A program made the translations under genes and the position numbers. The notes under the pieces were generated by a model. It had not been told where the DNA came from and searched no databases. It saw only the letters and a program-made list of their open reading frames with translations. From contig NZ_SOAG01000004.1 in the NCBI RefSeq assembly GCF_004364575.1, positions 62,001 through 126,000 of the forward strand: a DNA stretch of 64,000 nucleotides, read 5' to 3'. This document shows positions 1 through 64,000 of the stretch, piece by piece; positions within the stretch are counted from its first letter, which is position 1; every line of letters starts with the position of its first letter. Source of the DNA: Myroides indicus. Lineage in GTDB: Bacteria > Bacteroidota > Bacteroidia > Flavobacteriales > Flavobacteriaceae.

Positions 1-35
1 TCGATTTCTTTGATGTAATCCTTATAAAGGCTCAT
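1..35 (-). CDS. Start of a gene running off the left edge, possibly aconitate hydratase B
   Basis: Only the first 11 codons are visible, on the minus strand, reading MSLYKDYIKEI from an ATG at 33-35. The pattern Y-x-DYI-x-EI resembles the N-terminus of flavobacterial AcnB-type aconitases as I remember them. Eleven residues cannot prove the family. A good promoter lies far upstream at 274-302 on the same strand. Confidence 0.35.
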   Translation of the reverse strand, partial: MSLYKDYIKEI

Positions 36-273
36 ATTTACTACCTGTTAAATTAAAAGTTGATTTCTTAGACAAATTCCTAATCAACCTATTCAATATT
101 ATTTTAGCTATATACCCGGTATGGCTTTAATATCAAAATTTCTCACAAATTTCAAAATTCTTCTGATTTAAATCCCTCTCTTTCCAAATGTCTGTATAAA
201 GTGCTCAATGGTTGAGTTTATGTTATTGACATTACAAAACAGTGTATAACCGACTACTAAATTTTTGTCAGCA

Positions 274-302
274 CAAATTTAAGCAAAGTATTTAATATTC
301 AA
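274..302 (-). promoter_or_regulatory. Bacteroidota-type promoter for the edge gene
   Basis: On the minus strand a TTG (300-302) is followed after 18 bp by TAAATTTG (274-281), an exact match to the TAnnTTTG -7 element. Transcription would begin near 267 and leave a leader of about 230 nt before the ATG at 35. Confidence 0.5.
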
Positions 303-465
303 AAGTTATTAATGATTCCTTTAAATCGACTAATTATTATTTATAAACATTCTACTTTGATGAATAAAATTCAATAATTTTAATATACCAAACAACATTT
401 ATGGATATTATTTATTTTTTATAGCTAAAAATATCATTTTAGAAGCATTCCTCTTTATTTTATAA

Positions 466-503
466 AAAAACGACATTTTAACCAATTGCTAAAATGTCGT
501 TTT
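466..503 (-). terminator. Rho-independent terminator after the SurA-like gene
   Basis: A 13-bp stem (468-480 with 490-502) closes a 9-nt loop. On the minus strand it is followed by a run of T, about 25 bases past the stop codon of the gene ending at 527. Confidence 0.8.
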
Positions 504-526
504 CAATCTTTTATAATATTCAATTC

Positions 527-1906
527 TTATTTTTTCAGCCAATTATTACGGAATTTACACTCAATAAATTCTCCCTGAATACTGATATAAGCATCTTTTA
601 TCTTTTTTCCTACCCATTTTTCCATTTCTTCACCTTGTTTTTTTTGCAAAGCGAATCCTTTTACTTTGCTATAATCTTCGGCAAAATCTATTTTATGAGC
701 AGGATATTTTTTATTAATTCGTACAATGCGATAGCTTTTATCTCCTCTTCGATCTGTTTTTATTGCAGGCTGCGAAACTTCTCCTTCACTTAATCCGGAA
801 ACTAAAAAATAAAGCTCTCTGTCCTCCATATTATTCAATTCAAACCTCGGATCCATAGTCATAGGGTCTTTCATTACGCCCTCGTTAAACTTGGTTTCTT
901 TTTCGTCAGATGATGCAGTAGCTGCTTCTCCAAATGAAATTTCTCCATTAACAATCTTTTCGCGAATATTTTCAATTTTTTTCTTTGCTTCATCCATAGC
1001 CTCTTGTGTAGGTTTCGGAATCAATAGGATATGTCTCAAATCTAACCGCTGTCCTCTTATTTTTTCGAGATAAATAATATGATAACCAAATTCTGTTTCA
1101 AACGGTTGAGAGATTTCTCCTTCTGCCATACTGAAAGCTACATCTTTAAACTCTTTAACAAAAGGATCCTTTTTAGTCATAGAGAAAAATCCTCCATTAG
1201 CAGCAGAAGCCTTGTCATCTGTAAACAAAACGGCTTTGCTGAAAAAACTGGCGCCATTTTCTAAGACATCTGTTCGCATTTCATTTAAACGGTCAATTAC
1301 TTTCTGCTTTTGTTCCTTAGAAATTTCCGGTTTTATAACTATTTCTGCTATTTCTACTTCATCTCCCACCATAGGCAGCTGATCTTCTGGAATAGACTTA
1401 AAAAACTGACGGACTTCTTCCGGTGTAATTGTTACTTTTTCAACTATGTGCTGCTGCATGTTTTGCGTCAGCTTATTTTGTTTGACAATATCAAAAAAGT
1501 ATTCTCTAAATTCGTCTTCCGATTTTTTATTGTAAAACTTCAATATTTTATCCATAGAACCAACTTCTTCAACCATTCTATTAATCTGGTCATCCATATA
1601 AGTGGTCACTTCAACGTCCGTTACCTCTAAACTGTCCTGAACTGCCTGATAGGCAAAAAGTTTATCTTCTAATAACTTTTCAAACAAATCACAACGAGAC
1701 ATATCTTCAATAGAAACTCTTTGCGCTTTCAGCTCTAAAAGAGTTTTGTCTATTTCTGATTCTAAAATCACATAATCCCCCACTACTCCTACTACCCCGT
1801 CAATTTTTCTCTTTTGAACAGATTGTTGTTCTTGTGCATATGCTGTTACTCCGAAAGACAAGGATAAAGCAAACAGCATCCCTATCTTTTTATTTAAAAA
1901 TCTCAT
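527..1906 (-). CDS. SurA-like periplasmic peptidyl-prolyl cis-trans isomerase
   Basis: A 459-residue exported foldase of the SurA/PpiC family, which in Gram-negative bacteria helps outer membrane proteins fold in the periplasm. I chose the ATG at 1906 because it gives a clean signal peptide (MRFLNKKIGMLFALSLSFG then AYAQ); a start at 1927 would add seven polar residues. A SurA-like N-terminal helical region comes first, then two parvulin repeats, near residues 180-290 (EVEIAEIVIKPE) and 290-390 (LDLRHILLIPKP). The gene overlaps the end of the upstream lipoprotein gene by 17 bp, so the two are probably co-transcribed. E. coli SurA is 428 residues, so the length fits. Confidence 0.88.
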   Translation of the reverse strand: MRFLNKKIGMLFALSLSFGVTAYAQEQQSVQKRKIDGVVGVVGDYVILESEIDKTLLELKAQRVSIEDMSRCDLFEKLLEDKLFAYQAVQDSLEVTDVEVTTYMDDQINRMVEEVGSMDKILKFYNKKSEDEFREYFFDIVKQNKLTQNMQQHIVEKVTITPEEVRQFFKSIPEDQLPMVGDEVEIAEIVIKPEISKEQKQKVIDRLNEMRTDVLENGASFFSKAVLFTDDKASAANGGFFSMTKKDPFVKEFKDVAFSMAEGEISQPFETEFGYHIIYLEKIRGQRLDLRHILLIPKPTQEAMDEAKKKIENIREKIVNGEISFGEAATASSDEKETKFNEGVMKDPMTMDPRFELNNMEDRELYFLVSGLSEGEVSQPAIKTDRRGDKSYRIVRINKKYPAHKIDFAEDYSKVKGFALQKKQGEEMEKWVGKKIKDAYISIQGEFIECKFRNNWLKK

Positions 1907-2762
1907 ATCTCTTATTCTTTTTTGCATCTTTTAATATATCTTCTTCTATCTCTTTTAACATCCTCATTTTTCGATCATTGAGAACCATTTGCTTTAACGA
2001 CGGCTTTAAATAATCATAAGGAGTTATACTGCCTCTTTCCAAAACCTGATTAATTTTTACAAAATAAGTACTATGGTCGTCCTGAACTTCAAAATAATTA
2101 CCGCTTTTTAGATAAGTACTTTTATTATCAACGGTTAAAAAGGGCAATTTTTCGTAAACCTGATTAACATTTACCCAAATAGAATCATTTAAGGCATATG
2201 ACTTCATTTGCAAAGACATATTCTCCAAATCATCAAACTCTTCTTTTTTGGAAGAAGTAAACTTCTTTTTTATTTTATTGTAATTAGTGTTGTCATTCAG
2301 CACATTAACATAAGCCATTTTCACTAACATATCATCTACCAAAAAACTGTTTTTTAAGTTATTGTAATACGTTTCCAGGTCTTTTTCCGATATAATTGTA
2401 TCTATCGACTGCTGAACCAGTTTTTCCAAATAGGCTTTAATAAGCAAATCGCTTTTAAACTGCTCTACCAAAGCATTGATTTCGCTTTTTTTATCATCGG
2501 ATAAATTAAATTCAGCTGCCTCGATCAACAGGCGTTTCGTTGCCCATTTGTCAATAAAACTATGCACGATTGCCACGCTGTCTTTATGAGTAGATTTTAA
2601 AGAAACTATATTTTGAAGTTCGGATCTGTCCAAATACTCCTTATTAACCCTTGCCACGGGATCTTCGATACTCTGATTTTCTTTTTGATTACAAGAAGCC
2701 ATAAATAGTCCCCCTAAAAGAAGAACAAGCATAACTCTGTTTTTTATTTTATCTTGTATCAT
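1890..2762 (-). CDS. Lipoprotein related to periplasmic prolyl isomerases
   Basis: A 290-residue lipoprotein: a hydrophobic signal ends in the lipobox FMASC, so the mature protein should be anchored by Cys. I chose the ATG at 2762 (MIQDKIKNRVMLVLLLGG); a start at 2804 would put 14 polar residues ahead of the signal. The mature part, with PVARVNKEYLDRSEL and many charged helices, resembles the N-terminal chaperone region of SurA/PpiC proteins, but I see no convincing parvulin catalytic fold. It lies directly upstream of, and overlaps, the SurA-like gene, which supports a shared role in outer membrane protein biogenesis. Confidence 0.75.
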   Translation of the reverse strand: MIQDKIKNRVMLVLLLGGLFMASCNQKENQSIEDPVARVNKEYLDRSELQNIVSLKSTHKDSVAIVHSFIDKWATKRLLIEAAEFNLSDDKKSEINALVEQFKSDLLIKAYLEKLVQQSIDTIISEKDLETYYNNLKNSFLVDDMLVKMAYVNVLNDNTNYNKIKKKFTSSKKEEFDDLENMSLQMKSYALNDSIWVNVNQVYEKLPFLTVDNKSTYLKSGNYFEVQDDHSTYFVKINQVLERGSITPYDYLKPSLKQMVLNDRKMRMLKEIEEDILKDAKKNKRYEIFK

Positions 2763-3049
2763 ATTTAATTTTTGGCAGTTATTGGTTGAATAAAACTTGC
2801 CCATCGTGCAAAAATAGACAATTCATATTTTATAAATCTAATGTTTTACTTGAAATTAACCAGATTCAAATCATTTTATTTTTTCGAATGATTTCACAAT
2901 ATTAATAGTATCAGTTATAACCACACAGCACATTAACAATATATTTGCGTTTGTAAATAATTACTTTTGCCTTTATATACTTATTGTCCGATGTATAAAC
3001 CTACTGCTTTAAAATCTCTTTTCTTGCGTGCCTTCTATTTATTTCCTAT

Positions 3050-3078
3050 TTGTTTTCTATAAATAATAACTACTTTTG
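3050..3078 (+). promoter_or_regulatory. Promoter of prfC
   Basis: TTG at 3050-3052, then 18 bp, then TACTTTTG at 3071-3078, an exact TAnnTTTG match. The prfC ATG follows 19 bases later at 3098, which supports that start over an upstream in-frame ATG at 3050. Confidence 0.65.
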
Positions 3079-3097
3079 TAGCCTAAAATCAGAAAAA

Positions 3098-4690
3098 ATG
3101 AGTTTTTTAAAGGAGATAGAACGCAGACGAACGTTTGGTGTAATTGCGCATCCCGATGCCGGTAAAACAACTCTTACAGAAAAGTTACTTTTATTTGGAG
3201 GAGCTATACAGGAAGCCGGAGCTGTTAAAAACAACAAAATAAAAAAGGGCGCGACGTCCGATTTCATGGAAATTGAACGACAAAGAGGAATCTCCGTGGC
3301 TACTTCAGTCTTGGCATTTAATTATAAAGATAAAAAAATCAATATTCTGGATACACCCGGACACAAGGATTTTGCGGAAGATACTTTCAGAACCTTAACA
3401 GCTGTAGACAGCGTAATTGTGGTAATAGACGTAGCAAAAGGCGTGGAGGAACAAACCGAAAAATTGGTTGAAGTATGCCGCATGAGAAATATCCCAATGA
3501 TTGTTTTTATCAACAAACTCGACCGCGAAGGACGGGATGCATTTGATTTAATGGACGAAATTGAACAAAAACTCCATTTAAGGGTTACTCCTCTAAGCTA
3601 CCCTATCGGAATGGGTTATGACTTTAAAGGCATTTATAACCTGTGGGAAAAAAACATCAATCTATTTAGCGAAGACAGCAGAAAAAACATAGAAGATGTA
3701 ATCCGTATATCCGATTTAAATTCGAATGAACTGGATAAACTGGTTGGCGAGAAAGCTGCCGGAAGACTGAGAGAAGAATTAGAAATCATAAATGAAATTT
3801 ATCCTGATTTTAATCGCGAAGACTACGTACAAGGCAATTTACAGCCTGTATTTTTTGGTTCCGCTCTTAACAATTTTGGCGTAAGAGAACTTTTAGACGG
3901 ATTCATTGAAATTGCCCCTTCTCCTCGTGCCAAAGAATCCGATACCCGGTTAGTTCAGCCAGAAGAAGAAAAATTTTCTGGTTTTGTATTTAAAATACAC
4001 GCCAATATGGATCCTAAACACCGCGACCGCCTGGCATTTGTCAAAATTGTATCCGGAACATTTGAACGAAATACTCCTTACTTACATGTAAGACAAGGAA
4101 AAAAGCTTAAATTTTCAAGCCCGAATGCATTTTTTGCGGAGAAAAAAGAAATTATCGACACCTCTTATGCCGGAGATATTGTAGGATTACACGATACGGG
4201 AAACTTCAAAATCGGAGACACCTTAACAGAAGGCGAGCTTATGAATTTTAAGGGAATTCCAAGTTTTTCTCCTGAACACTTCCGTTACATAAACAATGCC
4301 GACCCGATGAAGTCAAAACAGCTTGAAAAAGGAATTGATCAACTGATGGATGAAGGAGTTGCACAGCTTTTTACGTTAGAAATGAACGGCAGAAAAATAA
4401 TCGGTACAGTAGGTGCACTTCAATACGAAGTAATTCAGTATCGTTTAGAACATGAATACGGAGCCAAATGTACATACGAAAACTTTCCGGCATATAAAGC
4501 TTGCTGGGTCAAACCAGATGACCCTAAAAACGAAGAATTTAAAGAGTTTAAGCGAATTAAACAAAAGTTTTTAGCTCATGATAAATCGGGACAGTTGGTG
4601 TTTTTAGCAGACAGTGAGTTTTCAATTCAAATGACGCAAAGCAAATATCCATCTGTCAAACTTCGGTTTACATCGGAAGATATTAAATAA
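3098..4690 (+). CDS. prfC: Peptide chain release factor 3
   Basis: A 530-residue translational GTPase that recycles RF1/RF2 from the ribosome after peptide release. The G domain shows the P-loop AHPDAGKTT near residue 18, the DTPGHKDF switch, and NKLDREGRDAF, which gives base specificity. The RF3-type C-terminal part follows (MNGRKIIGTVGALQYEVIQYRLEHEYG split across domain III). Length matches E. coli RF3 (529). The start MSFLKEIERRRTFG sits just behind a good promoter. A strong terminator follows, so this is probably a single-gene unit. Confidence 0.96.
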   Translation: MSFLKEIERRRTFGVIAHPDAGKTTLTEKLLLFGGAIQEAGAVKNNKIKKGATSDFMEIERQRGISVATSVLAFNYKDKKINILDTPGHKDFAEDTFRTLTAVDSVIVVIDVAKGVEEQTEKLVEVCRMRNIPMIVFINKLDREGRDAFDLMDEIEQKLHLRVTPLSYPIGMGYDFKGIYNLWEKNINLFSEDSRKNIEDVIRISDLNSNELDKLVGEKAAGRLREELEIINEIYPDFNREDYVQGNLQPVFFGSALNNFGVRELLDGFIEIAPSPRAKESDTRLVQPEEEKFSGFVFKIHANMDPKHRDRLAFVKIVSGTFERNTPYLHVRQGKKLKFSSPNAFFAEKKEIIDTSYAGDIVGLHDTGNFKIGDTLTEGELMNFKGIPSFSPEHFRYINNADPMKSKQLEKGIDQLMDEGVAQLFTLEMNGRKIIGTVGALQYEVIQYRLEHEYGAKCTYENFPAYKACWVKPDDPKNEEFKEFKRIKQKFLAHDKSGQLVFLADSEFSIQMTQSKYPSVKLRFTSEDIK

Positions 4691-4691
4691 C

Positions 4692-4728
4692 AAAAAGGCA
4701 CTGATTTTCTTTCAGTGCCTTTTTTATA
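4692..4728. terminator. Terminator between prfC and the TPR membrane protein gene
   Basis: A 12-13 bp stem (arms around GGCACTGA and TCAGTGCC) flanked by A-rich and T-rich runs on either side. It could serve both prfC and the convergent gene ending at 4754. Confidence 0.85.
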
Positions 4729-4753
4729 ATTTATTTTGTTCAACACAAGAATA

Positions 4754-5269
4754 TTACATTCTCTTCATTTGTTCTTTCATCATTTTTACTTGCTCTTTCA
4801 ACATTCCTTGTTTATCCAGCTTCTGGGCTTCACTTAATAATTTAGTAGCTTCCATCTTTCTGCGCTTTGTCATTGCAATGCCGGCAAGCTGTAATTTTGC
4901 CATTGCTAAATCCTGATCCATACTTAATCCTAACTCAACGGCTTTTTTCATATATTTTTCAGAAGCGTTTAAATTAGTTTGAGAAGTCATTATTCCCATC
5001 AGGTAATTATAATATCCGTTTTGCTTTCGTACCAAAGCCGTTTCCGGATTTTTAATTTTGTCCAACCATTTTTGCGCTCCTTCAAAATCTTGTTTTCTCA
5101 ATTTAAAAAACGCCAAAATAATAAACTCATTTTTAAAATACAAAAGCACCACGATCAACATCAAAAACAGTAAAAAAATACCATTTCCTATGTTTCCCTC
5201 TACAAACTGCCAAACTGCCCATCCTAATAACCCTGTCGCTATTACTAACTTAATATACCTGTGAAACAT
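4754..5269 (-). CDS. Small membrane protein with TPR-like repeats
   Basis: 171 residues. The N-terminus holds two closely spaced transmembrane helices (about residues 7-24 and 29-50). A cytosolic helical part follows, with TPR-like spacing: FEGAQKWLDKIKNPETA, then LNASEKYMKKAVELGLSMD, then KMEATKLLSEAQKLDK. The tail is basic and Met-rich. This is a type of conserved hypothetical protein found in flavobacteria; TPR segments usually mediate protein contacts, but no partner is evident here. It is convergent with prfC and not obviously in an operon. Confidence 0.7.
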   Translation of the reverse strand: MFHRYIKLVIATGLLGWAVWQFVEGNIGNGIFLLFLMLIVVLLYFKNEFIILAFFKLRKQDFEGAQKWLDKIKNPETALVRKQNGYYNYLMGIMTSQTNLNASEKYMKKAVELGLSMDQDLAMAKLQLAGIAMTKRRKMEATKLLSEAQKLDKQGMLKEQVKMMKEQMKRM

Positions 5270-5391
5270 CTACGTAAATATTGTTTTTTTAAGAATGCCA
5301 AAGGTAGAAAAAAAGTTATTATAATAAAAACTATCACACCAATTCTCCTTTCCAACTCTTGGACATAAATTAACCAAGGAATGATATAAAA

Positions 5392-6045
5392 TTACAGACG
5401 AATTATATAATCAGCGTCTATGCCATTAAAGTCGCTGATAACATAGTCCGCTAAAGTATAATCCTGCTGTTTTGAATTAGCACTCTTATAGCCTATTACT
5501 CTAATATCGGCAGCTTTGGCGGCTTTTATTCCATTTGTACTGTCTTCTATAACAATACATTCATTTTTACCGTGCTTTGATAACCCAGCAGCACTTAAAA
5601 ATATTGCCGGATCAGGTTTTGACTTCGGAAAATCTTCTCCGCTTAACAAATGAGAAAAATAAGGATATAAATTAAAGCGGTTAAAAACTTTTTCAATAGT
5701 ACCCTTAGATGCAGAAGTTCCTAAAATTAGCTCCACCCCATTTTGATGAAGTTCTATTATTAAATTTCTCACTCCTGAAATAAGTTCCAAATCTGGTTTG
5801 GTATCAAAGGCATCGTTAAACAGTGCTCTTTTGCGGAGGATTAAGCTTTCTACATCTTCCTCTAACCTATATATCTCCTTCAATTTCTGATAGGTGTTTT
5901 TAGTAGAAAATCCAGTAAATGAATTATACACTTCAGAAGAAACAGCAATATCAAGCTCATTAAAGTGACTAAAATACGCATATCTGTGTACAGGCTCCGT
6001 ATCAACTATAACCCCGTCCATATCAAAAATAACAGTTTTTACCAT
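5392..6045 (-). CDS. HAD-superfamily hydrolase, beta-phosphoglucomutase-like
   Basis: A 217-residue HAD-IA hydrolase. Motif I is FDMDGVIVDTE (nucleophile and acid/base Asp near residues 8 and 10), motif II the GTSASKG segment near residue 110, motif III the Lys in PKSKPDP, and motif IV VIEDSTNG. The helical cap inserted after motif I is of the beta-phosphoglucomutase/phosphatase type. The substrate, a sugar phosphate or similar, cannot be told from sequence. It diverges from the ECF sigma gene, with the two starts about 100 bp apart. Confidence 0.85.
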   Translation of the reverse strand: MVKTVIFDMDGVIVDTEPVHRYAYFSHFNELDIAVSSEVYNSFTGFSTKNTYQKLKEIYRLEEDVESLILRKRALFNDAFDTKPDLELISGVRNLIIELHQNGVELILGTSASKGTIEKVFNRFNLYPYFSHLLSGEDFPKSKPDPAIFLSAAGLSKHGKNECIVIEDSTNGIKAAKAADIRVIGYKSANSKQQDYTLADYVISDFNGIDADYIIRL

Positions 6046-6074
6046 TTTTTAGCGCAAAATTAATCACTTCAGTG

Positions 6075-6103
6075 TTGTTTAAAAATAATATTAACTACTT
6101 TTA
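6075..6103 (+). promoter_or_regulatory. Promoter of the ECF sigma cluster
   Basis: TTG at 6075-6077, 18 bp, then TACTTTTA at 6096-6103, one base from TAnnTTTG. It lies about 40 bases ahead of the TTG start at 6142. Confidence 0.45.
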
Positions 6104-6141
6104 TCCCTAGCTTTTTTTAACTAACCCGGAAAACTAACAAA

Positions 6142-6684
6142 TTGACTGACGAAAAGGCTTTAATTGAGAGACTAAATCATATTTCGACAAAGAACGAGGC
6201 TTTCGGAGAATTAGTAAAACTCTACGATAAAAAGCTGTATATGCATATTCGTTCAATAGTACTGAATCACGATGATACCAATGACATTTTACAGGAAACT
6301 TTTATAAAAGTATACCAAAATATTGGCAAGTTTAAAGGAAAAAGCCAATTGTTTTCGTGGATTTACCGCATTGCCACCAATCAAACTTTGGATTTTATAA
6401 AACAGAAGAACAAAAACCAAAAAATTTCATCTGAAGAAATCAATCAGCGAATTATTAACAGTATAATCTCTGACCCTTTGTTTGACGGCGATAAAGCAGA
6501 AATTTTATTGCAAAAAGCTATTTTGCACCTGCCCGAAAAACAACAGTTAGTCTTTAAAATGCGATATTATCAAGAATTAGAATATACTGCTATTTCCGAA
6601 ATTTTAGGAACTAGTACCGGAGCCTTAAAAGCTTCTTACCATCACGCAGTAAAAAAGATTGAAGATTTTTTAAAATCACATTAA
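6142..6684 (+). CDS. ECF-type RNA polymerase sigma factor
   Basis: 180 residues with sigma-70 region 2 (HIRSIVLNHDDTNDILQETF, then FSWIYRIATN) and region 4 (LPEKQQLVFKMRYYQELEY, then the HTH ISEILGTSTGALKASYHHAV). It directs RNA polymerase to a stress or envelope regulon. The start is TTG at 6142: an in-frame stop lies at 6118-6120, and the first internal ATG would cut into region 2. The next two genes, a single-span membrane protein and an exported Spy-like protein, follow closely and suggest control by an anti-sigma arrangement. Confidence 0.9.
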   Translation: MTDEKALIERLNHISTKNEAFGELVKLYDKKLYMHIRSIVLNHDDTNDILQETFIKVYQNIGKFKGKSQLFSWIYRIATNQTLDFIKQKNKNQKISSEEINQRIINSIISDPLFDGDKAEILLQKAILHLPEKQQLVFKMRYYQELEYTAISEILGTSTGALKASYHHAVKKIEDFLKSH

Positions 6685-6734
6685 ACCTTTGTCTAAAAAA
6701 AAAGTCTAACTCAGTAACGAAAGAGGATTAAATT

Positions 6735-7142
6735 ATGGAACATCAAAATTTACATCAGCGCTCAAAAAAAAATCCGTTTATCGTTCCTGATAATTATTTC
6801 GAAAATTTTGAACAACAGCTGTCTGATAAACTGAAGCTTGATAAAAAAGTAAAAAAAACAATCTTTTTTTACCCTAAATACTATACAGCTGCGGCTGCTA
6901 TTGCTATTTTCCTGTGCATAAGTTTTTTTATTTTTCAGCCTTCCTCAAAGATAATCAATCCGCAAGAGTTAGATGCCTATTTTGAATATCAAAGCTCCTT
7001 TGGTTTATCTGATGAGATTATTCACGGCTTTAACCAAGAGGATTTAAGCGATCTTGAAAGTGCAATCCATCTAAACCAAAATGAAATAAACGAATATGTT
7101 TTAGGAAATATTGACCTGGAATATTATTTAAATGATCTGTAA
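6735..7142 (+). CDS. Single-span membrane protein, possible anti-sigma factor
   Basis: 135 residues. A cytosolic N-terminus carries NPFIVPDNYFENFEQQL, a motif I associate with flavobacterial proteins encoded next to ECF sigma genes. One transmembrane helix (about residues 50-68) is followed by an acidic C-terminal part in the periplasm. Position 50 bp behind the sigma gene and 1 bp ahead of the Spy-like gene fits an anti-sigma or regulatory membrane partner. No zinc anti-sigma motif (HxxxCxxC) is present, so this role is inferred from context alone. Confidence 0.6.
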   Translation: MEHQNLHQRSKKNPFIVPDNYFENFEQQLSDKLKLDKKVKKTIFFYPKYYTAAAAIAIFLCISFFIFQPSSKIINPQELDAYFEYQSSFGLSDEIIHGFNQEDLSDLESAIHLNQNEINEYVLGNIDLEYYLNDL

Positions 7143-7143
7143 A

Positions 7144-7581
7144 ATGAAAAAATATATTATTTTATTGCTAACGATTCTGAGTATCCAAAACAATTGGGCC
7201 CAAAATAAAAAATCTCACGAACAAATACGCTCTTTAAAAGTTGCTCATTTAACAACAGCACTAAATCTGACTAAAGACGAAGCTGAAAAGTTTTGGACAG
7301 TTTATAATGTTTACGATAACAAAATTTCAGAGTTACACCACAACAGCACAATAAAATTTCTTAAAAAATCATCTTTTGATGAATTAGAAAAAATGAGCGA
7401 TAAAGAAGCTTCATCCAAAATTCAGGAATTAAACGCTTTTGACGACGAATATTGCTCCACCCGTAAACAATTTCTTCAAGATGTCCAGAAAATACTCTCT
7501 GCCAAAAAGATTTTAATTCTGAAAAAAGCAGAAGATGAATTTAACCGACAGCTTTTAAAAAAATATAAAGAAAAAAAATAG
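7144..7581 (+). CDS. Exported Spy-like sensor protein of the ECF sigma cluster
   Basis: 145 residues with a signal peptide (MKKYIILLLTILSIQNNWAQ) and a helical mature part. The stretch LTKDEAEKFWTVYNVYDNKI resembles the helical LTxxQ-type metal/stress proteins (Spy/CpxP-like), which flavobacterial annotations often call 'sensor of ECF-type sigma factor'. The start at 7144 is one base after the stop of the previous gene; the upstream in-frame ATG at 7132 would overlap that gene and place polar residues before the signal. It is probably translated with its upstream partner and terminated at 7623-7661. Confidence 0.7.
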   Translation: MKKYIILLLTILSIQNNWAQNKKSHEQIRSLKVAHLTTALNLTKDEAEKFWTVYNVYDNKISELHHNSTIKFLKKSSFDELEKMSDKEASSKIQELNAFDDEYCSTRKQFLQDVQKILSAKKILILKKAEDEFNRQLLKKYKEKK

Positions 7582-7622
7582 CAGCGTTTCTCGTTGCCAA
7601 AAATATCGCAAAACTTAAATGT

Positions 7623-7661
7623 ATAGCCTACAAAACCGTATATTTGTAGGCTATTTTTATT
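7623..7661 (+). terminator. Terminator after the ECF sigma cluster
   Basis: A 12-bp perfect stem (7623-7634 with 7643-7654, core AGCCTACAAA) with an 8-nt loop and a T-rich tail. It ends about 10 bases before the next start codon at 7672. Confidence 0.8.
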
Positions 7662-7671
7662 TCTAATTATA

Positions 7672-8886
7672 ATGAGACTTCACAAAAACCTTGTATTTAC
7701 AGTAATCGATTCTATATTAGCTATTTTTAATGATGGAGAATACGCCGATAAAGTAGTTGCCAGAGCTCTTAAAAAAGATAAGCGATGGGGAAGCACGGAC
7801 CGAAAATTCGTAGCAGAAACAATTTATGAAATCGTACGCTGGAAGAGACTTTATGCTGAAATAGCAGAAGTAAAAGATCCTTTTACAAGAGATGATGCGT
7901 GGAGAATATTTGCCGTTTGGGCTGTTTTAAGAGGACATAAGCTTCCAGACTGGAAATATTTTGAAAACACCCCCATACGCCGCATCAAAGGAAGGTTTGA
8001 TGAATTGAGCAAAATCAGAGTTTTCAGAGAGTCTATTCCCGACTGGATGGACGAGTTGGGCCTTAAAGAATTAGGAGAAAAAAACTGGACTAAAGAGATT
8101 GCTGCTCAAAATCAGCAGGCAGATGTAATTCTAAGGGTAAATACTTTAAAAGCAAACCGCAAACAAGTACATGCCATGCTCATGGATTTAGAAATAGAAA
8201 CCAGTATGCCCGATGAATATCCGGATGCTCTAATTTTGAAAGAACGTGCAAATGTTTTTTTAACCGATGTTTTTAAAAACGGCTACTTTGAAGTTCAGGA
8301 CGCTTCTTCTCAGTTAGTGGCTCCCTTTTTAGAGGTACAACCCGGAATGCGCGTTGTAGATACCTGTGCCGGTGCTGGTGGAAAAACCCTTCATATTGCC
8401 TCGTTAATGCAAAACAAAGGACAAATTATAGCCATGGATATTTACGAAAGCAAACAAAAGCAGTTAAAATTAAGAGCAAAGAGAAATGGTGCTTTTAATA
8501 TCGAATATCGAATTATAGAAGGTACAAAAACAATTAAAAAACTACATGACAAAGCCGATCGGGTTTTAATAGATGCTCCGTGCAGCGGATTAGGCGTTTT
8601 AAAGAGAAATCCGGACAGTAAGTGGAAATTAAAACCGGAATTTATAGATGAAATCAGACAAACCCAAGAACAAATATTACTTGATTATTCCAAAATTCTA
8701 AAACCAGGCGGAAAAATGGTATATGCCACTTGTTCAATTCTTCCTTCAGAAAACGAAGAGCAAATCAAAAAGTTTTTAGCGTCAGATTGGGGAAAAAACT
8801 TTATCTTTATTAAAGATCAAAAAATTTTGGCAAGCACATCAGCATTTGATGGTTTTTATATGGCCTTGTTAGAAAGAAAATCCTAA
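7672..8886 (+). CDS. RsmB/NSUN-type rRNA cytosine-C5 methyltransferase
   Basis: A 404-residue SAM-dependent RNA m5C methyltransferase. The N-terminal ~130 residues are NusB-like. The catalytic domain has the SAM motif DTCAGAGGKTLHIA, motif IV DAPCSGLGVLKRNP with the release Cys, and motif VI YATCSILPSENE with the catalytic Cys. These features place it in the RsmB/RsmF family; the exact 16S position it modifies cannot be assigned. It stands alone, with a terminator just upstream and the endonuclease genes 26 bp downstream. Confidence 0.9.
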   Translation: MRLHKNLVFTVIDSILAIFNDGEYADKVVARALKKDKRWGSTDRKFVAETIYEIVRWKRLYAEIAEVKDPFTRDDAWRIFAVWAVLRGHKLPDWKYFENTPIRRIKGRFDELSKIRVFRESIPDWMDELGLKELGEKNWTKEIAAQNQQADVILRVNTLKANRKQVHAMLMDLEIETSMPDEYPDALILKERANVFLTDVFKNGYFEVQDASSQLVAPFLEVQPGMRVVDTCAGAGGKTLHIASLMQNKGQIIAMDIYESKQKQLKLRAKRNGAFNIEYRIIEGTKTIKKLHDKADRVLIDAPCSGLGVLKRNPDSKWKLKPEFIDEIRQTQEQILLDYSKILKPGGKMVYATCSILPSENEEQIKKFLASDWGKNFIFIKDQKILASTSAFDGFYMALLERKS

Positions 8887-8912
8887 AACAAATAAAAGTT
8901 GTTGCTCTAATT

Positions 8913-9854
8913 ATGAAAAAAAGTTTTATTGTACTTCTCTCAAGCCTCTTTTGGGTTATCAGTAGTTGTGCTGGAGACTCTTCTGTTACACCGGAAAAAA
9001 ATCCACCTGAAAAGGAAAACCCAACTCCTCCCGAAAAAGACGATGACAATCCCGATGACGGAGGAAATGACGATAACTTTTTTAAAATTCCAGCCGACCA
9101 GATTGCTTATTATAAAAGCGTTGACTTTTCTAAAACAGGATTAGAATTAAAATCACAGTTATCAAGTTTAATTACCACAACGCATACACAAAAACTTTCT
9201 TATACGCCGGGAGTTTGGGAAGCTATAAAAGCAACAGATTTAACGCCCGCAGGTAATGAAGTTTATTTGATATACGGAACGCCAAATACGAAAGACAAAC
9301 CCAGTCAAACAGAAAAATACGCCTATACTCGAGGTAAAAATAAAAACGGAGGGAATCCGGGAAATTGGAACCGGGAACACACTTACGCCCGAGCCAACGG
9401 AACGCCAAATCTGAAGAATTCCGACTCAGGAGCAAATACAGATGTACATCATTTAAGAGCGGCTGACGTGGCATTAAATAACGACAGAGGAAACCTCAAA
9501 TTTACTGACGGCAGTGGTATCGCGCAAAAAGTAAATTCCGGCTGGTATCCGGGTGATGAATGGAAAGGTGATGTTGCCCGAATGATGATGTATATGTACT
9601 TAAGATATCCCTCGCAGTGCCAACCCAAAAATAACGCAATCGGATCTGCCAACAGCATTGACCAAAATATGATTGATTTATTCTTAAATTGGAATGCTGA
9701 TGATCCGGTTTCAGATTTAGAGAAAAAACGCAATGAATATCACGGCAATAAAAACAATACATATGCACAGGGAAACCGCAATCCATTTATTGACAATCCC
9801 TATCTTGCCAATGTAATATGGGGAGGAAAAAAAGCTGAAAATAAATGGAAGTAA
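8913..9854 (+). CDS. Endonuclease I family lipoprotein (first of a tandem pair)
   Basis: 313 residues. A lipoprotein signal (MKKSFIVLLSSLFWVISSC) is followed by a low-complexity linker rich in Pro, Asp and Glu (about residues 20-55). The nuclease domain is of the EndA/endonuclease I class, with the His-Me-finger motif NREHTYARA and a downstream TDVHHLRAADVALNNDRGN block; the family cuts DNA non-specifically with Mg2+. The predicted location is cell-surface or periplasmic, suggesting nutrient nucleic acid degradation. A paralogue follows 23 bp downstream and its 3' third is almost identical in DNA sequence, which points to duplication or gene conversion. Confidence 0.87.
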   Translation: MKKSFIVLLSSLFWVISSCAGDSSVTPEKNPPEKENPTPPEKDDDNPDDGGNDDNFFKIPADQIAYYKSVDFSKTGLELKSQLSSLITTTHTQKLSYTPGVWEAIKATDLTPAGNEVYLIYGTPNTKDKPSQTEKYAYTRGKNKNGGNPGNWNREHTYARANGTPNLKNSDSGANTDVHHLRAADVALNNDRGNLKFTDGSGIAQKVNSGWYPGDEWKGDVARMMMYMYLRYPSQCQPKNNAIGSANSIDQNMIDLFLNWNADDPVSDLEKKRNEYHGNKNNTYAQGNRNPFIDNPYLANVIWGGKKAENKWK

Positions 9855-9877
9855 TCTTAAGGAAATAAAAAATTATC

Positions 9878-10885
9878 ATGAAAAAACTCAGTATATTATT
9901 TTTGTTTTTTATAAATCTACTGACTATTTCTTGTTCTAACAGCAGTACAAACGGTGACAATCCAATAACTCCTCCACCCACAATTCCTCCTCCCTCTGAA
10001 ATTGATACCTCACAAAATCCTTTATTAATTCCTGTTGAAAATAGTCAAATTGCCTATTACAAAGAAATTGATTTCAGCATTCGGGGTCTAAAATTGAAAA
10101 ATCAACTGTCTCTACTTTTAAAAAAGACGCATAAGCATCTCACTTATACACCTGATATTTGGGAAGCGAGCATGATTACAGATATTAATTCTGATAATCC
10201 AAAAGAAGTAATTTTAATATATGGCTGGGTAGATAAAACGGAGAAAGAAATTACTCAAAAAAGAACAATGAATAAAGAGCAACGCAATCACGGCGGGTTT
10301 AACGATGATAGAAGAAAAAATTTATGGGAACGTGAGCATGTTTTTGCGAAATCCTTAGCCGTACCCAAGTTAATTACCTATGGTTCGGATGAAGATAATA
10401 TGGGCTTGATCGCTGGAACAGATGCTCATAATCTGAGACCTGTTAATGGAGAATGGAATAACGTCAGAAGCAATAAAAAATTTATAGAAGGATCAGGTAA
10501 TTCAGGTAGCGTAAACGGGGGCTGGTATCCCGGAGATGAATGGAAAGGTGATGTTGCAAGAATGATGATGTATATGTTTGTCCGATATGGCAACCAATGC
10601 CGTCCTGATGTAATTGGAAAAGGTAAACAGATTATTAATGTAAATACCGGTGAAAGAGACGGTATGATTGATTTATTCTTAAAGTGGAACGCCGAAGATC
10701 CGGTTTCAGATTTAGAGAAAAGGCGCAATGAATATCACGGCAATAAAAACAATCAGTATGCCCAGGGAAACCGCAATCCTTTTATTGACAATCCTTATCT
10801 TGCGAATGCTATATGGGGAGCAGAACAGGAATACCGGGCAGAAAATCTTTGGACTACAAAAGAACAACACCATATCAAAAAATAA
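9878..10885 (+). CDS. Endonuclease I family lipoprotein (second of a tandem pair)
   Basis: 335 residues. A lipoprotein signal ending LLTISC and a Pro-rich linker (TPPPTIPPPSE) lead into an endonuclease I domain with WEREHVFAKS and GTDAHNLRPVNGEWNNVRSN. Here the dyad reads AHN where the upstream paralogue has HHL. The C-terminal ~100 residues are nearly the same as in the neighbour (GGWYPGDEWKGDVARMMMYM, then DPVSDLEKRRNEYHGNKNN). The two genes are 23 bp apart and probably one transcript, ended by the hairpin at 10879-10921. Confidence 0.87.
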   Translation: MKKLSILFLFFINLLTISCSNSSTNGDNPITPPPTIPPPSEIDTSQNPLLIPVENSQIAYYKEIDFSIRGLKLKNQLSLLLKKTHKHLTYTPDIWEASMITDINSDNPKEVILIYGWVDKTEKEITQKRTMNKEQRNHGGFNDDRRKNLWEREHVFAKSLAVPKLITYGSDEDNMGLIAGTDAHNLRPVNGEWNNVRSNKKFIEGSGNSGSVNGGWYPGDEWKGDVARMMMYMFVRYGNQCRPDVIGKGKQIINVNTGERDGMIDLFLKWNAEDPVSDLEKRRNEYHGNKNNQYAQGNRNPFIDNPYLANAIWGAEQEYRAENLWTTKEQHHIKK

Positions 10886-10921
10886 CCAAAGACTACAATG
10901 CATCTTTGGTTATTTTTTTAT
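10879..10921. terminator. Shared terminator of the endonuclease pair and the convergent hydroxylase gene
   Basis: Arms AATAACCAAAGA and TCTTTGGTTATT form a 12-bp stem with T-runs on the plus strand and A-runs on the other side. The stop codons of both genes (10885 and 10910) lie inside it. Confidence 0.8.
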
Positions 10922-11584
10922 TTTCTTTTCGAACATCAATTCCTTTACTTTAGCTTTATCTTCTTTTTCTTTGGTTAGGTCAAATGCTGTTCCAAATATA
11001 TGATCCCAAAAAATATTACTTACACCAAATCCCAAACTTTCATTTTTATAATGATGCAAATGATGGTTTCGCCATAAGGGCTTCATGAATTTAAATGGGG
11101 GTGCAAAAGCATGAATTGCATAATGCATAGAAGCATAGAGTAAGTAACCTATTATAAAACCCGGAAAAAAACCAAACACATAACTCCCCAACAGCACGTA
11201 TTGTAAGACGAATAAAAAGGATGCTAAAATAACACTAGGCAAAGGAGGCATAAATAAACGCTGCCTATCCCGGGGATAATGATGATGATTTCCATGCATA
11301 ACATAAGCTATTCGCTGTAGTTTTGGATTATCGCTAATCAAATGAAAAACATATCGATGTGCCAGATATTCAAAAAAAGTCCAAAAAAATACACCTGACA
11401 AAAACAATAACAGAAGGGAAGTTAAACTTAATAGATAATTTACGTGTCCGATATAAATCAGATATGACAAAATAGGAATATACATCCCCCATATAACCGC
11501 AGGATGACCCTTTGTTAAAAATTCTAACACCGGATTTTTAAACAATCTTGCTTGTCCTTTATTATTAATCTTATCAAACTTCAT
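10910..11584 (-). CDS. Fatty acid hydroxylase / sterol desaturase family membrane protein
   Basis: A 224-residue di-iron membrane oxygenase with three to four transmembrane helices. Histidine clusters mark the metal site: HRYVFH, MHGNHHHYPRD, HYAIH and RNHHLHHYK. This spacing is that of the fatty acid 2-hydroxylase branch, which fits the hydroxy fatty acids of sphingolipid-like and amino lipids in Bacteroidota; the substrate is not proven. It lies 34 bp downstream of the fabH-like gene on the same strand, so both could serve lipid synthesis from one transcript. Confidence 0.85.
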   Translation of the reverse strand: MKFDKINNKGQARLFKNPVLEFLTKGHPAVIWGMYIPILSYLIYIGHVNYLLSLTSLLLLFLSGVFFWTFFEYLAHRYVFHLISDNPKLQRIAYVMHGNHHHYPRDRQRLFMPPLPSVILASFLFVLQYVLLGSYVFGFFPGFIIGYLLYASMHYAIHAFAPPFKFMKPLWRNHHLHHYKNESLGFGVSNIFWDHIFGTAFDLTKEKEDKAKVKELMFEKKIKK

Positions 11585-11618
11585 CTGCCATCAAATTTAT
11601 TAACCTTTTTACTGCAAA

Positions 11619-12626
11619 TTACCAGCGTAATACAACACTTCCCCAAGTAAATCCACTTCCAAAAGCAGCCAGAACTACCAAATCGCTTTTTTTAATCTTT
11701 CCTTGCTCCCATGCTTCTGTCAAAGCAATCGGTATAGAAGCAGCTGTTGTGTTACCGTATTTTTGAATATTATTAAAAACCTGATCATCTCTTAAAGCAA
11801 ATTTTTGCTGAATAAACTGCGAAATCCGCAAATTTGCCTGATGGGGAATTAACATGTCTATATCCGAAACTTGTAAACCGTTAGCTTCCAACCCCTCCTG
11901 AATTACTTCGCTAAAACGCAATACTGCATTTTTAAACACATATTGACCGTTCATATAAGGCATATAACTCAAGTCATCGGGATTGTTATCTTTTAGAATA
12001 TCCGTTACCCAACGTCCTCCCATCCCCGGAGCAATTAAAGCCAATTCTTCAGCGTGTTCTCCTTCGGAATGTAAATGGGTCGACAAAATTCCTGATGTTT
12101 CATCTGTTGATCGAGACACTACTGCAGCTCCGGCTCCATCGCCAAAAATCACAGAAACATTTCTTCCTCTCGTTGTCATATCGAGTCCCGCTGAATGAAC
12201 CTCAGACCCCACTACTAAGATATTTTTATACATTCCGGTCTTAATATACTGATCAGCAATGGACAATGCATATATAAATCCTGAACACTGGTTTCTGATA
12301 TCTAATGCCCCCACAGTATTTAATCCTAATTCTCTCTGCAATAAAACACCCGGACCCGGGAAATAATAATCCGGACTAAGTGTAGCAAATACAACAAAAT
12401 CAATATCTTTAGCCTCTACTCCTGCTCTCTTCATCGCAATTATAGAAGCTTTTACTCCCATACCAGACGTTGTATCTTCTTGTAGTTTAGTATGTCTTCT
12501 TTCGTGAATACCTGTCCTTTCTACAATCCACTCGTCATTAGTATCCATAATTTTAGCAAGATCGTGATTAGTAACAACATTTTCAGGTACGTAATACCCC
12601 AGACCTGAGATTTGAGATCTAAACAT
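11619..12626 (-). CDS. fabH: 3-oxoacyl-ACP synthase III (KAS III)
   Basis: A 335-residue FabH-type ketosynthase that condenses an acyl-CoA starter with malonyl-ACP. The catalytic triad is visible: Cys in RNQCSGFIYALS, His in LIPHQANLRI and Asn in YGNTTAASIP. Length and start (MFRSQISGLGYYVPENV) fit the family. Flavobacteria often carry more than one KAS III for branched or unusual starters, so this copy may not be the housekeeping one. A well-placed promoter lies at 12652-12681. Confidence 0.92.
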   Translation of the reverse strand: MFRSQISGLGYYVPENVVTNHDLAKIMDTNDEWIVERTGIHERRHTKLQEDTTSGMGVKASIIAMKRAGVEAKDIDFVVFATLSPDYYFPGPGVLLQRELGLNTVGALDIRNQCSGFIYALSIADQYIKTGMYKNILVVGSEVHSAGLDMTTRGRNVSVIFGDGAGAAVVSRSTDETSGILSTHLHSEGEHAEELALIAPGMGGRWVTDILKDNNPDDLSYMPYMNGQYVFKNAVLRFSEVIQEGLEANGLQVSDIDMLIPHQANLRISQFIQQKFALRDDQVFNNIQKYGNTTAASIPIALTEAWEQGKIKKSDLVVLAAFGSGFTWGSVVLRW

Positions 12627-12651
12627 TTTGTGAATTTTTATATACTACAAA

Positions 12652-12681
12652 CAAAAATACATTATAAAAATAATTTTTCAA
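12652..12681 (-). promoter_or_regulatory. Promoter of the fabH-like gene
   Basis: On the minus strand TTG (12679-12681) is followed after 19 bp by TATTTTTG (12652-12659), a full match to the Bacteroidota consensus. The start codon follows about 25 bases downstream. Confidence 0.65.
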
Positions 12682-12768
12682 AAAATTAAAATATTCACAA
12701 AACGAGTAAACTCCCTCCCAGTGCCAAAAAATATATTATCTTGCTTTTTTAAACTAAGTTAATTTATA

Positions 12769-15186
12769 ATGAGAATTTTAAAAACTACTTTGTTATCTCT
12801 TTTTTTGATTACTTCTATGTACGCACAAGAAAACATAACCTATCAAAAGCCCTCTCCCGAAATTTTGCAATTAGCTGAATTTGAGAGAGCCCCCTCAGTA
12901 ACCATTGATGATAAAATGGAATACATGTTATTGAGTTATCGCAGTACCTACAAAACACTTCAAGATCTTAATCTGGAAGAAATGAGATTAGGAGGTTTAC
13001 GCATAGATATAAACACCAATATTTCCAGTACAATTACTTACATTAATAATTTGAAGGTGAGAAAAGTAAAGGATCGCGACGAAATTCAAGTTAAAGGACT
13101 GCCTGAAAATGCAAGAATCACCTATCTGACCTGGTCTCCGGATCAATCTAAAATTGCTTTTACAAATACAGCTTCCACTGGAGTAGAACTTTGGATAGTA
13201 GATATCAAAAGCGCACAGGCAATTCAGCTATCCGATGCTGTTTTAAATGCTAACCTGGGCAATCCCATCACGTGGTTTAAAGACAGCCAGCATATTTTAG
13301 CAAATGTAATTCCCGCAAACCGCCCTGCACTCATCGACACAAAAAAACAACTTCCTAACGGTCCTATAGTATCCGTTGGAGAAGAAGGTGTTGTATCTCA
13401 AAACAGAACTTATCAGGATTTGCTAAAAAATAAAACAGATGAAGCTAATTTTGAAACTTTGGTAACATCTGAATTATATTCTTTTGATTTAAAAGGAAAT
13501 AAAACCCTATTTAAAAAAGCAGCAATGTATGCGAGCGAAACTTTTTCTCCCGATGGTGAATATCTAATGATTACAACTTTACAAAAGCCATTTTCATACT
13601 TAGTTCCGCTTAGCCGGTTTCCTATGCTGACCAACGTTTATGACAACAAGGGAAATCTGGTAAAGGAAGTAAATAACATTGCTTTAAACGAAATTATGCC
13701 TAAGGGGTTTATGGCTGTCAGAGAAGGTAAAAGAAATATGGCGTGGAGAGCTGATTTACCTGCCAGTTTATATTTTACAGAAGCATTGGACGGAGGAGAT
13801 CCTGCTCGTGAAGCCGAATACAGGGACGAAGTCTATACTTGGGATGCTCCTTTTAACAATAAACCAAAACCAATAGTAAAACTGACTCAACGGTTTGGAG
13901 GAGTTATTTGGGGAAATAACGATATAGCCATCATTAAAGACCAGTGGTATGACACCCGGAATATCAGGTCATTTTTAATTAATCCTTCAAAGTTTAATGG
14001 TACTCCTACAAAAATTGAGGACAGAAATTTTCAGGATGTATACAGTGATCCGGGAAATTTTGAAACTAAACGAAATGATTATGGTCGCTATGTGTTAGCT
14101 ATTGATAACAATAAAATGTATTTAATAGGTGATGGATACTCAGAAAAAGGACAATTTCCTTTCATTGATGAATTTGATGTAAGAACTTTAAAAACAAAAA
14201 GATTATATCAATCTGCTTATATAGATAAAAAAGAAACGATCCAATCAATAGAAGATATAAAAAAAGGAATCGTTTTAGTCTCTATCCAGTCACCAACAGA
14301 GTACCCTAATTACTATTTTAGAAATATCAAAAGCAAAAAAGGATTACAGCAAATTACGTTTAACAAAAATCCTTTCGAAAGTTTAAACGGCGTGTATAAA
14401 GAAGTAATCAAATACAAACGAGAAGACGGATTAGAGCTTTCAGGAACGCTTTATCTGCCAGCTGATTACAATAGAAAAACAAAAACAGAAAAACTGCCTT
14501 TATTAATCTGGGCTTACCCTACAGAATATAAAGATAAAAACAGCGCCGGGCAGGTAACTTCAAATCCCAATGAATTTACATTTCCGTATTACGGTTCTTT
14601 TGTGTACTGGGTTGCCAAAGGGTATGCTGTTTTAGACGATGCGGCTTTTCCGATTGTAGGTGAAGGAGAAGAAGAACCTAATGATACTTATATTACCCAA
14701 TTAGTAGCAAACGGAAGAGCTGCTATTGATGCAGTTGATGCTTTAGGGTACATTGATCGCACAAAAGTAGGTGTAGGCGGACATTCATACGGTGCATTCA
14801 TGACCGCTAATCTTTTAACTCATTCCGATTTATTTAAGGTAGGTATTGCCCGAAGCGGTGCTTATAACCGTACTTTAACTCCTTTTGGTTTTCAAACCGA
14901 GCAGCGCAACTACTGGGAAGTACCTGATGTGTACAATACCATGTCTCCATTCATGAATGCAGACAAAATGAAAACGCCGATGCTGCTAGTTCACGGAGAG
15001 GCAGATAATAACCCCGGGACTTTTACCCTGCAAACCGAGCGCTATTTTCAAGCGTTAAAGGGATTGGGAGCACCAGTGCGTATGGTTATTTTATCTAAGG
15101 AAAGCCACGGGTATGTAGCCAAAGAAAATATACTGCACTTACTTTGGGAGCAAGAGCAGTTTTTAGACAAATATCTAAAAGAATAA
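12769..15186 (+). CDS. Secreted S9 family prolyl oligopeptidase-like peptidase
   Basis: 805 residues with a signal peptide (MRILKTTLLSLFLITSMYAQ). The middle part has propeller-type segments (TWSPDQSKIAFTNTA). The C-terminal alpha/beta-hydrolase domain has Ser in GGHSYGAFMTANLL, Asp in HGEADNNPGTF and His in ESHGYVAKEN. This matches S9 peptidases such as dipeptidyl or glutamyl aminopeptidases, which clip short peptides in the periplasm. The subfamily is not certain. It is transcribed alone, and a hairpin follows the stop. Confidence 0.9.
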   Translation: MRILKTTLLSLFLITSMYAQENITYQKPSPEILQLAEFERAPSVTIDDKMEYMLLSYRSTYKTLQDLNLEEMRLGGLRIDINTNISSTITYINNLKVRKVKDRDEIQVKGLPENARITYLTWSPDQSKIAFTNTASTGVELWIVDIKSAQAIQLSDAVLNANLGNPITWFKDSQHILANVIPANRPALIDTKKQLPNGPIVSVGEEGVVSQNRTYQDLLKNKTDEANFETLVTSELYSFDLKGNKTLFKKAAMYASETFSPDGEYLMITTLQKPFSYLVPLSRFPMLTNVYDNKGNLVKEVNNIALNEIMPKGFMAVREGKRNMAWRADLPASLYFTEALDGGDPAREAEYRDEVYTWDAPFNNKPKPIVKLTQRFGGVIWGNNDIAIIKDQWYDTRNIRSFLINPSKFNGTPTKIEDRNFQDVYSDPGNFETKRNDYGRYVLAIDNNKMYLIGDGYSEKGQFPFIDEFDVRTLKTKRLYQSAYIDKKETIQSIEDIKKGIVLVSIQSPTEYPNYYFRNIKSKKGLQQITFNKNPFESLNGVYKEVIKYKREDGLELSGTLYLPADYNRKTKTEKLPLLIWAYPTEYKDKNSAGQVTSNPNEFTFPYYGSFVYWVAKGYAVLDDAAFPIVGEGEEEPNDTYITQLVANGRAAIDAVDALGYIDRTKVGVGGHSYGAFMTANLLTHSDLFKVGIARSGAYNRTLTPFGFQTEQRNYWEVPDVYNTMSPFMNADKMKTPMLLVHGEADNNPGTFTLQTERYFQALKGLGAPVRMVILSKESHGYVAKENILHLLWEQEQFLDKYLKE

Positions 15187-15195
15187 ATGAAAAAT

Positions 15196-15226
15196 AAAAG
15201 ACTGGTTCAAAACGAACTGGTCTTTT
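15196..15226 (+). terminator. Terminator after the S9 peptidase gene
   Basis: Arms AAAAGACTGGTTC and GAACTGGTCTTTT pair with two G-T wobbles around a short AAAAC loop, followed by a T-rich tract. It begins 9 bases past the stop codon. Confidence 0.7.
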
Positions 15227-15262
15227 CTTCTTTTCCTCTTCTTCCTGATATATTTTCTAATT

Positions 15263-16225
15263 TTACTGGTATTTTTTTAGTGCCAGCTTTACGTTTGCAC
15301 CCGGTTTTATTTCAAGTGGATGAGCAAAGTAAATTGTGCGGCTGTTTTTATATTTGGCTTGTAACAGATAGCCATCTCCCTTAAAATAGCACTCCTCTAC
15401 TTCTACTTCTAGCACGCCCTTTTGTTTTGAGATCATCAATTGATGGGGATATAACAACAATATTTCATCATTTTTTGTATCAGGAGTAAAATCTGAAATA
15501 TACAATTCATTTACCTCTCCAAATAACGAAGCTACATATACATCAGAGGGAAATTCGTAAACCTCCTGTGTATCTCCTGCGTCTATTATCCTTCCGTCTT
15601 TGAGTACAATTGTTTCATCAGCAAAGCCTAAAACATCCATACTGTCATGGGTAGCTATAATACAGCTTATTCCTTTTTGTTTTAAATAAGAGAATACTTT
15701 TCTTCTAAGTGTACTTTTCCTTGAATAATCAATATGACTAAAAGGTTCATCCAACAGTAATAATTCAGGTTCGGATGCCAGTGCACGTGCAAGAGCTACC
15801 CGCTGTTGCTGTCCACCACTCAGGTATTTTACCTTCATATCGGCAAAACTTTCTAAATCAACCAAATGAAGCAATTCATTTATCCGTTGTTCTTTTTGTT
15901 TGGGATAAAAATTAGACAAGTATTTTCCTATATTTTCAGCGACTGTTGTATAGGGCATTAAGTCAAAATCCTGTGCCAAATAACGCATACTATCTACTCC
16001 CGGAACCAGATTATGTGCCGGACCTAATACTTGTTTATTATTCCACAGAATTTCTCCGTTATCCAAATCATAAAGTCCATAGATGAGCTTTAGCAAAGTA
16101 CTTTTTCCACACCCACTTTCACCCAGTAGCGCTACATTTTTTCCTTTTTCAACTATCCAATCTATATCTTTTATTGTGATATCGTTTGGAGTATAACTAA
16201 ATGATATATTTTTAAGTAAAAGCAT
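15263..16225 (-). CDS. ABC transporter ATP-binding protein, orphan
   Basis: A 320-residue ATPase with Walker A GESGCGKST, Q-loop YLAQDFDL, signature LSGGQQQRVALARAL, Walker B LLLLDEPF and H-loop IIATHD. About 85 residues follow the ATPase core and resemble the regulatory/TOBE region of PotA/FbpC-type importers (polyamine, Fe3+ or sugar uptake). No permease or binding protein lies nearby, so the substrate is open and its partners must be encoded elsewhere, if it has any. It ends close to the convergent S9 terminator. Confidence 0.82.
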   Translation of the reverse strand: MLLLKNISFSYTPNDITIKDIDWIVEKGKNVALLGESGCGKSTLLKLIYGLYDLDNGEILWNNKQVLGPAHNLVPGVDSMRYLAQDFDLMPYTTVAENIGKYLSNFYPKQKEQRINELLHLVDLESFADMKVKYLSGGQQQRVALARALASEPELLLLDEPFSHIDYSRKSTLRRKVFSYLKQKGISCIIATHDSMDVLGFADETIVLKDGRIIDAGDTQEVYEFPSDVYVASLFGEVNELYISDFTPDTKNDEILLLYPHQLMISKQKGVLEVEVEECYFKGDGYLLQAKYKNSRTIYFAHPLEIKPGANVKLALKKYQ

Positions 16226-16287
16226 TTATTTGTTTTAACAGTTACAAAGATAACAATATAGCCTTCGTACATCAAAATTACCCTCAA

Positions 16288-16315
16288 CAAAAAAGCCGCT
16301 TATTAGCAGCTTTTG
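16288..16315 (-). terminator. Terminator after trxB
   Basis: A short hairpin (AAAAGCCGC and GCAGCTTTT with one G-T wobble) is followed on the minus strand by a T-run, 16 bases past the trxB stop codon. Confidence 0.65.
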
Positions 16316-16330
16316 AAATAGTTTATTATC

Positions 16331-17272
16331 TTATTTTGAGGCCAAATAGCGCTCGGCATCTAAAGCGGCAATACATCCCGAACCTGCGGCAGATATCGCC
16401 TGTCTGTAATCTTTATCCTGAACGTCTCCACAAGCAAAAACCCCCGGAATGTTAGTTATAGAAGTCTTTCCTTCTGTTATTAAATATCCTGTTTCATCCA
16501 TAGTTAGCTGTCCTGCAAAAATATCAGTATTAGGTTTATGTCCGATTGCAACAAAAAAGCCGGTTGCTTCAATATCTTTAAATTCCTGCGTAATTCTGTT
16601 TTTCACTCTTACTCCTGTAACTACTTGTCCATCACCCAAAACTTCTTCAGTTTCAGTGTTCATTAGTATCTCAATATTTGGTGTTTGTTTTACACGTTCT
16701 TCCATAATTTTAGAAGCTCTGAATTTATCACTTCTAACCAACATGGTTACTTTTTTACACAACTTAGACAAATAATGTGCTTCTTCGCAAGCAGAATCTC
16801 CTGCTCCTACAATTACTACCTCCTGATTTCTGTAAAAGAAACCATCACAAACTGCACAAGCAGAAACTCCTCCACCTACCTGCAAATATTTTTGCTCAGA
16901 CGGCAAACCTAAATATTTTGCTGTAGCTCCTGTTGAAATAATTACTGTTTCTGCTTCTATTTCAGTAGTTTCATTAACCCATATTTTTTTTATTTCACCA
17001 GAAAGGTCAACTTTAGTAACCCAACCGTCACGTACTTCCGTTCCAAAACGTTGAGCTTGCGCCTGAAACTGCATCATCATTTCGGGTCCGGTTACTCCGT
17101 CAGGATATCCCGGAAAGTTTTCAACATCATTAGTAGTAGTCAACTGTCCTCCTGGCTGCATCCCTTGGTATAATACAGGATTCATATTAGCTCTTGCGGC
17201 GTATATTGCAGCTGTATACCCGGCAGGTCCAGAACCTATAATCAAACATTTTACTCTTTCTATACTAGACAT
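16331..17272 (-). CDS. trxB: Thioredoxin reductase
   Basis: A 313-residue flavoprotein that passes electrons from NADPH to thioredoxin. The FAD site GSGPAGYTAAIYAARA is near residue 14, the redox motif CAVCDGFF near 140, the NADPH-binding VVIVGAGDSACEEA near 155, and the C-terminal FAD motif ACGDVQDKDYRQA near 285. I chose the ATG at 17272 (MSSIERVK); an in-frame ATG two codons upstream is also possible. A -7 element TATTTTTG lies at 17295-17302. The peroxiredoxin/thioredoxin block at 51-53 kb would draw on this enzyme. Confidence 0.95.
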   Translation of the reverse strand: MSSIERVKCLIIGSGPAGYTAAIYAARANMNPVLYQGMQPGGQLTTTNDVENFPGYPDGVTGPEMMMQFQAQAQRFGTEVRDGWVTKVDLSGEIKKIWVNETTEIEAETVIISTGATAKYLGLPSEQKYLQVGGGVSACAVCDGFFYRNQEVVIVGAGDSACEEAHYLSKLCKKVTMLVRSDKFRASKIMEERVKQTPNIEILMNTETEEVLGDGQVVTGVRVKNRITQEFKDIEATGFFVAIGHKPNTDIFAGQLTMDETGYLITEGKTSITNIPGVFACGDVQDKDYRQAISAAGSGCIAALDAERYLASK

Positions 17273-17382
17273 ATTCAATATTATTATTTGTAAACAAAAA
17301 TACTTTTTTTATTCTATCTGCCTAAGTGATTTTAATTTAAAAACTCAATTAGGAAATAATTTTTATTTATTGTCAAAAATAT

Positions 17383-17412
17383 TTGTTAGAGAGAAAAATG
17401 TATTTATATTTG
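17383..17412 (+). promoter_or_regulatory. Promoter of tRNA-Pro
   Basis: TTG at 17383-17385, 19 bp, then TATATTTG at 17405-17412. The sequence after the -7 element (GCACTCGCAA) is the same as that ahead of tRNA-Ser at 59194-59202 and is GC-rich for this genome. Confidence 0.75.
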
Positions 17413-17437
17413 CACTCGCAAAGACAAAATAGGTCAG

Positions 17438-17512
17438 CGGGGTGTAGCGTAGCCCGGTCATCGCGCCTGGTTTGGGACCAGGAGGTCGCAGGTTCGAATC
17501 CTGCCACCCCGA
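17438..17512 (+). tRNA. tRNA-Pro (anticodon TGG)
   Basis: A 7-bp acceptor stem (CGGGGTG with CACCCCG), a D arm, the anticodon stem CCTGG/CCAGG around TTTGGGA (anticodon TGG) and the T-loop GGTTCGAATCC are all present, giving a 75-nt cloverleaf. No CCA is encoded. The gene is followed by remnants of an integrative element, so its 3' end is the likely old attachment site. Confidence 0.95.
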
Positions 17513-17536
17513 CTTTTTCGGCATCAGAATGTGTCT

Positions 17537-17575
17537 AAATCCGTAAGTATCAATTACTTACGGATTTTTTTATTT
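17537..17575 (+). terminator. Terminator downstream of tRNA-Pro
   Basis: A perfect 13-bp stem (17537-17549 with 17555-17567, core ATCCGTAAGTA) with a 5-nt loop and a T7 run. Confidence 0.85.
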
Positions 17576-17612
17576 TTAAATATATCATAATAATCCATTG
17601 TAAATCAATCTA

Positions 17613-17757
17613 AATGTGAGCTATTAGGTGAGCTATTTTTAAAAGGTAAATTAGCTCACCGAATCAAGTTTAACTAATTGTATTTCAATAAATTAAATAC
17701 AATTTATTTTAGTTTAATTCAGTGCTTTTTGGTCTTGTTTGAGTACTATTCAGGTGA
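17613..17757. repeat. GTGAGC repeats, candidate integrase arm-type sites
   Basis: GTGAGCTATT occurs at 17616-17625 and 17628-17637. An inverted partial copy (TTAGCTCACC) lies at 17651-17660, and a weaker GGTGAG lies near 17752. They fall between tRNA-Pro and the integrase fragment, where tyrosine recombinases of integrative elements bind DNA. Binding has not been shown. Confidence 0.45.
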
Positions 17758-17811
17758 GTAGTTTTTTAAAACCATATCAAAACAGTTCGGTTAACATTAA
17801 AATAGATTGAT

Positions 17812-18006
17812 ATGAAAACAAAAAACACATTTGGAATACACTTCATTATACGTGTTTCTAATTCAAACAAAACAGTCCCATCCCTTATATACGCAAGGAT
17901 AACGGTAAATGGGCAACGAACAGAAATTTCTTTAAAACTAAAAATATCCCCTAATTCTTGGGATAACATTAAAGGAAAAGCAAAAGGAAAAAGAGCTGGA
18001 CACTAA
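17812..18006 (+). pseudogene. N-terminal fragment of a tyrosine recombinase (integrase)
   Basis: 64 codons that match the arm-DNA-binding start of Bacteroidota integrases (FGIHFIIRVSN, then YARITVNGQRTEISLKLKIS). A full family member has about 400 residues; here a stop at 18004-18006 cuts it off, and no core or catalytic domain (R..HxxR..Y) follows. Directly behind it, in the same frame, relaxase-like sequence begins, so a deletion seems to have fused the front of the integrase gene to the back of a mobilization gene. Confidence 0.7.
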
Positions 18007-18566
18007 TTTAAAGCTTCTTCGTTCGGGAAAAACGCAGGACTTACTACTTTGGAGTTGCACTTTGAAAATAGTAAAACGGCTTTGAAAACCATCCGACCAA
18101 ACAGACTTTAAAATCAGCAGTTGCCATTGCTTTACAAGCAACATCTGACGAATTAAGATTTAAAAATCAATTAGGAGAACAGGGCATTAACGTGGTGGTT
18201 CGAAGAAATAATACTGGACGTATTTATGGTGTGACATTCATTGACCACAATTCTAAAACGTTGTGGAATGGTTCACGTTTGAGTAAGGGGCTTTCTGCTA
18301 GTATCTTTAATGATTATTGGAATAATAATATTAAACCAAATATCAAAGAACCTGCTATATCTCAACCTTCATTACCTACATTAAAGGATGCAGATCTTCT
18401 TAAAGAAGATCCTCATCAATTGTTTGACTTTTTAACTATAGACAAACACGAAGGCGGTTTGATTGAAGCGTTAGATGGTTTGCTCATTCCCAAAGCATAG
18501 GACGAAGAGCACGAAGAAAAGGATTTTACCAATCGTATGAAGAAAAAGAGAAAATACAAAAGATGA
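18007..18566 (+). pseudogene. C-terminal remnant of a relaxase/mobilization protein
   Basis: Reading 18007-18099 in one frame gives LHFENSKTALKTIRP. After loss of one A near 18100, the next frame gives LKSAVAIALQATSDELRFK, then GINVVVRRNNTGRIYGVTF and IDHNSKTLWNGSRLSKGLSA. This is the C-terminal pattern of Bacteroidota MobB/relaxase proteins. A second lesion is the in-frame TAG at 18498-18500, probably once CAG, because the frame stays open with DEEHEEKDFTNRMKKKRK to a TGA at 18564-18566. The N-terminal nicking domain is missing. The gene cannot be functional. Confidence 0.7.
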
Positions 18567-18587
18567 GAAAAGCAATAAAAAAAACAT

Positions 18588-19319
18588 CTACTTTTCCACG
18601 GATATTAACAACATCATTGGCCGGCGCAATTCTTCTTTCATTTCGGGTATATTCTTCAGCAATTCTGCATCAGGTATAGGTTCTTTAATTTCTATGATTT
18701 TAAATCCCTGCTTTAAAAGTTCATTCAGGTAGGTACTAACCGTTCTGTGATATTTTAATACATTCTTACCTAAAAATGATGTATTCCTTTTATCCTCGTT
18801 AAAATATCGGTCAACAGCCCAATGCAACTTATTCCCTGTTCCATCATAAATCCAATCCTGACTGCCTTCTGCTGTAAAAACAGGATGTTCGACAGAAAAG
18901 ACAAAATTGCCGTTTGGTTTAAGCCATTGATATATTTTACGGATAAGGATATCGTATGCCTTAATATAATGAAAAGTCAGGGAGCTGAATATCACATCAA
19001 AACTTTCCGTATAAAATTGAGCATCTTCAATCGCAACCTGCTCATAGCTAACACCATCCAATTGATTTATCTTTTTGGCTTTTTGCAGCATCTTTTCGGA
19101 TATATCAACACCTTTTACAGATAAAGCACCATTTTCTACGGCATATCTGCAATGCCATCCGTAGCCGCATCCCAAATCAAGCACCTGCTTACCCGAAAAG
19201 TCAGGAAGCATTTGTTTTAGTGTATGCCATTCTCCAGCGCCATCAAGCCCTTTTAACGAACGGTTCATTTTTCCGTATTGCTCAAAAAACGATGGCTCAT
19301 CGTATTTGTTTTCTTTCAT
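18588..19319 (-). CDS. Class I SAM-dependent methyltransferase, possible element cargo
   Basis: A 243-residue methyltransferase with motif I VLDLGCGYGWHCRYA near residue 50 and post-motif FSVEHPVFTAEGSQDW. I chose the ATG at 19319 (MKENKYDEPSFFEQY), which fits the family start; the upstream in-frame ATG at 19331 is possible. The C-terminal half with YHRTVSTYLNELLKQGF is typical of small-molecule UbiE-like enzymes. Its substrate is unknown. It ends 22 bp from the relaxase remnant and lies before an IS fragment, so it may have arrived with the decayed element. Confidence 0.8.
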   Translation of the reverse strand: MKENKYDEPSFFEQYGKMNRSLKGLDGAGEWHTLKQMLPDFSGKQVLDLGCGYGWHCRYAVENGALSVKGVDISEKMLQKAKKINQLDGVSYEQVAIEDAQFYTESFDVIFSSLTFHYIKAYDILIRKIYQWLKPNGNFVFSVEHPVFTAEGSQDWIYDGTGNKLHWAVDRYFNEDKRNTSFLGKNVLKYHRTVSTYLNELLKQGFKIIEIKEPIPDAELLKNIPEMKEELRRPMMLLISVEK

Positions 19320-19331
19320 TTCGCTATACAC

Positions 19332-19763
19332 TAATTATTCATCATACAAAGATACGCCAAAAGATTTCATTCTACCTTATCAAGCCAAGTACCACCACGT
19401 AAAGCCATTGACCGCCAAATTCATTTACATAATGTTTAATATAATAGCCACTTGTTTTGGTATTTTTAGATTATATATTCTACACAATCCATCAGCTAAG
19501 TCATATGCCTTTTTTAATGTTTGAATATAAGTTAAAGAGGATACTCGCTCTTTCTTTGCTTAGCCAGTTCAAAGGCTTGCTACTTAAAAGCAGTACGTAG
19601 GCTTTTCTAATTCTTTTCATAGTCCAAAGATAAGTCTTTATGCATAACTCAATGTCCATGATAAATTAGTAAGTCCGGTCTAAACGATTATTTGATTCCT
19701 TTACTTTTTTTACATTAAAGTATTCTATCAAAATGAGTTTTAATATCTCTTTTTCATCTTGAA
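19332..19763. other. Intergenic region holding an IS remnant
   Basis: About 430 bases. The section 19425-19620 encodes a broken transposase on the minus strand. The rest is AT-rich, and I see neither a gene nor a clear inverted repeat that would mark an IS end. Confidence 0.5.
19425..19620 (-). pseudogene. Transposase C-terminal fragment, ISL3/ISAon1-like
   Basis: From the ATG at 19618-19620 the minus strand reads KAYVLLLSSKPLNWLSKERA, then SILFNLYSNIKK. After one extra base near 19508 the frame resumes as AYDLADGLCRIYNLKIPKQVAI up to a TAA at 19425-19427. The LFNLYxxIKKAYDLADGL pattern is that of the DDE domain end of ISL3-type (ISAon1-like) transposases of flavobacteria. Only about 65 codons remain and they are frameshifted. 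Confidence 0.6.
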
Positions 19764-20636
19764 TTAATGATTAACCTGAATTGTTATTGGCAAAGTAAAC
19801 TGTGAGCGAACATTTTTTCCATTCTGCATGGCAGCTTTCCAATTGGGCATCGTTTTTAATACGCGAATAGCTTCTGCTCCTGCTCCGTAACCCGGATCAC
19901 GCAAGATTCTTATATCCGTTAACGAACCATCTTTTTCAACTACAAAAGACAAAATAACCTGAATTTTTTCTACATTCATTCCTAAATCTAAATTTTTAAA
20001 ACGAGAAACAAAACTTCGGCTGAATTTTGTCATCCCACCAATAGGTTCTGCCTTTATCTGCACAGCATGTATAATTGCATTCCCAGAATCTTCTGTATTT
20101 TCAGCGCCATCTTCTCCTAAAACATTTGTTCCAGCATTTCCGTTAATTACAATTTGACCTTCAACATTTCCTTTTATATTTTCTGCACCGACATTTGCAT
20201 TCGCAAATACTGATTGAGGAGGTAATTCCTCTTTTACTTCTGAAGAGTTTGCAATATCCGGGGTCAAAAATTTTATCTGATCTACAATAGACGCTGGTGC
20301 AGCTGGCGGAGCTTCTTCTTTGATTGCCACAGGAATTTCCGCTGCTGCTTTTGGCTCTTCTTCAGGCAAAACCAAATCTTTCAGCTCTACTTCTTTGTCG
20401 ATAATTTCGGGCAAATATTCTATTGTACCCGTATTCATCGCTATTTCATCTTCGAAATAAGAAGACAAAACTGAAGGAGCTAAAAACAAAACTCCAAAAA
20501 GGGCAATCCCGCCAAAAAAAGCGAATGTAGTTGTTCGCGGGCTTTCCATTCTCAATTTATAAGCTCCGTAACGCTTATTCCGATGTTCAAAAACCACATC
20601 TAACCAATCTTTTCTAAACAAATCCATCTTAGACAT
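19764..20636 (-). CDS. TonB-family energy transducer
   Basis: 290 residues. A short cytosolic start (FRKDWLDVVFEHRNKRYGAY) precedes one transmembrane helix (about residues 34-54). A periplasmic linker rich in Pro, Ala and Glu follows (IPVAIKEEAPPAAPAS). The C-terminal TonB domain (about residues 215-290) has VVEKDGSLTDIRILRDPG and VLKTMPNWKAAMQNGKNV. TonB couples the ExbB/ExbD motor to outer membrane receptors. No exbBD lies nearby. It diverges from the hybrid kinase gene across a 265-bp AT-rich gap. Confidence 0.88.
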   Translation of the reverse strand: MSKMDLFRKDWLDVVFEHRNKRYGAYKLRMESPRTTTFAFFGGIALFGVLFLAPSVLSSYFEDEIAMNTGTIEYLPEIIDKEVELKDLVLPEEEPKAAAEIPVAIKEEAPPAAPASIVDQIKFLTPDIANSSEVKEELPPQSVFANANVGAENIKGNVEGQIVINGNAGTNVLGEDGAENTEDSGNAIIHAVQIKAEPIGGMTKFSRSFVSRFKNLDLGMNVEKIQVILSFVVEKDGSLTDIRILRDPGYGAGAEAIRVLKTMPNWKAAMQNGKNVRSQFTLPITIQVNH

Positions 20637-20867
20637 AACTTACCTATATTAAAGATTAAACATTAGTTATTGGTTTTCAATAGCTATAAGCACCAACAAC
20701 TCTACAAATAAAACCGTCTCATAAAATCAGACTAAAACTATTTAAACAGATTAAATACCATTATTTTTAATAAATATATGAATTATTTTTATATATTAAA
20801 TAATAAAATTAATTTAAATGTGTATTACGTTTATATTTTTAATCTGCCATCAATAAAAGTTCTTTTG

Positions 20868-20875
20868 TATTTTTG
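20868..20875 (+). promoter_or_regulatory. -7 element ahead of the hybrid kinase gene
   Basis: TATTTTTG matches TAnnTTTG and lies 26 bases before the start codon at 20902. I see no good TTG at -33, so this is tentative. Confidence 0.4.
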
Positions 20876-20901
20876 TTAAACGTAAAAGTTTAATATTAGT
20901 T

Positions 20902-23352
20902 ATGAAACCTTCAAAATCCATAAAAGCAAAAATATTTTTCCTGTATATCATTCTGTTCGGAGCGGTTATTTTTTCGGGATTTTATATTTATAAAGAAGCT
21001 AAAAAATTTACAATCCCAGAAGAGCACATTGTAGAGGAAAACAACAAAATATTTTTAGTAAGCAGTGCTATCAATAGCTTGTACTCGTCTGAAGCTTATG
21101 GAAGAAATGCTATTTTAACCGGCTCGCGCAAGGATATTAATATCTATTACAAAGAACTAGATACAGTTGTAAAACAAATAGACATGATTCAAAGCGGTGT
21201 GCAGGATAAAACAATTGTACAAAAATTAAATAAAGTAAAAGAGCTTTTAGACAAAAAAAAGAGCAGTTTTGAAAATCTTATTCAAGCCAGAAAATCAATC
21301 GAATCACAAAACGATTATACTCAAGCTTTTTCTGAAGTCCACAATATAAGAGAAGAAATTGAAAAAAACATTCAACCTATTGTTATTCAAACCAGAGATA
21401 AAGAAAAAAGAAGTGCCTGGGCAAGACTTTTTAAGGGTGATAATACGGATACCATCAAAACTACGGTTAATTATCCTGATATTTCAGATTCATTAATCAA
21501 CGCAATGGAACGCATATTCACAAATGCGCAAAAAAAAATAGATGAGCAACAAAAGAGTCTTTTTCTTCAAGAACAGCGTCTTCTTTTAGAAAACAAAAAT
21601 ATTACAAATGAACTAAGAGAAATACTTGAAAATGTAGAACAAAATATTCTTACTCTATCTTATCAAAAAATAAACGAATCTAAAGCCCGGATTAGTACAG
21701 CTTCGATAGATATTGCCTATATTGGAGGATCTGCCTTACTTGTAGTTATTATATTGGGCTGGATTATTATAAAAGACATTAATCAAACGCAAGAATACAG
21801 ATTGGCTCTGGAGAAACTAAACGATGAAAAAGAAGTTTTGCTTCGCAGTAAAACAATGCTTTTGGCAACAGTTACCCATGATTTGCAAACCCCATTAGGC
21901 AGTCTGATAGGTTTTACCGATTTATTAGATAATACGGATTTAAAGAACAAACAAAAACAATACGTAAACAACATTAAATCGTCGTCACAGTACATCACTA
22001 ACCTTGTAAATGATTTAACCGATTTTTCCAAGCTTGAAAACAACAAAATAAGTATTCAAGAAAAAGCCTTTAACTTTGAAGAGCTAGTTAAAAATACCTG
22101 CTCTTTATTGGTACCAACCGCAGAAAACAAGAAAATCAAATTAAAATGGGAAATTGCTCCAGACTTAAACCGACACTTTTTGTCAGATCCGTATCGGATT
22201 AAACAGATACTGACCAACTTAATCACCAATGCTATTAAATTTACCCAAAACGGCGGGGTGTATATTAGCGCTTTCAAAAAGTCAGATCAAATCATCATTA
22301 AGGTTTCCGATACAGGAATAGGGATTGCAGCAGATCAAATTGATAATATTTTCAAAGAATTTAAACAAGCCAACGAAGGAATTGAAAAAAAGTTTGGAGG
22401 AACCGGACTTGGGTTAAATATATCCAAACGAATGATTGAACTTCTTAACGGCACCATTTATGTAGAAAGCCAATTGGGGGATGGCTCCACGTTCACAATT
22501 GAATTGCCTGCAAAAGAATCTGATTTATCAGAAAATAGTTTTTCTAACAAAACAGATTTTACAGAAAACTTTAAGATTCTAAAAGACAAATCTATCATTG
22601 TAATTGATGACGATAAGTTACAATTGCAGCTTATGGAAGAAATTTTAGTTCCTATATTTAAAAATGTAACTATTCTCAATGATTCGACCGAAATAGAAAA
22701 CACACTCGAAGAAAAGCCTTGCGATTTGATTTTGAGCGATATACAAATGCCTAAATTAGATGGTTTTGAAATGATTGAGCTACTAAAAAACAACGAAAAA
22801 TACAAGCATATTCCCATCATTGCACTGTCAGGAAAAAGAGATCTGACGATTGAAGATTATCAACAAGCCGGTTTTGTGTCTGCCCATCAAAAACCAATAC
22901 AAATTACTGAATTACTTTTGCTTATCACCTCTGTCTTATTTCCGGATTTTAAAGCCAAAGAAATATTACTTCAACCGAAAGGTGCAGAGGAAATTAAAGC
23001 AAACAAAACATACAATACGGGGTCTTTAAGACAGTTTATTGGAGATGACAAAGATGCTTTACAAAATTTATTGACTATTTTTGTAGAAAGCACTCAAGAA
23101 AACCTGTTGGATATCCAATATGCTAAAGATGATTTTGATATAGTAACCATCGGAAATATTGCACACAAAATGCTGCCGATGTTTAAACAACTCGAAATAA
23201 TTACGATCGTTCCCAGATTAGAAGAGCTAGAAAATCATCAACTAACTTTTACTTCGCAAAAGAAGCTGGATAATTACATTAATTTACTTCTGGCAGATAT
23301 TAGAACTATTCTTGATAAAATTACTAAAGAAAACACAGATACAATTATCTGA
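20902..23352 (+). CDS. Hybrid sensor histidine kinase with receiver and HPt domains
   Basis: 816 residues. A transmembrane helix at about 9-27 and another near 270-290 enclose a helical periplasmic sensor. HisKA follows (ATVTHDLQTPLGSLIGF, phospho-His), then the ATPase with LITNAIKFT, VSDTGIGIAAD and GGTGLGLNISKR. The receiver domain has LILSDIQMPKLDG (phospho-Asp) and the Lys in HQKPI. A C-terminal HPt domain carries the His in NIAHKMLPMF. The protein thus holds a whole phosphorelay except the final regulator, which must be encoded elsewhere because no DNA-binding gene is adjacent. The signal it senses is unknown. Confidence 0.92.
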   Translation: MKPSKSIKAKIFFLYIILFGAVIFSGFYIYKEAKKFTIPEEHIVEENNKIFLVSSAINSLYSSEAYGRNAILTGSRKDINIYYKELDTVVKQIDMIQSGVQDKTIVQKLNKVKELLDKKKSSFENLIQARKSIESQNDYTQAFSEVHNIREEIEKNIQPIVIQTRDKEKRSAWARLFKGDNTDTIKTTVNYPDISDSLINAMERIFTNAQKKIDEQQKSLFLQEQRLLLENKNITNELREILENVEQNILTLSYQKINESKARISTASIDIAYIGGSALLVVIILGWIIIKDINQTQEYRLALEKLNDEKEVLLRSKTMLLATVTHDLQTPLGSLIGFTDLLDNTDLKNKQKQYVNNIKSSSQYITNLVNDLTDFSKLENNKISIQEKAFNFEELVKNTCSLLVPTAENKKIKLKWEIAPDLNRHFLSDPYRIKQILTNLITNAIKFTQNGGVYISAFKKSDQIIIKVSDTGIGIAADQIDNIFKEFKQANEGIEKKFGGTGLGLNISKRMIELLNGTIYVESQLGDGSTFTIELPAKESDLSENSFSNKTDFTENFKILKDKSIIVIDDDKLQLQLMEEILVPIFKNVTILNDSTEIENTLEEKPCDLILSDIQMPKLDGFEMIELLKNNEKYKHIPIIALSGKRDLTIEDYQQAGFVSAHQKPIQITELLLLITSVLFPDFKAKEILLQPKGAEEIKANKTYNTGSLRQFIGDDKDALQNLLTIFVESTQENLLDIQYAKDDFDIVTIGNIAHKMLPMFKQLEIITIVPRLEELENHQLTFTSQKKLDNYINLLLADIRTILDKITKENTDTII

Positions 23353-23389
23353 TTACCCATAATTTGTAACAATACAGATAATCAGATAA
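23345..23389. terminator. Inverted repeat between the hybrid kinase and RND operon ends
   Basis: A perfect 11-bp repeat (23345-23355 with 23379-23389, core TATCTGATTA) spans the kinase stop codon and the gap before the convergent gene ending at 23396. It lacks a clear T-run, so termination is only likely. Confidence 0.4.
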
Positions 23390-23395
23390 AAAAGC

Positions 23396-24787
23396 TTATT
23401 CCTTCCAGCCGCCACCAAGGGAACGATATAGCTGTATTATTGCCTGCCATTTTTCTCCTTCATTTGTCGCCATTTCTAGTGCTGCATACAGATACGCTTG
23501 TTCAGAAGTCAATACATCTGTATACGTTGTTGTGCGATTATAAAGCATTAGTTTTTTAGTATAATCCACGGCTAACGCGAGTTTTTCTACTTGTACTTGA
23601 CGCAAAGCTCGTTGTTCTTCTGCTATTTGATAAGCATAGAGGGCATTTGACACTTCTTTTCCTGCCTGTAACACACTTTGCTGAAAGCGATACAGCTGTT
23701 CTTGGTAGGTAGCTTTTGTCAAAGCCAGTCTGGTTTTATTTTGTCTTTTATTGAAAATAGGTTGGAGTAACCCCCCAGTTAATTGCGCAAATAACCCTGT
23801 AGGTGTAAACCAATCTTTCCACAGATAACTTGAATACCCAAAAGAAGCCGTCAGCATTAAATTAGGATAAAACGATCTTTTAACTACTTGAATATCTTCA
23901 AAATAGGCAGCTAAAGCAAGTTCTTCCATTTGAACATCGGGACGATTTTGAAGTAATTCTGCAGCCACACCAACGCTTATTTGATTCGGGATACTCTGTA
24001 TTTCAAGTACTCCACGTTTAATTTCACCAGGTATTCTTCCAAGTAAAACGCTCAACGCATTTTCTATTTCCTGTCGTTGTTTTTGAATAGCTGGAAGTGC
24101 AATCTGTGCTTCTAAATAATTAACTTCGCTTTGCACTACATCTGCTTCTGTAACTATAGTAGAGGCTTTTAATTGCTTCATGGCATGCACATCTTGAGCC
24201 CTGTTTTCCAATGTACATTCTACGATATCAATTTGTCTGTCTAACACTAATAATTGATAGTAATATTGCGAAATTTGGGCAATTAATTGTGTTTGAATTG
24301 CCTGTTGAGCTACCTCTGTTTTTAAAAATTTGTAGTATGCTGATCGTTTAGCACTTGCCAGTTTTCCCCATACATCCAATTCCCATGTAGTACTTGCCTC
24401 AACTTCATGTAAAGTAGCGTACTTAAAAAAGCCAAAGCTCTGCGGGTAAGACATTCTCGCTCTTTGCATCGTTCCCTCTACTGTCAAATCTGGAAAAAAA
24501 GACGCCTTGGATTGAGATAAGTTGGCACGCGCAGCTTCTATTCGCGTCAAGCTCATCTTTACATCTAAATTATTAGTTAACCCTTCCTCTATCAATCCTT
24601 GTAAATATTCATCCCGAAAGAAAGTACGCCAAGGAATTGTAGCACTTGAAGTAGTATCAATGCCTTGATTACTCCGGAAGAGTTCTTGAGGTTGATAATC
24701 GGTTTGGTAGGTTGTCTTCGTTATCTGACAAGAAAACAAAATGCTCATCATGCCTAGAGTCGCTACATATTGTGGTGTTCTTTTCAT
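23396..24787 (-). CDS. RND efflux outer membrane lipoprotein (OprM/NodT type)
   Basis: 463 residues. A lipoprotein signal ends in ILFSC. The long alpha-helical repeats of the TolC/OprM fold follow, with LTNNLDVKMSLTRIEAAR early and the second repeat around NRPDVQMEELALAAYFEDI. It forms the outer membrane channel of the tripartite pump encoded by the two genes before it. It is third in the operon, 27 bp behind the permease gene. Confidence 0.92.
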   Translation of the reverse strand: MKRTPQYVATLGMMSILFSCQITKTTYQTDYQPQELFRSNQGIDTTSSATIPWRTFFRDEYLQGLIEEGLTNNLDVKMSLTRIEAARANLSQSKASFFPDLTVEGTMQRARMSYPQSFGFFKYATLHEVEASTTWELDVWGKLASAKRSAYYKFLKTEVAQQAIQTQLIAQISQYYYQLLVLDRQIDIVECTLENRAQDVHAMKQLKASTIVTEADVVQSEVNYLEAQIALPAIQKQRQEIENALSVLLGRIPGEIKRGVLEIQSIPNQISVGVAAELLQNRPDVQMEELALAAYFEDIQVVKRSFYPNLMLTASFGYSSYLWKDWFTPTGLFAQLTGGLLQPIFNKRQNKTRLALTKATYQEQLYRFQQSVLQAGKEVSNALYAYQIAEEQRALRQVQVEKLALAVDYTKKLMLYNRTTTYTDVLTSEQAYLYAALEMATNEGEKWQAIIQLYRSLGGGWKE

Positions 24788-24814
24788 TTTTCTGTATTTT
24801 CAATTCAATCTCGT

Positions 24815-27800
24815 TTATAACATCGCATTTTCTCTTTCTTCTGTTGTTTTCACCCCACTTAATTGCTCTTGAATTCCTTGAAACAACACAAATAAAGAAG
24901 GAATAACGAGTATTCCTATAACTGTTCCGGTTAGCATTCCTCCAACAGCCGCGGTACCGATTGATTTATTGCTCAATGCCCCTGCTCCTGATGCTATAAC
25001 CAAAGGAAGTAACCCAAAAATAAAAGCAAATGAAGTCATGAGTATAGGGCGCAGTCTTACTTTAGCAGCCTCCATAGCGGCTTCTACGAGAGATAGACCA
25101 CTGGCTCGTCTTTGTAAGGCAAACTCTACAATTAAAATAGCATTCTTAGCAAGTAACCCAATGAGCATAATCAAACTAATTTGTAGAAACACATTATTCT
25201 CAATACCAAATAGTTGAGCAAATAAAAATGCACCTGCCAATCCTATAGGAAGAGAAAATAATACAACCAATGGTGTGATATAACTCTTAAATTGAGCACT
25301 TAACAAAAAGTACACAAAAACGATTGACAAGACGAAAATAACACGCGTTTGATTTCCGCTCATTCTTTCTTCTCTTGATATTCCTGCATACTCAAAGCCA
25401 TAATTTTTAGGTAACTTTTGAGCAGCGACTTCTTCAATTGCTCGAAGTGCATCTCCCGAACTAAAACCCTCCCCAGGGCTCCCGTTGATATAAGCAGAAT
25501 TAAACAAATTGAATCGTGTTAAAAATTCAGGTCCATATACCTTATTAAGGTGGATAAATGACGTAATAGGTGCCATATTTCCTTCTGCATTTTTAACGTA
25601 TAGCTTAGACAGTGCTTCAATATTTTCACGTTGATGAGGATCGGCTTGTATCACCACTTTATACTGTTTTCCGAATCGATTAAAATTAGTTGTGTAGATT
25701 CCTCCTAAATAACCCTGTAACGTCGTTAAAATTTCAGTAACTGTAATGCCCGCCTCTTTTGCTTTTTCAACCTGAATATCTACTTCGTATTGAGGGAAAT
25801 TTGTATTAAAAGAAGAAGTTGCATATCTAATTTCTGGGCGTTGATTGAGAGCTTCTAAAAACTCCTCTATATGCACTTCAAATAATCGATAATTCCCTTC
25901 TCCCGTTTTATCTTGCAGTTGTACTTCAAAACCAGCATTATTTCCAAACCCCTGCAAAGTAGGTCCTGCAAAAAAAACCACTTGAGCATCTTTGATATGT
26001 CCCGTTTTTTCAAACAACTGTTGAACCACATGATGAATATTTTGTTTTTCTGTTGGACGTTCCTCCCAATGCTTCAACTTGATAAACAACACCGCATAAG
26101 AACTTCCATTTCCACTGAAGAAGTCCATTCCTGACAAAAGAGAAGTAAACTTAACCTCAGGCAAGGTGCTAGCAATACTATCGATTTGTTTCGCAATGCG
26201 TTCTGTTTTCTCTAATGAAGTTGAAGGTGATAGAATGATATTACCATAGATAGAGGCACTATCCTCATTCGGCACAAAAGCTGTAGGGGTTGTTTTCGAC
26301 AGGTAAAAAAAGAGCATCCCAAAAAATAACACACTGCTAAAAGTTAGTATTCTTTTTTTGTTCAAGAAGTGCAATACAGCAACATAACGCTGCGTTATCC
26401 GATCAAAGCTACTATTAAATGCAGATTTAAAACGGGAAATAAAACCTCTTTTTTCAGTCGCAATACCAGGTTCCGGTTTAAGTAATATAGCACATAAGGC
26501 AGGACTTAACGTTAAAGCGTTTATGGCTGATATAAGAATAGCTACAGCCAGAGTAATACCAAATTCCTTGTAAAACACTCCTACGGATCCGCCAATAAAT
26601 GCAACAGGAACAAATACAGCCGCCATGACTAAAGTAATTGATATAATCGCTGTTGTCAATTCATTCATAGCACGTAAGGTTGCTTCTTTTGTTGTTGTTA
26701 CTCCTTCATATAACTTGGCATGTACGGCTTCTACCACAATGATAGCATCATCGACAACTATTCCTATGGATAAAATCAAAGCAAAAAGCGTTAATAAATT
26801 AATCGTAAAACCAAATAGATGTAAGAAGAAAAATGTTCCTATAATTGCCACAGGTACAGCAATAGCCGGGATTAACGTTGATTTCCAATCTTGCAAGAAC
26901 ACCAAGACAACGATAAATACCAATACAAAAGCTTCAATCAAAGTTGAGACTAATTTATTGATGGAGGCCAGCAAGAAGTCATTAGAATTGGCATATACTT
27001 CGAAAGCTGTTGCCGGGGGTAAGTTCTGTTGTGCTTCTTTCAAGATAGCTTCACATTCTTTAATTATCTCATAGGCATTAGATCCTGCTGTTTGACTTAC
27101 AGCTATATAAGTCCCCTTTTTTCCGTAAGCAGTGATTGACATTGCATAGGAATAAGCACCAAGGTCAATATCCGCTACCTCTTTTAGGCGTAATAAGCGT
27201 CCATCTGCCGTAGTACGAAGAACAATATCGCCAAATTGTTTGGGTGTTTCTAAACGTCCTGTATATTTTAAAACATATTGAAAACTTTGTTGGCTGTTTT
27301 CCCCTACTTTTCCAGGAGCTGCTTCTACATTTTGTTCCTGTAGAGCCTGTATGATATCGGAAGGAGTTAATCCGTAATTAGCCATAGCACTGGGTTTTAA
27401 CCAAATGCGCATGCTATAATCCATTCCTCCATAAATAGAAGCGTCTCCTACTCCGTTGATACGCTTCAATTGTGGAAGAATATTGATGCGAGCATAATTT
27501 TCTAAAAATGCTTGTTCATAGCGATCATCTACACTGTACAGAAGGAAACTAAAAATTTCACTACTTAATTTTTTCGTTGTTGTTACACCTTGTTTAACTA
27601 CTTCTTCTGGTAATTGACTCATGGCTTGACTCACGCGATTTTGTACGTTAACAGCTGCCATATCAGCATCAGTTCCCTGATCAAAGGTTATGGTAATCAC
27701 TGCAGATCCATCATTACTCGCTTTAGAGTTCATATACGCCATGTGTTCCACACCGTTAATTTCTTCTTCTAAAGGTACGATAACGCTTTTCATTACAGCT

Positions 27801-27964
27801 TCGGCATTCGCGCCTTGGTAATTAGCGGTTACCTGTACAGTAGGTGGCGCAATTTCCGGATACTGTGTAATGGGTAAAACAAATAATCCCAACAACCCGA
27901 GTATGACAATGATAATTGAAATTACAGTTGACAATACTGGATTTTCTATAAATTTCTTCAGCAT
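24815..27964 (-). CDS. RND multidrug efflux permease (AcrB/HAE1 type)
   Basis: 1049 residues, the normal size for this family, with 12 transmembrane helices and two large periplasmic loops. The N-terminus NPVLSTVISIIIVILGLLG is the first helix. The proton-relay Asp pair is kept (SIGIVVDDAIIVVEAV) and so is the Lys of helix 10 (LLAKNAILIVEFALQ). It pumps hydrophobic or amphiphilic compounds using proton flow. Operon order is regulator, adaptor, permease, outer membrane channel. The specific substrates cannot be read from sequence. Confidence 0.95.
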   Translation of the reverse strand: MLKKFIENPVLSTVISIIIVILGLLGLFVLPITQYPEIAPPTVQVTANYQGANAEAVMKSVIVPLEEEINGVEHMAYMNSKASNDGSAVITITFDQGTDADMAAVNVQNRVSQAMSQLPEEVVKQGVTTTKKLSSEIFSFLLYSVDDRYEQAFLENYARINILPQLKRINGVGDASIYGGMDYSMRIWLKPSAMANYGLTPSDIIQALQEQNVEAAPGKVGENSQQSFQYVLKYTGRLETPKQFGDIVLRTTADGRLLRLKEVADIDLGAYSYAMSITAYGKKGTYIAVSQTAGSNAYEIIKECEAILKEAQQNLPPATAFEVYANSNDFLLASINKLVSTLIEAFVLVFIVVLVFLQDWKSTLIPAIAVPVAIIGTFFFLHLFGFTINLLTLFALILSIGIVVDDAIIVVEAVHAKLYEGVTTTKEATLRAMNELTTAIISITLVMAAVFVPVAFIGGSVGVFYKEFGITLAVAILISAINALTLSPALCAILLKPEPGIATEKRGFISRFKSAFNSSFDRITQRYVAVLHFLNKKRILTFSSVLFFGMLFFYLSKTTPTAFVPNEDSASIYGNIILSPSTSLEKTERIAKQIDSIASTLPEVKFTSLLSGMDFFSGNGSSYAVLFIKLKHWEERPTEKQNIHHVVQQLFEKTGHIKDAQVVFFAGPTLQGFGNNAGFEVQLQDKTGEGNYRLFEVHIEEFLEALNQRPEIRYATSSFNTNFPQYEVDIQVEKAKEAGITVTEILTTLQGYLGGIYTTNFNRFGKQYKVVIQADPHQRENIEALSKLYVKNAEGNMAPITSFIHLNKVYGPEFLTRFNLFNSAYINGSPGEGFSSGDALRAIEEVAAQKLPKNYGFEYAGISREERMSGNQTRVIFVLSIVFVYFLLSAQFKSYITPLVVLFSLPIGLAGAFLFAQLFGIENNVFLQISLIMLIGLLAKNAILIVEFALQRRASGLSLVEAAMEAAKVRLRPILMTSFAFIFGLLPLVIASGAGALSNKSIGTAAVGGMLTGTVIGILVIPSLFVLFQGIQEQLSGVKTTEERENAML

Positions 27965-27977
27965 AATTTCTCTACTT

Positions 27978-29099
27978 TTAATTCAGTATTTTCATTCCTT
28001 CTCGTGCCCCACCAATCTCTTCCTTAATAATAATGTCTCCTTCTTGTAACCCTTCTACGACAATATAGGAATTGCTAGAAGGATATTGATCCAATAGCGT
28101 AACGATTCTACTTTCTAAGACTCCATCTTGATTTACCACATAAACAAAGTGTTTGCCTTGGATGTTAAAGGTGGCTAATTGCGGAATAACTATTGCTTGT
28201 TTTAGCTCTTCTTTCACGCGAATCGTTCCTGTACTTCCACTGCGCAATAGGTGTTGAGGGTTGGGAAACTCTGCGCGAATATTGACACTCCCTGTCTTTA
28301 CATCCATTTGCCCGCTCACGGCATTAATTTGCCCTTTTTCTTCATAAAGTTGTTGATCGGATATGTACAATTCAATCGTCGAAAATGTTTGAAAATACTT
28401 CAACATATCTTGATTTTCTGCTTTTTGAGCAAATGCGAACCATTCCTTTTCACTCATCGAAAAATAGGCGTTTATTGTCTTAATATCCGATAAAGTAGTT
28501 AAGGGCTCGACTGCTTGTGTTTGAACCAAAGCTCCTACTTTATAAGGTAATAACCCAATATAACCATCAAAAGGAGCAGTAATTTTAGTATACCCGACAT
28601 TAACACTACTCTTATTCCATGCTGCATATACTTGAGATAAGTAGGCTTCTTTAGTCTTTAAGGTTAATTCTGCCGCTTCTAACTCATACACACTTATAAT
28701 TCCTTCTTGCACTAAAGGTTTTGTTTTATTCACGTGTAATTGAGCTTTATTGACTTCGGCTTGAATCTCTTTTATTTTAGCTTGGGCAGCGATATGTTCT
28801 TCTTGGTACTGAGGGGCGTAAATAACAAATAATGTTTGCCCCTTTGACACAAATTGCCCTTCATCTACCTCAATTGATTCGATATATCCGTCGATTTTAG
28901 GTCGGATATCTATATCTCGAATGCCTTTTAGAGTAGCAGGATAGTCAGAATAAATAACAACTTTTTCTTTTTGAATGGTCAGCAAGGGAAATTGTTCTTC
29001 TCTGGTTGTATCCCCCCCTACTTGCTCTTCTTTATTTTTACAAGAAGATACCAATGAAACTATACAGATAGTTATTAGAAATTTAGAAAGTACATTCAT
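27978..29099 (-). CDS. RND efflux periplasmic adaptor lipoprotein
   Basis: A 373-residue membrane fusion protein. A signal peptide with lipobox VSSC anchors it to the inner membrane. A lipoyl half-motif (IRPKIDGYIESIEVDEGQFV) precedes the alpha-hairpin (about residues 100-150), and the second half follows with ITAPFDGYIGLLPYKVG. It bridges the permease (13 bp downstream) and the outer membrane channel. A -7 element and an inverted repeat lie just upstream. Confidence 0.93.
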   Translation of the reverse strand: MNVLSKFLITICIVSLVSSCKNKEEQVGGDTTREEQFPLLTIQKEKVVIYSDYPATLKGIRDIDIRPKIDGYIESIEVDEGQFVSKGQTLFVIYAPQYQEEHIAAQAKIKEIQAEVNKAQLHVNKTKPLVQEGIISVYELEAAELTLKTKEAYLSQVYAAWNKSSVNVGYTKITAPFDGYIGLLPYKVGALVQTQAVEPLTTLSDIKTINAYFSMSEKEWFAFAQKAENQDMLKYFQTFSTIELYISDQQLYEEKGQINAVSGQMDVKTGSVNIRAEFPNPQHLLRSGSTGTIRVKEELKQAIVIPQLATFNIQGKHFVYVVNQDGVLESRIVTLLDQYPSSNSYIVVEGLQEGDIIIKEEIGGAREGMKILN

Positions 29100-29126
29100 A
29101 CCTATTTTTTTAAATTAACATCATTC

Positions 29127-29147
29127 ATCAGAAAGATTTCTTCTGAT
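29127..29147. promoter_or_regulatory. Inverted repeat upstream of the efflux operon, candidate operator
   Basis: ATCAGAA (29127-29133) and TTCTGAT (29141-29147) form a 7-7-7 inverted repeat between the -7 element and the adaptor start codon. A regulator site or an mRNA hairpin are both possible; AraC binding is only inferred from position. Confidence 0.35.
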
Positions 29148-29154
29148 TTTGGTA

Positions 29155-29162
29155 CAAATGTA
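29155..29162 (-). promoter_or_regulatory. -7 element of the RND efflux operon
   Basis: On the minus strand TACATTTG matches TAnnTTTG. The nearest upstream TTG (29178-29180) is 15 bp away, shorter than ideal, as would suit a promoter that needs an activator. Confidence 0.45.
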
Positions 29163-29278
29163 TTTTATAGCCACAATCAAATAAAGGGCTAAAAAGGAGG
29201 ATTATTAGTCAAAAGGTTAGATTTAAAAATAAACCAGAGAATGTAATTAACAAAAAATAGTCTAAAGGCAAGTTACTC

Positions 29279-30142
29279 TTATAACGTATTTCTGTATTGT
29301 TTAGGGGTTATTCCTTCATAACGCTTAAAATATTTTCCAAAAGTACTTGCATCAGGAAAGTTCATATTTTCGGCGATTGAATTAATAGACAAACTACTGT
29401 CTTGTAATAATATCTTGGCTTCTAGCACAACTTGATTTTGAATCCACTCACTTGCAGTCAAACCTGTTTCCGCTGAAACCACTTGGCTTAAATACTTGGG
29501 ATGCAAATGCAAATGGGCGGCATAAAAAGTAACGCTTCGCTCCGTTTTACAATAGTGAGCAACCGCTTGTCTGAATCGCAAATCAATTGTATTCAGCGCT
29601 TTAGTTTTATTTCCATATTTCTCGTACAAATACGCTATTTCATTAATCATACTATACACCATCCCACGCACAACTTCCACATGATGTGACGTTGCAATTT
29701 GATTTGCGTGTTCTATGATGCGAAAGATAGTTTTAAAATTATCAAATTCTTCATCAGATAACTCAGAGACGAATCCTCCTAGATTAGATAAGTCTGAAAA
29801 CGCTGTAAGTACATTATTTTCTACTAATTTGTCTTGTAAGAAGTCTTCACTAAACAAAATGGTTTCCATTTCGTAACTCCTCCTGGTTTTGTCCCATCGT
29901 TTAATGGAGGTTGTATCTGCAAAAATAATAGCTGGAGCTTGTATGTGGTATTCTTTTAAATCAATATGAAAGATTATTTCCCCTTCTTGAAGCACACCTA
30001 TTCCGTAGTAATTACAACGATACGGCTCAGCTGGGTAATACGCTAAATTAATTACGGGCATATAAATGTATCGATCATGAGAATCAAGTTCACTAAAACT
30101 GTTCTTTAATCGGTCTAATGTTTCCCATTTTATATTTTTCAC
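29279..30142 (-). CDS. AraC-family transcriptional regulator, probably of the RND operon
   Basis: 287 residues. The N-terminal half is a cupin-like sensor region (LQEGEIIFHIDLKEYHIQAP). The C-terminal ~95 residues carry two HTH motifs, HLHPKYLSQVVSAETGLTAS and SIAENMNFPDASTFGKYFKR, and end with the usual GITPKQYRN. It lies 180 bp upstream of the adaptor gene on the same strand, with that operon's promoter elements between, so local control of the pump is likely. The inducer is unknown. Confidence 0.87.
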   Translation of the reverse strand: MKNIKWETLDRLKNSFSELDSHDRYIYMPVINLAYYPAEPYRCNYYGIGVLQEGEIIFHIDLKEYHIQAPAIIFADTTSIKRWDKTRRSYEMETILFSEDFLQDKLVENNVLTAFSDLSNLGGFVSELSDEEFDNFKTIFRIIEHANQIATSHHVEVVRGMVYSMINEIAYLYEKYGNKTKALNTIDLRFRQAVAHYCKTERSVTFYAAHLHLHPKYLSQVVSAETGLTASEWIQNQVVLEAKILLQDSSLSINSIAENMNFPDASTFGKYFKRYEGITPKQYRNTL

Positions 30143-30188
30143 TATACAAATGAAATAAAAACTATTTTTATCAAATAGAACTACTGAT

Positions 30189-30926
30189 TTAATTCAATCC
30201 TACAAATTTTAAAAAATCATCATAGTTTTGCGCCAAATAGAGCTGATATCCTTCATTTCTCTCAACCTTTATTTTTTCAAAATCAGGCTGAGCAACTAAA
30301 TAATACAAGAAAGCATCTACATAATCAGGTGATATACTTAAATCCTGTATCAATAATTCTTTGGGATATTCTTCTAAAAACGCTTTTCTTTTAATATCGA
30401 GTTTTTCATAAAGAAGTGCCCGCTTCTGTTTTTTCTTTTTACCAGACAACAGGCTAATCAGCCCGTCTATTGTAATACCCAAACCATAATTTGGTCCGGC
30501 ACTAAAAACAGTCTGATCCTTATTAAACTGCCTTTCTAGAGAAGTAAGCTTTTTGGTATAATCCTGTTCAAAAAAATTTTCTCCAAAATCTTTTCTCGTT
30601 ATTACAATTTCTTCCAGGCTTTGTCCTTGTCTTGTCATAATTACATTAAAGCGCCCTGAATTTAAATCATCTTCACCTATCACATAATTTACGGTCTGCA
30701 ATCCTTTACTCACGAAACGAATGGTATCTCCCTGCTTTGATTCAATCATAAAATACCCTGTTTCATCGCTTTTAATTTTTTCAGTACTCCTCTTGTTTTC
30801 AATTTCAACAGGAACAACTCTATTGTCATACATACGCACTCTTCCATCTAACAAACTTGATTTCTGTGCCAAACAAGATAATGTGGATATCCCTGTAAAA
30901 AATAAAACCCAATGTAATATTTTCAT
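30189..30926 (-). CDS. Exported protein with a carboxypeptidase-regulatory-like domain
   Basis: 245 residues with a signal peptide (MKILHWVLFFTGISTLSCLA). An N-terminal beta-sandwich (about 25-110) is of the carboxypeptidase-D regulatory type (LDGRVRMYDNRVVPVEIENK), followed by a helical basic stretch (SGKKKKQKRALLYEKLDIKR) and a C-terminal part. The Cys in the signal (LSC) could be a lipobox, but the spacing is not ideal. Such proteins are common in flavobacteria, and their role is unknown. Neighbours give no clue. Confidence 0.65.
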   Translation of the reverse strand: MKILHWVLFFTGISTLSCLAQKSSLLDGRVRMYDNRVVPVEIENKRSTEKIKSDETGYFMIESKQGDTIRFVSKGLQTVNYVIGEDDLNSGRFNVIMTRQGQSLEEIVITRKDFGENFFEQDYTKKLTSLERQFNKDQTVFSAGPNYGLGITIDGLISLLSGKKKKQKRALLYEKLDIKRKAFLEEYPKELLIQDLSISPDYVDAFLYYLVAQPDFEKIKVERNEGYQLYLAQNYDDFLKFVGLN

Positions 30927-31079
30927 GCTTAAACTTTTTTGTAAATATAATTAATTTACCCGGTTTTATATGCCAAACTATCTTTTATACATTCTCTTTT
31001 TTAAATTCAAAAGATGTAGAAATATACGCTATTAGTACTTGAGTTTTTTCTAATATAACCGCATTTAAAAATAGTTAAT

Positions 31080-31481
31080 TTATAATTTTTCTATTTTATT
31101 TTTCACATAGTCCGGAGCCGTTGTTGGTCGTCCGGTTTTCATATCAACAAATACCAAAACAGAGTGTCCGATTGTTAATAACTCGTGTTGTTCATTATAC
31201 AGTTCATAATCAAATTCTATCTTAACCGAAGTCAGTTTTTTGAAGATAGTCCGTACCGTTATCAATTCATCATATCTGGCAGATTTTTTATAGTTCATAG
31301 TTAAAGAGACCACAGGAAGCATTACTCCCATCTCTTCCATCTGTTTATACGAAACCCCCAGATTTCTAAGCCATTCCACTCTTCCTATTTCAAAATATTG
31401 TGCATAATTACCATGATACACTACCCCCATCTGATCAGTTTCCGCATATCTTACTCTTACTGTAACATCGAATTGTTTCAT
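31080..31481 (-). CDS. Acyl-CoA thioesterase, YbgC/4-hydroxybenzoyl-CoA type
   Basis: A 133-residue hot-dog fold thioesterase. The active-site pattern is YAETDQMGVVYHGNYAQYFE near residue 13 (Asp and the Gly-x-x-x-His-x-N-Y signature), with VEWLRNLG following. It hydrolyses short or hydroxybenzoyl acyl-CoAs in the cytosol; the physiological substrate is not clear. It diverges from dnaA, a neighbour pair I recall from other flavobacteria. Confidence 0.88.
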   Translation of the reverse strand: MKQFDVTVRVRYAETDQMGVVYHGNYAQYFEIGRVEWLRNLGVSYKQMEEMGVMLPVVSLTMNYKKSARYDELITVRTIFKKLTSVKIEFDYELYNEQHELLTIGHSVLVFVDMKTGRPTTAPDYVKNKIEKL

Positions 31482-31567
31482 ACTATTATTTATTAAAATT
31501 TGTTACTCCGGTTTTTTTATACTACTTAACAAATTATTTTGTTTTATACAAGTGCTAAAAAGTTTTT

Positions 31568-31588
31568 TTATCCAAAAAATTGTTCACA
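31568..31588 (+). promoter_or_regulatory. Two DnaA-box-like sequences upstream of dnaA
   Basis: TTATCCAAA (31568-31576) differs from TTATCCACA by one base, and TTGTTCACA (31580-31588) by two. They lie three bases apart, about 85 bases before the dnaA start. They could be an autoregulatory site or part of an origin; two weak boxes are not enough to call oriC. Confidence 0.35.
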
Positions 31589-31671
31589 TATTTGTCATGG
31601 TAAAAGCAATCGCTCTTTACCTCAAAAAACACTCAAAAGTAGTAACTGTTTTTTAAAATTCTAAATTAATA

Positions 31672-33111
31672 ATGCACGAGTACACAACTAAAACGGCGGA
31701 ATCTGTATGGAATAATTGTCTAAAATTTATTCAGGACAATATTCAGGAACAGGCTTTTAAAACTTGGTTTTTACCTATTAAAGCTATTGAACTGACAGAT
31801 AACGCTTTGTACATACAAGTGCCAAGTAAGTTTTTTTATGAGTGGCTGGAAGAACACTATGTGAGTATATTAAAAGTGGCTTTGACCAAAGCTTTAGGTG
31901 CAGAAGCTAAACTTTTGTACAAAATCCGGATGGAAAATACTACTGGAAATAAACAGCCCTACACAGAACAGTTACCGAGTGCCAACCGGAGTCCGGTAAA
32001 AACTCAAGAGCTGGATATTCCTATTCAAAATAAAGATCCTGAACTCAAAAATCCATTTGTGATTCCGGGAATTCGAAATGTAAAAATAGAATCTCAATTA
32101 AACTCCAACTACTCTTTTGACAATTTTTTAGAAGGAGACTCAAATCGTTTGGCTCGTTCCGCAGGATTGGCTGTAGCCAATAAGCCGGGGGGAACATCTT
32201 TTAACCCCTTATTGATTTTCGGCGGAGTTGGTTTAGGCAAAACGCATTTAGCTCATGCCATTGGAGTAGAAATCAAAGAATTGCATCCCGAAAAAACTAT
32301 TCTTTACATTTCTGCCGAAGTATTTACACAGCAATATGTAGATTCTGTACGAAAAAAAACCAGACATGATTTTATCTATTTTTACCAGTTGATAGATGTA
32401 TTAATTGTAGATGATATTCAGTTTTTATCCGGAAAATCCGGTACACAGGATGTATTTTTTCACATTTTCAACTATTTACATCAAAACGGTAAACAGGTTA
32501 TCCTGACCTCAGATAAAGCTCCCGTAGATATGCAGGATATTGAACAGCGTTTACTCTCCCGTTTTAAATGGGGATTATCGGCAGAAATTCAACATCCTGA
32601 TTTTGATACAAGGGTAAAAATTGTAAAAAGTATTTTATTCCGCGATGGTGTTGAAATGCCGGAAGAAATTATTGAATATGTCGCCAAAAATGTAAAATCA
32701 AATGTTCGAGAATTAGAAGGAGCTATTATTTCTCTCATTGCACAATCTTCTTTCAACAAAAGAGAAGTTACGCTTGATTTAGCAAAACACGTAGTTGAAA
32801 AATTTGTCAAAAACGTAAAGAGAGAAATTTCCATCGATTACATTCAGAAAGTAGTTTCAGACTATTTTCAGATGGACATTGAAACGTTGTGCTCTAAAAC
32901 CCGAAAAAGACACATTGTTCAAGCAAGACAGCTCGCTATGTTTTTTGCTAAAAAATATACAAAATCATCTTTGGCAAGCATAGGTTCTCAAATTGGAGAC
33001 CGCGATCATGCAACAGTATTACATGCCTGTAAAACAATTGATAACTTACTTGAAACTGATAAACAATTCAAAAAATATTACGAAGATATCAATAAGAAGT
33101 TCAGTTTGTAA
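31672..33111 (+). CDS. dnaA: Chromosomal replication initiator protein DnaA
   Basis: 479 residues. Domain I is at the N-terminus (SVWNNCLKFIQDNIQEQAF). A variable linker (about 90-140) follows, then the AAA+ domain with Walker A FGGVGLGKTHLAHAIG and Walker B LIVDDIQFLSGK. The C-terminal DNA-binding domain has the DnaA signature GDRDHATVLHACKTID. It opens oriC and loads helicase. The stop codon overlaps the next ATG by one base (TAATG), so the phosphatase gene is translationally coupled. Confidence 0.97.
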   Translation: MHEYTTKTAESVWNNCLKFIQDNIQEQAFKTWFLPIKAIELTDNALYIQVPSKFFYEWLEEHYVSILKVALTKALGAEAKLLYKIRMENTTGNKQPYTEQLPSANRSPVKTQELDIPIQNKDPELKNPFVIPGIRNVKIESQLNSNYSFDNFLEGDSNRLARSAGLAVANKPGGTSFNPLLIFGGVGLGKTHLAHAIGVEIKELHPEKTILYISAEVFTQQYVDSVRKKTRHDFIYFYQLIDVLIVDDIQFLSGKSGTQDVFFHIFNYLHQNGKQVILTSDKAPVDMQDIEQRLLSRFKWGLSAEIQHPDFDTRVKIVKSILFRDGVEMPEEIIEYVAKNVKSNVRELEGAIISLIAQSSFNKREVTLDLAKHVVEKFVKNVKREISIDYIQKVVSDYFQMDIETLCSKTRKRHIVQARQLAMFFAKKYTKSSLASIGSQIGDRDHATVLHACKTIDNLLETDKQFKKYYEDINKKFSL

Positions 33112-33572
33112 TGAAAACTAAAGTATTAATGGTTTGCCTAGGCAATATATGCCGTTCACCTTTAGCTGAAGGAATCTTAAAATCAAAATTATCTGATTCT
33201 GCTTTTTTAGTAGACTCAGCCGGCACAGGCGCGTGGCACGCAGGCGAACAACCTGATAAACGCTCAATTGCTATTGCAGAAAAATATGGTATTGACCTTA
33301 CCTCACAGCGAGCCAGACAATTTAAAATAGCTGATTTTGAAATATTTGACTACATTTACGTAATGGATCAATCGAATTATGACAATGTAATAAAACTGGC
33401 AACAACTACGGATGCCATTAATAAAGTTAAATTGATTTTAAACGAAGTTCATCCTGATAAAAATCTCGAAGTACCCGATCCCTATTTTGGCGGAGACCAA
33501 GGTTTTGAAAACGTATATCATATGTTGGATGAAGCTTGCGAGAAAATTAAATATAAATTAGAGAATATTTAA
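33111..33572 (+). CDS. Low-molecular-weight protein-tyrosine phosphatase
   Basis: 153 residues with the phosphatase loop CLGNICRSPLAEG (Cys9, Arg15) and the general acid Asp in VPDPYFGG. It removes phosphate from protein tyrosines in the cytosol; targets are unknown. It starts on the last base of the dnaA stop codon, and the dnaA-phosphatase order is, to my knowledge, common in flavobacteria. A strong terminator follows, so the two genes form one unit. Confidence 0.92.
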   Translation: MKTKVLMVCLGNICRSPLAEGILKSKLSDSAFLVDSAGTGAWHAGEQPDKRSIAIAEKYGIDLTSQRARQFKIADFEIFDYIYVMDQSNYDNVIKLATTTDAINKVKLILNEVHPDKNLEVPDPYFGGDQGFENVYHMLDEACEKIKYKLENI

Positions 33573-33579
33573 AATATAA

Positions 33580-33612
33580 AGAAAGCCAATGCAAATCTGC
33601 ATTGGCTTTTTG
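33580..33612 (+). terminator. Terminator of the dnaA-phosphatase unit
   Basis: A perfect 12-bp stem (33582-33593 with 33598-33609, core AAGCCAATGCA) with a 4-nt loop and a T5 run. Confidence 0.88.
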
Positions 33613-33658
33613 AGTAATTTAGCAACAGATTTAAAATAAACTCTATATTCAGTATACA

Positions 33659-34459
33659 ATGAGAATTAATAATGATTTTATTGAAACAAATCAAAAGAGT
33701 TGGAATCAGCGTACACAAGAGCATTTTGAATCAGATTTTTATGATGTAAATAGCTTCTTACAAGGCAAATCTTCTTTAAATCAAATCGAAATAGAATTAT
33801 TAGGAGATATAAAAAATAAAAAAATTTTGCACCTGCAATGCCATTTTGGAATGGACTCTATTTCACTTTCGAGAATGGGAGCTAAAGTTACCGGAATTGA
33901 TTTAGCTGATGAAGCAATTAACAAAGCAAAATATTTAGCTGAAATAACAAAAAGCAACACTGAGTTTATATGCTGTAATATTTTTGATCTGCCTGATCAC
34001 TTAAACGATACATTTGATATTGTTTTTACAAGTTACGGCGTTATCAGCTGGTATCCTGACCTTAACCAATGGGGAAAAATAATTAATCAATACTTAAAAC
34101 CAAACGGAAAGTTTATTATGGTTGATTTTCACCCTATTTTATGGATGTTCGACACCAAATTTAAAAAAATAGAATCAGCTTATTCAAGTAAAGAACCATT
34201 TATAACTAGTTCTGAAACTTATACAAATCATTCCGACAAAAAACAACAATACGAAGAAATAACGTGGAATCACGGATTATCAACAGTTTTTAAAGGCTTG
34301 CTGAATAACAATCTACAGATATTAAATTTTGAGGAATACGATTATTCTCCTTGTAATTTATTTGGAAATATGAAAGAAGAGAACGGAGAATTCAGAATAC
34401 CTGAAATGGAGCATATGCTTCCAATTTTATTTTCCATAATTGCTAAGAAAAATTCTTAA
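33659..34459 (+). CDS. Class I SAM-dependent methyltransferase
   Basis: 266 residues. Motif I is KILHLQCHFGMDSISLSRMG near residue 58, followed by the acidic VTGIDLADEAINKA and motif IV FDIVFTSYGVISWYPDL. The Gly-rich loop is altered (LQCHFGMDS rather than LGCGxG), a variant seen in one branch of small-molecule methyltransferases. The substrate is unknown. It sits between the dnaA terminator and the RsmI-like gene with 11 bp to the latter, so those two may be co-transcribed. Confidence 0.82.
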   Translation: MRINNDFIETNQKSWNQRTQEHFESDFYDVNSFLQGKSSLNQIEIELLGDIKNKKILHLQCHFGMDSISLSRMGAKVTGIDLADEAINKAKYLAEITKSNTEFICCNIFDLPDHLNDTFDIVFTSYGVISWYPDLNQWGKIINQYLKPNGKFIMVDFHPILWMFDTKFKKIESAYSSKEPFITSSETYTNHSDKKQQYEEITWNHGLSTVFKGLLNNNLQILNFEEYDYSPCNLFGNMKEENGEFRIPEMEHMLPILFSIIAKKNS

Positions 34460-34470
34460 TCCAATAAATC

Positions 34471-35184
34471 ATGACAACCTTTGGTACTTTATATTTAATT
34501 CCGGTTATGCTGGGCGATACAGCAGCTAATGAAGTATTACCAGCGAGCGTACTGCGCGCTATTGCATTAATTGATGATTATGTGGTGGAAAACAGCAAAA
34601 CCGCACGCAAATTTATCAAAGCGATGTGTCCGGAGAAAAAACAATCTATCCTTAATCTGTTTGAACTAAACAAACATACCGATGAAAAAGACATTCAATC
34701 CTTTATGCATCCATTATTAGAAGGTAAAAATATGGGATTAATGAGTGATGCCGGGTGTCCCGGAGTTGCTGATCCCGGTGCTGTAATTGTTGCTTTAGCA
34801 CACAAAAAAGGGATTAAAGTGGTTCCTATGGTCGGACCGTCTTCTATTTTACTTTCATTGATGGGCTCGGGAATGAATGGGCAGTCATTTACCTTTAACG
34901 GCTATTTGCCGATTGACAAAAGCGAAAAAAGGACAATGCTAAAAAATCTTGAAAAGTGGTCGTTTGAACGAAATCAATCACAAATTTTCATTGAAACGCC
35001 GTATCGCAACAATCAGCTGATAGAGGAAATGACACAGATTTTACATCCAAACACCTCATTATGTGTTGCCTGTGATTTGACTTTGCCAACCGAAATTATG
35101 TTGACCAAACCTGTTAGCTTCTGGAAAAAACACAAAATAGATTTACACAAAAGACCTTGTATTTTTATTATTCATAAAAAGTAA
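34471..35184 (+). CDS. RsmI-like tetrapyrrole-methylase-fold methyltransferase
   Basis: 237 residues of the SAM-dependent tetrapyrrole methylase superfamily. It shows the RsmI-like features GTLYLIPVMLGD at the start, MSDAGCPGVADPG near residue 90 and VPMVGPSSILLSLMGSG. RsmI methylates the 2'-OH of C1402 in 16S rRNA. This shorter, divergent form lies near dnaA, as I recall from other flavobacteria. It may be a second paralogue rather than RsmI itself. Its stop is 4 bases from the convergent outer membrane protein gene. Confidence 0.8.
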   Translation: MTTFGTLYLIPVMLGDTAANEVLPASVLRAIALIDDYVVENSKTARKFIKAMCPEKKQSILNLFELNKHTDEKDIQSFMHPLLEGKNMGLMSDAGCPGVADPGAVIVALAHKKGIKVVPMVGPSSILLSLMGSGMNGQSFTFNGYLPIDKSEKRTMLKNLEKWSFERNQSQIFIETPYRNNQLIEEMTQILHPNTSLCVACDLTLPTEIMLTKPVSFWKKHKIDLHKRPCIFIIHKK

Positions 35185-35188
35185 TTTT

Positions 35189-37570
35189 TTATATTCTATT
35201 TAGCTCATCAGTATTACTTGTCTGGCGCTCATTTGTTTTTATATTTGTATTTCCAAAACGATAAGTAAGGGTAACAGATATGCGTTGTGTATCCCAAATA
35301 TTTTTAAATCGTTGTTTTATCCCATTCATTTCCTGTGAAACCGATTCTCTGCCATTAAAGATATCAGCTCCTTTTACACTTAATTCTAGTTTCTTATCCA
35401 ACATTAAATATTTTATACTTGCATAAAATTTAGCATAAGGTTTCAATTTATAATTTTGAAACGTTTCTCCAAAGTTTTGAAAATAGCTGATGTTTACAAA
35501 AAGAGTTTGAGCAGAATTCAGTACAAAATCATTACTTGTATAAAGAGAAGATGACATTCCCGTATGCTTTTTATCTGAAATAACCGTATTTGCTTCTGAA
35601 TAGGCTAAATCAAAAGTATTAATACTTGTCCACCAGGCAACTGGTTTTACAGTATAAGATTCTGATATTCCAGCTTGTTTTGAATTGACATAATTCATCC
35701 AAATGTAATTATTTTCTTTCGTATCCGGATCTAAAAGAGAAGCCTGATTTACTCCATTCTTTAAACTTGAAAAGTAAATTTTACTATCCAGCGTTTTATA
35801 AGTAAAGGTTAGTTCTATATTATGAGTAAAAGCCGGCTCTAAAAATGGATTTCCTTCATTGTAACTAAATTCGTTGTTAATAATCCTAAACGGATTTAAA
35901 CTTTCGTAATGCGGGCGATTAATTCTTCGAGAATAATTAAGTCCAACACTTTTGTCATCTGTAAGATGATGTAAAATATAAACTGAAGGAAATAGCTTTA
36001 TATAATCATTTTTGTGCAAATTATCATTTTCTCTTGAATATCCTTTGGTTTGCGTAGCTTCCATTCTCAAACCTGCATGAACTGACCATTTATCACTGAA
36101 TTCCTTACTGCCTGACAAATATAAAGCTTCATTATTTTCTGTATATTCAAAAAAATTAGACAAATCAGTATCATAAATAAACTCTCCCGTTTCATTTTGT
36201 TTAAATGCTGCAATCAGATTTTCGGATTTTGACTGTGAAAATCGCGCTCCTACATTAAATTCCGCAAATTTTAAAGGCAATTCAAAATCTGTTTTTGCTG
36301 AAAAATTCCGAATTTTAATATCCACTTGATTAGTTCCTGCATGAGTAGAATTTAAAATCAATTGATTATCCGCATCAAAAGTGGAATAAGAAAAGACTCG
36401 ATTTGAAGGCGAGTGATAATTGACAAAATCGAAATCAACGGTCATTTTCTTACCCAGTGAATCTAACAGATATTCTGAATATATATTATAAACACTTTGA
36501 CTGGTTTTATGATCAGAGGTAGCATTATTTTTAAAAAACTGCTGAATTTTTCCGTTTTCATGATCAAAAACAGTTGTAATTTGTGGTTGAATATCGCTAA
36601 ATCTAATTGTATAAACAGACGTCTTCCCTCCTATTTTCCAGTTATTGGCGATTTGATAATCAAGTGCAAAAAGTGCATTTAAATTATTGTTTTTAGCGTC
36701 AGAATAATCTTCATTTTGCCAAAAAGCATCCTTGTAATAAATATCATTATTCCAGTTTATGAGCGAGCGCTTAAAACCAAAGTTTACTGATGTGCGCAAT
36801 GTAATTTTATTTTTTTGAAGGTTAAACCCTGCATTGTATTGATGCTCATTTCTACGACTACGTTGATACATTGCTCCAATAGTTGAATTCCAGCTGTTTT
36901 GATTGATTTTTTTTGTTATAATATTAATTATCCCGCTATTTCCTTCCGCTTCATATTTAGCAGGAGGTGTTGTAATCACCTCTATTTTTGAAAGATTGGC
37001 AGTACTTATGCTTTCCAGATAATGTATTAATTCATCTTGATTCATATAAGTTGGCTTGTCGTCAATCAGAACCAAAACGGAATTTTTTCCGGAAATACCT
37101 ATATTCTGATTATTTACTATAACACCCGGAGTATTTTTTAATGCATCTAAAGCTGTTCCGCCAGAGGAGGAAGTCGTATTTTCAACATAAAAAATAAATC
37201 GGTCTGCTTTGCGTTCTACAATTTTTTTATGAGCCTGAATAACAATTTCATCCAAATTGGCAAAAGTAGTAATTTCAACATTTCCCAAGTCAATATCTTT
37301 ATTCAGAATAATTATTGAGTGATAAACTACTTCATTAAAAAACAAAACATCAAATTGATAATCTTTTTGCGGGACTACAATATCGAATTTTCCGTCATCA
37401 TCTGTAGTAAATCGTAAGATTGTATCGTTTGCCGTTAGTGATAAATTGGTATATGGTAGTGAATTTTGTCCTTCTGTGATTATTCCAGTTAAACGGTGAT
37501 TTTGTGTAAAAGCAATGGTAGAAATACACATCATTATACAGATAAATAGGTATAATATAAATTTTGCCAT
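35189..37570 (-). CDS. TonB-dependent-receptor-like outer membrane beta-barrel protein
   Basis: 793 residues. A signal peptide (MAKFILYLFICIMMCISTIA) is followed by a carboxypeptidase-regulatory-like domain (about 25-100: LTGIITEGQNSLPYTNLSL). A plug-like segment has LDALKNTPGVIVNNQ and VLVLIDDKPTYM, and a long beta-barrel runs from about 220 to the end. I chose the ATG at 37570, since a start at 37597 adds charged residues ahead of the signal. This is the family often called outer membrane beta-barrel protein (OMP_b-brl_3). The ligand is unknown. It diverges from a LytS/LytTR pair, which may regulate it, and a 93-bp decayed copy of its 3' part lies at 39524-39616. Confidence 0.86.
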   Translation of the reverse strand: MAKFILYLFICIMMCISTIAFTQNHRLTGIITEGQNSLPYTNLSLTANDTILRFTTDDDGKFDIVVPQKDYQFDVLFFNEVVYHSIIILNKDIDLGNVEITTFANLDEIVIQAHKKIVERKADRFIFYVENTTSSSGGTALDALKNTPGVIVNNQNIGISGKNSVLVLIDDKPTYMNQDELIHYLESISTANLSKIEVITTPPAKYEAEGNSGIINIITKKINQNSWNSTIGAMYQRSRRNEHQYNAGFNLQKNKITLRTSVNFGFKRSLINWNNDIYYKDAFWQNEDYSDAKNNNLNALFALDYQIANNWKIGGKTSVYTIRFSDIQPQITTVFDHENGKIQQFFKNNATSDHKTSQSVYNIYSEYLLDSLGKKMTVDFDFVNYHSPSNRVFSYSTFDADNQLILNSTHAGTNQVDIKIRNFSAKTDFELPLKFAEFNVGARFSQSKSENLIAAFKQNETGEFIYDTDLSNFFEYTENNEALYLSGSKEFSDKWSVHAGLRMEATQTKGYSRENDNLHKNDYIKLFPSVYILHHLTDDKSVGLNYSRRINRPHYESLNPFRIINNEFSYNEGNPFLEPAFTHNIELTFTYKTLDSKIYFSSLKNGVNQASLLDPDTKENNYIWMNYVNSKQAGISESYTVKPVAWWTSINTFDLAYSEANTVISDKKHTGMSSSLYTSNDFVLNSAQTLFVNISYFQNFGETFQNYKLKPYAKFYASIKYLMLDKKLELSVKGADIFNGRESVSQEMNGIKQRFKNIWDTQRISVTLTYRFGNTNIKTNERQTSNTDELNRI

Positions 37571-37742
37571 GATGATATTTTTTTGGCAAAAATGCATATC
37601 CTATCTTTTTAAAACTTTATATTTCGACCAATCTGATAAATAATCCGACCAACCCATTGATCGGAAAAAAACAGAGCTTCGTCGAATAACCATTATTTAT
37701 CTGAACTAAAAATCTATTTTTACATTCCAAACAAATGAAACA

Positions 37743-38786
37743 ATGAAGAAAAAATATGTAGTTCTGTTACATCTTTTGTTTTGGTTTTATTTTGTCATCA
37801 ATTATTTTTTGAGAGTTGATTTCGAAACCGGAACATTAATATTTCCTGACTTTTCTGTTGACATTCATCAACCGGAAATTGGGTTAACATATACTTTCTT
37901 TTTTATATATATTCTTGTTTTTTATTTAAATTATTGGATAATTATGCCAAAATTTTTTGACATAAAAAATATACAGAAAGTACTCCTTGCTTTATTCGGA
38001 TTATTTATTCTATTTACGGGTTTAAGATTTTTGATTGAAGAAATTCTGATTTTAAAATTATTGGGATATCACAATTATGCCCAAGGAGTTTCCGGCAATT
38101 TTTATATTTGGGACAATATGTATTACGGCAGTTTGCCTATTATAGCTTCTTCTGTTTTATGGTTTGTTGTCAATACCTTGCATTTACAAAAAAAACAAAT
38201 CGAATTGATTGAAAGTAAGCGCGAGGCAGAAATTAATTTTCTAAAATCGCAAATCAACCCTCATTTTATTTTTAATACGCTAAACAATATTTACTATCTC
38301 GTTTTTGAAAAATCAAATAAATCTCTAAAAGCAATAGAACAATTAAGTGGCTTGATGCGTTATATGACATATGAAAGCCTGAATGACACGCTTCCCATTC
38401 AGCAAGAAATAAAGTATATCGAAGATTTTATTCAATTAGAAACCATGCGCATCTCCGGCAGATCAAATATTCTCTTTAACACAGAAATTGAAAATATAGA
38501 ATTTCGAATTCCCCCACTGTTACTCATTCCGTTTATTGAAAATGGTTTTAAACACGGCATTGTCAATGATGAAGCTAATCCATTTGTAATTAAAATCAGT
38601 CAAAAAAATAAAGTATTAACTTTAGAAACTTCTAACCTGATAAATAAATACGCAAAAGATTCTCACACAGGTATTGGTATAGACAATATAAAAAAGCGAT
38701 TACAGCTCCACTTTCCCAACAATCACACTTTAAAAATTACAATAACGGAAAACATATATCACGCAAAATTAGTCATAACACTATGA
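37743..38786 (+). CDS. LytS-type sensor histidine kinase
   Basis: 347 residues. Four transmembrane helices in the first ~150 residues form the sensor part. A coiled stretch and the His_kinase motif follow (NFLKSQINPHFIFNTLNNIY, phospho-His in the PHF triplet). The ATPase has LLIPFIENGFKHGI as N box and TGIGIDNIKKRLQLHF as G box. Its last codons overlap the regulator gene by 4 bases (ATGA). It is divergent from the outer membrane barrel gene 172 bp away, an arrangement that suggests the pair senses or controls that receptor. Confidence 0.91.
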   Translation: MKKKYVVLLHLLFWFYFVINYFLRVDFETGTLIFPDFSVDIHQPEIGLTYTFFFIYILVFYLNYWIIMPKFFDIKNIQKVLLALFGLFILFTGLRFLIEEILILKLLGYHNYAQGVSGNFYIWDNMYYGSLPIIASSVLWFVVNTLHLQKKQIELIESKREAEINFLKSQINPHFIFNTLNNIYYLVFEKSNKSLKAIEQLSGLMRYMTYESLNDTLPIQQEIKYIEDFIQLETMRISGRSNILFNTEIENIEFRIPPLLLIPFIENGFKHGIVNDEANPFVIKISQKNKVLTLETSNLINKYAKDSHTGIGIDNIKKRLQLHFPNNHTLKITITENIYHAKLVITL

Positions 38787-39499
38787 AAAAAATATCTTGT
38801 ATCATTTTAGACGACGAGCCTATGGCAGTTTCCCTGCTATCAAAATACATAGAAAAGGTTTCCATTTTTAATTTGGTAAAAGCAACTACCAGCCCGTTTG
38901 AAATAGCAGAGTTAGTGACACATACAAATATTGACGTTCTGTTTATAGACATTCAGATGCCCGAATTAACAGGCATCCAATTAATGAAAATGATTGGTCA
39001 TAAGTCTAAATTTGTCATCACATCCGCATACAGTGAATACGCTCTGGAAGGATATGAACACAATGTGGTTGATTATTTATTAAAACCTATTTCATTTGAC
39101 AGATTTTATAAAGCAGTTTTAAAAATAAACGATTTGTTTAAAGATGACTTCTTAAAAATTGCAATCAAAGCCGAAGAAAAAAGAGATAATTTTTTATTTG
39201 TAAAAACAGATGGTAAACTGGTAAAAATCAATTTAGAAGATCTTCTTTTCATAGAGGGATTAAAAGATTATTTATATCTGCACTTAAAAAGCGAAAAATT
39301 AATTACTCTTGATACTTTAAAAAACTTTGAAACAAAGTTATCTCAAAAAAAATTTATGCGGATTCACAAATCGTACATTGTAAACTTAAATGCAGTAGAA
39401 ACAGTAGAACGAAATCGGGTTTTTATACAAAATAAAATTATTCCGGTAGGAGAAAGCTATAAGGTCCTATTTCAAAAATGGATTGAGGATTGTGTTTGA
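38783..39499 (+). CDS. LytTR-family response regulator
   Basis: 238 residues. The N-terminal receiver has the acidic pair LDDEP near residue 11, the phospho-Asp in VLFIDIQMPELTG and the Lys in LLKPISFDRF. The C-terminal LytTR DNA-binding domain (about 135-235) shows VKINLEDLLFIEGLKDYLYL, then the FMRIHKSYIVNLNAVE block. It is the partner of the LytS kinase just upstream and translationally coupled to it. Target genes probably include the divergent barrel gene, but no site was identified. Confidence 0.92.
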   Translation: MKKISCIILDDEPMAVSLLSKYIEKVSIFNLVKATTSPFEIAELVTHTNIDVLFIDIQMPELTGIQLMKMIGHKSKFVITSAYSEYALEGYEHNVVDYLLKPISFDRFYKAVLKINDLFKDDFLKIAIKAEEKRDNFLFVKTDGKLVKINLEDLLFIEGLKDYLYLHLKSEKLITLDTLKNFETKLSQKKFMRIHKSYIVNLNAVETVERNRVFIQNKIIPVGESYKVLFQKWIEDCV

Positions 39500-39523
39500 A
39501 GTAACCAAACATAATAATGAAAG

Positions 39524-39616
39524 GGTTTCAATTTATAATTTTGAAACGTTTCTACAAAGTTTTGAAAACAACTGATATTTACAAAAAAGAGTTTGAGTCA
39601 AAATTAATACAAAACC
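39524..39616 (-). pseudogene. Decayed copy of part of the outer membrane barrel gene
   Basis: About 93 bases match 35439-35530, inside the 3' part of the barrel gene, in the same orientation on the minus strand. The first 30 bases are identical, and the rest differs at roughly ten places including an inserted A. No longer open frame exists, so this is a relic of a second copy of that gene. Confidence 0.7.
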
Positions 39617-39631
39617 TTTATTTTCTAAAGA

Positions 39632-40396
39632 CTAGCTAGCCTCAAAAGTCAAAGTATGCGTTTCGTTTGTCGGAGCTTTTAGATATTCATAATTACTGCT
39701 AATGGAAATATTAACAAAACCAGCAGATTTTAAAGCTAATTCAAATTCTTTTACTCCCCAATAACGCAAATAGAATAAATCTATCTCGTTTTTTACGAGT
39801 CCTTTATTAGCATCCCAATGCTCATACCTTAATTGAGAAAGTACTGTTTGTTCAATATAGTTTATTTCTTCCCTGTCCTCCGTCAAAGTAAGTATTCCAT
39901 CGGGAATTCTCCATTGTCTCGCTTGCATTGGAGGTTCTGATAGTGAGGCTATCGTGGATAAATCTAATATTAATCTACCTTTTTCTTTTAATGCTAATTT
40001 AAAACGTTTTAGAACATCAATAGCTTCATTAACATCTGTTATCAATTGAAAAGAACCTGCTGGTATAATAATAGCTCCAAAAGATTTTGAATAAGTAAAA
40101 GTATTAAACATTTCTTTTCTAAATTTCCCTTTTAATCCTCTCTTTTCACACTCTATATCACAATACCTCAGCATTTCAATAGAAGCATCAAACCCTTCCA
40201 CATCCAGCCCCCTTTCTAATAACGGAATCAATATTCTGCCATTTCCACAAGCTGGTTCTAAGATTGTTCCTTTACAACCTTTTAATCTTTCCAAATAATA
40301 TTCAACATCTCCAAATGATTTTCCGATAGGCTTATCAATATGATATACCCAAGAAGCCAGTGATCCGTATCTGTTTATTAAATATTTTTTTTTCAT
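39632..40396 (-). CDS. Class I SAM-dependent methyltransferase
   Basis: 254 residues with motif I TILEPACGNGRILIPLLERG near residue 43, the acidic residue in VEGFDASIEML and post-motif FGAIIIPAGSFQLITDVNE. The start MKKKYLINRYGSLASWVYHI fits a family of stand-alone methyltransferases of unknown substrate. It lies next to the barrel-gene relic, so this spot may have been an insertion point. No operon partner is evident; the next gene upstream is 141 bp away. Confidence 0.8.
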   Translation of the reverse strand: MKKKYLINRYGSLASWVYHIDKPIGKSFGDVEYYLERLKGCKGTILEPACGNGRILIPLLERGLDVEGFDASIEMLRYCDIECEKRGLKGKFRKEMFNTFTYSKSFGAIIIPAGSFQLITDVNEAIDVLKRFKLALKEKGRLILDLSTIASLSEPPMQARQWRIPDGILTLTEDREEINYIEQTVLSQLRYEHWDANKGLVKNEIDLFYLRYWGVKEFELALKSAGFVNISISSNYEYLKAPTNETHTLTFEAS

Positions 40397-40537
40397 ATTC
40401 TCCAGCTAGATTAAACGCACAATAATCAATAGAAAGAAATCTATGTTTTATTTGTAATAAAATATTCTTTTAAAAAAAGCTATGAAGTTTTATTTCAAAA
40501 GGGATGAATTATCTGTTTAAACAAAGCATCGCTTTGA

Positions 40538-40858
40538 TTAATATATATCTTTTTCATTTGGCAGTAAAAAACCTAACTTCATTCCGCGAAGCATTTTTTT
40601 GACAAAATTCCAAAAAAAAGCATGTTGACCAAATAGAGTTCCGATACAAACCAACAATACTTTATAAACAGGTAGAATCAAAATAATATATAAAATCCAA
40701 TACAAAACAGGATGCATTACTCCTCTTTCTATACCTAAAAAAGACAAAATTGGCTTTGAAACCAAAGAAGAGGTTGTTCCCGTAATAGCGAATACAAGTA
40801 TTATAATCGCTAACTGAAAATTAGATGTAAGACCCCAACGTTGTTTTAACTTTTCCAT
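40538..40858 (-). CDS. Small conserved membrane protein (DUF6787-like)
   Basis: 106 residues starting MEKLKQRWGLTSNFQLAIII. Two to three transmembrane helices (about 15-38, 49-74) and a basic C-terminal part are visible. The start pattern (K.RWG.TSN.Q) is that of a small flavobacterial family I recall as DUF6787; the number is from memory. Its function is unknown. A -7 element (TATTTTTG on the minus strand, 40882-40889) lies 24 bases ahead of the start. Confidence 0.7.
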   Translation of the reverse strand: MEKLKQRWGLTSNFQLAIIILVFAITGTTSSLVSKPILSFLGIERGVMHPVLYWILYIILILPVYKVLLVCIGTLFGQHAFFWNFVKKMLRGMKLGFLLPNEKDIY

Positions 40859-40952
40859 TTATTTAATTTAATTCTAAACAACAAAAATAGTTCTTTTTAG
40901 AGTAGTAAAAAATTAAAACGTCATAAACTTTATTCACCACATAATCATCAGT

Positions 40953-41978
40953 TTATAGCTCCAGTTTACTTAGTGTTTCCATTACGTATTCATGCATTAC
41001 CTCCCGATAATCTAAATGAGTAACAATTCTCAACCAACCTTTGCCCATCTCACTGATTAAAATATTTTTTTGGCGTAACTTACTAATCAACAAAATATCT
41101 TGTCCTGACTCTTGACAATTAAAAATAATGATATTAGTTTGAACAGGTAAAATCTCTTTTATCCACGATTTTTTCTTCAACATCATTTCTATTTGTTTTG
41201 CCCTGTAATGATCTCTTTGCAACCTGCTCACATTATTTTTTAACGCATATAAAGCTGCTGCTGACAAATATCCTGTCTGCCGCATTCCTCCGCCCATTAG
41301 CTTTCTGTAGCGGAGTGCTTTCTGAATATTAGCTTTAGAACCTAATAAAACCGAACCAACCGGAGCCCCTAACCCTTTGGAAAAACAAACTGAAATAGTA
41401 TCAAATATTTTCCCAAACTGAGCCGGATGCTGTGATTTTGCCACTAATGCATTCCACAGTCGGGCACCGTCTAAATGCAAATTGATATTCTTTTCTGTGC
41501 AAACTTCTCTTATTTTCTCCAGTTCTTTCAGCTCATAACAAGCTCCTCCTCCCATGTTGGTAGTATTCTCTATACATACCAAGGAGGTTTGGGGGGTATG
41601 AATATTACTTGCGTCTGTACAATATTCTTCAATCTGTTCAGCAGTGATTCTACCTCTGTTTCCCTCAATCAAAGCACAACTCACTCCGCTGTGAAAAGCT
41701 GCACCTCCTGCTTCAAAAAGATAAACATGTGAAGTTCGTTCACAAATAAGCTGGTCTCCAGGCTGCGTATGAAGTTTTATTGCTACCTGATTTGCCATAG
41801 TTCCCGATGGAAAAAATAAAGCTGCTTCCATTCCAAAAAGCTCCGCTACTGCAATTTCCAACTCATTTGTGCTTCCGTCCTGTTTATAAACGTCGTCCCC
41901 TACTCTGGCTTTAACCATATAACTCAACATTTCAGGAGTAGGTTTTGTAACTGTATCGCTAATTAAATTAATTTCCAT
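40953..41978 (-). CDS. ltaE: Low-specificity L-threonine aldolase
   Basis: A 341-residue PLP enzyme that splits threonine or allo-threonine to glycine and acetaldehyde. Visible are NLISDTVTKPTPEML at the start, LHLDGARLWNALVA with the Asp that holds the PLP ring nitrogen, and the PLP-binding Lys in VCFSKGLGAPVGS. Length matches E. coli LtaE (333). It diverges from prfB, with the two start codons about 48 bases apart. Confidence 0.92.
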   Translation of the reverse strand: MEINLISDTVTKPTPEMLSYMVKARVGDDVYKQDGSTNELEIAVAELFGMEAALFFPSGTMANQVAIKLHTQPGDQLICERTSHVYLFEAGGAAFHSGVSCALIEGNRGRITAEQIEEYCTDASNIHTPQTSLVCIENTTNMGGGACYELKELEKIREVCTEKNINLHLDGARLWNALVAKSQHPAQFGKIFDTISVCFSKGLGAPVGSVLLGSKANIQKALRYRKLMGGGMRQTGYLSAAALYALKNNVSRLQRDHYRAKQIEMMLKKKSWIKEILPVQTNIIIFNCQESGQDILLISKLRQKNILISEMGKGWLRIVTHLDYREVMHEYVMETLSKLEL

Positions 41979-41996
41979 AAATTGAAAAGGAATAAG

Positions 41997-42004
41997 TATT
42001 TTTG
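41997..42004 (+). promoter_or_regulatory. -7 element of prfB
   Basis: TATTTTTG, a full TAnnTTTG match, 22 bases before the prfB start codon. No TTG is found at proper -33 spacing. Confidence 0.45.
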
Positions 42005-42025
42005 TGGGATAAAAATATTAAAAAT

Positions 42026-43127
42026 ATGGTAACTACAGAACAACAAAAGGACATTATTGATCGCCTTGGTGCGTTAAGGAGGTATCTTTGACATCGATAA
42101 AAAATTAATAGAAATTGCCAACGAAGAAGAAAAGACCTTTGCACCAGACTTTTGGAACAACTCCAAAGAAGCAGAAATAATTGTAAAAAACCTGAAATCC
42201 AAAAAAAAATGGGTAGAAGGATATAATGAAGCTGTAAATAATAGCGACGAACTTCAAATATTAGTTGAATTTTTTGCAGAAGGAGAAGCTACAGAAAAGG
42301 AAGTTGTAGAGCAATATCATAGGACACTTCAAATTATTGAAGATCTGGAATTTAAAAATATGCTTTCTGATGAAGGAGACAACATGAGCGCTATTTTGCA
42401 GATTACTGCTGGTGCAGGCGGTACAGAAAGCTGTGACTGGGCATCTATGCTGATGCGGATGTATATAATGTGGGGAGAAAACAATGGGTTTAAAGTGAAA
42501 GAATTAAACTATCAGGAAGGGGAAGTTGCCGGCGTAAAAACCGTTACACTTGAATTTGACGGGGAGTTTTCTTTCGGATACTTAAAAGGAGAGAACGGCG
42601 TCCATCGTTTGGTTCGCATCTCGCCCTTTGACAGCAATGCTAAAAGACATACTTCTTTTGTATCTGTATATGTATATCCATTAGCAGACGACACTATTGA
42701 AATAGATATCAATCCATCTGATATTTCATGGGAAACTATGCGTTCAAGCGGAGCAGGAGGACAAAATGTAAATAAAGTAGAAACTGCTGTTCGGTTGCGT
42801 CACCATCCTACAGGCATTATTATTGAGAATTCTGAAACCCGTTCTCAGCTAGACAATAAACTCAAAGCTATGCAGCTTTTAAAATCTCAGTTATATGAAA
42901 TTGAGCTTAAAAAAAGACAGGCTATGCGTGATGAAATCGAGGCAAATAAGAAAAAAATAGAATGGGGTTCACAAATCAGAAATTACGTTATGCATCCTTA
43001 TAAACTGGTAAAGGACGTAAGAACCCAATACGAAACTACAGATGTTGACTCTGTCATGGATGGAGAAATAGATGAGTTTTTAAAAGCTTATCTCATGATG
43101 ATGGGACAACAGGAAGAAGAAAATTGA
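42026..43127 (+). CDS. prfB: Peptide chain release factor 2, with programmed +1 frameshift
   Basis: RF2 releases peptides at UGA and UAA. The frame opens at the ATG at 42026 and meets TGA at 42089-42091 after 21 codons; reading resumes +1 at 42090 and runs to 43127, giving 366 residues (E. coli RF2: 365). The shift site CTT TGA C is preceded by AGGAGG (42077-42082) at the spacing known from E. coli. The rest shows the RF2 anticodon-like motif SPF ([16 protein letters not shown]) and GGQ ([16 protein letters not shown]). A start at 42360 would lose the N-terminal third. Confidence 0.96.
42077..42092 (+). promoter_or_regulatory. prfB recoding site
   Basis: AGGAGG, TAT, CTT TGA C: an internal Shine-Dalgarno sequence 3 nt from the slippery CTT and the in-frame UGA. 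Slow reading of UGA when RF2 is scarce favours the +1 shift, so RF2 controls its own level. Confidence 0.93.
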
Positions 43128-43146
43128 TTTTTTCATTTATATCACA

Positions 43147-43183
43147 AAAAAAAGCCTGATGAGAATCCATCAGGCTTTTTTAC
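43147..43183. terminator. Terminator between prfB and the phosphate transporter gene
   Basis: An 11-bp stem (43151-43161 with 43168-43178, core AGCCTGATG) with T and A runs on either side, usable by both convergent units. Confidence 0.85.
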
Positions 43184-43200
43184 ATATCTAGGTTTAAAAA

Positions 43201-44298
43201 CTAAAAAAGCAATGTTATAATATAATAAACTGCCATAGCAATAGCGGCAGAAACAGGAATGGTCAATATCCAAGCCCATAAAAGATTGATTGTAACTCCC
43301 CATCTAACGGCAGAAACTCGTTTCGTAATCCCCACCCCGATTATAGATCCAGTAATAGTATGCGTAGTAGAAACCGGAATTCCCAAATGTTCTGTAACGT
43401 ATAAAGATACCGCTCCTGCAGTTTCTGCTGCAACACCTTCTAATGGAGTTACTTTGGTAATCTTAGAACCCATAGTTTTAACTATCTTCCATCCTCCGCT
43501 CATCGTACCTAATCCGATAAAGATAAACGATGCAAGCGGTACCCACCACCAGTGTTCTACAAACACCTTAAAAGTATCTACGTTCTCAACTAAATAAGCC
43601 GGATCCTGATCAACATTAATGTGATAAAAAATAACCGCTGCTCCAATAATTCCCATTACTTTTTGTGCATCATTTCCTCCATGTCCCAGCGAGAAAAGAG
43701 CCGAGGATACCAATTGCAGGCGCTTAAACCAAATTTCACACTTGTGAGGATTTTGTTTTCTGCAAATCCACATAATGGCAACCGTAATAAAATAGGCTAA
43801 TACCATTCCTAAAATAGGTGCTCCAAAAATAAATAGAAAAATAGGGATTACTTTTTCATATACAATCACATTAGCTCCATTAGATACAAATCCTCCTGCA
43901 TTTGCTATAGCAGCTCCGATAAACCCTCCGATTAAAGTATGTGAAGAAGAAGAAGGAATTCCCAACTTCCAAGTCAGTAAATTCCAGATAATAGCCGCTA
44001 CAAGTCCTGCAAAAATAACTTCCAGCGTAATAACGCTTCCATCAACTGATTTGGCTATGGTATTACCGATCTTAAACTCTCCAATAATATAAAGTGAAAT
44101 AAAATAGGCTGCAAAATTAAATACTGCAGCCCACAATACAGCCTGAAAAGGCGTTAAAACTCTTGTTGTAACAATCGTGGCTATTGAATTAGCAGCATCG
44201 TGAAATCCATTAATATAATCAAACCCCAAAGCCAGAATGATGATAACAATCAACATAATCCCTTGAGGATTGCTTAACATTTCTGATAAAAACTCCAT
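43201..44298 (-). CDS. PiT-family inorganic phosphate transporter
   Basis: 365 residues with about ten transmembrane helices. Both PHO4 signature repeats are visible: GFDYINGFHDAANSIATIV near the N-terminus and GVAAETAGAVSLYVTEHLGI with VSTTHTITGSIIGVG near the C-terminus, plus GIPSSSSHTLIGGFIGA in the middle. It moves phosphate as metal-phosphate with protons or Na+. It lies 5 bp behind a DUF47 gene, the usual partner of PiT carriers. It is shorter than E. coli PitA (499) because the central loop is small. Confidence 0.92.
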   Translation of the reverse strand: MEFLSEMLSNPQGIMLIVIIILALGFDYINGFHDAANSIATIVTTRVLTPFQAVLWAAVFNFAAYFISLYIIGEFKIGNTIAKSVDGSVITLEVIFAGLVAAIIWNLLTWKLGIPSSSSHTLIGGFIGAAIANAGGFVSNGANVIVYEKVIPIFLFIFGAPILGMVLAYFITVAIMWICRKQNPHKCEIWFKRLQLVSSALFSLGHGGNDAQKVMGIIGAAVIFYHINVDQDPAYLVENVDTFKVFVEHWWWVPLASFIFIGLGTMSGGWKIVKTMGSKITKVTPLEGVAAETAGAVSLYVTEHLGIPVSTTHTITGSIIGVGITKRVSAVRWGVTINLLWAWILTIPVSAAIAMAVYYIITLLF

Positions 44299-44303
44299 AC
44301 TGA

Positions 44304-44948
44304 TTAAGAATATTTTACCGTAATCGTTTCCAATATATTAGCAACCTCTCTACAGCTATCGGTAGCTGTTTCCAAGGCAGTCATAATTTCTTTATACTTG
44401 ATGATTTCAATAGCATCATTTTCATTTTCAAAAATATCTGCAACCGCTTTATCAAATACTTTATCAGCTTTGCGCTCCAGCCTTGAAATATTTTTACACA
44501 CTTCTGCAAGTGCCGGTAAGTTTTTCATGCTATTCAATCCCAAAAGCCCGCGAGAAACCTCGTTACAAGCTTCTAAATTTGCTTCGGTCAGCTTTCGCAA
44601 AGGTTTAGTTACTTTATCTATCTGATACAATCTCATTCGAGAGGCAGCATCTGACAGGTTGTCTGCCACATCATCTACGGCAGATATCAAAGCGTGAATA
44701 TCCTCTCTGTCAAACGGAGTAATAAAGTTTCTCCCTAGTTCAACCCGGGTTTTCTGAGCAATAGCCTCAATATCTTGTTTTAGAACTTCAACTTCTTTCA
44801 ACATTTTTTCTCTTTCTTTTGCGGGAGCATTTACTGCTTCATTAAGAGTTTGTGAAAGAGTTCTAATTTTACTGGCAGCCTGCTCAAACAAAGGATAAAA
44901 CACTTTGTCTTTTGGCACTAAAAACTGAAAAATATTATTTAAAGACAT
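44304..44948 (-). CDS. DUF47 (PhoU-like) phosphate transport accessory protein
   Basis: 214 residues, nearly all helical, with a PhoU-like repeat pattern (LISAVDDVADNLSDAASRM, then SRLERKADKVFDKAV and the acidic IFENENDAIEIIKYKEIM). DUF47 proteins are found next to PiT carriers and are thought to regulate them. Here the gene is first in a two-gene operon, with 5 bp before the carrier gene. Confidence 0.9.
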   Translation of the reverse strand: MSLNNIFQFLVPKDKVFYPLFEQAASKIRTLSQTLNEAVNAPAKEREKMLKEVEVLKQDIEAIAQKTRVELGRNFITPFDREDIHALISAVDDVADNLSDAASRMRLYQIDKVTKPLRKLTEANLEACNEVSRGLLGLNSMKNLPALAEVCKNISRLERKADKVFDKAVADIFENENDAIEIIKYKEIMTALETATDSCREVANILETITVKYS

Positions 44949-45122
44949 TATATATTAAATATAAATAAAACACAGCAAAAGTAAAAGATTTAATGTTTTC
45001 CAATGTTTCCTAATTGTTAAGTTTTCTCCCCAACAAAAAACGTGCCCCAAGTTTTCAAAACGTTTTTTATTTTGTAATTTAGCCAATGTCAAAAATGACG
45101 CTTAGAAATAACCGATCAAACT

Positions 45123-46766
45123 ATGGACTTAAACTTCAATAAAAACGAAGATCACAACAAACTTTTACTTTCGGATTTAAAAAGAAAATTATCGAAGGTA
45201 AAATTAGGCGGAGGTGAAAAACGCATCGCTAAACTTCACGAACAAGGAAAATTAACAGCCCGAGAAAGAATTGATTACTTACTTGATGAAAAAGCACCAA
45301 GCATAGAAATAGGAGCTTTTGCGGGTGAAGATATGTATGCCGAGCACGGCGGGTGCCCTTCGGGCGGAGTGGTTGTAAAAATAGGGTACATCAAAGGAAA
45401 ACAGTGTATTGTTGTTGCCAATGACGCTACCGTAAAAGCAGGTGCATGGTTTCCGATTACAGGAAAAAAGAATTTAAGAGCACAGGAAATTGCTATTGAA
45501 AACAGGTTACCTATTATTTATTTGGTAGATAGTGCAGGTGTTTATCTGCCAATGCAAGATGAAATTTTCCCAGATAAAGAACACTTTGGACGTATTTTTC
45601 GCAATAATGCCGTAATGAGCAGTATGGGAATTACTCAAATTGCAGCTGTAATGGGAAGCTGTGTTGCCGGAGGGGCATATTTGCCTATTATGAGCGATGA
45701 AGCACTCATTGTAGACAAAACCGGAAGTATATTTTTAGCAGGAAGTTATTTGGTAAAAGCCGCTATTGGCGAAAGCATCGATAACGAAGCATTGGGAGGA
45801 GCTACTACTCATTGTGAAATTTCGGGGGTAACCGATTATAAAGCCAAAGACGATAAAGATGCTTTAAACACAATTAAAAACATTATTGATAAAATTGGCG
45901 ATTTTGAAAAAGCCGGATACAATAGAATTAAACCCCAAAAACCAGCTTTAGATCCAACTGACATCTACGGCATACTTCCTAAAGCCCGTTCCGAACAATA
46001 CGACATGAGGGAAATCATCAAGCGGTTGGTAGATAACTCCGAATTTGAAGAATATAAAGAAGGATACGGACAAACAATCATAACAGGATACGCGCGAATT
46101 GATGGCTGGGCGGTTGGCATTGTTGCCAATCAACGCAAAGTAGTTAAAACTACCGGAGCCAAAACCAAACCAAGCGAAATGCAGTTTGGCGGCGTAATTT
46201 ATTCTGATTCTGCAGACAAAGCCACTCGCTTTATTGCTAATTGCAATCAGAAAAAAATTCCTTTGGTATTTCTTCAGGATGTCACCGGGTTTATGGTAGG
46301 CTCAAAATCAGAACACGGCGGAATTATTAAAGACGGAGCAAAAATGGTAAACGCTGTAAGCAACTCCGTTGTTCCTAAATTTACGGTTGTTGTAGGTAAC
46401 TCTTACGGAGCAGGAAATTATGCTATGTGTGGAAAAGCCTACGATCCAAGGTTAATTTTTGCCTGGCCGAGTGCAGAATTAGCTGTAATGGGCGGAGCAC
46501 AGGCTGCAAAAGTATTATTACAAATAGAAGCGTCTTCTTTAAAAGCTAAAGGAGAAGAATTGACTCCTGAAAAAGAAGAAGAACTCTTTACAAAAATAAA
46601 AGCGCGTTATGATAAGCAGGTTTCTCCTTATTACGCAGCTGCCAGACTATGGACAGATGCCATTATTGATCCTTTAGATACCCGAACGTGGATTTCTATG
46701 GGAATAGAGGCTGCAAACCACTCACCTATTGAAAAGCCCTTTAATCTTGGAGTAATTCAAGTATAA
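45123..46766 (+). CDS. Acyl-CoA carboxylase carboxyltransferase (beta) subunit
   Basis: A 547-residue biotin-dependent carboxyltransferase. The N-terminal crotonase-like half has ARERIDYLLDE and AGGAYLPIMSDEALIV; the C-terminal half has FLQDVTGFMVGSKSEHGG and NSYGAGNYAMCGKAYDP, patterns nearest to methylcrotonyl-CoA carboxylase beta, with propionyl-CoA and geranyl-CoA enzymes as alternatives. It transfers CO2 from carboxybiotin to an acyl-CoA in branched-chain amino acid breakdown. The biotin carboxylase subunit is not in this neighbourhood. A terminator follows. Confidence 0.88.
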   Translation: MDLNFNKNEDHNKLLLSDLKRKLSKVKLGGGEKRIAKLHEQGKLTARERIDYLLDEKAPSIEIGAFAGEDMYAEHGGCPSGGVVVKIGYIKGKQCIVVANDATVKAGAWFPITGKKNLRAQEIAIENRLPIIYLVDSAGVYLPMQDEIFPDKEHFGRIFRNNAVMSSMGITQIAAVMGSCVAGGAYLPIMSDEALIVDKTGSIFLAGSYLVKAAIGESIDNEALGGATTHCEISGVTDYKAKDDKDALNTIKNIIDKIGDFEKAGYNRIKPQKPALDPTDIYGILPKARSEQYDMREIIKRLVDNSEFEEYKEGYGQTIITGYARIDGWAVGIVANQRKVVKTTGAKTKPSEMQFGGVIYSDSADKATRFIANCNQKKIPLVFLQDVTGFMVGSKSEHGGIIKDGAKMVNAVSNSVVPKFTVVVGNSYGAGNYAMCGKAYDPRLIFAWPSAELAVMGGAQAAKVLLQIEASSLKAKGEELTPEKEEELFTKIKARYDKQVSPYYAAARLWTDAIIDPLDTRTWISMGIEAANHSPIEKPFNLGVIQV

Positions 46767-46777
46767 ATATAAGGATA

Positions 46778-46812
46778 AAGACTGTCTCCAAAACCAGACA
46801 GTCTTCTTTCCT
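46778..46812 (+). terminator. Terminator after the carboxyltransferase gene
   Basis: A 10-bp stem (46778-46787 with 46796-46805, AAGACTGTCT) with an 8-nt loop and a T-rich tail, 12 bases past the stop. Confidence 0.75.
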
Positions 46813-46826
46813 TTTAGAAACCGACC

Positions 46827-47768
46827 TTAGCCTATATATAGTATATATAATAACGAAGTAACGGATATAAATAACCATAACCCCACTCCTTCCAACAAAG
46901 GTTTTATGCCTATTGATTTTACGGTTTTAAAAGACAAAGACGTTCCAATTAAAAACAAGGTCAGTGTTAAAACTGCTTTGGACAATTGGACAATATAACC
47001 TCCTATACTTTGTATGGCAGGAATATAGGAATTGGCAAGCATTGCTAAAATAAAAAGACCTATAAAATAAGGCAAACGTACCTTTTTACCTTTATTATTA
47101 AATATTATCGTTGATAAAAAAGCTACCGGAATTACCCATAATGCACGTGCTAACTTCACTGTAGTGGCTACTTCCAATGCCTGATTTCCATATTTAGCTG
47201 CCGCACCCACCACCGAACTGGTATCGTGAATAGCAATAGCTGACCACAAACCAAAATCTGTTTGACTTAATCCAAGCAAATGACCCATAGGCGGAAAAAC
47301 GATTAGTGCAATGGAATTGAGAACAAACACAATACCCAGAGCTACCGACACCTGTTTATCGTCTGCTTTAATTGCAGGAGAAACGGCTGCTATGGCACTG
47401 CCTCCACAAATTGCGGTGCCCGAAGAAATCAGGTAAGATATTTTTTTATCTATTTTAAGCATTTTGCCTAATGCAAACCCTAATATCAAAGTTAAAAAAA
47501 TTGAAAAAACGGTTAATACAAATCCTTCTTTTCCGGCAGACAACGCACTATATACATTCATTCCAAACCCAAGTCCCACAACTGCTATTTTAAGCAATAA
47601 TCCGGTTGCTTTTTTAGTTTGTTGCTGATAGGGATTTTCAAAAATCTGTGCATACACGATACCCAAAATCAAAGCAGTTGACGAGGATATAAAAGGAAAA
47701 AGACACAAAATAACTAAGCCTGCGAATATAATTTTACTGAACGAATGGTTTTGATTGCTGTTAAACAT
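46827..47768 (-). CDS. YeiH-family (UPF0324) membrane protein, putative sulfate exporter
   Basis: 313 residues with about ten transmembrane helices. Family markers include GLLLKIAVVGLGFGMNVYS, SSGTAICGGSAIAAVSPAI and IAIHDTSSVVGAAAKYG. The UPF0324/YeiH family is annotated as a putative sulfate exporter, but experimental support is thin. It lies 68 bp downstream of a LysR regulator on the same strand; E. coli pairs yeiH with the LysR gene yeiE, though there they are divergent. Confidence 0.85.
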   Translation of the reverse strand: MFNSNQNHSFSKIIFAGLVILCLFPFISSSTALILGIVYAQIFENPYQQQTKKATGLLLKIAVVGLGFGMNVYSALSAGKEGFVLTVFSIFLTLILGFALGKMLKIDKKISYLISSGTAICGGSAIAAVSPAIKADDKQVSVALGIVFVLNSIALIVFPPMGHLLGLSQTDFGLWSAIAIHDTSSVVGAAAKYGNQALEVATTVKLARALWVIPVAFLSTIIFNNKGKKVRLPYFIGLFILAMLANSYIPAIQSIGGYIVQLSKAVLTLTLFLIGTSLSFKTVKSIGIKPLLEGVGLWLFISVTSLLYILYIG

Positions 47769-47836
47769 ATACTTTCTTTTTACAGTACAAATTTCCTGTG
47801 AAAAGAAAGGAAAAGAAAATATATAATACTTATGAG

Positions 47837-48733
47837 TTATAACTTAAGGTTATAATTTTGAACAAACCGGACAAATAATTCCACTAAAGCACTTTCCTGA
47901 CCTTGCCGTTGAATAATGGAAAATTTTCTTGTAATATCAGTATTTTCAACATCTAAAATACTCAATTCATTATATCTCAACTCTTTTAATATGGCATGAA
48001 TTGACAAAAAAGCTACACTGTCGGAATGCATTAAATACATTTTAATACTCTCTGTGCTGGAAAAACTCATCTCACTTTTCAAATCGCCTAACTTTATACC
48101 GAGTTCTTTTAGCTTAGCGGCAACCACGTCTAAGGTTCCCGATCCTGTTTCGCGCAATAAAAAGGAAAGATTGAGTAATTCTTTCGGCTTTATATTACTT
48201 TTTTTAGCCAACGGATTTCCGCTTCCGCATACCAACACTATTTCATCTTCAATAAAATCAATATATTTTATCTGTGGATTTTTTGATACCCCTTCAACCA
48301 TACCTACATCTATGCTTTTATTTAACAGCTGTTCTTCAATAATTGCAGTATTATCTGATAAAACATCTAAATGCAGACTGGATACTTTTTTTCTAAACTC
48401 GGCTAATAGTGGGGGCAAAACATACTGGGAAACTGTCGTACTTGCTCCGATGCGCAACACTCCTTCTGTTTTGGCATTTAACGTATGAATATCAAACTCT
48501 AAGTTTCTGTAAACAGAAAAAATTTCTTCTGCATAGTGATACAGCAAATGCCCCGCATCGGTCAGATTTATTTTCATACCATCTCGCACAAACAATTTGG
48601 TTTGATAATTAGATTCAATTTCCTGTATATGTTTAGTTACTGCGGGTTGTGAAATCAGTAGTTCTTTTGCCGCTTTGGTAAAACTTTTTCTCTTGGCAAC
48701 GGTATAAAATACTTTCAGACGAAAATCAAACAT
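47837..48733 (-). CDS. LysR-family transcriptional regulator
   Basis: 298 residues. The N-terminal winged HTH is MFDFRLKVFYTVAKRKSFTK with AAKELLISQPAVTKHIQEIE; the effector-binding domain follows from about residue 90 (VLRIGASTTVSQYVLPPLLA). The CysB/CbbR/YeiE-like layout and its neighbour suggest control of the YeiH gene. The effector is unknown. Confidence 0.9.
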   Translation of the reverse strand: MFDFRLKVFYTVAKRKSFTKAAKELLISQPAVTKHIQEIESNYQTKLFVRDGMKINLTDAGHLLYHYAEEIFSVYRNLEFDIHTLNAKTEGVLRIGASTTVSQYVLPPLLAEFRKKVSSLHLDVLSDNTAIIEEQLLNKSIDVGMVEGVSKNPQIKYIDFIEDEIVLVCGSGNPLAKKSNIKPKELLNLSFLLRETGSGTLDVVAAKLKELGIKLGDLKSEMSFSSTESIKMYLMHSDSVAFLSIHAILKELRYNELSILDVENTDITRKFSIIQRQGQESALVELFVRFVQNYNLKL

Positions 48734-48792
48734 AAACTCAGATATATTACAAAACTAATTTAATTCTATTTCAATAGAAATAAAAATATTAA

Positions 48793-49419
48793 TCACCTTG
48801 TTTTTAACCATCCTGTAATACTGTAACGTGGCTTGTAAACCATTTGTACTTCGTGTTCAATTTCTTTGCTGTCAAAAATTACTAATCTGCCGGGCTGTGC
48901 ATGAATCAGCTCTTCTTTTTCACGTCCCGCAGCATCTTTAAGATACAATGCCAGTGCTCCGCCGTTGTCTGGCTGCCAATCGGGTGTATTTAAGTACAAA
49001 ACAACTGATAAAGTTCTTCTGACATCGGTATGAAAAACATCGAGATGTCTTTTATAAAAAGTACCTTCCGGATAACACGCATAGTGAAACTCCCCTTCCT
49101 GAATTCCAAGATAACAGGTTCTGTTTATGTAATGAATAAAATTATTAATCTTATTAAAATACATTTTTTCAATCTGATCAGAACTACTTTCATCCATCCA
49201 CAAAATAAAGTCTCCTCTTACTTCTTCAATAATCTGTTCATTGGACAAAGGTCCCACGGCGGCTTTTTTAAAAGTTGTCAATGATTGTTTTATCAGCAAA
49301 TTGGTTCTTAGCAAATCAATCTCTTCTACTGTAAAAAAAGTATCTGTTACGCAATACTTTCTATTAATTAAATCATCTATAATTAACTCATAAAATGCAT
49401 TAACAGCAAACTCAGCCAT
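48793..49419 (-). CDS. 2OG-Fe(II) oxygenase, prolyl-4-hydroxylase-like
   Basis: 208 residues. The iron triad is seen as His and Asp in FYKRHLDVFHTD and the distal His in DSKEIEHEVQMVYKPRYSIT, which also carries the Arg that binds 2-oxoglutarate. The double-stranded beta-helix core has LSVVLYLNTPDWQPDNGGAL. It hydroxylates a substrate that cannot be named from sequence; relatives act on proteins or small molecules. It stands alone, 59 bp upstream of the LysR gene. Confidence 0.87.
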   Translation of the reverse strand: MAEFAVNAFYELIIDDLINRKYCVTDTFFTVEEIDLLRTNLLIKQSLTTFKKAAVGPLSNEQIIEEVRGDFILWMDESSSDQIEKMYFNKINNFIHYINRTCYLGIQEGEFHYACYPEGTFYKRHLDVFHTDVRRTLSVVLYLNTPDWQPDNGGALALYLKDAAGREKEELIHAQPGRLVIFDSKEIEHEVQMVYKPRYSITGWLKTR

Positions 49420-49635
49420 ATTTTATAAAATAAAAAACACACAAATGTAGTTTACTAAATAAAAAAATAATCTTTTTTAAATACTTTTTTCACCTCAAAA
49501 GATGTTAATTTTTTATATTCCCTTTCTTATTCTTTATTCAAAATTACCTGCTGTTATTTTCTCTTTAGTAAACTCACCGGAATTTAATTAAACGATAATA
49601 TTGTACTTTCGTATTTTAAACCCAATATTTATTCG

Positions 49636-51090
49636 ATGAAGAAAGAAAAAGAGAAGTCCGAAAAAAAAATCACTCTGTTTCAGGCATTAATACCGGTTAT
49701 TATTCTTGTTGGTTTATTAGCTGTCAATGTTTTTATTTTTCGGGATGATGCTTTATCCGGTACCAATCAGTATATTTTGTTGATTGGCGGCGCTGTTGCA
49801 ACAATTGTAGGGCTATATAATCGTATTAGTTATGACAGCATAATTCTTCAAATTACCAATAATGTACGGGATACCTCTAAAGCAATTTTTATACTACTCC
49901 TAGTAGGTGCGTTGTCGGGAACGTGGTTGTTGAGCGGAATTATCCCAAACATGATTTATTATGGATTAAAAATTCTGCACCCTTCTATTTTTTTACCTGC
50001 ATGCTTAATTATATGTTCTATCATTTCTATTGCTACAGGAAGCTCATGGACAACTTCTGCTACAGTAGGAATTGCACTAGTCGGTATAGGAAATGCTTTA
50101 GGATTACCTTTAGGAATTGTTGGAGGCGCCGTGATATCAGGAGCCTATTTTGGAGATAAGCTTTCTCCCCTCTCCGACACGACCAATCTGGCACCTGCAA
50201 TGGCGGGTACAGATTTATTTACACACATCCGATATATGCTTTATACAACCATTCCTACCTATATAGTTACACTCTTATTATTTGTTGTATTAGGAGTTTT
50301 ATACGATGCGAAAGGAGAAACAGATACTGCTGAAACCCTAACTGCTATTGCTGATACTTTTACTATTTCTCCTTGGCTATTTTTAGTTCCTGCTTTTGTT
50401 ATCTTTTTAATCGTAAAAAAAATACAGCCGATAGCTGCCTTATTATTAGGAGGATTACTCGGCGTTGTTTTTGCATTGGTATTTCAACCCGAAGTTATAC
50501 TTTTTGTATCGGGAGGAAAGGAATTAAATTTTTACAATGCCTATAAAGGAATTATGCTGGCACTGACTACCGATATCAAAATAATCTCGCCTGTTGAAAG
50601 TTTAAACCATTTATTTGAAGCCGGAGGAATGGCAAGTATGCTTAATACAGTTTGGCTTATTCTTTGTGCTATGTTTTTTGGAGGTGCAATGGAAGCTATA
50701 GGTGCTCTACAAAAAATAGCTGCCGCCCTGCTCCGACTAGCAGACAGTATTTTTGGGCTTTTTGCAAGTACGGTTGCCAGCTGTCTAGCCGTGAACATTG
50801 TTACCTCTGATCAATATTTATCTATTGTAGTACCCGGGAAAATGTTTTCAGAAGCTTATAAAATTAAAGGATTAGCACCTGAAAATTTAAGTAGAACACT
50901 TGAAGATTCCGGCACGGTTACTTCTGTTCTTGTTCCCTGGAACACGTGTGGAGCCTATCATGCAGGAGTATTGGGAGTACCTACATTATCTTATCTCCCT
51001 TATGCATTTTTCAATTATTTAAGTCCTTTTGTTACTTTGCTATATGCTGCTCTAAATATTAAATTGAGACGATTAAATCACTTTAATTAG
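49636..51090 (+). CDS. NhaC-family Na+/H+ antiporter
   Basis: 484 residues with about 11 to 12 transmembrane helices. NhaC markers include ATGSSWTTSATVGIALVGIG, GAYFGDKLSPLSDTTNLAP and TSDQYLSIVVPGKMF. It exports Na+ or similar ions in exchange for protons at the inner membrane. A basic lysine- and glutamate-rich start (KKEKEKSEKKITL) precedes the first helix. The gene stands alone, with a weak -7 element (TACTTTCG) at 49604-49611. Confidence 0.9.
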   Translation: MKKEKEKSEKKITLFQALIPVIILVGLLAVNVFIFRDDALSGTNQYILLIGGAVATIVGLYNRISYDSIILQITNNVRDTSKAIFILLLVGALSGTWLLSGIIPNMIYYGLKILHPSIFLPACLIICSIISIATGSSWTTSATVGIALVGIGNALGLPLGIVGGAVISGAYFGDKLSPLSDTTNLAPAMAGTDLFTHIRYMLYTTIPTYIVTLLLFVVLGVLYDAKGETDTAETLTAIADTFTISPWLFLVPAFVIFLIVKKIQPIAALLLGGLLGVVFALVFQPEVILFVSGGKELNFYNAYKGIMLALTTDIKIISPVESLNHLFEAGGMASMLNTVWLILCAMFFGGAMEAIGALQKIAAALLRLADSIFGLFASTVASCLAVNIVTSDQYLSIVVPGKMFSEAYKIKGLAPENLSRTLEDSGTVTSVLVPWNTCGAYHAGVLGVPTLSYLPYAFFNYLSPFVTLLYAALNIKLRRLNHFN

Positions 51091-51247
51091 CATTTTAATA
51101 ACAAAAGCTTTTTCAGCTATTCAATTTTTATTCATATCTTTCAGTACTTTAATATATCAGGGATAAATCATTCTTTGCTATAAATTATTTTTATCATACA
51201 ATAAAAAACAATAATCAAATTTAATAGTTTAACTAAGGAAGCTAACG

Positions 51248-51255
51248 TAAATTTG
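51248..51255 (+). promoter_or_regulatory. -7 element of the peroxiredoxin operon
   Basis: TAAATTTG, a full TAnnTTTG match, 45 bases ahead of the peroxiredoxin start. The -33 position lacks TTG. Confidence 0.45.
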
Positions 51256-51300
51256 TAATACAAAAAATAAGAGGAATATTAACTTTTAAAATAAATAATT

Positions 51301-51939
51301 ATGTCTTTAGTTGGAAAAAAATTTCCGAATATTACTGTAGATGCAATCTCTGAAATGGGAGATGATTTAAAAATCAACATTTTTGAAGAAGCTACAAAAA
51401 ACAATAAAAAAGTATTATTGTTCTGGTATCCAAAAGATTTTACTTTTGTATGTCCTACAGAATTACATGCGTTTCAGGCTGCTTTAGGTGACTTTGAAAA
51501 AAGAAACACAATGGTAATAGGAGCTTCATGCGATACTAATGAAGTACACTTTGCCTGGTTAAATACACCAAAAGACAATGGCGGTATTGAAGGAGTTACT
51601 TATCCTATTATTGCAGATACGCAAAGAAACCTGTCTTCTATGTTAGGGATCTTAGATGTTACAAACCAAACTTTTGACGAAGAATACGATACTATCCTTA
51701 CAGAAGGTTCTAACGTAACTTACAGAGCTACTTATTTAATTGATGAAGATGGTAAAATTTTCCATGAATCTGTTAATGATATGCCATTGGGAAGAAACGT
51801 AAACGAATATTTAAGATTAATTGATGCTTACGCTCACGTACAAAAATTTGGTGAGGTTTGCCCGGCAAACTGGGAAGAAGGAAAAGATGCTATGAATGCA
51901 GACCGAAAAGGAGTAGCGGATTATTTAAGTAAACACTAA
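51301..51939 (+). CDS. Typical 2-Cys peroxiredoxin (AhpC/TSA family)
   Basis: 212 residues. The peroxidatic Cys is in FTFVCPTELHAFQ near residue 51 and the resolving Cys is in FGEVCPANWEEGKDAM near 181. It reduces hydrogen peroxide and organic hydroperoxides in the cytosol. The thioredoxin-like gene 18 bp downstream probably re-reduces it, drawing on TrxB encoded at 16.3 kb. Operon with the next two genes. Confidence 0.93.
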   Translation: MSLVGKKFPNITVDAISEMGDDLKINIFEEATKNNKKVLLFWYPKDFTFVCPTELHAFQAALGDFEKRNTMVIGASCDTNEVHFAWLNTPKDNGGIEGVTYPIIADTQRNLSSMLGILDVTNQTFDEEYDTILTEGSNVTYRATYLIDEDGKIFHESVNDMPLGRNVNEYLRLIDAYAHVQKFGEVCPANWEEGKDAMNADRKGVADYLSKH

Positions 51940-51957
51940 TCTTTAAAAAACAAAAAA

Positions 51958-52266
51958 ATGCTAGTAGAATTAGACAAAGACAATTTACAAGAAATTGTAA
52001 ACTCAAATAACAAAGTAGTAGTTCAATACTCGGCTTCTTGGTGTGGAAATTGCAGAATTATGAAACCGAAGTTTAAAAAATTGGCTAATGAAAAAGAAGG
52101 AATTGCTTTCGTTATTGCCGATGCAGAAAACTTTCCGGAATCAAGAAAATTAGCTGACGTTACTAATTTACCTACTTTTGCAACTTTCGTTGATGGAAAA
52201 TTAATCAATCAAACCCAAACTAATAAGGCAGAAGTATTAAACGAACTAGTAAGCGAAATTGCTTAA
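51958..52266 (+). CDS. Thioredoxin-family protein
   Basis: 102 residues with the active site SASWCGNCRIMKPKF, where CGNC replaces the CGPC of classical thioredoxin. The cis-Pro is in VTNLPTFATFVDGK. It is likely the reductant of the peroxiredoxin encoded 18 bp upstream. The altered dipeptide should shift its redox potential. Confidence 0.9.
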   Translation: MLVELDKDNLQEIVNSNNKVVVQYSASWCGNCRIMKPKFKKLANEKEGIAFVIADAENFPESRKLADVTNLPTFATFVDGKLINQTQTNKAEVLNELVSEIA

Positions 52267-52288
52267 TTTCATAAATTATAGATAGATT

Positions 52289-52546
52289 ATGAAACTACCT
52301 GTTATGAAACATTTATCTCAATTTGTTGAGGAAAATGATCAAGATTACATTATCGAAGCAATAGAAGTATTGGAACACCTCACTGAACTTCCTTCTATAA
52401 AAGATGAAGAACTAGACGTTATAGGAGAATTGATTTCCAATATGTACGGTACGCTTGAGGTACAAAAACTTGTAAAAGAAGGGGCAACTCAAAAAGAGGC
52501 TTTAAACAGCTTTATGCAAAGAGTGCTAGGTGCTATCGACAAATAA
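52289..52546 (+). CDS. Small conserved protein in the peroxiredoxin operon (DUF6952-like)
   Basis: 85 residues, acidic and helical (MKLPVMKHLSQFVEEND, then LPSIKDEELDVIGELISNMY). I recall this as the DUF6952 family of flavobacteria, linked to peroxiredoxin-thioredoxin operons; the number is from memory. There is no Cys, so it is not itself a redox carrier. It ends ahead of a strong terminator. Confidence 0.75.
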   Translation: MKLPVMKHLSQFVEENDQDYIIEAIEVLEHLTELPSIKDEELDVIGELISNMYGTLEVQKLVKEGATQKEALNSFMQRVLGAIDK

Positions 52547-52565
52547 TATCGTGTATAAATAATTT

Positions 52566-52606
52566 AAAAAAGGAGAGTTACAAAAAACAACTCTCCTTTT
52601 TTTATT
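52566..52606 (+). terminator. Terminator of the peroxiredoxin operon
   Basis: A perfect 13-bp stem (52566-52578 with 52589-52601, core AGGAGAGTT) with a T-run. Confidence 0.88.
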
Positions 52607-52722
52607 TATTCCCTTTTTACGTCCTCTATTCCTCTATTCTTAGCATATAAAAACTAACCTTATAATTATCAAACAATTAATACATACCCAGTGAAAAGCT
52701 ATATTAGTTTTTAAATTTTGAC

Positions 52723-52730
52723 TATTTTTG
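52723..52730 (+). promoter_or_regulatory. -7 element of tpx
   Basis: TATTTTTG, a full TAnnTTTG match, 24 bases ahead of the ATG at 52755. It supports that start over an in-frame TTG at 52728. Confidence 0.5.
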
Positions 52731-52754
52731 TATGAATCAAAAAAAAATAGTATC

Positions 52755-53255
52755 ATGGCAACAGTAACATTAAAAAACAATCCCATTCATACCATTGGAG
52801 AATTGCCTTCAAAAAATACCTCTGCGCCGGACTTTACACTTGTCGGTACAGATTTATCTGAAAAAACACTTAGTAATTACAAAGGCAAAAAAGTAATTTT
52901 AAACATTTTCCCTAGTATTGATACCCCTACATGTGCAACCTCAGTACGCCATTTTAACCAAGATGCAGCAAAACTAGACAATACTGTAGTATTGTGTATT
53001 TCACGTGATTTACCTTTTGCTCAAGGGCGCTTTTGCGGTGCTGAAGGAATTGAAAATGTAGAAATGCTTTCTGATTTCAGAGAAGGTAAATTTGGAAATG
53101 ATTACGGCATTATTTTCACAGACGGTCCTTTACAAGGGTTACTTTCCCGTTCAATAGTCATTATTGACGAACAAGGAAAGGTTATTTACACCCAACAAGT
53201 AGCCGAAACAACAGAAGAGCCAAATTATGAAGAAGCTCTAAAAGCTGTACTTTAA
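52755..53255 (+). CDS. tpx: Thiol peroxidase (Tpx)
   Basis: 166 residues of the atypical 2-Cys peroxiredoxin family. The peroxidatic Cys is in SIDTPTCATSVRHFN and the resolving Cys in FAQGRFCGAEG, spaced as in E. coli Tpx. It detoxifies alkyl hydroperoxides with thioredoxin. The ATG at 52755 gives the family start MATVTLKNNPIHTIGELP. It is adjacent to, but separately promoted from, the peroxiredoxin operon. Confidence 0.95.
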   Translation: MATVTLKNNPIHTIGELPSKNTSAPDFTLVGTDLSEKTLSNYKGKKVILNIFPSIDTPTCATSVRHFNQDAAKLDNTVVLCISRDLPFAQGRFCGAEGIENVEMLSDFREGKFGNDYGIIFTDGPLQGLLSRSIVIIDEQGKVIYTQQVAETTEEPNYEEALKAVL

Positions 53256-53341
53256 AATTTTAATTCCAATGTGTTTATAGTATAAATACATTGGAATTAT
53301 ATCAAAAAGCTAAAAGCCACGCCTATTTATTGTCAGTAAAA

Positions 53342-55816
53342 ATGGAAAAAGAAAATAAAAAAAGTAAGAATAAAAACAGTAAAGACACCACTAAAAAGCA
53401 CGATACCTCTATTTTAAAAAACAGTAAGTTTTTAATTACTATCCTGCTCATTATTAGCGGATCTGCTTTAGCTTTAAGCTTTATTTCCTATCTTTCCTCC
53501 GGAATTGAAGATCAAAGCAGTGCTGAATTACTGACCAATAGAAGTGCTGATGTAAACAACTGGCTTGGAAAACTAGGAGCATATCTTTCTCATACCTTTA
53601 TATACAAAGGATTCGGAATTGCTTCTTTCTTTTTTGCCAAACTGCTGGTTCATTGTGGTGTTTACGCTTTCTTTGGAATTGCCGCAAAAAGAATAAACCG
53701 CGTGATTTTTTGGGATTTAGCTTCCATGTTATTAATTTCTGCATTATTCGGATTCTTCTGGAATACAAATCCTTTATTGGGAGGAGTAGTTGGTTTTGAA
53801 ATCAATCAGTTTTTTGTAGATTATTTAGGTACAATAGGCACTGTTTTTTTACTCCTTTTCTTTGCTTTGGTTTTTGCTCTTTTCCGTTTTAAACTATCGC
53901 CTTCCGGCATAAAAGAATCTTTAAAAGCAATACCTAAACTATTTAAAAAAATTAAAAAAGGAGATCCGAATTTTGATTCAGTCAATGTTGCTACTTCCTC
54001 TAATCCGTCAGAAGAGATTTCATCTGTTAACGAGATTAAAGAAGAAATTACAAAAAGCAGCATCACAGATAAATCTGTCAAGAGCGATACTGAATCCAAA
54101 ACCAATCAGGATATTTCCTCTTCATTCATTCTTGATCAAAAAAACCTTAAACCCACCATTGAGCACAGCTCTGAAATAGCTTTCAAAAAGGAAGCCGAAA
54201 AACAGCCAGTATCGACTGAAACTGAAGATAGTGATTTTGTTGTGGAAGCCGCTAAAGATGAAGATACTTTAGAAGAAAACCTCGCAGCAAGTTTAGTTCG
54301 GGATTTTGGAGAATTTGACCCAACATTAGAATTATCTAATTATCAATTTCCATCCATCGACTTATTAAAAGACTATGGAACAGGGGGAATTACAATCAAT
54401 CAGGAAGAACTTGAGGAAAACAAAAACAATATTGTAGAAACCCTCAAAAACTACAAAATAGATATCGCTCAAATCAAAGCAACCGTAGGGCCTACCGTTA
54501 CTTTATATGAAATTGTTCCGGAAGCAGGTGTAAGAATTTCAAAAATTAAAAACCTGGAAGACGATATCGCCTTGTCCCTTTCGGCTTTGGGAATTCGTAT
54601 CATTGCTCCTATTCCGGGCAGAGGAACCATCGGTATTGAGGTACCAAACAACAAACCTTCCATCGTATCTATGCGCAGCGTTATTGCTTCGCCTAAGTTT
54701 CAAACAGCAGAAATGGAACTTCCTATCGCCTTAGGAAAAACTATTTCAAATGAAACTTTTGTAGTGGATTTAGCAAAAATGCCTCACCTTTTAATGGCAG
54801 GAGCTACCGGACAAGGAAAATCAGTAGGTTTAAATGCAGTACTTACATCACTCCTTTACAAAAAGCACCCGGCAGAAGTTAAATTTGTACTAGTTGACCC
54901 CAAAAAAGTAGAGCTTACCCTATTCAATAAAATAGAACGCCATTATCTGGCAAAACTTCCAGATTCTGAAGATGCAATAATTACAGATAATTCGAAAGTA
55001 ATCAATACCTTAAACTCTTTATGTATTGAAATGGATAACCGGTATAGCCTGTTAAAAGATGCTATGGTAAGAAATATAAAAGAGTATAACGAAAAATTTA
55101 AACAGCGCAAATTAAATCCTGAAAACGGGCATCGTTTTTTGCCTTATATCGTGTTAGTTGTTGATGAATTTGCCGATTTGATTATGACTGCCGGAAAAGA
55201 AGTGGAAACTCCGATTGCCCGTTTGGCTCAATTGGCAAGAGCAATCGGCATTCATTTAATTATCGCCACACAGCGTCCATCTGTAAACGTGATAACCGGA
55301 ATTATTAAAGCCAACTTCCCTGCAAGAATTGCTTTTAGGGTAACGTCAAAAATAGATTCCCGAACCATTTTAGACGGACAGGGAGCCGACCAGCTTATTG
55401 GTAGAGGAGATATGCTATATACGCAAGGAAATGATTTAGTAAGAGTGCAATGTGCTTTTGTAGATACTCCGGAAGTTGAGAAACTGACTGAATATATTGG
55501 TTCTCAAAAAGCCTATCCCGATGCCTATTTACTGCCAGAATATGTAGGTGAAGAAGGCAGTTCTAATCTGGATATTGATATCAGCGAAAGAGACTCTTTA
55601 TTTAGAGATGCTGCCGAAGTAATTGTAACCGCACAACAAGGTTCCGCTTCGCTTCTACAGCGAAAACTTAAACTGGGTTACAACCGAGCCGGAAGAATAA
55701 TTGACCAGCTTGAAGCAGCCGGAATTGTAGGACCGTTTGAAGGAAGCAAAGCAAGAAGCGTATTAATACCGGATTTAATTGCTTTGGAACAATTTTTTAG
55801 AGAAGAAGAACAATAA
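53342..55816 (+). CDS. ftsK: DNA translocase FtsK/SpoIIIE
   Basis: 824 residues. A basic N-terminus (MEKENKKSKNKNSKDTTKK) precedes four transmembrane helices (to about residue 190). An acidic, Ser-rich linker (about 200-320) follows, then the motor with Walker A MAGATGQGKSVGLNAVL and Walker B IVLVVDEFADLIMTAG. The C-terminal gamma winged-helix domain has TAQQGSASLLQRKLKLGYNR. It pumps DNA through the septum and aids dimer resolution. I chose the ATG at 53342; an upstream in-frame TTG at 53291 is unlikely. It heads an operon with lolA, lptF/G and ribB. Confidence 0.94.
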   Translation: MEKENKKSKNKNSKDTTKKHDTSILKNSKFLITILLIISGSALALSFISYLSSGIEDQSSAELLTNRSADVNNWLGKLGAYLSHTFIYKGFGIASFFFAKLLVHCGVYAFFGIAAKRINRVIFWDLASMLLISALFGFFWNTNPLLGGVVGFEINQFFVDYLGTIGTVFLLLFFALVFALFRFKLSPSGIKESLKAIPKLFKKIKKGDPNFDSVNVATSSNPSEEISSVNEIKEEITKSSITDKSVKSDTESKTNQDISSSFILDQKNLKPTIEHSSEIAFKKEAEKQPVSTETEDSDFVVEAAKDEDTLEENLAASLVRDFGEFDPTLELSNYQFPSIDLLKDYGTGGITINQEELEENKNNIVETLKNYKIDIAQIKATVGPTVTLYEIVPEAGVRISKIKNLEDDIALSLSALGIRIIAPIPGRGTIGIEVPNNKPSIVSMRSVIASPKFQTAEMELPIALGKTISNETFVVDLAKMPHLLMAGATGQGKSVGLNAVLTSLLYKKHPAEVKFVLVDPKKVELTLFNKIERHYLAKLPDSEDAIITDNSKVINTLNSLCIEMDNRYSLLKDAMVRNIKEYNEKFKQRKLNPENGHRFLPYIVLVVDEFADLIMTAGKEVETPIARLAQLARAIGIHLIIATQRPSVNVITGIIKANFPARIAFRVTSKIDSRTILDGQGADQLIGRGDMLYTQGNDLVRVQCAFVDTPEVEKLTEYIGSQKAYPDAYLLPEYVGEEGSSNLDIDISERDSLFRDAAEVIVTAQQGSASLLQRKLKLGYNRAGRIIDQLEAAGIVGPFEGSKARSVLIPDLIALEQFFREEEQ

Positions 55817-55839
55817 TTTAATCGTTCAAAATGACCATT

Positions 55840-56487
55840 ATGAAAAAAATAACAGCTTTTATACTCATAGCTTTTACCTCTTTTAGCATACAGGCACAAA
55901 GCAGTCAGAGAGCAAAAAATTTTTTGGCAGAAGTAACCAAAAAAGTCAACAATTACAAAAATATCTCCATTGACTTTAGTTACAATATCCAAGACGGAAA
56001 AAATGATAATTACAACCAAAACGGAAGCGGGCATATCGATATTCAAAAAGATTTATACGTTTTGAATTTTATGGGAATGAAAAAAATATTTGACGGCAAA
56101 TATGTTTATACTATTACCTCAGAAGACCAGGAAGTTACTATCTCTAAATACGATCCAGAGAGCATAGACAATGTACTTCCTACGCAGATGCTTACTTTCT
56201 TTAATCAGGGATATGATTTTCAATGGGATATTTTACAAAATATACAAGGAAAACAAATTCAATATGTCAAACTCACTCCTACTGATCCCAAATCAAACAT
56301 CAAAGAAATTTTACTGGGTATTGACAATCAGAGCAAACATATATACAACAAAATTCAGGTTAACAAAAACGGCTCAAAATCGATATTGACAGTTAATTCT
56401 TTTAAAACAGATCAACCAATATCAAAAAATCATTTTACCTTTACAGAATCTATGTATCCTGATTATTACATTAATAAAATAGATTAA
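55840..56487 (+). CDS. LolA-like outer membrane lipoprotein carrier protein
   Basis: 215 residues with a signal peptide (MKKITAFILIAFTSFSIQAQ). The LolA fold is seen in ISIDFSYNIQDGKND, GSGHIDIQKDLYVLNFM and the hydrophobic core of the C-terminal half. LolA ferries lipoproteins across the periplasm. I chose the ATG at 55840, as the upstream one at 55831 precedes the signal. It is 23 bp behind ftsK and 9 bp ahead of lptF/G; that grouping suggests a shared envelope role. Confidence 0.82.
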   Translation: MKKITAFILIAFTSFSIQAQSSQRAKNFLAEVTKKVNNYKNISIDFSYNIQDGKNDNYNQNGSGHIDIQKDLYVLNFMGMKKIFDGKYVYTITSEDQEVTISKYDPESIDNVLPTQMLTFFNQGYDFQWDILQNIQGKQIQYVKLTPTDPKSNIKEILLGIDNQSKHIYNKIQVNKNGSKSILTVNSFKTDQPISKNHFTFTESMYPDYYINKID

Positions 56488-56496
56488 TTTCTCTTG

Positions 56497-57927
56497 GTGA
56501 AAATACTTGATCGTTATATTTTAAAAAGCTTTATATCAACACTTTTTACAGTGTTTATTATACTGTATTTTATTTTTATTTTACAGGGAATATGGCTTTT
56601 TATTTCTGAATTGGCAGGAAAAGATTTAGATATTTGGATAATTACTCAGTTTTTGCTGTTTTATTCTCCAAAAATGGTTCCTATGGTTTTGCCTTTATCC
56701 GTTTTACTGGCATCTATCATGACATTCGGAAGTTTTGCTGAAAATTATGAATTTGCTGCCATGAAAGCCTCCGGAATCTCTCTAAAACGCGCTATGCGTC
56801 CCCTTTCAATTTTCATTTTCATTTTGGCAGGTATCTCATTTTGGTTTGCCAACGATGTAATTCCTAAAGCCGAGTATAAGTTCATAAACCTCCGAAAGGA
56901 AATTTTACAGACCAAACCTGCGATGGCAATTGCTGCAGGACAATTTAATGATTTGGGAAACGTCAATATCAAAGTAGATAAAAAATCAGGTGATAAAGGA
57001 CAGTATCTGGACAATGTGACTATGCACGTTAAATCATCGTCCGGTTATGAAAATAAAACCGTTATCCGATCCATCAACGGAGAATTGGAAACAGACGAAA
57101 CCAGCAATATTTTGAAATTGCACTTGTTTGACGGAAATTATTATGAAGACGTGACAGCAAAAACCTATTCTCAGGCAAAAAAACATCCGTTTACCAAAGC
57201 TCATTTTGAAAAATATACTATGAATATTGATTTAGGCAGCTTTCAAAATGACGGAAAAGATCAAGAAAAAATCACTAACACCCATGGAATGCTCAATGTA
57301 AAAGAGTTGAATTACACCATAGACTCTTTAGACAATATTCTCAATACTGAAAAAAAATCTAATACTGATAACCTGACACTCCGTGTAGATAACATTTTTA
57401 AATTTAAACCAAACGACAGTATTATTTTGCCGAGTGCACCTGAAAAGATAGTTGAAGAATTTACTCCTAAAAATCAGCAACGCATTTTGCAATCCGCTAT
57501 TGACTATGTCAATAATATCTCATTTAACGCAGAAAGCAACGATTTATCTATAACCAACCAAATTAAAAAAATAAACGATCATTATCTGGCGTTATACGAA
57601 AAATTTGTCATTGCTTTTTCATGTTTCCTCATGTTTTATATAGGCGCACCATTAGGAGCTATTATTAGAAAAGGCGGCTTAGGATTGCCCATTGTATTTG
57701 CAGTAATCATTTTTATTGTTTATCACTTTATCAATACATTTGGAAGAAAGCTTGCCCAGGAAGATGGAATTGTGCCATTTCTAGGTTCATGGGTTGGAGC
57801 ATTTACCCTTACTCCTCTGGCAGTATTTTTAACTTATAAAGCTACAAATGATAGTGGTATTATAAACTTTGATTCTGTTTTTTATCCTATAACCAAATTA
57901 TTCAAGAAAAAACACACTAAACAATAA
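56497..57927 (+). CDS. LptF/LptG-family (YjgP/YjgQ) LPS export permease
   Basis: 476 residues. Three transmembrane helices at the N-terminus (KILDRYILKSFISTLFTVF, then two more to about 120), a large periplasmic domain (about 125-370), and three at the C-terminus. This is the layout of LptF/LptG, which with LptB moves lipopolysaccharide to the Lpt bridge. I prefer the GTG at 56497, giving MKILDRYIL; a TTG at 56494 is the alternative. It lies between lolA and ribB. The copy cannot be told apart as F or G. Confidence 0.87.
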   Translation: MKILDRYILKSFISTLFTVFIILYFIFILQGIWLFISELAGKDLDIWIITQFLLFYSPKMVPMVLPLSVLLASIMTFGSFAENYEFAAMKASGISLKRAMRPLSIFIFILAGISFWFANDVIPKAEYKFINLRKEILQTKPAMAIAAGQFNDLGNVNIKVDKKSGDKGQYLDNVTMHVKSSSGYENKTVIRSINGELETDETSNILKLHLFDGNYYEDVTAKTYSQAKKHPFTKAHFEKYTMNIDLGSFQNDGKDQEKITNTHGMLNVKELNYTIDSLDNILNTEKKSNTDNLTLRVDNIFKFKPNDSIILPSAPEKIVEEFTPKNQQRILQSAIDYVNNISFNAESNDLSITNQIKKINDHYLALYEKFVIAFSCFLMFYIGAPLGAIIRKGGLGLPIVFAVIIFIVYHFINTFGRKLAQEDGIVPFLGSWVGAFTLTPLAVFLTYKATNDSGIINFDSVFYPITKLFKKKHTKQ

Positions 57928-57952
57928 TCAATACATATTAAATATAACAATA

Positions 57953-59089
57953 ATGTCAAACAATCATATTCAACTCAATACTATTGAAGAAGCCATCGAA
58001 GATATCCGCGCAGGAAAAGTAGTCATTGTTGTAGACGATGAAGACAGAGAGAATGAAGGCGATTTTATTGCTGCCGCAGAAAAAGTAACTCCGGAGATGA
58101 TTAATTTTATGGCAACTCATGGTAGAGGTCTTATTTGTGCTCCTCTCACCCAAAAGAGATGCAAAGAATTAGACTTGCACCCTATGGTTACTAATAATAC
58201 TGTTTTACATCAAACTGCATTTACCGTATCTGTTGATTTAAAAGGACATGGATGTACAACAGGGATATCTGCGTATGACCGAGCAAAAACAATTGAATTT
58301 TTAGTAAAAGACGAAACTAAACCAGATGACCTAGGTCGTCCCGGACATATTTTCCCTTTAATTGCCAAAGAAGGCGGAGTTTTAAGACGAACCGGACATA
58401 CCGAAGCTACTGTAGATCTGGCTCGTCTTGCCGGTTTTAAACCTGCAGGGATTTTAGTAGAAATTTTAAACAAGGACGGCTCCATGGCAAGATTGCCTCA
58501 GCTTGTTGAAGTAGCTCAAAAATGGAATTTGAAAATAATTTCTATTGAGGATTTGGTGGCTTACCGCATGAAACACGACAGTCTGATCCAAAAGAAAGAA
58601 GATTTTGAAATAAAAACCAGATTTGGCAGCTTTAGATTGCGAGCATATTACCAAACAACCAATAAACAAGTTCACATTGCACTAACCAAAGGTACATGGA
58701 ACAATGGTGATACTGTTTTGACCAGAATCAACTCAGTTACCGGCAATGATGATGTATTAGAAGCACTAAGCGGCAAGCTCGACCAAAGAATGGAAGCCTC
58801 TTTCAAAAAAATTAACGAAGAAGGAACTGGAGCAATTTTATTTATCAATCAGGAAAATCAAACTTCAAACTTATTAAAACGCTTAGCTCTTATTAAGGAA
58901 GAACACAACGCAACCTTAGATATCAATACTCCTAAACTGCCGAGTGATTCAAAAGATTTTGGTATCGGAGCACAAATTTTACACGACTTAAACATCAGTA
59001 AAATAAAGTTGATGACAAACTCCGGACACACTAAACGAGTAGGAATGATTGGTTACGGTTTAGAAATAGAAGATTATATTACCTATTAA
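57953..59089 (+). CDS. ribB: 3,4-dihydroxy-2-butanone-4-phosphate synthase with degenerate GTP cyclohydrolase II domain
   Basis: 378 residues. The N-terminal ~205 residues are RibB with [16 protein letters not shown], the THGRGLIC segment and [15 protein letters not shown]; RibB makes the four-carbon unit of riboflavin. The C-terminal part aligns with GTP cyclohydrolase II ([14 protein letters not shown], then [20 protein letters not shown]) but has none of the three zinc Cys (C..CxC) and lacks the SLRCDCG segment. It should not make the pyrimidine precursor, so a separate RibA is expected elsewhere. Confidence 0.87.
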
Positions 59090-59162
59090 AAAAAACAATT
59101 ATCTGTATATTAATATTTTACATTTTTATCAAAAAATATTATTGATTTTATACAATTTTAAT

Positions 59163-59193
59163 TTGCATAAGTTATACAGATAATCTACATTTG
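59163..59193 (+). promoter_or_regulatory. Promoter of tRNA-Ser
   Basis: TTG at 59163-59165, 20 bp, then TACATTTG at 59186-59193. The 14 bases 59189-59202 are identical to 17408-17421 ahead of tRNA-Pro. Confidence 0.7.
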
Positions 59194-59222
59194 CACTCGC
59201 AATACAGAACAAGAGTTCGACT

Positions 59223-59307
59223 GGAGAAATGGCAGAGTGGTCGAATGCGGCGGTCTTGAAAACCGTTGACTGTAACAGGTCCGGGGGTTCGAATCCCTCT
59301 TTCTCCG
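59223..59307 (+). tRNA. tRNA-Ser (anticodon TGA)
   Basis: A 7-bp acceptor stem (GGAGAAA with TTTCTCC), the anticodon loop of the CGGTCTTGAAAACCG arm (anticodon TGA), a long class II variable arm and the T-loop GGTTCGAATCC give an 85-nt tRNA. No CCA is encoded. An integrase gene follows, so its 3' end is the likely attachment site of the right-hand island. Confidence 0.95.
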
Positions 59308-59351
59308 CGAAATTATAAATAGTAACTTTTTAAAAGTTATTAAAAAAGCAC

Positions 59352-59390
59352 AAAACCTATGATTCACAATGAGTTATAGGTTTTTTCTTT
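59352..59390 (+). terminator. Terminator downstream of tRNA-Ser
   Basis: Arms AAAACCTAT and ATAGGTTTT form a 9-bp stem followed by T-rich sequence. Confidence 0.6.
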
Positions 59391-59415
59391 TTTAGGGGTA
59401 TCACATTATTTTTAA

Positions 59416-59510
59416 AAGTGCACCCAAAAAAGTTACAGATTCGGTGCACAAAAAAATTTCCTAGTGATGCGCACCTTTGAACTTAACGAACCCTTACGCC
59501 AAAAGGCGCC
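59416..59510. repeat. GTGCACC repeats near the integrase gene, candidate attachment/arm sites
   Basis: GTGCACC at 59418-59424, its inverted form GGTGCAC at 59443-59449, and a variant GCGCACC at 59469-59475. A small hairpin CGCC-AAAA-GGCG follows at 59497-59508. All lie between tRNA-Ser and the integrase start, where arm-type sites are expected. The function is inferred. Confidence 0.4.
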
Positions 59511-59580
59511 AGAGAGTTTTAAACTGTGATTTTGGAACGTTTTAATTCGACATTTATTAATATTTAAAAACAGTTGAATT

Positions 59581-60900
59581 ATGTTAGAAAAACAGTTATC
59601 AATTAATTTCTTTCTCAAACCAAGTAGGAAGAAAAGTGATTTAAGAGGTGTTTACCTTCGAATCACAGTAGATGGTATTCGCAAAGAGACTTCTTTAAGT
59701 CATAGATGGGATATCAAAAGATGGAACCAAAAAGCAGGTCGTGCCAATGGCGCTAAAGAAGACGCTAAAACGCTAAACTACATCTTAGATACAATCGTAT
59801 CTAAGATTACCAAGTACAAATTAGAGTTATTAAGTAATGAAGAGCCTATTACTGCTTCTGTGCTTATGGATTATATCCAAGGCAAAGGAACTAGTAGGAT
59901 TAAAGTTTTAGAAGAATTCCAAAAACACAATGATGAAGTTTTTAAACTAGTACCTAAAGAGTATGCTATTGGAACACATGAAAGATATGTAACAGCTAGA
60001 TCGCATGTTGGAGAATATATCCGTTATGTATATGGTAAAGAAGATATAGAGTTTAGAGAACTCAATTATGAGTTTGTAATTGGCTATGAGCACTATTTAA
60101 AGACCGTTAGAGCGTGTTCTAACAATACTGCTATAAAGTATATCTCAAACTTCAAGAAGATTGTTTTACGGGCTGTTGCGAAGGGAATAATATCTTCTAA
60201 TCCTTTTGTACAATACAAACCTAAAAAGACGAAACTCAATAAGAAACCATTAAGCAAACAAGAGCTATCTATTTTAGAAAACAAAGAGTTTCAAAATGAT
60301 AGAGTAAGTACGGTAAGAGATGTATTTGTATTTCAGTGCTATACTGGTCTTGCTTATATTGATGTATTTCAACTAAAGAAAAGCGATATTACTAAAGATG
60401 AGGAGGGCAATCTGTGGATTAGAACCAACAGACAAAAGACAGATGCTAATATAACTATCCCTCTACTTCCAAAAGCAATAGAGATAATGGAAAAGTATAA
60501 AAATCATCCTGATTGTATTGGTAAAGATATCGTTCTTCCTGTTCGTTCTAATCAAAAGATGAATGAGTACTTAAAAGAGATTGCCTCACTATGTGAGATA
60601 AGTGAGTTAAACACCCATAAAGCAAGAAGAACTTTTGGAAGTACTGTAACTCTTGGAAATGGTGTACCTATTCATGTAGTAAAGGAAATGTTAGGACATC
60701 ACTCTGTTAAGCAGACTGAGGAATACGCTCTAACAGAAGAAGAAGCTATTAAGACTGAAATGCAGATTTTAAAAGGTAAACTTGAAGGGAAATCAAATAA
60801 GCAAAGTGATAATTACACAGATTTACTAGAGAGTTTAAAAAAGCTAAACCCTGATAAATTAACTCAACTAACTAATTTTATTAATCAGTTAAATGGATAA
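59581..60900 (+). CDS. Tyrosine recombinase (integrase) of the tRNA-Ser island
   Basis: 439 residues. An arm-binding N-terminus (FFLKPSRKKSDLRGVYLRI), a SAM-like core-binding domain (about 110-210) and a catalytic domain. Box I reads CYTGLAYIDVF with Ala258 where most relatives have Arg; His346 and Arg349 (THKARRTF), His373 (LGHHS) and Tyr382 (EEYAL) are kept. The CTnDOT integrase is known to lack the same Arg and is active. The gene sits 273 bp from tRNA-Ser, pointing away from it, and probably catalyses the island's insertion and excision. Confidence 0.9.
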   Translation: MLEKQLSINFFLKPSRKKSDLRGVYLRITVDGIRKETSLSHRWDIKRWNQKAGRANGAKEDAKTLNYILDTIVSKITKYKLELLSNEEPITASVLMDYIQGKGTSRIKVLEEFQKHNDEVFKLVPKEYAIGTHERYVTARSHVGEYIRYVYGKEDIEFRELNYEFVIGYEHYLKTVRACSNNTAIKYISNFKKIVLRAVAKGIISSNPFVQYKPKKTKLNKKPLSKQELSILENKEFQNDRVSTVRDVFVFQCYTGLAYIDVFQLKKSDITKDEEGNLWIRTNRQKTDANITIPLLPKAIEIMEKYKNHPDCIGKDIVLPVRSNQKMNEYLKEIASLCEISELNTHKARRTFGSTVTLGNGVPIHVVKEMLGHHSVKQTEEYALTEEEAIKTEMQILKGKLEGKSNKQSDNYTDLLESLKKLNPDKLTQLTNFINQLNG

Positions 60901-60905
60901 TAGGA

Positions 60906-60974
60906 ACTCCCTTAAATTCTCTACACTTTCTAACAATTCAACTGTAGTTTTGCAAACAAGAAATTTAAGGGAGT
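60906..60974. repeat. 13-bp inverted repeat downstream of the integrase
   Basis: ACTCCCTTAAATT (60906-60918) and AATTTAAGGGAGT (60962-60974) are perfect inverted copies around a 43-nt loop. It begins 5 bases past the integrase stop. A terminator would have a shorter loop and a T-run, so another role is possible. Confidence 0.6.
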
Positions 60975-60982
60975 CAATTTCC

Positions 60983-61028
60983 AACCTTTTTAATGAGTAA
61001 AAGTAAACTTCTACTCATTAAAAAGGTT
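60983..61028. repeat. 17-bp perfect inverted repeat overlapping the end of the excisionase-like gene
   Basis: The arms are 60983-60999 and 61012-61028 (core CTTTTTAATGAGTA), with a 12-nt loop. One arm includes the last codons and stop of the gene ending at 61011. No T-run follows on either side. Confidence 0.7.
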
Positions 61029-61265
61029 CATAATATCTTTTCTGTTGTAGTAATACGAACCAAGTATTTTGCGATACTGCAATTTACCACTAATGCGTAG
61101 TGTTTGTAGTGAAGCTGGCGAGATACTGAGTAATTGTCTTGCTACTTTAGCCTTTACCCATTCAAGAGAAGTTTCTTTGTTTTGCTTGACTAATAGATCT
61201 TTTAACTCTCCAATGATTGTTTGAGCAAACAATCTCAAATCGTCTTTTGTAATTTGACTTTCCAT
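61011..61265 (-). CDS. Excisionase-like HTH protein
   Basis: 84 residues. The C-terminal half is a winged HTH of the MerR/Xis type (ARQLLSISPASLQTLRISGK then LQYRKILGSYYYNRKDIMN), and the N-terminal half is a helical stretch rich in charge. Bacteroidota elements often place such a protein next to the integrase, where it directs excision or regulates it. It is convergent with the integrase. The two long inverted repeats lie between. Confidence 0.7.
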   Translation of the reverse strand: MESQITKDDLRLFAQTIIGELKDLLVKQNKETSLEWVKAKVARQLLSISPASLQTLRISGKLQYRKILGSYYYNRKDIMNLFNE

Positions 61266-61404
61266 GATAGTTATTTTTTTGGTTAAACAACTAAACTACA
61301 ATCAAAACAGATGATACTCTATTTTTGGCAGTTTCAAAGTCTATTTGGCTTTATCTTACTAAGTTTAAGATAATATACGAGTTAGAATTATTACCTTTAA
61401 TTCA

Positions 61405-62616
61405 TTATGTTTTTTTATAATTCAACCTATCTTTTATTCTTCTCTTGCAAAAATCAGTAGCCAATAAGGTTATAACATCTAAAATTTTAAGTAAGGTGGT
61501 TTCAATATTTAAATCGGAATCATTTATCTCTATAGCTTGTTTATTAGCAATATATTGGATTAGTCGATCTTCTACTTCATATATAAATTCCCTAACATCA
61601 ATATCGTGATACAGTATAGAAAGAGTTATATTGAGGTTTTCACTTTCTGCTGTACTTAGATATTTAGGTTTCCAAATACGCAGTTCCTCTATGGAAAATG
61701 GACAATTAATGTAGTCTAAAATATCAGGATTAAGCCAAGTAGTTGGATAATAGTCAGTTTGTAGTAGTACCCATCCTGTTTGTAGCAACCACTTTAAGGT
61801 AAATCGAAAACTAGTAACATTTTGTATAAGGAAAGTATCTTCTTTTTTTGAGTTAGAATATATCACTTTAATAACTTCTTGAATTTCATAATAACTGTTT
61901 GTATTGAAGATAAGAATGATATTCTCAAAAGGATTACTGGCTTGGTAACCTTCACATGGACTGCCTAAATAGTGTTCCCATACGTGATTATTTGGGGGTA
62001 AATAACTGTAATCAGCCCAGCTTATAGCTAAGTAGCTAGCTTCAAATAATTTCAATATAGCATCATATACCTTATAAGGAGGAGGTCCCATAATATCAGT
62101 GATGTCCTGATTCCTCTCTAAGGCTTCTTTCCAATGATCTAACATCTTTATCCAAAGGGATAAGTCCATTGGTTTAAAAAAGTCTTTAAATACTTTTTGA
62201 AAATTCTGCACTTCTTTGATGCTTAGCAAGGTATAAGAATCCTCTAAATGAGCAAGATGATGATTGATTTTGAAATCCTCTCTAGAGCGATACTCAAACA
62301 CACAGCGATAAGGATTTTTAACCCATGGAATATCAATCCAATCATTCCAATATTTGAGTTTTTTTTTCTGATGAATAAAAAAATGACATCCCATAACCAT
62401 CATTTTAATATCTAGTATAAAAGGGATTTGTCGCTCACAAATTTGCTTTCGTTTTTTTTTGCTAGTGACTGATTCATTAAAGCGTTCTAGTTCTTTTAAT
62501 AGTTCTCGAAAAGATTCTAAAGTATATGAACTCAAGGCTTCGAATATACCTCCATTGAGTAAGAATTCAGGAATTTCTAATTTGTCGTCAGGTGGGCACC
62601 AGTAAATATCTTTCAT
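61405..62616 (-). CDS. Uncharacterised 403-residue protein of the tRNA-Ser island
   Basis: 403 residues that I cannot place in a family. It has many aromatic residues (WIDIPWVKNPYRCVFEYRS; NNHVWEHYLGSPCEGYQ; YYPTTWLNPDILDY), no signal peptide, no clear transmembrane helix and no known catalytic motif, so it should be cytosolic. The C-terminus is Ile/Leu-rich and helical. It is divergent from the XRE regulator at 62912. Its position suggests an accessory function of the island; none is shown. Confidence 0.6.
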   Translation of the reverse strand: MKDIYWCPPDDKLEIPEFLLNGGIFEALSSYTLESFRELLKELERFNESVTSKKKRKQICERQIPFILDIKMMVMGCHFFIHQKKKLKYWNDWIDIPWVKNPYRCVFEYRSREDFKINHHLAHLEDSYTLLSIKEVQNFQKVFKDFFKPMDLSLWIKMLDHWKEALERNQDITDIMGPPPYKVYDAILKLFEASYLAISWADYSYLPPNNHVWEHYLGSPCEGYQASNPFENIILIFNTNSYYEIQEVIKVIYSNSKKEDTFLIQNVTSFRFTLKWLLQTGWVLLQTDYYPTTWLNPDILDYINCPFSIEELRIWKPKYLSTAESENLNITLSILYHDIDVREFIYEVEDRLIQYIANKQAIEINDSDLNIETTLLKILDVITLLATDFCKRRIKDRLNYKKT

Positions 62617-62911
62617 AATGTTTTTTTTTAGTTCAACTTATATATTTTAGTTTTCTTAGTTTAAAAAGTGATAGTCCATCTCTCTTTGTAGACAATTCGA
62701 GAGTAGTTCCTTTAGTAAATTTTTATTGTAATTGTGTTCAAAGTTGTTCACTTTCTAAAGAATAAAAAATTCTCGAAAAGGATATTATATCCTTTGTATT
62801 TGCATTCTATTTTAGATAATTTAGAATTCTATTTATTTTTAATAACTTTACAATTCAATCTTTTTAAATCATTGGCTTTATTTTTGAGCCTTCTTAACTC
62901 AGCTATTAATT
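62617..62911. other. Divergent intergenic region between the 403-residue gene and the XRE gene
   Basis: 295 AT-rich bases. A near-palindrome AAAGGATA-TTA-TATCCTTT lies at 62777-62795, and a -7 element TATTTTTG lies at 62879-62886 on the plus strand. I see no convincing gene; the short plus-strand frame from 62734 overlaps the XRE start and looks like chance. Confidence 0.5.
62777..62795. promoter_or_regulatory. Palindrome, candidate regulator site
   Basis: AAAGGATA and TATCCTTT form an 8-3-8 palindrome between two divergent island genes. A dimeric XRE-type repressor could bind it; this is inferred from position and symmetry. Confidence 0.35.
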
Positions 62912-63319
62912 ATGGAACATAAAATACATCAAGGAAGAAATGTAAAGCGTTTTAGAGAAATGCTTGGAATCAAACAAGAAGTTCTTGCTTTTGATTTAGG
63001 AGATGATTGGAATCAAAAGAAGATATCTCTACTTGAACAGAAAGAAGTTATTGATAATGCTTTATTACAACAGATTTCTAAGGTGCTTAAAATACCTGTA
63101 GAAGCAATTGAGAATTTTGATGAAGAGCAGGCTGTTTATAATATTGCTTGTAATTTTTCTGATAATGCTATCAATAATAATGGCTTAAATATTCAAAATA
63201 ACAATTCCATTGATAAGATAGTTCAACTTCACGAAGAAAAGATTGCCTTATATGAGCGTATGCTAAAGGAGAAAGACGAAATGATGATGCGTTTAGAGAA
63301 GCTGATTCAAACTAAGTAA
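62912..63319 (+). CDS. XRE-family HTH protein with C-terminal coiled coil
   Basis: 135 residues. The HTH covers about 8-70 (NVKRFREMLGIKQEVLAFDL, then NQKKISLLEQKEVIDNALLQ). An Asn-rich linker (NNNGLNIQNNNSIDKI) leads to a C-terminal coiled coil (LHEEKIALYERMLKEKDEMM) that should form a dimer. Such proteins are common on Bacteroidota integrative elements and may regulate them. It is divergent from the 403-residue gene and could control it. Confidence 0.75.
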   Translation: MEHKIHQGRNVKRFREMLGIKQEVLAFDLGDDWNQKKISLLEQKEVIDNALLQQISKVLKIPVEAIENFDEEQAVYNIACNFSDNAINNNGLNIQNNNSIDKIVQLHEEKIALYERMLKEKDEMMMRLEKLIQTK

Positions 63320-63387
63320 ATGGAGCATTAATAAAAATATGAAAACTTAACCTTATAGTTAGGCTTTTTTTGTGTCTATATAAAATA

Positions 63388-63430
63388 GAAAAAGCTAGAG
63401 TACATATAATTTTGTACTCTAGCTTTTTTG
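63388..63430. terminator. Strong bidirectional terminator after the XRE gene
   Basis: A perfect 13-bp stem (63391-63403 with 63414-63426, core AGCTAGAGTAC) with A-runs before and a T6 run after. Confidence 0.85.
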
Positions 63431-63603
63431 CTTCTTGTATTCTGGTAATTAATACTCTTTTCTCTTTACCAATTTTGCGACCTTCGGGAGAAAAACGAGT
63501 GGTCTTTGTTCCTGTTCAAATTTTTCAATTTGTAAGGACAAAGACACATCTCGATAATTTAAACGTCATTTCGCTGTGGATAATAATCCATCACTTTTAC
63601 ACT
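63431..63603. other. Intergenic stretch of the island without a clear gene
   Basis: About 170 bases between the terminator and the gene ending at 63604. A plus-strand frame runs through it from 63370, but it crosses the terminator and shows no family pattern, so I regard it as chance. Confidence 0.4.
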
Positions 63604-64000
63604 TTACTCCAAAGAAGAGTTATCTCCCAATTCTTTTTTTGTAAATGAGTATATCATATCACAGAATGAGTCTAATTCTTTAATGTCTTCTACTGTAGAA
63701 TCAACTATAAAATCATTTGGTTTAGGGTAATATTTTACAAAACAGTCCTTATTAAATAGCATTTTTTTCACTGTGGGTAACTCATTTATGTCTTTATAGA
63801 CCGAGGGATAACACCACTGAATTAAATCCCATAAATAATTTAGATCAATAATACTGGAAATAAAGTCAAGTTTTCTATAAATAAGTAATACAAGTGATTG
63901 TTGTATGACAAAATGATAAAGCATCGCTTGTGCTTCACAGAATGTTGCATTACTATTTTCTTTAATATTCAAATAAGCTCTATTAAGTGATTCTAAGCAT
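63604..64000 (-). CDS. Uncharacterised protein, 5' end cut by the right edge
   Basis: The minus-strand frame stays open from the stop at 63604 to the window edge. A TTG at 63972 gives a 122-residue form, but the frame continues upstream (CLESLNRAYLNIKENSNATF) without a stop, so the gene likely begins beyond 64000. It is helical and aromatic-rich (YHFVIQQSLVLLIYRKLDFI, then NYLWDLIQWCYPSVYKDI), with an acidic C-terminus. I do not recognise the family. It belongs to the tRNA-Ser island. Confidence 0.55.
   Translation of the reverse strand, partial: CLESLNRAYLNIKENSNATFCEAQAMLYHFVIQQSLVLLIYRKLDFISSIIDLNYLWDLIQWCYPSVYKDINELPTVKKMLFNKDCFVKYYPKPNDFIVDSTVEDIKELDSFCDMIYSFTKKELGDNSSLE

Follow-up and report, generated by a model that had tools for sequence, protein, structure and literature searches.

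The tRNA-Ser locus as the left end of an integrative element

At the right end of a 64,000-nucleotide window of Myroides indicus DNA (the whole stretch that was analysed), an XRE regulator lies between two orphan genes behind a tRNA-Ser gene, and the locus raises the question of what such a set of genes might do there. The original prediction had listed the tRNA, an integrase, an excisionase-like protein, a 403-aa orphan, the XRE regulator and a gene cut by the edge, and had read this layout as the front end of an integrative element. All these features were found in their places (Table 1). The site-specific integrase adjoins its own target tRNA, and the excisionase-like protein is 0.2 bits short of the Pfam cut-off for HTH_17.

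Table 1. Features of the locus, in positions of the window
Feature	Position	Strand	Remarks
tRNA-Ser (anticodon tga, UGA)	59223..59308	+	attachment site
att core ATCCCTCTTTCTCCGC	59293..59308	+	tRNA 3′ end
Tyrosine integrase, 439 aa	59581..60900	+	Pfam SAM_5, Phage_integrase, Arm-DNA-bind_5
Excisionase-like HTH_17 protein, 84 aa	61011..61265	-	Pfam 26.8 bits vs cut-off 27.0
403-aa orphan	61405..62616	-	no curated-library family
Palindrome AAAGGATAT-T-ATATCCTTT	62777..62795	.	operator candidate between XRE and 403-aa gene
Leader box GGCT-N9-AGCC	62874..62890	+	conserved, upstream of XRE
XRE regulator, 135 aa	62912..63319	+	HTH_3, PADLOC HTH_VI
Inverted repeat, A and T runs on its flanks	63389..63428	.	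read by eye
567-aa protein, C-terminal part	63604..64000	-	complete at L002:5104-6807 (-), window scale 65307

When the sequence was followed to the right, as had been suggested, the 3′ end of the tRNA was found to be repeated 32,486 bp downstream (TTCCCTCTTTCTCCGC, identical to the att core at 15 of 16 positions; C4:153779-153794, or 91779-91794 on the scale of the window), and a second integrase follows it; the contig ends at C4:155475. Because of this direct repeat and the second integrase, the island could be delimited and recognized as the unit with which a tandem array starts. Integrases of the same type lie behind tRNA-Ser(tga) in the genomes G123 (twice) and G020, and none was found at this site in the fetched flank of G018, G022, G024 and G011. 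The opposite case, a place conserved in all relatives and devoid of a second att copy, did not hold. By its sequence organization, the region is thus the left part of an integrative element of 32.5 kb, which sits in the 3′ end of tRNA-Ser(UGA) beside its own tyrosine integrase.

In this element the trio of the 403-aa gene, the XRE gene and the 567-aa gene is followed by mob-like genes and then by defence cargo, which consists of SIR2-HerA, a type IIG restriction-modification system and an AbiP-like protein. A DUF5712 protein (L002:7751-8716, Pfam match 2.7e-81) may be MobB-like, and a clear relaxase is encoded by an inner mobile element (PF03432, 3.1e-23). A Pfam scan of 25 island proteins gave no conjugation family, save for P-loop cross-matches of the HerA protein. 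No phage structural genes were recognized in the island, and the scanned island proteins, which include not every small ORF, contained no reverse transcriptase. The 32.5-kb element is probably mobilizable.

A recurring cassette

Profile searches revealed a recurring cassette of an XRE regulator, a protein of about 180 aa (the small family) and a protein of about 540-590 aa with faint HEPN similarity (the large family). A near-identical copy of the trio is present in Myroides odoratimimus, where it lies next to mob-like genes and the cargo behind them is a type VII-A2 retron. A related set occupies the same tRNA in G123; there the pair sits between the excisionase and mob-like genes, and a ~180-aa protein of the recurring family, near the XRE gene, takes the place of the 403-aa orphan. 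Furthermore, two genomes from a different family of the order combine an XRE gene with two small genes and a large gene for a protein of 544 aa.

The linkage was also quantified. Of the 41 small-family places, 30 have one of the 150 listed XRE places at a distance of at most 2.5 kb, while about 0.5% would be expected for a 4.5-Mb genome, and 18 of the 25 large-family places lie within 4 kb of a listed XRE place. The original prediction had singled out a divergent XRE/unknown pair with a palindrome in between as a telling arrangement. This proved to recur: at 19 of the 41 small-family places the gene is head-to-head with a listed XRE at a distance of at most 300 bp (in 14 cases with a gap of 178-183 bp between the matches), and the core of the palindrome is found upstream of further XRE copies (see below). 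At the locus itself, the XRE gene is indeed divergent from the 403-aa gene, but it is convergent with the 567-aa gene. Parts of the cassette were also seen next to restriction-like genes or flanked by core genes, with no integrase or mob genes recognized by eye in the fetched flank, and often only one of the two orphans is there. Genomic linkage showed that the 403-aa gene, the XRE gene and the 567-aa gene form one predicted module, a divergent version of a Flavobacteriales cassette.

The two partner proteins

The original prediction that the 403-aa protein belongs to no recognizable family stood in the curated libraries searched (best E-value 0.035 in Pfam and NCBIfam, nothing at E<=1 in PADLOC); the 567-aa protein and the XRE regulator do have relatives. 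The 567-aa protein aligned with a 588-aa protein across nearly the full length (7e-25, alignment A4) and was, on this similarity, firmly assigned to the large family. A family search with the 567-aa protein gave matches in three of 299 genomes, namely G000 and two weak ones (L007 and L008), which were discarded; of their ORFs, one overlaps a gene of another type and one crosses stops.

One large-family member matched the HEPN profile PF05168 with 4.3e-4 (20.9 bits, 1.1 short of the cut-off of 22) and a second one with 0.097. These were the only two of 20 members with a match at E<=1, none was above the cut-off, and the 567-aa protein was not among them. The two matches fall into different halves of the large protein. 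No conserved R-x4-6-H pair was seen, the alignments A3 and A9 containing no invariant R or H. By eye, the family alternates between alpha/beta and helical parts; hhalign of the halves found no internal duplication. A HEPN-protein locus that was read as a yardstick did not contain a large-family member. Several stray matches were taken as chance: TIR-TM (0.001) and GajB (0.0035) of PADLOC and BAF250_C (0.0045) of Pfam for the large family, and Hs1pro-1_C (0.025) for the 567-aa protein.

The C-terminal half of the 403-aa protein resembles the small family weakly (13 of 5000 shuffles were as good), whereas 504 of 5000 shuffles equalled the N-terminal half, which shows no such resemblance. For a reading as a doubled small protein, the test thus gave weak backing to the C-terminal half alone. 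The small-family profile missed the protein at E<=0.001 (alignments A5 and A7), and hhalign gave a probability of 0.7%. The 403-aa protein may tentatively be related to the small family. Profile and structure checks, which had been proposed for both proteins, did not yield a fold. The family profiles had no match in the PDB (best single-sequence match E 0.15), and structure models built without an alignment were uninformative, with a mean pLDDT of 34.2 for the 403-aa protein and 35.1 for the 567-aa protein (M. odoratimimus copy), a confidence so low that fold matches would be meaningless.

The XRE regulator and its operator candidate

The XRE regulator reached 15.9 bits against HTH_3 (cut-off 23) and matched the PADLOC model HTH_VI over residues 8-75 with 4.6e-7 and 28 bits, PADLOC having no curated cut-off; another copy matched with 8.7e-7. 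A weak match to a MqsA-type antitoxin model (0.025) was also seen. In the alignment of the copies the first 77 columns are near-invariant, the linker is variable, and the end is fairly conserved. By eye, this end reads as a coiled coil. Up to 27 scored copies occur per genome. Four XRE loci that were read are solitary copies between housekeeping genes, and the regulator is therefore not tied to the module; a second element of G123 has the order integrase, excisionase and XRE without the pair. A search of 50,697 phage records gave no XRE relative at E<=1e-3. Plasmids contained one distant relative of the XRE regulator and none of either orphan or of a large relative, and viral contigs, searched with both orphans, both family profiles and the XRE regulator, contained no relative.

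The predicted palindrome between the XRE gene and the 403-aa gene was located, and its core, GATATNATATC, is found again in front of other XRE copies. Nine of 14 XRE upstream regions contain it with no more than one mismatch, versus 0.27% of random window pieces, a comparison in which the core had been chosen after viewing the alignment, the XRE copies are related to one another, and the random pieces have only 100 nt against 152-182 nt for the upstream regions. When the upstream block was searched blindly for inverted repeats, 11 of the 14 copies showed nothing out of the ordinary. The palindrome is a conserved operator candidate. The leader box is called conserved only, since arm shuffling matched the observed pairing in 6700 of 20,000 trials and gave no support for a covarying dyad. 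The inverted repeat behind the XRE gene is probably a terminator common to the convergent XRE and 567-aa genes.

Possible function of the trio

A role as a defence, immunity-control or maintenance locus, as originally suggested, is plausible. The preferred reading, to which a little less than an even chance is given, is that the trio is a conflict module for defence or immunity control, which would be repressed by the XRE regulator and is carried by an integrative and probably mobilizable element. An XRE dimer would bind the palindrome in the divergent intergenic region, keeping the module low. The signal, picked up by the variable linker of the XRE regulator or by the partner proteins, might be an intruder or the element's own state, and when repression was lifted, the partner proteins would rise. 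The large protein would probably work by binding RNA, a nucleotide or a protein, and not by RNase cleavage, and the module would serve both element and host.

Alternatively, the trio could be concerned with the housekeeping of the element, the XRE regulator and the two proteins governing excision, copy state or transfer. The position of the module in G000, with the excisionase on one side and mob-like genes on the other, the adjoining mob-like genes in M. odoratimimus, the like position of the related pair in G123, and the retention of the XRE gene in the G123 element without the pair are in accord with this, but cassette parts beside restriction-like or core genes, with integrase and mob genes unrecognized in the fetched flank, argue against it, and this explanation is held to be unlikely. 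A toxin-antitoxin-like addiction module, in which one orphan would be toxic and the other or the XRE regulator would neutralize it so that the island is retained, would fit the compact divergent layout, the mobile context, the faint HEPN similarity of two large-family members and the MqsA-type match. However, the conserved HEPN catalytic pair was not seen in the alignments, one orphan is often missing, and the proteins are big for such a pair, which makes this alternative quite unlikely. That the XRE regulator belongs to an independent, self-spreading or selectively retained family, with the orphans as chance neighbours gained with islands, is improbable: its copy number and the solitary loci would agree with it, but not the close linkage of the small family (30 of 41 places) or the 14 head-to-head cases.

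Building on the conflict-module reading, it is tempting to speculate about an unnamed conflict system of Flavobacteriales, a possible but doubtful extension. Its modular partners, small proteins and large HEPN-like ones, would be controlled by a single XRE family, in which the DNA-binding part is frozen, the operator shared and the linker hypervariable, and of which a genome may have as many as 27 copies or more. The cassettes would be traded by islands, and the linker may serve to tag identity within an immunity-control network that spans the genome.

The island is of an ordinary mobile-element kind, yet it leads to a recurring cassette that is unannotated, and whose XRE regulator has many copies per genome and a DNA-binding part almost unchanged across two bacterial families. 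If the role in defence or immunity control is true, the cassette would be a new entry for a bacterial group that probably still has many unnamed defence genes. The operator candidate makes a direct binding test of the XRE regulator feasible.

Comparison with known systems

Divergent repressor-operator pairs serve the immunity of phages and elements. The trio locus resembles them in its XRE regulator, palindrome and divergent gene; in contrast to phage immunity pairs, it lies on an island without a recognized phage structural gene, and its XRE regulator has no relative at E<=1e-3 in the phage records. The model HTH_VI, which the XRE regulator matches, stands for the HTH protein of type VI retrons, but no adjacent reverse transcriptase was present among the scanned proteins of the island.

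HEPN-T (Cpin_6617) of Bacteroidetes, as described in PMC3710099, is without the Rx4-6H motif and is fused to a dyad of ferredoxin domains. The large family is similar in the faint PF05168 similarity of two members and, by eye, in the alternation of alpha/beta and helical parts, and no conserved Rx4-6H was seen in it either. It differs from the HEPN superfamily in that the profile touches only two of 20 members, and from HEPN-MNT toxin-antitoxin systems (type VII) in remaining below the HEPN cut-off, with no Rx4-6H motif seen in its alignments.

The integrative mobilizable elements of Bacteroidota, NBU/CTn-like, use tyrosine integrases at tRNA genes. The island is like them in its Arm-DNA-bind_5/SAM_5 integrase, HTH_17 excisionase-like protein, tRNA att repeat and mob-like genes, and unlike them in its tandem array, its inner mobile element, its defence cargo and the trio at its front end.

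The island and its limits

The Myroides indicus assembly (G000) comprises 3.06 Mb in 79 contigs. All parts named in the original prediction (tRNA-Ser, integrase, excisionase-like protein, 403-aa gene, XRE regulator and edge gene) were recovered with gene calls and ARAGORN. Fetching the contig up to its end completed the edge gene, which encodes 567 aa. The expected repeat of the tRNA-Ser 3′-end to the right was also found: the last 16 bases recur with one mismatch (15 of 16 bases) at C4:153779-153794 (L003:13279-13294), 32,486 bp from the first copy. A 23-base att pattern matched none of 200 shuffles at equal tolerance. The second att copy is followed by an upstream block similar to the first and by an integrase very like the first, and then the contig ends. 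Together, these features indicate a tandem array, in which a 32.5-kb unit is followed head to tail by at least the start of a further unit. A third copy of the att core lies on contig C22 within a stretch matching the tRNA-Ser end, where the 1.5 kb retrieved beyond it shows no integrase.

The site following ribBA and tRNA-Ser(tga) was read in six genomes, i.e., five out of 40 searched plus G123, which was reached via separate searches. An integrase of the same type was present in G123 and G020, and none was found within the fetched flanks of G022, G024, G011 and G018, the last of which includes a run of N. Thus, the region is not a fixture of this site in all relatives and a second att copy exists, in agreement with the predicted integrative element. 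G123 contains a second int-xis-XRE element behind another tRNA-Ser(tga) with an identical core.

Features of the island and of related loci. Plain numbers are window positions; position p of L002 equals window 58500+p, and L003 is the next stretch of the same contig.
Feature	Position	Strand	Remark
tRNA-Ser(tga)	59223-59308		ARAGORN
Integrase	59581-60900		behind tRNA-Ser(tga)
HTH_17 protein (excisionase-like)	61011-61265	-
403-aa gene	61405-62616	-
XRE gene	62912-63319	+	compared with L005:7300-7704
567-aa gene, end inside window	63604-64000	-
567-aa gene, complete	L002:5104-6807	-
Penicillin-binding-protein-like transglycosylase/transpeptidase	L002:9248-10735		island cargo
Protein matching putAbiC (Pfam) and AbiP (PADLOC)	L002:13325-14464		adjoins unknown genes
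Type IIG restriction-methylase locus	L002:17951 to L003:2894
SIR2 protein with HerA	L003:2936-5981		defence pair
Inner mobile element	L003:6184-13161		opposite orientation; just inside second att copy
Second integrase	L003:13567-14904		directly behind second att copy
110-131-aa protein behind large proteins	L077:3046-3396, L079:2359-2691, L082:2995-3390		recurring

Cargo and the Myroides odoratimimus relative

The trio of the 403-aa, XRE and 567-aa genes is followed by a MobC-like gene and by a DUF5712 protein (2.7e-81), which we take to be mob genes. The further cargo includes a type II methylase-like gene accompanied by a small XRE. The type IIG match begins only at position 402 of its profile, so the gene probably begins in the neighbouring stretch. 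The inner mobile element has its own integrase, a DUF5906 protein, a primase-like Toprim protein and a MobA/VirD2 relaxase; its second att core was not found with the pattern used.

Among genome contigs, the 403-aa protein had one match outside G000 (99%), in Myroides odoratimimus CCUG 39352 (L005), and in searches of 150 genomes of the same genus and 299 of the same family G000 was the only carrier. Identity between the two records across the trio is 96.8-100% per segment; the exception is the XRE linker, which has 61.8% identity (63 of 102 columns) and nearly identical sequence on either side. This pattern is suggestive of allelic exchange or fast divergence within one gene. MobC is 95.0% identical, and the similarity breaks off abruptly within the excisionase gene, near the Myroides contig end. 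Behind the trio and mob-like genes L005 carries a type VII-A2 retron (RT plus DUF3800 partner; L005:865-2701), whereas G000 carries other defence genes, and thus the defence cargo borne by the backbone differs between the two records.

The XRE regulator and a candidate operator

XRE relatives were found at E<=0.001 in 63 of the 150 same-genus genomes, and a single genome has as many as 27 scored copies. In a hand-chosen set of 17 copies from several genomes, columns 1-77 are almost invariant (mean entropy 0.37 bits), the linker is variable (1.39) and the end falls in between (0.73). Solitary copies sit between core or housekeeping genes (L064, L066, L067, L069), and those of L064 and L069, from two genomes, have the same neighbours. 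At L054:7918-10202 two copies flank a wHTH-like gene beside lipoprotein-like genes, and at L057:8748-9867 two more tandem paralogues of about 175 aa, from another unknown family, lie beside an XRE gene.

A block of about 110 bases is common to the upstream regions. Part of the palindrome noted between the divergent XRE and 403-aa genes, GATATNATATC, is exact in 5 of 14 upstream regions and present with at most one mismatch in nine, these nine lying at -131 to -96 relative to the start codon; two mismatches are found in each of the remaining five (two from G123, one each from G058 and G579, and a solitary G096 copy). The background in random pieces of the window was 0.11% exact and 0.27% with up to one mismatch, for pieces of 100 nt against regions of 152-182 nt, related XRE copies and a motif chosen after the alignment had been viewed. 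In a blind search of the block for six-base inverted repeats, 11 of the 14 copies were no better than shuffles, and for the three best copies 16, 46 and 71 of 500 shuffles were equally good. The core of the palindrome recurs upstream of XRE copies; these results show conservation of the site, which is a candidate operator.

A recurring cassette

In a G123 element of the same kind, the interval from XRE to the mob-like genes encodes a lipoprotein-like, a 187-aa and a 588-aa protein. A small-family profile (about 180 aa) matched 41 places in 28 of the 150 genomes, G000 being absent among them, and a profile built from three large proteins (about 540-590 aa) matched 25 places in 19 genomes, many of them weakly and partially. 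Counted against the 150 XRE places listed, at least 30 of the 41 small-family places lie within 2.5 kb of an XRE gene (0.47% expected by chance for a 4.5-Mb genome), at least 19 are head-to-head with one within 300 bp, at least 14 of these at 178-183 bp, and at least 18 of the 25 large-family places lie within 4 kb.

Across the order, the small family occurs in 58 of 395 genomes, of which 42 belong to a single other family, perhaps Weeksellaceae. Four of ten regions fetched from that family were read: two, from one genus, have XRE, small protein, an unrelated opposite-strand gene, small protein and a 544-aa large protein; one has XRE plus a single small protein; and in one, which has a small protein, the ORFs of at least 100 aa include no XRE. 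Other loci carry either one large protein of 539 aa or two separate ones of 283 aa and 253 aa; next comes a protein of about 110-130 aa, or one truncated by the locus edge. At three of these loci the XRE copies are of a more distant type. Two of the recurring 110-131-aa proteins were scanned and matched no curated family. Pairs of XRE and small gene also occur with no large gene in the fetched flank.

The 567-aa protein is firmly linked to its closest large-family members: it is homologous to the G123 588-aa protein (21% identity across 568 columns, 7e-25). The halves of more distant groups are unevenly linked, profile comparison giving 93.9% (groups A/B), 61.4% (B/C) and 0.2% (A/C) for the N halves and 95.1% (A/C), 29.7% (B/C) and 24.4% (A/B) for the C halves. 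The 403-aa gene occupies a slot similar to that of the small family in related elements. Because the small-family profile does not find the 403-aa protein, hhalign gives 0.7%, and shuffles back the C half alone (13 of 5000 as good, against 504 of 5000 for the N half), it is regarded as a positional counterpart of tentative homology.

A faint HEPN similarity was seen in one large member's N half (4.3e-4) and another's C half (0.097); 2 of 20 members matched at E<=1, none above the curated cut-off, and the large-family alignments contain no invariant R or H. A binding role fits these observations better than RNase action. Read by eye, their alpha/beta parts may be degenerate nucleotidyltransferase or ferredoxin folds. 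Neither family profile matched a solved structure at E<=1, and for the small family nothing convincing was found in the libraries tried (best 0.021).

Discussion

The XRE protein might repress its own gene and the divergent gene via the palindrome, and a trigger acting on its linker or on partner proteins would free the module. The released large and small proteins could then act on an intruder or on the state of the element itself. That the module serves the housekeeping of the element is possible but less likely than defence, and that it is an addiction module somewhat less likely still. No account of a cassette of XRE, small and large protein was found in the papers searched on Myroides, Chryseobacterium, DUF5712, type VI retrons and HEPN, mostly seen short of full text. 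A role in defence is favoured because of the defence cargo, the exchange of the module between islands, and the restriction-like neighbours, which, as judged by eye, adjoin one related cassette.
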